From the NCBI GenBank assembly GCA_946625715.1, contig CAMOTK010000040.1, positions 1 to 11,667 of the forward strand: a stretch of DNA of 11,667 nt. The letters are read 5' to 3'. Shown here in pieces: positions 1 to 11,667 of the stretch. The position numbers and the translations under genes are program-made. The stretch is from an uncultured Prevotella sp. GTDB taxonomy: Bacteria; Bacteroidota; Bacteroidia; Bacteroidales; Bacteroidaceae. Below the pieces are notes generated by a model. That model was not told the origin of the DNA, did no database searches, and worked only from the letters and a program-made list of their open reading frames with translations. Each line of letters starts with the position of its first letter. The stretch's first letter is position 1.

Positions 1-24
1 CTGAGTACCGCCCCTGGATTTTCC

Positions 25-485
25 TCAGACGACTTCCAATTCTGGCAGTATTATCGGTTCTTCGTGGTGCTCGTTATGAAGAAACATGCAATAGTAAATG
101 GGAAGATAGGTTACGCCTTTCTTCTTGAAAATCTCCCGTCCATTGGAGAAAACGACTGCACGTTTAATTCCGTAGTCTGGCGTTTCAAGGAAACTGGTGA
201 GCGCGCTGTGCTCTGTATAGTCCTTTCCGGATTTTATCTCCAGGGGAAGGACGGTCAGATTGGCATAGTCATCTACAAGAAAATCTATTTCGCCTTTTTT
301 CTTATTGTCATAATAATGTAGTTTAAACCCATGCGCGGCAAGTTCCTGTGCCACAACTGACTCATACACCGTACCAAGGTTGATGCTCTTGATGTCTTGC
401 CCTTCTTATTTTCTATATTCTTATACACGATGCGCTTCTTTTTGTTTTCGAGATTGCTCGGAATAAGGTCGTATATTTTGCGAAT
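25..485 (-). pseudogene. Remnant of an AAA+ ATPase with DUF4143 C-terminal domain (frameshifted, internally deleted)
   Basis: Two fragments of one protein family lie in different frames. The upstream fragment (393-485) encodes a stretch with IYDLIPSNLENKKK and ends at NKKGKT, which resembles the middle of DUF4143-type ATPases. The downstream fragment (25-405) begins EGQDIKSINLGTVYESVVAQEL and runs to a TGA at 25. It has the PD-(D/E)XK-like features of the DUF4143 C-terminus: GEIDFL near its start, then LPLEIKSGKDY, and it finishes with the usual YLPIYYCMFL. The whole N-terminal P-loop ATPase part is absent, and so is the segment between the two fragments, which I judge from memory of the family to be several tens of residues. 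The fragments meet around 393-405. The only start available to the downstream piece is a GTG at 369. I read this as a dead gene. A surviving short nuclease-like protein of 114 residues is possible but unlikely. Intact members have no well-defined role and are often linked to accessory DNA. Confidence 0.75.
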
Positions 486-513
486 CATCATCCTCATTCG
501 ACAAAGAAACAAT

Positions 514-593
514 CCACTTATTCCATGTTTTTAGCATTGTTTTTACTGACTTATTCCGTTTTTTTGGGGCCACAATCTGACCACTTATTCCTT
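514..593. repeat. Three short direct repeats (GGAATAAGT on the minus strand), about 33-34 bp apart
   Basis: The nonamer ACTTATTCC occurs at 516-524, 549-557 and 583-591, giving periods of 33 and 34 bp. Two copies share extra bases on the left (CCACTTATTCC), and A/T-rich runs follow each copy. An inverted octamer (GGAATAAG, 460-467) lies in the adjacent gene remnant. The stretch from 486 to 626 holds no convincing gene. It separates the end of the giant helicase from the remnant, and I see no clear intrinsic terminator in it. The repeats may be degraded tandem sequence or protein-binding sites; nothing here decides between them. Confidence 0.5.
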
Positions 594-626
594 TTTTACT
601 CTCCTGCCAGCAAAGTGTGGGAATTG

Positions 627-3600
627 TTATTTCTCCCCCGATTTCGTCAATACAATGTTTGCCAGGCATACGGCGTACTCTGTTGTTGAATCCTGAGGTT
701 TCCAGGCCAACGTGAAGCTCACGGTGGCGCGGGTGACCGTATAGCCTTTGTCGGTCCAGACCTTCAGCTTTTCTTTTCCTGAAGCTGAGAGGGCTGCTAC
801 GTTTACTCCTTGATTGTTGAGCAGAAGGCCGTCGCTGTAGAGCAGGCTGTCGCCACTTCTGAGGCGAAGTACTATCTCCTTGCGCCCTTTGTAGAAGTCG
901 AGCCAGACATCGTGCATGCTTAGTGGTATGGATATTGACGTGTGCTCGGTGGGAGGATTGGGTATGAGGTAGAGGTTCTTCTTGGCCCGAGTGAGGCCTA
1001 CGTAATAGGTGCGCATGTCGTTCTTTGACGAGCTTTGTGGCGAAGCCGAGCGGATGTCTCTTTCGTCGGGAACGGGCGCGAGCAGGTAGACGTTGTCGAA
1101 CTCGCGACCTTTGGCCTTATGGATGGTGCTCACGAACACCGAATGGCTGTCGGCGGCTATGAAGTCTTCGATGTCAGATTCGTAGATGTACTCTTGCAAG
1201 TCGCTGCGATAGTAGTTCCGATGCGTTATCTCGAAGTCGGCAAAGAAGTGCTTCATGATGCTCAGGCATGTGCTTGTGGCGTAGGTGTCAAGTGTGCGCT
1301 GCTTGGCTTTCGTCCATGTTTCGTGTGAAATGTAAACCTCATCGGTTCGTCCGAGCTGTTTCAGGAAATAACGGACTTCGGCGAGGTTGCCGAAGCGGAA
1401 ACCATCTGCCGACTGGGCTACTGTGGCATGGATGCCGCGCTGCTCCAGTTCGTAGGTCACCTGCATGGCTTCTTCGTTTGTGCGTGTAAGTATGGCGGTG
1501 GTGCCATGCGTGTCGATTTCTGCGTTCTGAAGCGACTTCAGGGTCACTACCTTGCCTGCTTCACCCGTAGCAGAATGGATGGGTGCCTGCTTCATGCGGC
1601 CGGGTATGCGCTTGACGAAACGGTTGGCGCAGTCGACCACTGCTTTCGATGAGCGATAGTTGTCGGTCATCTCGTAGAGCTTGGCCCCTTCCTGGCTGAC
1701 GAGCGACTGCATATACTTAGAGTCGGAACCGCGGAAGGCGTAGATGTTTTGGTCGTCGTCGCCTACGGCTATGACGCGCATGTCCTCGTTTTGGCGCATT
1801 AAGGCCTGCACCAATCGGAAATCGTCCGGCCCCATGTCCTGAGCTTCGTCGATGACGAGCACGCTCTTGGCTATCTTTGATGGCTCCACTTCGCTCCGTT
1901 CAATCATCTCTGCCGCCATGCGCACCACATCTTTTGCCTCGTCTAAACTGCCTTGTTTGCCGATGAGGTCGAAGCTGTAGGAGTGGAAGGTCTTGATTTC
2001 GATATAGTGTGCGGCATCGTTTACTAAGTCGATAAGCCGTTTCTTGAACTCCGTGGCAGCTGCGCGCGAGAAGGTGAGCATGAGCAGTTGCTCGTGCTTC
2101 ACGTCTTCGAGCAGAAGGAGCGATGCCAGCTTGTGAACCAGAACGCGCGTTTTTCCACTTCCCGGTCCTGCTGCCACCACGATGTATTTCGACTGTTTGT
2201 CGTCGATGATTTCGCTTTGCCGATGAGAGAGCCCGCCAAAGAGTTGGTTGTATTTGGTCGGTGTGATGTTTTGGTCTATTTGCGCCCGCCGTTCCTCTTT
2301 GAAATACAGATTGATGAACTTGCGGAAGTCCATTGTGAAGTAGTCGTTGACAAAGCGGCGTGCGGCGTCGTAGTCGCGTACCATCAGGTTGGCATATTCG
2401 CCCACGATGTGTATTTGCCTGATGCGCTGCTTGTAGAACTCGTCCAACAGCCGATATTGCTCCTTGGTGTAGCGTGTGCGTCGGTCGACCACACGGCCTA
2501 TCTGCATGGTATTGTAGATGACGATGAAGCCGCCTTCGATTTTCATCAGCTCTGTCTTGGTGAGATAGAGTAGGGCTTCCTCAACGTCTGCTATCGTTGG
2601 CTTCGCTGCAGAGTTGGCAAAGATGATGTTCTGTCGGCTGGCGATATACTGTTGCAGCAGTTCGACGATAGAGAAGCTGACCAGCGTCAGTTCCTTGCTG
2701 GCGTCGCGCTGGGCAGCAAGCGTTTCGACGATGAAGCGGCAGATGTCGGTGCGCCGCTCGAAACGTGCCATCGTTACGTCTTGCGAAGATTGCAGGCGCA
2801 CGCTTACGCTATCGCTGGCGCTATGCTCCCGTTTGTGGATGTAGCCTTTCACAGACAGGAAGTGGAGCAGCATGCGCAGTCGTTTGACGTTTGAGAAGGT
2901 GAGGCCAGCCTTGAGCGCTTCCTCATTGAGCTCTTTGTAATACAATCTTTGGGCAATGCCGATGTTCGATTCGTCGACTCCGATTTTTTCATCCTTCAGA
3001 TGTTGTAAAAGGAACTGTTCTAATCTCAGTAAGGTATCCAGATGGCGTAGCGAGGTGCTTTTGGCTATCCATGCCTGCATGTCGCGCGTGTCGGCCAACA
3101 GTCCGTCTTGTCGCATGAGGTTGATGTTTCTGATGACCGTGGCTTTGCTCATACCGAGTATGTCTGCCAAATAGTCTACGCGGCTCTCCGCTTCTGCTCC
3201 GCGGCCGTCTGCAGTGGCACGGGCGCTGATGAGCGACTTGATGATGCGTGCCGCTTCTTCGCGCGACTGTTCGTCGAAGAGTGTAGACTGCGTCAGCTTG
3301 TGGCGTGCTTCGTCCATGCTCTTCACGGCTATGCCTGTTGCAAAGATGTGAGGAGAATTGCTGCCGCGACGAATGAAGCCGGCGTCTTCCAGCGCAGCAA
3401 TGGCTGCCTTGACGCGTGTCTCTATATCGTCGACCTCATCGCCCCATCCGGCTTGTCGGGCTATCTCCAGTGGCGAACAGCTCACCTGTTCGCGCTTGGC
3501 CGTCAACGCCTTGATGGCTTTCCATACTTGCTGGATTTCGCTGATGCTCAACTTGGTCTGGTTGAGCAGAATGAAGTGCTTGTCGAGGTCGCTGTCGGTA

Positions 3601-5393
3601 TAGAGCACGAAGCAGTCGGCCTGCATCTGTGGGTCTCGCCCTGCGCGGCCGGCTTCTTGCACGTAGTTTTCCAGCGAGTCGCTAATGTTATAGTGCACCA
3701 CCAGTCCCACGTCTTTCTTGTCGACGCCCATGCCAAAAGCCGAAGTGGCAACAATCACTTGCGCTTCACCGCTCATAAAGGCATTTTGGTTCTTCACTTT
3801 CTCGGCAGCATCCATCTTCCCGTTGAAGGGCAAGGCACGGATGCCGTCCCTGACAAGATGCTCTGCAAGCTCTTTGGTGCGCTTGGTGCGCGAGACGTAG
3901 ACGATTGTGGGGCTGTTGTGCCCCAAGATTAGGGAGCGCAGCAGATTGTACTTCTCGTCGGCAGTCTCGGCATGGAGTACAGAATAGCGCAGGTTCTTTC
4001 GCTCGGCATTGGCGGCAAACACCTTTAGCTCCACGCCCAGCTTCGACCTGAAATAGTCGCAGATGTCTGTGACGACCTTCTGCTTGGCCGTCGCAGTAAA
4101 GCACGACACGGCAATGGGCTGGTCTGTCTGTTTCTTCTCTTGAAGTGCTCGGATGAAATCGCCTATATAGAGATAGTCTACGCGGAAATCGTGTCCCCAG
4201 GCAGAGAAGCAGTGGGCTTCGTCGATGACAAAGCGCGCGACAGTCCGATTGAGCAGGAGCCGCTCAATGGTCTTGCTCCGCAACATTTCCGGAGCAATGT
4301 AGAGCAGGTTGGCTGTGCCTTCGGCCACTTGCTGGATGGCACTGGCACGCTCTATGGGGTCGAGCAGGCCGTTGATGGTCACGGCTTCGCTGATGCCACG
4401 TGCGGCAAGATTGTCTACCTGGTCTTTCATCAGCGACTGAAGCGGTGAGATGACAACCGTCAGGCCATGGGTGTTTCTGCCGGCCATCAGCGCCGGCAAC
4501 TGGAACGTGAGGCTCTTGCCGCCGCCAGTGGGGAAAATCGTCAACAGCGACTCGCCGCGAATGGCTGTCTCTACGGCTTGCTGCTGCATAGGCTCGCCGT
4601 CGAATGTGCGAAACGCCTCATAGCCGAAGAACTCCTTCAGACCGCTATGTGCATCTAAGCGTTGGTGACAATAGGCGCAGTCGCCGCACGAGGTGTTGCA
4701 CAAAAGGTTCATCACATTGGCCACCTGTGGATAGTTGCGTATTACCCATGCAGGCGTAATCGAGAAGACATCGTCGGCACCGATTACAGCGAGACAATAG
4801 GCTAATTCGGTTGGGTGTTGGCGGGCCAATGCGTTGAAATCGGCATGACTGCACACTTTGCCCTCATATTCTTTCAGAATCAGCCGCGACATGTCGGGCT
4901 GAGACCGTAGCAGTCTGCTTAAAAGTGATGGCTGGGTGGCCGATGTGTAGCCTACGTGTTTGAAGAAACCCTCAAACTCTTGCGTCTGATGAAGAAGCTG
5001 ATAGTAGATTTCCTGCCTGTCGGCCGATAGCCCTTTCCATGCCGCAATCTCGTCGCTGAGCAGTTCATGTGCCTTCATCGAATCGTTTACGGGATTGTTC
5101 AGCTCGTCAACCTGCAGTTTGTCGTCTTTCACCAGGCGATGATAGGGACGCTTGGGGAACAGTAAAGGCGATAAGGGCAACGTATCAATAATCGTGGGAT
5201 TGCCTCTCAGGGCTGTATATTTCAGGTCATGATGAATAATATTGTGTCCACAAATAGTGTCGCAGTCAGACACAAAAGCGTCGAAGTCGGCTTTTGAATG
5301 CGTGTGCAGCACGCTGCCATCGTCTCTCACTGCACCAAAGTCTACTACTTTTTTTGTTCGCAGACTCACTTCTGTGTCAATGAATGCTATCAT
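627..5393 (-). CDS. Giant fused helicase: exonuclease-like domain + RecQ-type SF2 helicase + UvrD-type SF1 helicase (1588 aa)
   Basis: Probably unwinds or processes DNA in repair or recombination in the cytoplasm; the family type is sure, the exact role is not. Residues 1-115 resemble a DnaQ-like exonuclease: D6/E8 in IDTE, GHNIIHHDL with D56, and a motif III D104 with Asn99 where His is expected. A Cys cluster (C232, C236, C239, C242) follows. Residues 250-610 form a RecQ core: Walker A PTGGGKS (288-294), DEAHC (391-395) with the RecQ aromatic loop WGHDFR, FTATA (432-436), and QEAGRAGRD (579-587). Residues 610-1045 include winged-helix-like stretches. Residues 1045-1480 form a UvrD/Rep core: AAGPGSGKT (1074-1082), IDEAQD (1181-1186), GDDDQNIYAFRG (1211-1222), a TIHKAKG box near 1423 and GLTRAKKN near 1466. 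Residues 1485-1588 match nothing I know. The ATG at 5393 is chosen because an in-frame TTG at 5432 overlaps the promoter, and because the exonuclease motif begins directly at this Met. Usual RecQ and UvrD proteins are 600-750 aa each. Confidence 0.93.
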   Translation of the reverse strand: MIAFIDTEVSLRTKKVVDFGAVRDDGSVLHTHSKADFDAFVSDCDTICGHNIIHHDLKYTALRGNPTIIDTLPLSPLLFPKRPYHRLVKDDKLQVDELNNPVNDSMKAHELLSDEIAAWKGLSADRQEIYYQLLHQTQEFEGFFKHVGYTSATQPSLLSRLLRSQPDMSRLILKEYEGKVCSHADFNALARQHPTELAYCLAVIGADDVFSITPAWVIRNYPQVANVMNLLCNTSCGDCAYCHQRLDAHSGLKEFFGYEAFRTFDGEPMQQQAVETAIRGESLLTIFPTGGGKSLTFQLPALMAGRNTHGLTVVISPLQSLMKDQVDNLAARGISEAVTINGLLDPIERASAIQQVAEGTANLLYIAPEMLRSKTIERLLLNRTVARFVIDEAHCFSAWGHDFRVDYLYIGDFIRALQEKKQTDQPIAVSCFTATAKQKVVTDICDYFRSKLGVELKVFAANAERKNLRYSVLHAETADEKYNLLRSLILGHNSPTIVYVSRTKRTKELAEHLVRDGIRALPFNGKMDAAEKVKNQNAFMSGEAQVIVATSAFGMGVDKKDVGLVVHYNISDSLENYVQEAGRAGRDPQMQADCFVLYTDSDLDKHFILLNQTKLSISEIQQVWKAIKALTAKREQVSCSPLEIARQAGWGDEVDDIETRVKAAIAALEDAGFIRRGSNSPHIFATGIAVKSMDEARHKLTQSTLFDEQSREEAARIIKSLISARATADGRGAEAESRVDYLADILGMSKATVIRNINLMRQDGLLADTRDMQAWIAKSTSLRHLDTLLRLEQFLLQHLKDEKIGVDESNIGIAQRLYYKELNEEALKAGLTFSNVKRLRMLLHFLSVKGYIHKREHSASDSVSVRLQSSQDVTMARFERRTDICRFIVETLAAQRDASKELTLVSFSIVELLQQYIASRQNIIFANSAAKPTIADVEEALLYLTKTELMKIEGGFIVIYNTMQIGRVVDRRTRYTKEQYRLLDEFYKQRIRQIHIVGEYANLMVRDYDAARRFVNDYFTMDFRKFINLYFKEERRAQIDQNITPTKYNQLFGGLSHRQSEIIDDKQSKYIVVAAGPGSGKTRVLVHKLASLLLLEDVKHEQLLMLTFSRAAATEFKKRLIDLVNDAAHYIEIKTFHSYSFDLIGKQGSLDEAKDVVRMAAEMIERSEVEPSKIAKSVLVIDEAQDMGPDDFRLVQALMRQNEDMRVIAVGDDDQNIYAFRGSDSKYMQSLVSQEGAKLYEMTDNYRSSKAVVDCANRFVKRIPGRMKQAPIHSATGEAGKVVTLKSLQNAEIDTHGTTAILTRTNEEAMQVTYELEQRGIHATVAQSADGFRFGNLAEVRYFLKQLGRTDEVYISHETWTKAKQRTLDTYATSTCLSIMKHFFADFEITHRNYYRSDLQEYIYESDIEDFIAADSHSVFVSTIHKAKGREFDNVYLLAPVPDERDIRSASPQSSSKNDMRTYYVGLTRAKKNLYLIPNPPTEHTSISIPLSMHDVWLDFYKGRKEIVLRLRSGDSLLYSDGLLLNNQGVNVAALSASGKEKLKVWTDKGYTVTRATVSFTLAWKPQDSTTEYAVCLANIVLTKSGEK

Positions 5394-5421
5394 ATTATTC
5401 GTCCATAACAAAGTGCAGTTG

Positions 5422-5452
5422 CAAAAATACAAAGAATTTGGGAAATAATGAA
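5422..5452 (-). promoter_or_regulatory. Probable Bacteroidota-type promoter for the giant helicase
   Basis: On the minus strand TATTTTTG (5422-5429) matches the -7 consensus TAnnTTTG. About 20 bp upstream is TTC (5450-5452), a weak match to the -33 TTTG box. Transcription would start a few bases downstream, near 5415, leaving a leader of about 20 nt before the ATG at 5393. The -7 box lies downstream of the TTG at 5432, which argues against that longer start. Confidence 0.6.
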
Positions 5453-5511
5453 GGTTTTTGTGAAAAGATTAGGAAAATGAGGGGAAAGTGCTACTTTGCG
5501 AGGTGTAAAAC

Positions 5512-5580
5512 GCTGTAATTCTTGGAGAATTACGCTGTAATTCGAGGCGAATTATGTTGTAATTCTCTGCGAATTACAGC
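5512..5580. repeat. Three tandem 22-bp palindromic repeats
   Basis: Copies lie at 5512-5533, 5534-5555 and 5556-5577. Each has the form G(C/T)TGTAATTC, a 5-base centre (TTGGA, GAGGC or TCTGC), then GAATTA(C/T). Each unit is a small hairpin with 7-bp arms GTAATTC/GAATTAC (the second copy has one changed end base). The outermost arms also pair: GCTGTAATTC at 5512 with GAATTACAGC ending at 5580. The centres differ while the arms are conserved, which suggests that the palindrome is what is maintained. The array sits between the RNase terminator and the helicase promoter, in a gene-free stretch (5394-5662). It could be a REP-like element or a regulator-binding array. Confidence 0.85.
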
Positions 5581-5586
5581 ATAATG

Positions 5587-5629
5587 AAAAAACAACAGCG
5601 GCGCTGACTGTTGGTGTCGGCGCCGCTGT
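5587..5629 (-). terminator. Intrinsic terminator after the RNase G/E gene
   Basis: Arms at 5595-5604 and 5620-5629 (ACAGCGGCGC and its complement GCGCCGCTGT) pair perfectly. The stem extends inward through one G-T type pair and GAC/GTC to about 14 bp, leaving a 7-base loop. Read on the minus strand, the hairpin is followed by a T-run (A-run 5587-5592 on the plus strand). It begins about 35 bp past the stop codon of the RNase gene and should end that transcript before the palindromic repeats. Confidence 0.88.
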
Positions 5630-5662
5630 GGGTAGAGGGTGATGGGGAGAGGGTAGAGGGGG

Positions 5663-7237
5663 TCAGTTGTTCTCCACCTCTTCCTGCATGTCGATAAATT
5701 CGCGCTGCTTGTTGTAGAACTCGTATTGCAGGAATGCCAGCTTCTGTGAGCTGACGACGTGCACGCCCATGCCGTACTTCATCTGCCACTGGCGCTTCAG
5801 GGAGAAGATGCCTTTGTTGATGTAGGCTGCTACATAGGGGTGTACGTGCAAGTAGAAGTTGCGTATGCCTATCTCGTTGACCAGGCGGTCAATCTTGCTC
5901 TCGAGCTGATCGGTGAAAAGAATCGACGATTTGATTTTTCCTTTGCCGAAACAGGTGGGACAGGTCTCCTCAACGTTGACGTCCATGGCTGGGCGCACAC
6001 GTTGACGGGTGATTTGCATGAGTCCGAATTTTGAGAGTGGCAGGATGTTGTGGCGGGCGCGGTCTTTCTTCATGTTCTCGCACATGCGCTCGTAGAGCAT
6101 TTGTCGGTCTTCGGCGAGGTTCATGTCGATGAAGTCGACCACGATGATGCCTCCCATGTCGCGCAGACGTAGCTGTCTGGCCAGTTCGTCGGCTGCGCCA
6201 AGGTTTGTTTCCAGTGCGTTGGCCTCTTGCCCGTTTTCTTTCTTGATGCGTGTGCCGCTGTTGACGTCTACTACGTGCATGGCTTCGGTGTGCTCAATGA
6301 TGAGATAGGCGCCTCGCTTGAAGTTGACGGTCTTGCCGAATCCCGACTTGATTTGCTTCGTAACGCCGAAGTTGTCGAAGATGGGCACTGTGCCGGTGTA
6401 CTGCTTGACGATGTTGGCTTTCTCGGGTGCAATGAGCGTGACGTAGTCTTTCACTTGTTGGAAGATGGCTTCGTCGTTGACGCAGATGGCATCGTAGGTG
6501 GGGTTGAAGAGGTCGCGAAGCAGGGCTACGGCGCGTGTCTGTTCTTCGAAGACGAGCTGTGGGCGCTCTGTGGTCTTTTGTACGCGTGTGATGGCGTCTT
6601 CCCATCGCTTGAGCAGCACTTTGAGTTCTTGGTCGAGCTCTGCTGCGCGTTTTCCTTCTGCCACGGTGCGCACGATGACGCCGAAGTTTTTCGGCTTCAT
6701 GCTCTGCACGAGTTGTTTCAGACGGCTGCGTTCTTCGCCTCGCTTGATTTTTGATGATACAGAAACTTTGTCGCCAAAGGGTATGAGCACCATGTAGCGT
6801 CCGGCGAAGCTGAGCTCGCAGGTCAGTCGCGGTCCTTTGGTGTTGATGGGCTCTTTGACCACTTGTACCAGGATTTCCTGTCCTACCTTCAGTGTGTTTT
6901 GTATGCTGCCTTCTTTGGGCAGGTCGGGTAGGCGTGTGGCTTTTTGGATGGGGAAAAGTTTCTTCCTGTCGCTCACTACCTGTTTCAGGTATTTCTCGTA
7001 GGAGCTGAATTGAAGGCCCAAGTCAAGATAGTGCAGAAACGCAACGCGCTCCGAGCCTACGTCGACGAAGCAGGCGTTGAGTCCGGGCATGAGCTTTTTC
7101 ACTTTGCCCACATAGATGTTGCCCACCGAATAGGACACGGAGCGTGGCTCCGTCTGGTACTCCACGAGGCTCTTGTCTTCCAACAGGGCTATGGAGATTT
7201 CCTTCGGTTGCACATCGATGATTACTTCGCTTGTCAT
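5663..7237 (-). CDS. rng: Ribonuclease G/E family endoribonuclease
   Basis: Single-strand-specific endoribonuclease of the RNase E/G family, expected to act on rRNA precursors and mRNA in the cytoplasm. The 524 residues begin with an RNase H-like segment, then an S1 RNA-binding domain (about 38-130, SVGNIYVGKV to LVQVVKEP) with an insertion near 80-115. The catalytic DNase I-like region carries the two metal-binding aspartates expected for the family: D324 in VVDVNSG and D368 in VVDFIDM. The zinc-link CPTC (C426, C429) in CPTCFGKG supports dimerisation as in the family. The length is close to E. coli RNase G (489 aa) and there is no long RNase E-type scaffold tail, so RNase G is the better name. 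It ends at a strong intrinsic terminator. No separate promoter is visible in the 105 bp upstream, so it probably reads through from the HU promoter. Confidence 0.95.
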   Translation of the reverse strand: MTSEVIIDVQPKEISIALLEDKSLVEYQTEPRSVSYSVGNIYVGKVKKLMPGLNACFVDVGSERVAFLHYLDLGLQFSSYEKYLKQVVSDRKKLFPIQKATRLPDLPKEGSIQNTLKVGQEILVQVVKEPINTKGPRLTCELSFAGRYMVLIPFGDKVSVSSKIKRGEERSRLKQLVQSMKPKNFGVIVRTVAEGKRAAELDQELKVLLKRWEDAITRVQKTTERPQLVFEEQTRAVALLRDLFNPTYDAICVNDEAIFQQVKDYVTLIAPEKANIVKQYTGTVPIFDNFGVTKQIKSGFGKTVNFKRGAYLIIEHTEAMHVVDVNSGTRIKKENGQEANALETNLGAADELARQLRLRDMGGIIVVDFIDMNLAEDRQMLYERMCENMKKDRARHNILPLSKFGLMQITRQRVRPAMDVNVEETCPTCFGKGKIKSSILFTDQLESKIDRLVNEIGIRNFYLHVHPYVAAYINKGIFSLKRQWQMKYGMGVHVVSSQKLAFLQYEFYNKQREFIDMQEEVENN

Positions 7238-7275
7238 TGGCTTTACGTTTTGCTTTGCTTGCTTGGTTAATTACG

Positions 7276-7316
7276 AAAAAGGGTGTGCCCGGGTTTTTCA
7301 CGTGCACACTCCTTTC
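7276..7316 (-). terminator. Terminator- or attenuator-like hairpin between the 29-aa gene and the RNase gene
   Basis: On the minus strand AAAGG-A-GTGTGC (7315-7304) pairs with GCACACCCTTT (7288-7278), with one bulged A and a 15-base loop. The T-run at 7276-7280 is mostly inside the stem, leaving a short tail. It lies just after the 29-residue gene and about 40 bp before the RNase start. It may partly stop the abundant HU transcript and leave a reduced level for the RNase gene, or simply protect the RNA 3' end. Confidence 0.45.
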
Positions 7317-7342
7317 ATTTCTTTTGTCGCCGGAGCAGGTGT

Positions 7343-7432
7343 TTACTTGCTCTTATGACGATTCTTGCGCAGTCTCTTCTTGCGCTTGTGGGTAGCCATC
7401 TTGTGGCCCTTCTTTTTCTTTCCGTTAGGCAT
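7343..7432 (-). CDS. 29-residue highly basic protein, AURKAIP1/COX24 (mS38)-like
   Basis: A short open frame from ATG at 7432 to TAA at 7343. Fifteen of 29 residues are Lys or Arg and three more are His; the core reads MATHKRKKRLRKNRHKSK. This resembles the small basic proteins that automated annotation of Bacteroidota calls AURKAIP1/COX24 domain-containing, related to the C-terminal motif of mitochondrial small-subunit ribosomal protein mS38. Binding to rRNA is therefore plausible, but this is inference. An internal Met at residue 12 would give an 18-residue form. The gene lies 56 bp after HU and 105 bp before the RNase gene, in the same direction, which fits one transcript. Gene callers with a length cut-off would miss it. 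Confidence 0.8.
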   Translation of the reverse strand: MPNGKKKKGHKMATHKRKKRLRKNRHKSK

Positions 7433-7488
7433 AATTAAAATGATTTATTATTTATTACTATAATAATGTTGTTGTTCCTTTCTTTCTC

Positions 7489-7764
7489 TTATTGCATCTT
7501 TGCGATGAAACTGTCGGCCGGCTTGAATGCAGGAATGTCGTGTGCATCGATAATGAGCGTGGTGTTCTTCGAGATGTTGCGTGCTGTCTTCTGTGCACGA
7601 TGCTTCACCTGGAAGGTTCCGAATCCGCGCAGATAGACGTTCTCTTTGTTTTCTGCCAGAGATACTCTAATCTCTTCCATGAATGCCTCGACAACGATAC
7701 CGACCTCGCGCTTGTTGATGCCGGTTTCTTGTGTTATCTTATTGATAATCTCTGCCTTAGTCAT
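7489..7764 (-). CDS. HU/IHF-family DNA-binding protein
   Basis: A 91-residue nucleoid protein, expected to bind and bend DNA as a dimer. It shows the full HU/IHF fold: the helical N-terminus MTKAEIINKI, the conserved turn YLRGFGTFQVK (44-54), the basic arm KTARNISKN (59-67), and the C-terminal IPAFKP (77-82). At the arm tip the proline that intercalates in E. coli HU and IHF (RNPxT) is replaced by Ile64. I recall this RNISKN form from other Bacteroidota HU proteins. The length equals the usual 90 residues and the ATG at 7764 gives a standard N-terminus. It has its own clear promoter about 45 bp upstream and heads the unit that includes the 29-residue gene and the RNase gene. Confidence 0.95.
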   Translation of the reverse strand: MTKAEIINKITQETGINKREVGIVVEAFMEEIRVSLAENKENVYLRGFGTFQVKHRAQKTARNISKNTTLIIDAHDIPAFKPADSFIAKMQ

Positions 7765-7808
7765 GTCGTTTTTCTCTTGTTAAAATGTGACTTTTTCTTT
7801 TCGGACTG

Positions 7809-7840
7809 CAAAGATACTGTTTTTCAGTGAGATACGAAAA
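7809..7840 (-). promoter_or_regulatory. Promoter of the HU gene (Bacteroidota type)
   Basis: On the minus strand the -7 element TATCTTTG (7809-7816) fits TAnnTTTG exactly. A -33-like TTTTC lies at 7836-7840, giving a spacer of 19 bp, within the usual 19-21. The expected transcript start near 7802 leaves a leader of about 38 nt before the ATG at 7764. The DNA just upstream (7838-7869) is strongly A/T-rich, with runs of A and T, which could act as an UP-like element. Confidence 0.75.
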
Positions 7841-7869
7841 TTTTCTTTCGATTTTTTAAGAAAAAAAAC

Positions 7870-8574
7870 TCATTCGCCCCCAAAATAGTCTATTAGCTCG
7901 CCTCGCGCACTGCCTTCCTGATTGGGCAGGTCTTTGATGATTTGTCCTTTTTCGAGCAGCACGATGCGTGTGCTGATGTCGATGGTGTGCTGCAGGTTGT
8001 GCGAGCTGATGATGATGGTGGCGCCTGTCTCGCGGGCATAGTCGGTGAGCGTGTGCTTGAGCACGTTCTGACTGGTGGGGTCGAGAAAGTTGAAGGGCTC
8101 GTCGAGTATCACGAGGCTGGGCTTGCGCAGCAGTGCGCCCATGATGCCCACCTTCTGCTTGTTGCCTGCAGAGAGGTTGCGAATGAGCTTCTTCTGGCCG
8201 AACACTTCGCCGTTGTCGAGACGCTCGAAAGCCTTGAGACGCTCGTCGACCTGGCTTTGCGGCATGTTGCATATCTTGCCTAAGAAGGCAAAATACTCTT
8301 CGGGCGTGAGGTAGTCGATGAGAAATCCCTCGTCGATGTAGGCGCCCGTTTGTTCTTTCCACGCTTCCGAGAGGGCCGGGTCGATGCCGTTGAGCATCAC
8401 CTGGCCGTCGTCGGGTTTCAGCAGGTCGAGCATCAGGCGGAAGAGTGTGGTCTTGCCGGCACCGTTGTTGCCCACAAGTCCCAGCACTTCGCCTTCGCCT
8501 ATCTGCAGCTGTGCAATGTCGCACGCCACAGTCTCGCCGTAGTTTTTTTTCAGGTTAGCAACAGTAATCATCAT
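7870..8574 (-). CDS. ABC transporter ATP-binding protein
   Basis: A 234-residue ATPase subunit of an ABC-type complex at the inner membrane; the substrate is unknown. It carries Walker A GNNGAGKTT (35-43), the signature LSAGNKQK (134-141; LSAGN in place of the usual LSGGQ), Walker B LVILDEP (154-160), a D-loop (FLDP, 163-166) and the H-loop SSHN with His192. The Q-loop region reads AYIDEGF (78-84), with Glu82 probably in the Gln position, as in ABC-2-type exporters and other ATPases of this branch. No permease is adjacent, so the membrane partner must be encoded elsewhere. The gene follows secA by 34 bp, with no terminator or promoter between, and is likely co-transcribed with it. Two ATGs are in tandem (8574 and 8571). 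The next gene, HU, has its own promoter. Confidence 0.93.
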   Translation of the reverse strand: MMITVANLKKNYGETVACDIAQLQIGEGEVLGLVGNNGAGKTTLFRLMLDLLKPDDGQVMLNGIDPALSEAWKEQTGAYIDEGFLIDYLTPEEYFAFLGKICNMPQSQVDERLKAFERLDNGEVFGQKKLIRNLSAGNKQKVGIMGALLRKPSLVILDEPFNFLDPTSQNVLKHTLTDYARETGATIIISSHNLQHTIDISTRIVLLEKGQIIKDLPNQEGSARGELIDYFGGE

Positions 8575-8608
8575 TACTCATTACTAATTACTCATTACTA
8601 ATTACTCA

Positions 8609-8612
<4 letters not shown>
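8572..8612. repeat. A/T-rich 14-bp tandem repeat filling the secA-ABC gap
   Basis: CATTACTAATTACT occurs twice in full (8579-8592 and 8593-8606), flanked by partial copies CATTACT (8572-8578) and CATTAC (8607-8612). The array makes up the whole intergenic gap, includes the secA stop codon (TAA, 8609-8611) and runs into the first ATG of the ABC gene. On the minus strand each unit (containing GTAATGAGTAATTA) has ATG, TAA and TGA triplets, so copy number changes would alter the spacing and possibly translational coupling between the two genes. Confidence 0.9.

Positions 8613-11667
<3,055 letters not shown>

What the first reader, a model, noticed from the sequence alone, without database searches (positions are those of the whole stretch)
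627..5393. One polypeptide joining a complete RecQ (SF2) and a complete UvrD-type (SF1) helicase
All core motifs of both families are intact in one uninterrupted 1588-codon frame, with an exonuclease-like domain in front and an unknown domain at the end. Both motors are usually 3'-5' helicases; fused, they could track the two strands or act in turn on one substrate, comparable in idea to the dual motors of RecBCD/AddAB but built from different families. The architecture hints at a self-contained DNA end- or fork-processing machine. I cannot tell from here whether it has been described biochemically.
Basis: partly seen in the sequence, partly recalled or inferred. Interest (0 to 1): 0.75.

Follow-up and report, generated by a model that had tools for sequence, protein, structure and literature searches.

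The report
Mobile exonuclease-RecQ-UvrD fusion helicase
One large bacterial protein carries a DNA-trimming-type domain and two complete but different DNA-unwinding motors; its gene moves between genomes and sometimes sits beside restriction-type genes, so it may be a one-protein defence machine, which remains to be tested.

Summary
Window 5393..627 (-) is one intact 1588-codon frame: DEDD exonuclease-like domain, four-cysteine module, RecQ core, winged-helix-like linker, UvrD/Rep-type motor, small C-terminal beta domain. It is not a private fusion. In 311 aligned proteins (window included; picked for similarity and length) both Walker A lysines and the acidic residues of both motif II boxes are invariant, the exonuclease quartet is kept wherever aligned, and four cysteines are present in 309. 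Relatives occur in Bacteroidota, Pseudomonadota, Campylobacterota and cyanobacteria, some on plasmids. In the genus it is patchy (8 of 35 other genomes) and absent from this site in 20 of 20 genomes checked, 7 of which carry it elsewhere. A SauUSI-like restriction enzyme lies beside it in 5 of 51 named loci, and PADLOC families are commoner among neighbours than controls. The RecBCD/AddAB parallel is weak: both motors belong to 3'-5' families, and an AddB-type gene is present in all 11 fusion-carrying relatives. Most likely: a mobile one-protein nuclease-helicase of the defence pool (about 0.55); repair or plasmid upkeep remains open. My literature searches showed no description.

The parts
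627..5393 (-). whole fusion gene, 1588 codons plus stop
   Evidence: full-length homologues
4998..5393 (-). residues 1-132: DEDD exonuclease-like domain (D6, E8, D56, D104; Asn99 where DEDDh enzymes have His; invariant His85)
   Evidence: conservation; strand-helix order b-b-b-a-b-a-b with D104 on a long helix in the model (residues 85-97 are below pLDDT 50); profile match to RNase_T/DnaQ-type proteins over motifs I and II; no Pfam hit for the window's own domain
4659..4886 (-). residues 170-245: four-cysteine module (C181, C236, C239, C242), probable metal site, in front of the RecQ core
   Evidence: four Cys in 309 of 311 proteins; of the other two one keeps one and one none; no Pfam hit for residues 165-262
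3576..4652 (-). residues 248-606: RecQ (SF2) core, Walker A K293, DEAH 391-394, CFSxWGxDFR loop, motif VI 579-586
2256..3575 (-). residues 607-1046: linker, read as winged-helix-like repeats and a helical bundle
   Evidence: secondary structure of the models; HTH hits below Pfam cut-off at one place, residues about 733-770; not searched as a fold by itself
936..2255 (-). residues 1047-1486: UvrD/Rep-type (SF1A) motor with shortened accessory regions, Walker A K1081, DExQD 1182-1186
630..935 (-). residues 1487-1588: small beta-rich C-terminal domain, function unknown, conserved G1514
   Evidence: model; no Pfam hit; conserved column; not searched as a fold by itself

Best explanation
A horizontally moving, single-protein nuclease-helicase that processes branched or replicating DNA of invading elements. 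Proposed steps: the winged-helix-like linker and the RecQ core engage a junction or gap; the RecQ and UvrD motors, both expected to run 3'-5', load on different single-stranded arms (or in series on one strand) and pull the junction open or strip bound proteins; the exonuclease-like domain trims the exposed 3' end so that the intermediate cannot be repaired or circularised. Shown here: the architecture, the conservation of all three active sites and the four Cys, the patchy and relocating distribution, carriage on some plasmids, and restriction-type neighbours at some loci. Inferred: the defence role, the polarity, the order of steps, the nuclease activity, the metal.
For: Both Walker A lysines and motif II acids invariant in 311 of 311; D6 and E8 in 307 with 4 gaps, D56 and D104 in 311 of 311; four Cys in 309 of 311. 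Patchy: 8 of 35 other genomes of the genus (one, G249, matched only over residues 3-1283) and 3 of 24 of the order; 11 of 246 other genomes of the phylum (a lower bound, since two candidates were scored per genome). Relocation: of 20 same-genus genomes, 20 keep HU beside RNase G and 3 keep the SecA-ABC-HU-RNase G block; none has the fusion in the stretch fetched, while 7 of them carry it on another contig or far away. Plasmids: 7 records hold at least 80% of the query in one place, some of them near-duplicates. Neighbours: a SauUSI-like DUF3427 gene in 5 of 51 named loci and in G275; in L042, L045, L072 and L087 (G275) it starts 5-20 bases behind the fusion on the same strand, although only 5 DUF3427 matches were found in 60 genomes, one of the 5 beside a fusion. 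PADLOC at E<=1e-20: 90 families among 120 neighbour proteins against 27 among 120 control proteins; most-hit family 5 members against 1.
Against: No phage or plasmid assay. No partner gene is constant: 46 of 51 named loci lack the SauUSI-like gene within the flanks held, and in the window the gene stands alone between RNase G and a DUF4143 fragment. Among the 25 best of 71 PADLOC families shown for the protein none covers both motors. The PADLOC comparison counts families, not proteins; RecQ neighbours supply about 16 of the 90, and cases and controls come from different genomes. The DEDDh His is replaced by Asn, so the nuclease may be altered or inactive. All the domains also occur in repair enzymes.
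Confidence: 0.55

Rival explanations
1. An accessory replication-fork or recombination-repair factor: the two motors and the exonuclease restart stalled forks or trim D-loops, as RecQ, Rep/UvrD and ExoI do separately.
For: All recognised domains occur in repair enzymes. NUDIX (MutT-like) and Vsr proteins, which can also be read as repair genes, are among the recurring neighbours.
Against: The own genome also encodes two stand-alone RecQ-type frames and a UvrD-type frame. The gene is absent from 27 of 35 other genomes of the genus as far as matched and changes place, unlike a housekeeping repair gene.
Confidence: 0.25
2. A maintenance or anti-restriction helper of plasmids and other mobile elements: it processes the element's own replication or transfer intermediates.
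For: Plasmid copies in several phyla, in Aliarcobacter beside parA/parB and replication genes; one viral-contig copy.
Against: The window copy lies beside SecA, HU and RNase G, and one named copy (L063) is on a record titled chromosome; the other contigs were not typed. No phage record holds 80% of the query in one place. Of nine recurring-neighbour proteins scanned with Pfam none was a transfer protein.
Confidence: 0.15
3. A dual-motor end-resection machine that replaces AddAB/RecBCD.
For: Exonuclease-like domain plus two motors in one chain; the UvrD part also matches AdnB, AddA and RecB folds.
Against: Same expected polarity of both motors; AddB-type gene in all 11 fusion-carrying relatives.
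Confidence: 0.05

Closest known systems
RecQ family helicases (TIGR00614; solved RecQ, RECQL5, BLM cores)
   Same: whole core with aromatic-rich loop; passes the NCBIfam cut-off; top structural matches
   Different: no RecQ_Zn_bind, RQC or HRDC hit after the core; a four-Cys module lies before it; fused to an SF1 motor
UvrD/PcrA/Rep (SF1A)
   Different: a span of 439 residues against 620, so accessory regions are shortened; follows a RecQ motor
Gabija (GajA nuclease + GajB UvrD-like helicase; passages of PMC12407980 seen)
   Same: nuclease plus UvrD-like motor used in defence; GajB among the structural matches
   Different: single chain with an added RecQ motor and a DEDD-type nuclease domain; no GajA-like gene among the window's neighbours
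Nhi, nuclease-helicase immunity (named in passages of PMC10732053; its single-chain make-up is recalled)
   Same: nuclease and helicase used for phage defence
   Different: homology not tested here
ExoDinG (passages of PMC11981726 seen)
   Same: N-terminal DEDD exonuclease fused to an SF2 helicase
   Different: DinG/XPD-type motor instead of RecQ, canonical DEDDh, no SF1 motor mentioned in the passages seen
DpdF (RecQ-like helicase of the Dpd system)
   Same: best PADLOC matches of the RecQ part; one model also covers residues 210-252 in front of the core
   Different: below the NCBIfam DpdF cut-off (213 against 550 bits); the matched stretches end before the SF1 motor

Membership tests
RecQ family | RecQ-type motor core above curated cut-off | tested here: met
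   TIGR00614 279.5 bits against 219.8; motifs conserved
RecQ family | RecQ_Zn_bind, RQC and HRDC after the core (typical of bacterial RecQ, not of all members; recalled) | tested here: not met
   no such Pfam hit at E<=0.1, while the stand-alone RecQ beside the fusion in L057 gives all three
UvrD/Rep SF1A | SF1A motor motifs and fold | tested here: met
UvrD/Rep SF1A | full-length UvrD, PcrA or Rep equivalog | tested here: not met
   NCBIfam scores 76-128 bits against cut-offs of 911 or more
DEDDh exonuclease | four acidic ligands D/E/D/D | tested here: met
   D6 and E8 in 307 of 311 with 4 gaps, D56 and D104 in 311 of 311
DEDDh exonuclease | His five residues before the last Asp (H-x4-D; recalled) | tested here: not met
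   Asn in 307 and Ser in 4 of 311
DEDDh exonuclease | DnaQ-like fold | tested here: inconclusive
   strand-helix order fits and a profile matches motifs I and II, but the domain was not folded or searched alone and Pfam gives no hit for it
DEDDh exonuclease | 3'-5' nuclease activity | not testable with these tools
   needs purified protein
RecBCD/AddAB | stands in for the end-resection complex of the genome | tested here: not met
   AddB-type PF12705 gene in all 11 fusion-carrying relatives
Gabija | GajA partner gene next to the helicase | tested here: not met
   window neighbours are RNase G, HU, an ABC ATPase and a DUF4143 fragment (Pfam) and SecA (by eye)
Dpd system | DpdF at its curated cut-off | tested here: not met
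   213 against 550 bits
anti-phage defence | protects cells from phage | not testable with these tools
   needs a plaque assay

The most novel reading that the evidence does not exclude
An undescribed one-protein immune machine in which two motors of different superfamilies but the same polarity work on the two arms of one branched intermediate, coupled to a non-canonical 'DEDD-Asn' exonuclease and a metal-binding module, and which pairs modularly with SauUSI-type restriction enzymes.
Probability: 0.3. Interest if true: 0.8.

Novelty: new variant of a known kind. Interest (0 to 1): 0.6.

Why it matters
The database names that I saw for such proteins (the few named rows) say 'RecQ family ATP-dependent DNA helicase', 'ATP-dependent DNA helicase RecQ' or 'helicase', which hides an SF1 motor and a nuclease-like domain. 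If the defence reading is right, this adds a one-protein system found in several phyla to the nuclease-helicase class, and a model for how two motors of the same polarity share one substrate. If it is wrong, it is still a test case for fused SF1 and SF2 motors with both ATPase sites conserved.

Tried and rejected
RecBCD/AddAB replacement: rejected. Membership of Gabija or Dpd: rejected. Sequencing artefact: rejected (same architecture in many relatives). Constant operon partner: none found; 82 immediate neighbours had no homologue among the genes of the loci compared (which did not print the total). Exonuclease alone: Pfam gave nothing for the window, RNase_T at E 0.026 for one of four sequences; of 16 sequences two matched DNA_pol_B_exo1 (best E 0.017) and five unrelated families matched one each at E 0.045-0.76. 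PDB by sequence: for the window alone one chance-level hit at E 0.81; by profile eight hits, the best two CLIP-associating proteins (E 0.02 and 0.074), which I take as chance, then T7 DNA polymerase's exonuclease part at E 0.17. Profile comparison: RNase_T/DnaQ-type set P 1e-5, 82% probability, motifs I and II only; pol-A-exo-type set P 0.016. For that, 5 of 30 and 19 of 30 fetched sequences over a length limit were dropped; one of the 25 kept, an 87-aa frame, was probably the wrong frame; no unrelated profile was run as a control. Structural searches were filled by the motors, so the exonuclease, the four-Cys module, the linker and the C-terminal domain were not searched alone. Zinc against iron-sulphur was not resolved. 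Literature; no listing showed this fusion. I saw listings with starts of abstracts, and passages of PMC5512222, PMC9122126, PMC12407980, PMC12458937, PMC10732053, PMC3874153 and PMC11981726; no paper was read whole.

Full report
Observation. Window 5393..627 (-) is one open frame of 1588 codons. Pfam finds DEAD and Helicase_C (268-586) and UvrD-helicase and UvrD_C (1058-1477); nothing for the first about 240 residues or the last about 110. Among NCBIfam models it passes the cut-off of the RecQ family; the UvrD, PcrA and Rep models stay far below theirs (the best 25 of 40 shown).

Active sites. One search aligned 311 proteins: the window, 72 of 78 other locus proteins and 238 of 239 database hits (those of 1500 aa or more kept; the hits are the best 120 of each of two searches, so biased to close relatives). 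RecQ K293, D391, E392, H394 and UvrD K1081, D1182, E1183, Q1185, D1186 are invariant. Exonuclease D56 and D104 are invariant; D6 and E8 are present in 307 with 4 gaps. The DEDDh His position is Asn in 307 and Ser in 4; His85 is invariant. The four Cys (181, 236, 239, 242) are present in 309; L095 keeps one and L101 none. Near-complete retention, with loss of three or four at once in the exceptions, suggests one metal site. The exonuclease assignment rests on the quartet, the model's strand-helix order and a profile match to RNase_T/DnaQ-type proteins over motifs I and II (P 1e-5); Pfam does not recognise the window's domain.

Distribution. The Thiothrix plasmid version finds 119 of its 120 listed proteins at 98% coverage or more. 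Named rows include Prevotella, Betaproteobacteria, Competibacter and Syntrophales. Seven plasmid records hold at least 80% of the query in one place, some of them near-duplicates; no phage record does; one viral contig carries an 80% copy. In genomes of at least 90% completeness it occurs in 8 of 35 others of the same genus and 3 of 24 of the same order, and in 11 of 246 other phylum genomes (a lower bound).

Mobility. In 20 same-genus genomes fetched around RNase G (of 35 with it), HU is beside it in 20 and the SecA-ABC-HU-RNase G block is kept in 3. None has the fusion in the fetched stretch (one 164-residue, 29% match in L140 is not it), yet 7 of the 20 (G257, G266, G270, G274, G275, G277, G281) carry it on another contig or, in G281, far away. 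Of the neighbours up to two genes away, those of RNase G have a homologue beside the gene in another locus in 31 of 60 cases. For the fusion it is 59 of 167 in all 51 loci, and 11 of 66, 18 of 59 and 8 of 67 in three random 20-locus samples (the two sets come from different genomes).

Neighbourhood. In the 51 named loci the flanks are mostly unshared. Recurring neighbours, one or two representatives of each tested, are a PLD-helicase-DUF3427 protein (PADLOC mREase_IV, best E 1.5e-199), a NUDIX protein (PDC-S07), Vsr, a PD-(D/E)XK protein (PDC-S26), a Fic protein (PDC-S72), a Schlafen/AlbA_2 protein without a PADLOC hit, and stand-alone RecQ. The DUF3427-type gene is in 5 of 51 named loci (L037, L042, L045, L057, L072) and in G275 (L087). 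It begins 5-20 bases behind the fusion on the same strand in L042, L045, L072 and L087; it is second behind in L057 and in front in L037 (L037, L042 and L072 assigned by sequence clustering). It is rare in general: 5 matches in 4 of 60 genomes, one beside a fusion. SauUSI itself is a one-chain restriction enzyme for methylated DNA (passages of PMC3874153). PADLOC scans of 120 of 174 neighbours hit 90 families, and of 120 of 256 control proteins 27; about 16 of the 90 come from RecQ neighbours. Of eight annotated plasmid regions, one has a type I restriction system and one CRISPR genes within 12 kb; the others show toxin-antitoxin, partition, transposon or unrelated genes.

Interpretation. Invariant ATPase sites in both motors suggest that neither is a dead passenger. 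RecQ and UvrD/Rep are 3'-5' families (knowledge, not tested), so RecBCD-like tracking of both strands from one end is not expected; work on two arms of a fork, or in series on one strand, is. All 11 fusion-carrying relatives keep an AddB-type gene and the own genome also encodes separate RecQ (two) and UvrD-type frames, so the fusion is accessory. Patchiness, relocation, plasmid carriage and restriction-type neighbours favour a defence or mobile-element role; nothing here shows it directly.

Comparison with the known. Gabija targets DNA ends when RecBCD is kept away (passages of PMC12407980); ExoDinG is a DEDDh exonuclease fused to another SF2 motor (passages of PMC11981726); AbpAB, Nhi and Hna are nuclease-helicase defences activated by phage SSB (passages of PMC10732053). 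None has both a RecQ and a UvrD motor in the passages I saw. No listing described the fusion, but that library lacks most subscription papers.

Noticed in passing
window 25-369 (-): C-terminal third of a DUF4143-type ATPase (profile positions 109-160 of 160) without its N-terminal part, directly behind the fusion: probably a remnant.
   Followed up: partly
L057 12707-19681; L037 711-10368; L045 6569-10351: Same-strand runs behind or around the fusion: stand-alone RecQ, SauUSI-like DUF3427 enzyme, NUDIX protein, Vsr, in varying order and number.
   Followed up: yes
L057, L058, L066, L085: A second, stand-alone RecQ-family gene (34-38% to the RecQ part) lies immediately behind the fusion.
   Followed up: partly
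L054, L058, L066, L070: The fusion gene is interrupted or shortened in these metagenome assemblies; real damage and assembly error cannot be told apart here.
   Followed up: no
L103: A 105-kb IMG/VR contig carries an 80% identical copy; whether it is a real virus or a misassigned piece was not checked.
   Followed up: no
L095, L101: The Aliarcobacter and Calothrix plasmid versions have lost three or all four of the otherwise near-invariant cysteines but keep both motors.
   Followed up: partly
L094, L102: The Bacteroides finegoldii and Phocaeicola massiliensis plasmid copies share a run of flanking genes, so they are one element in two hosts rather than independent cases.
   Followed up: partly
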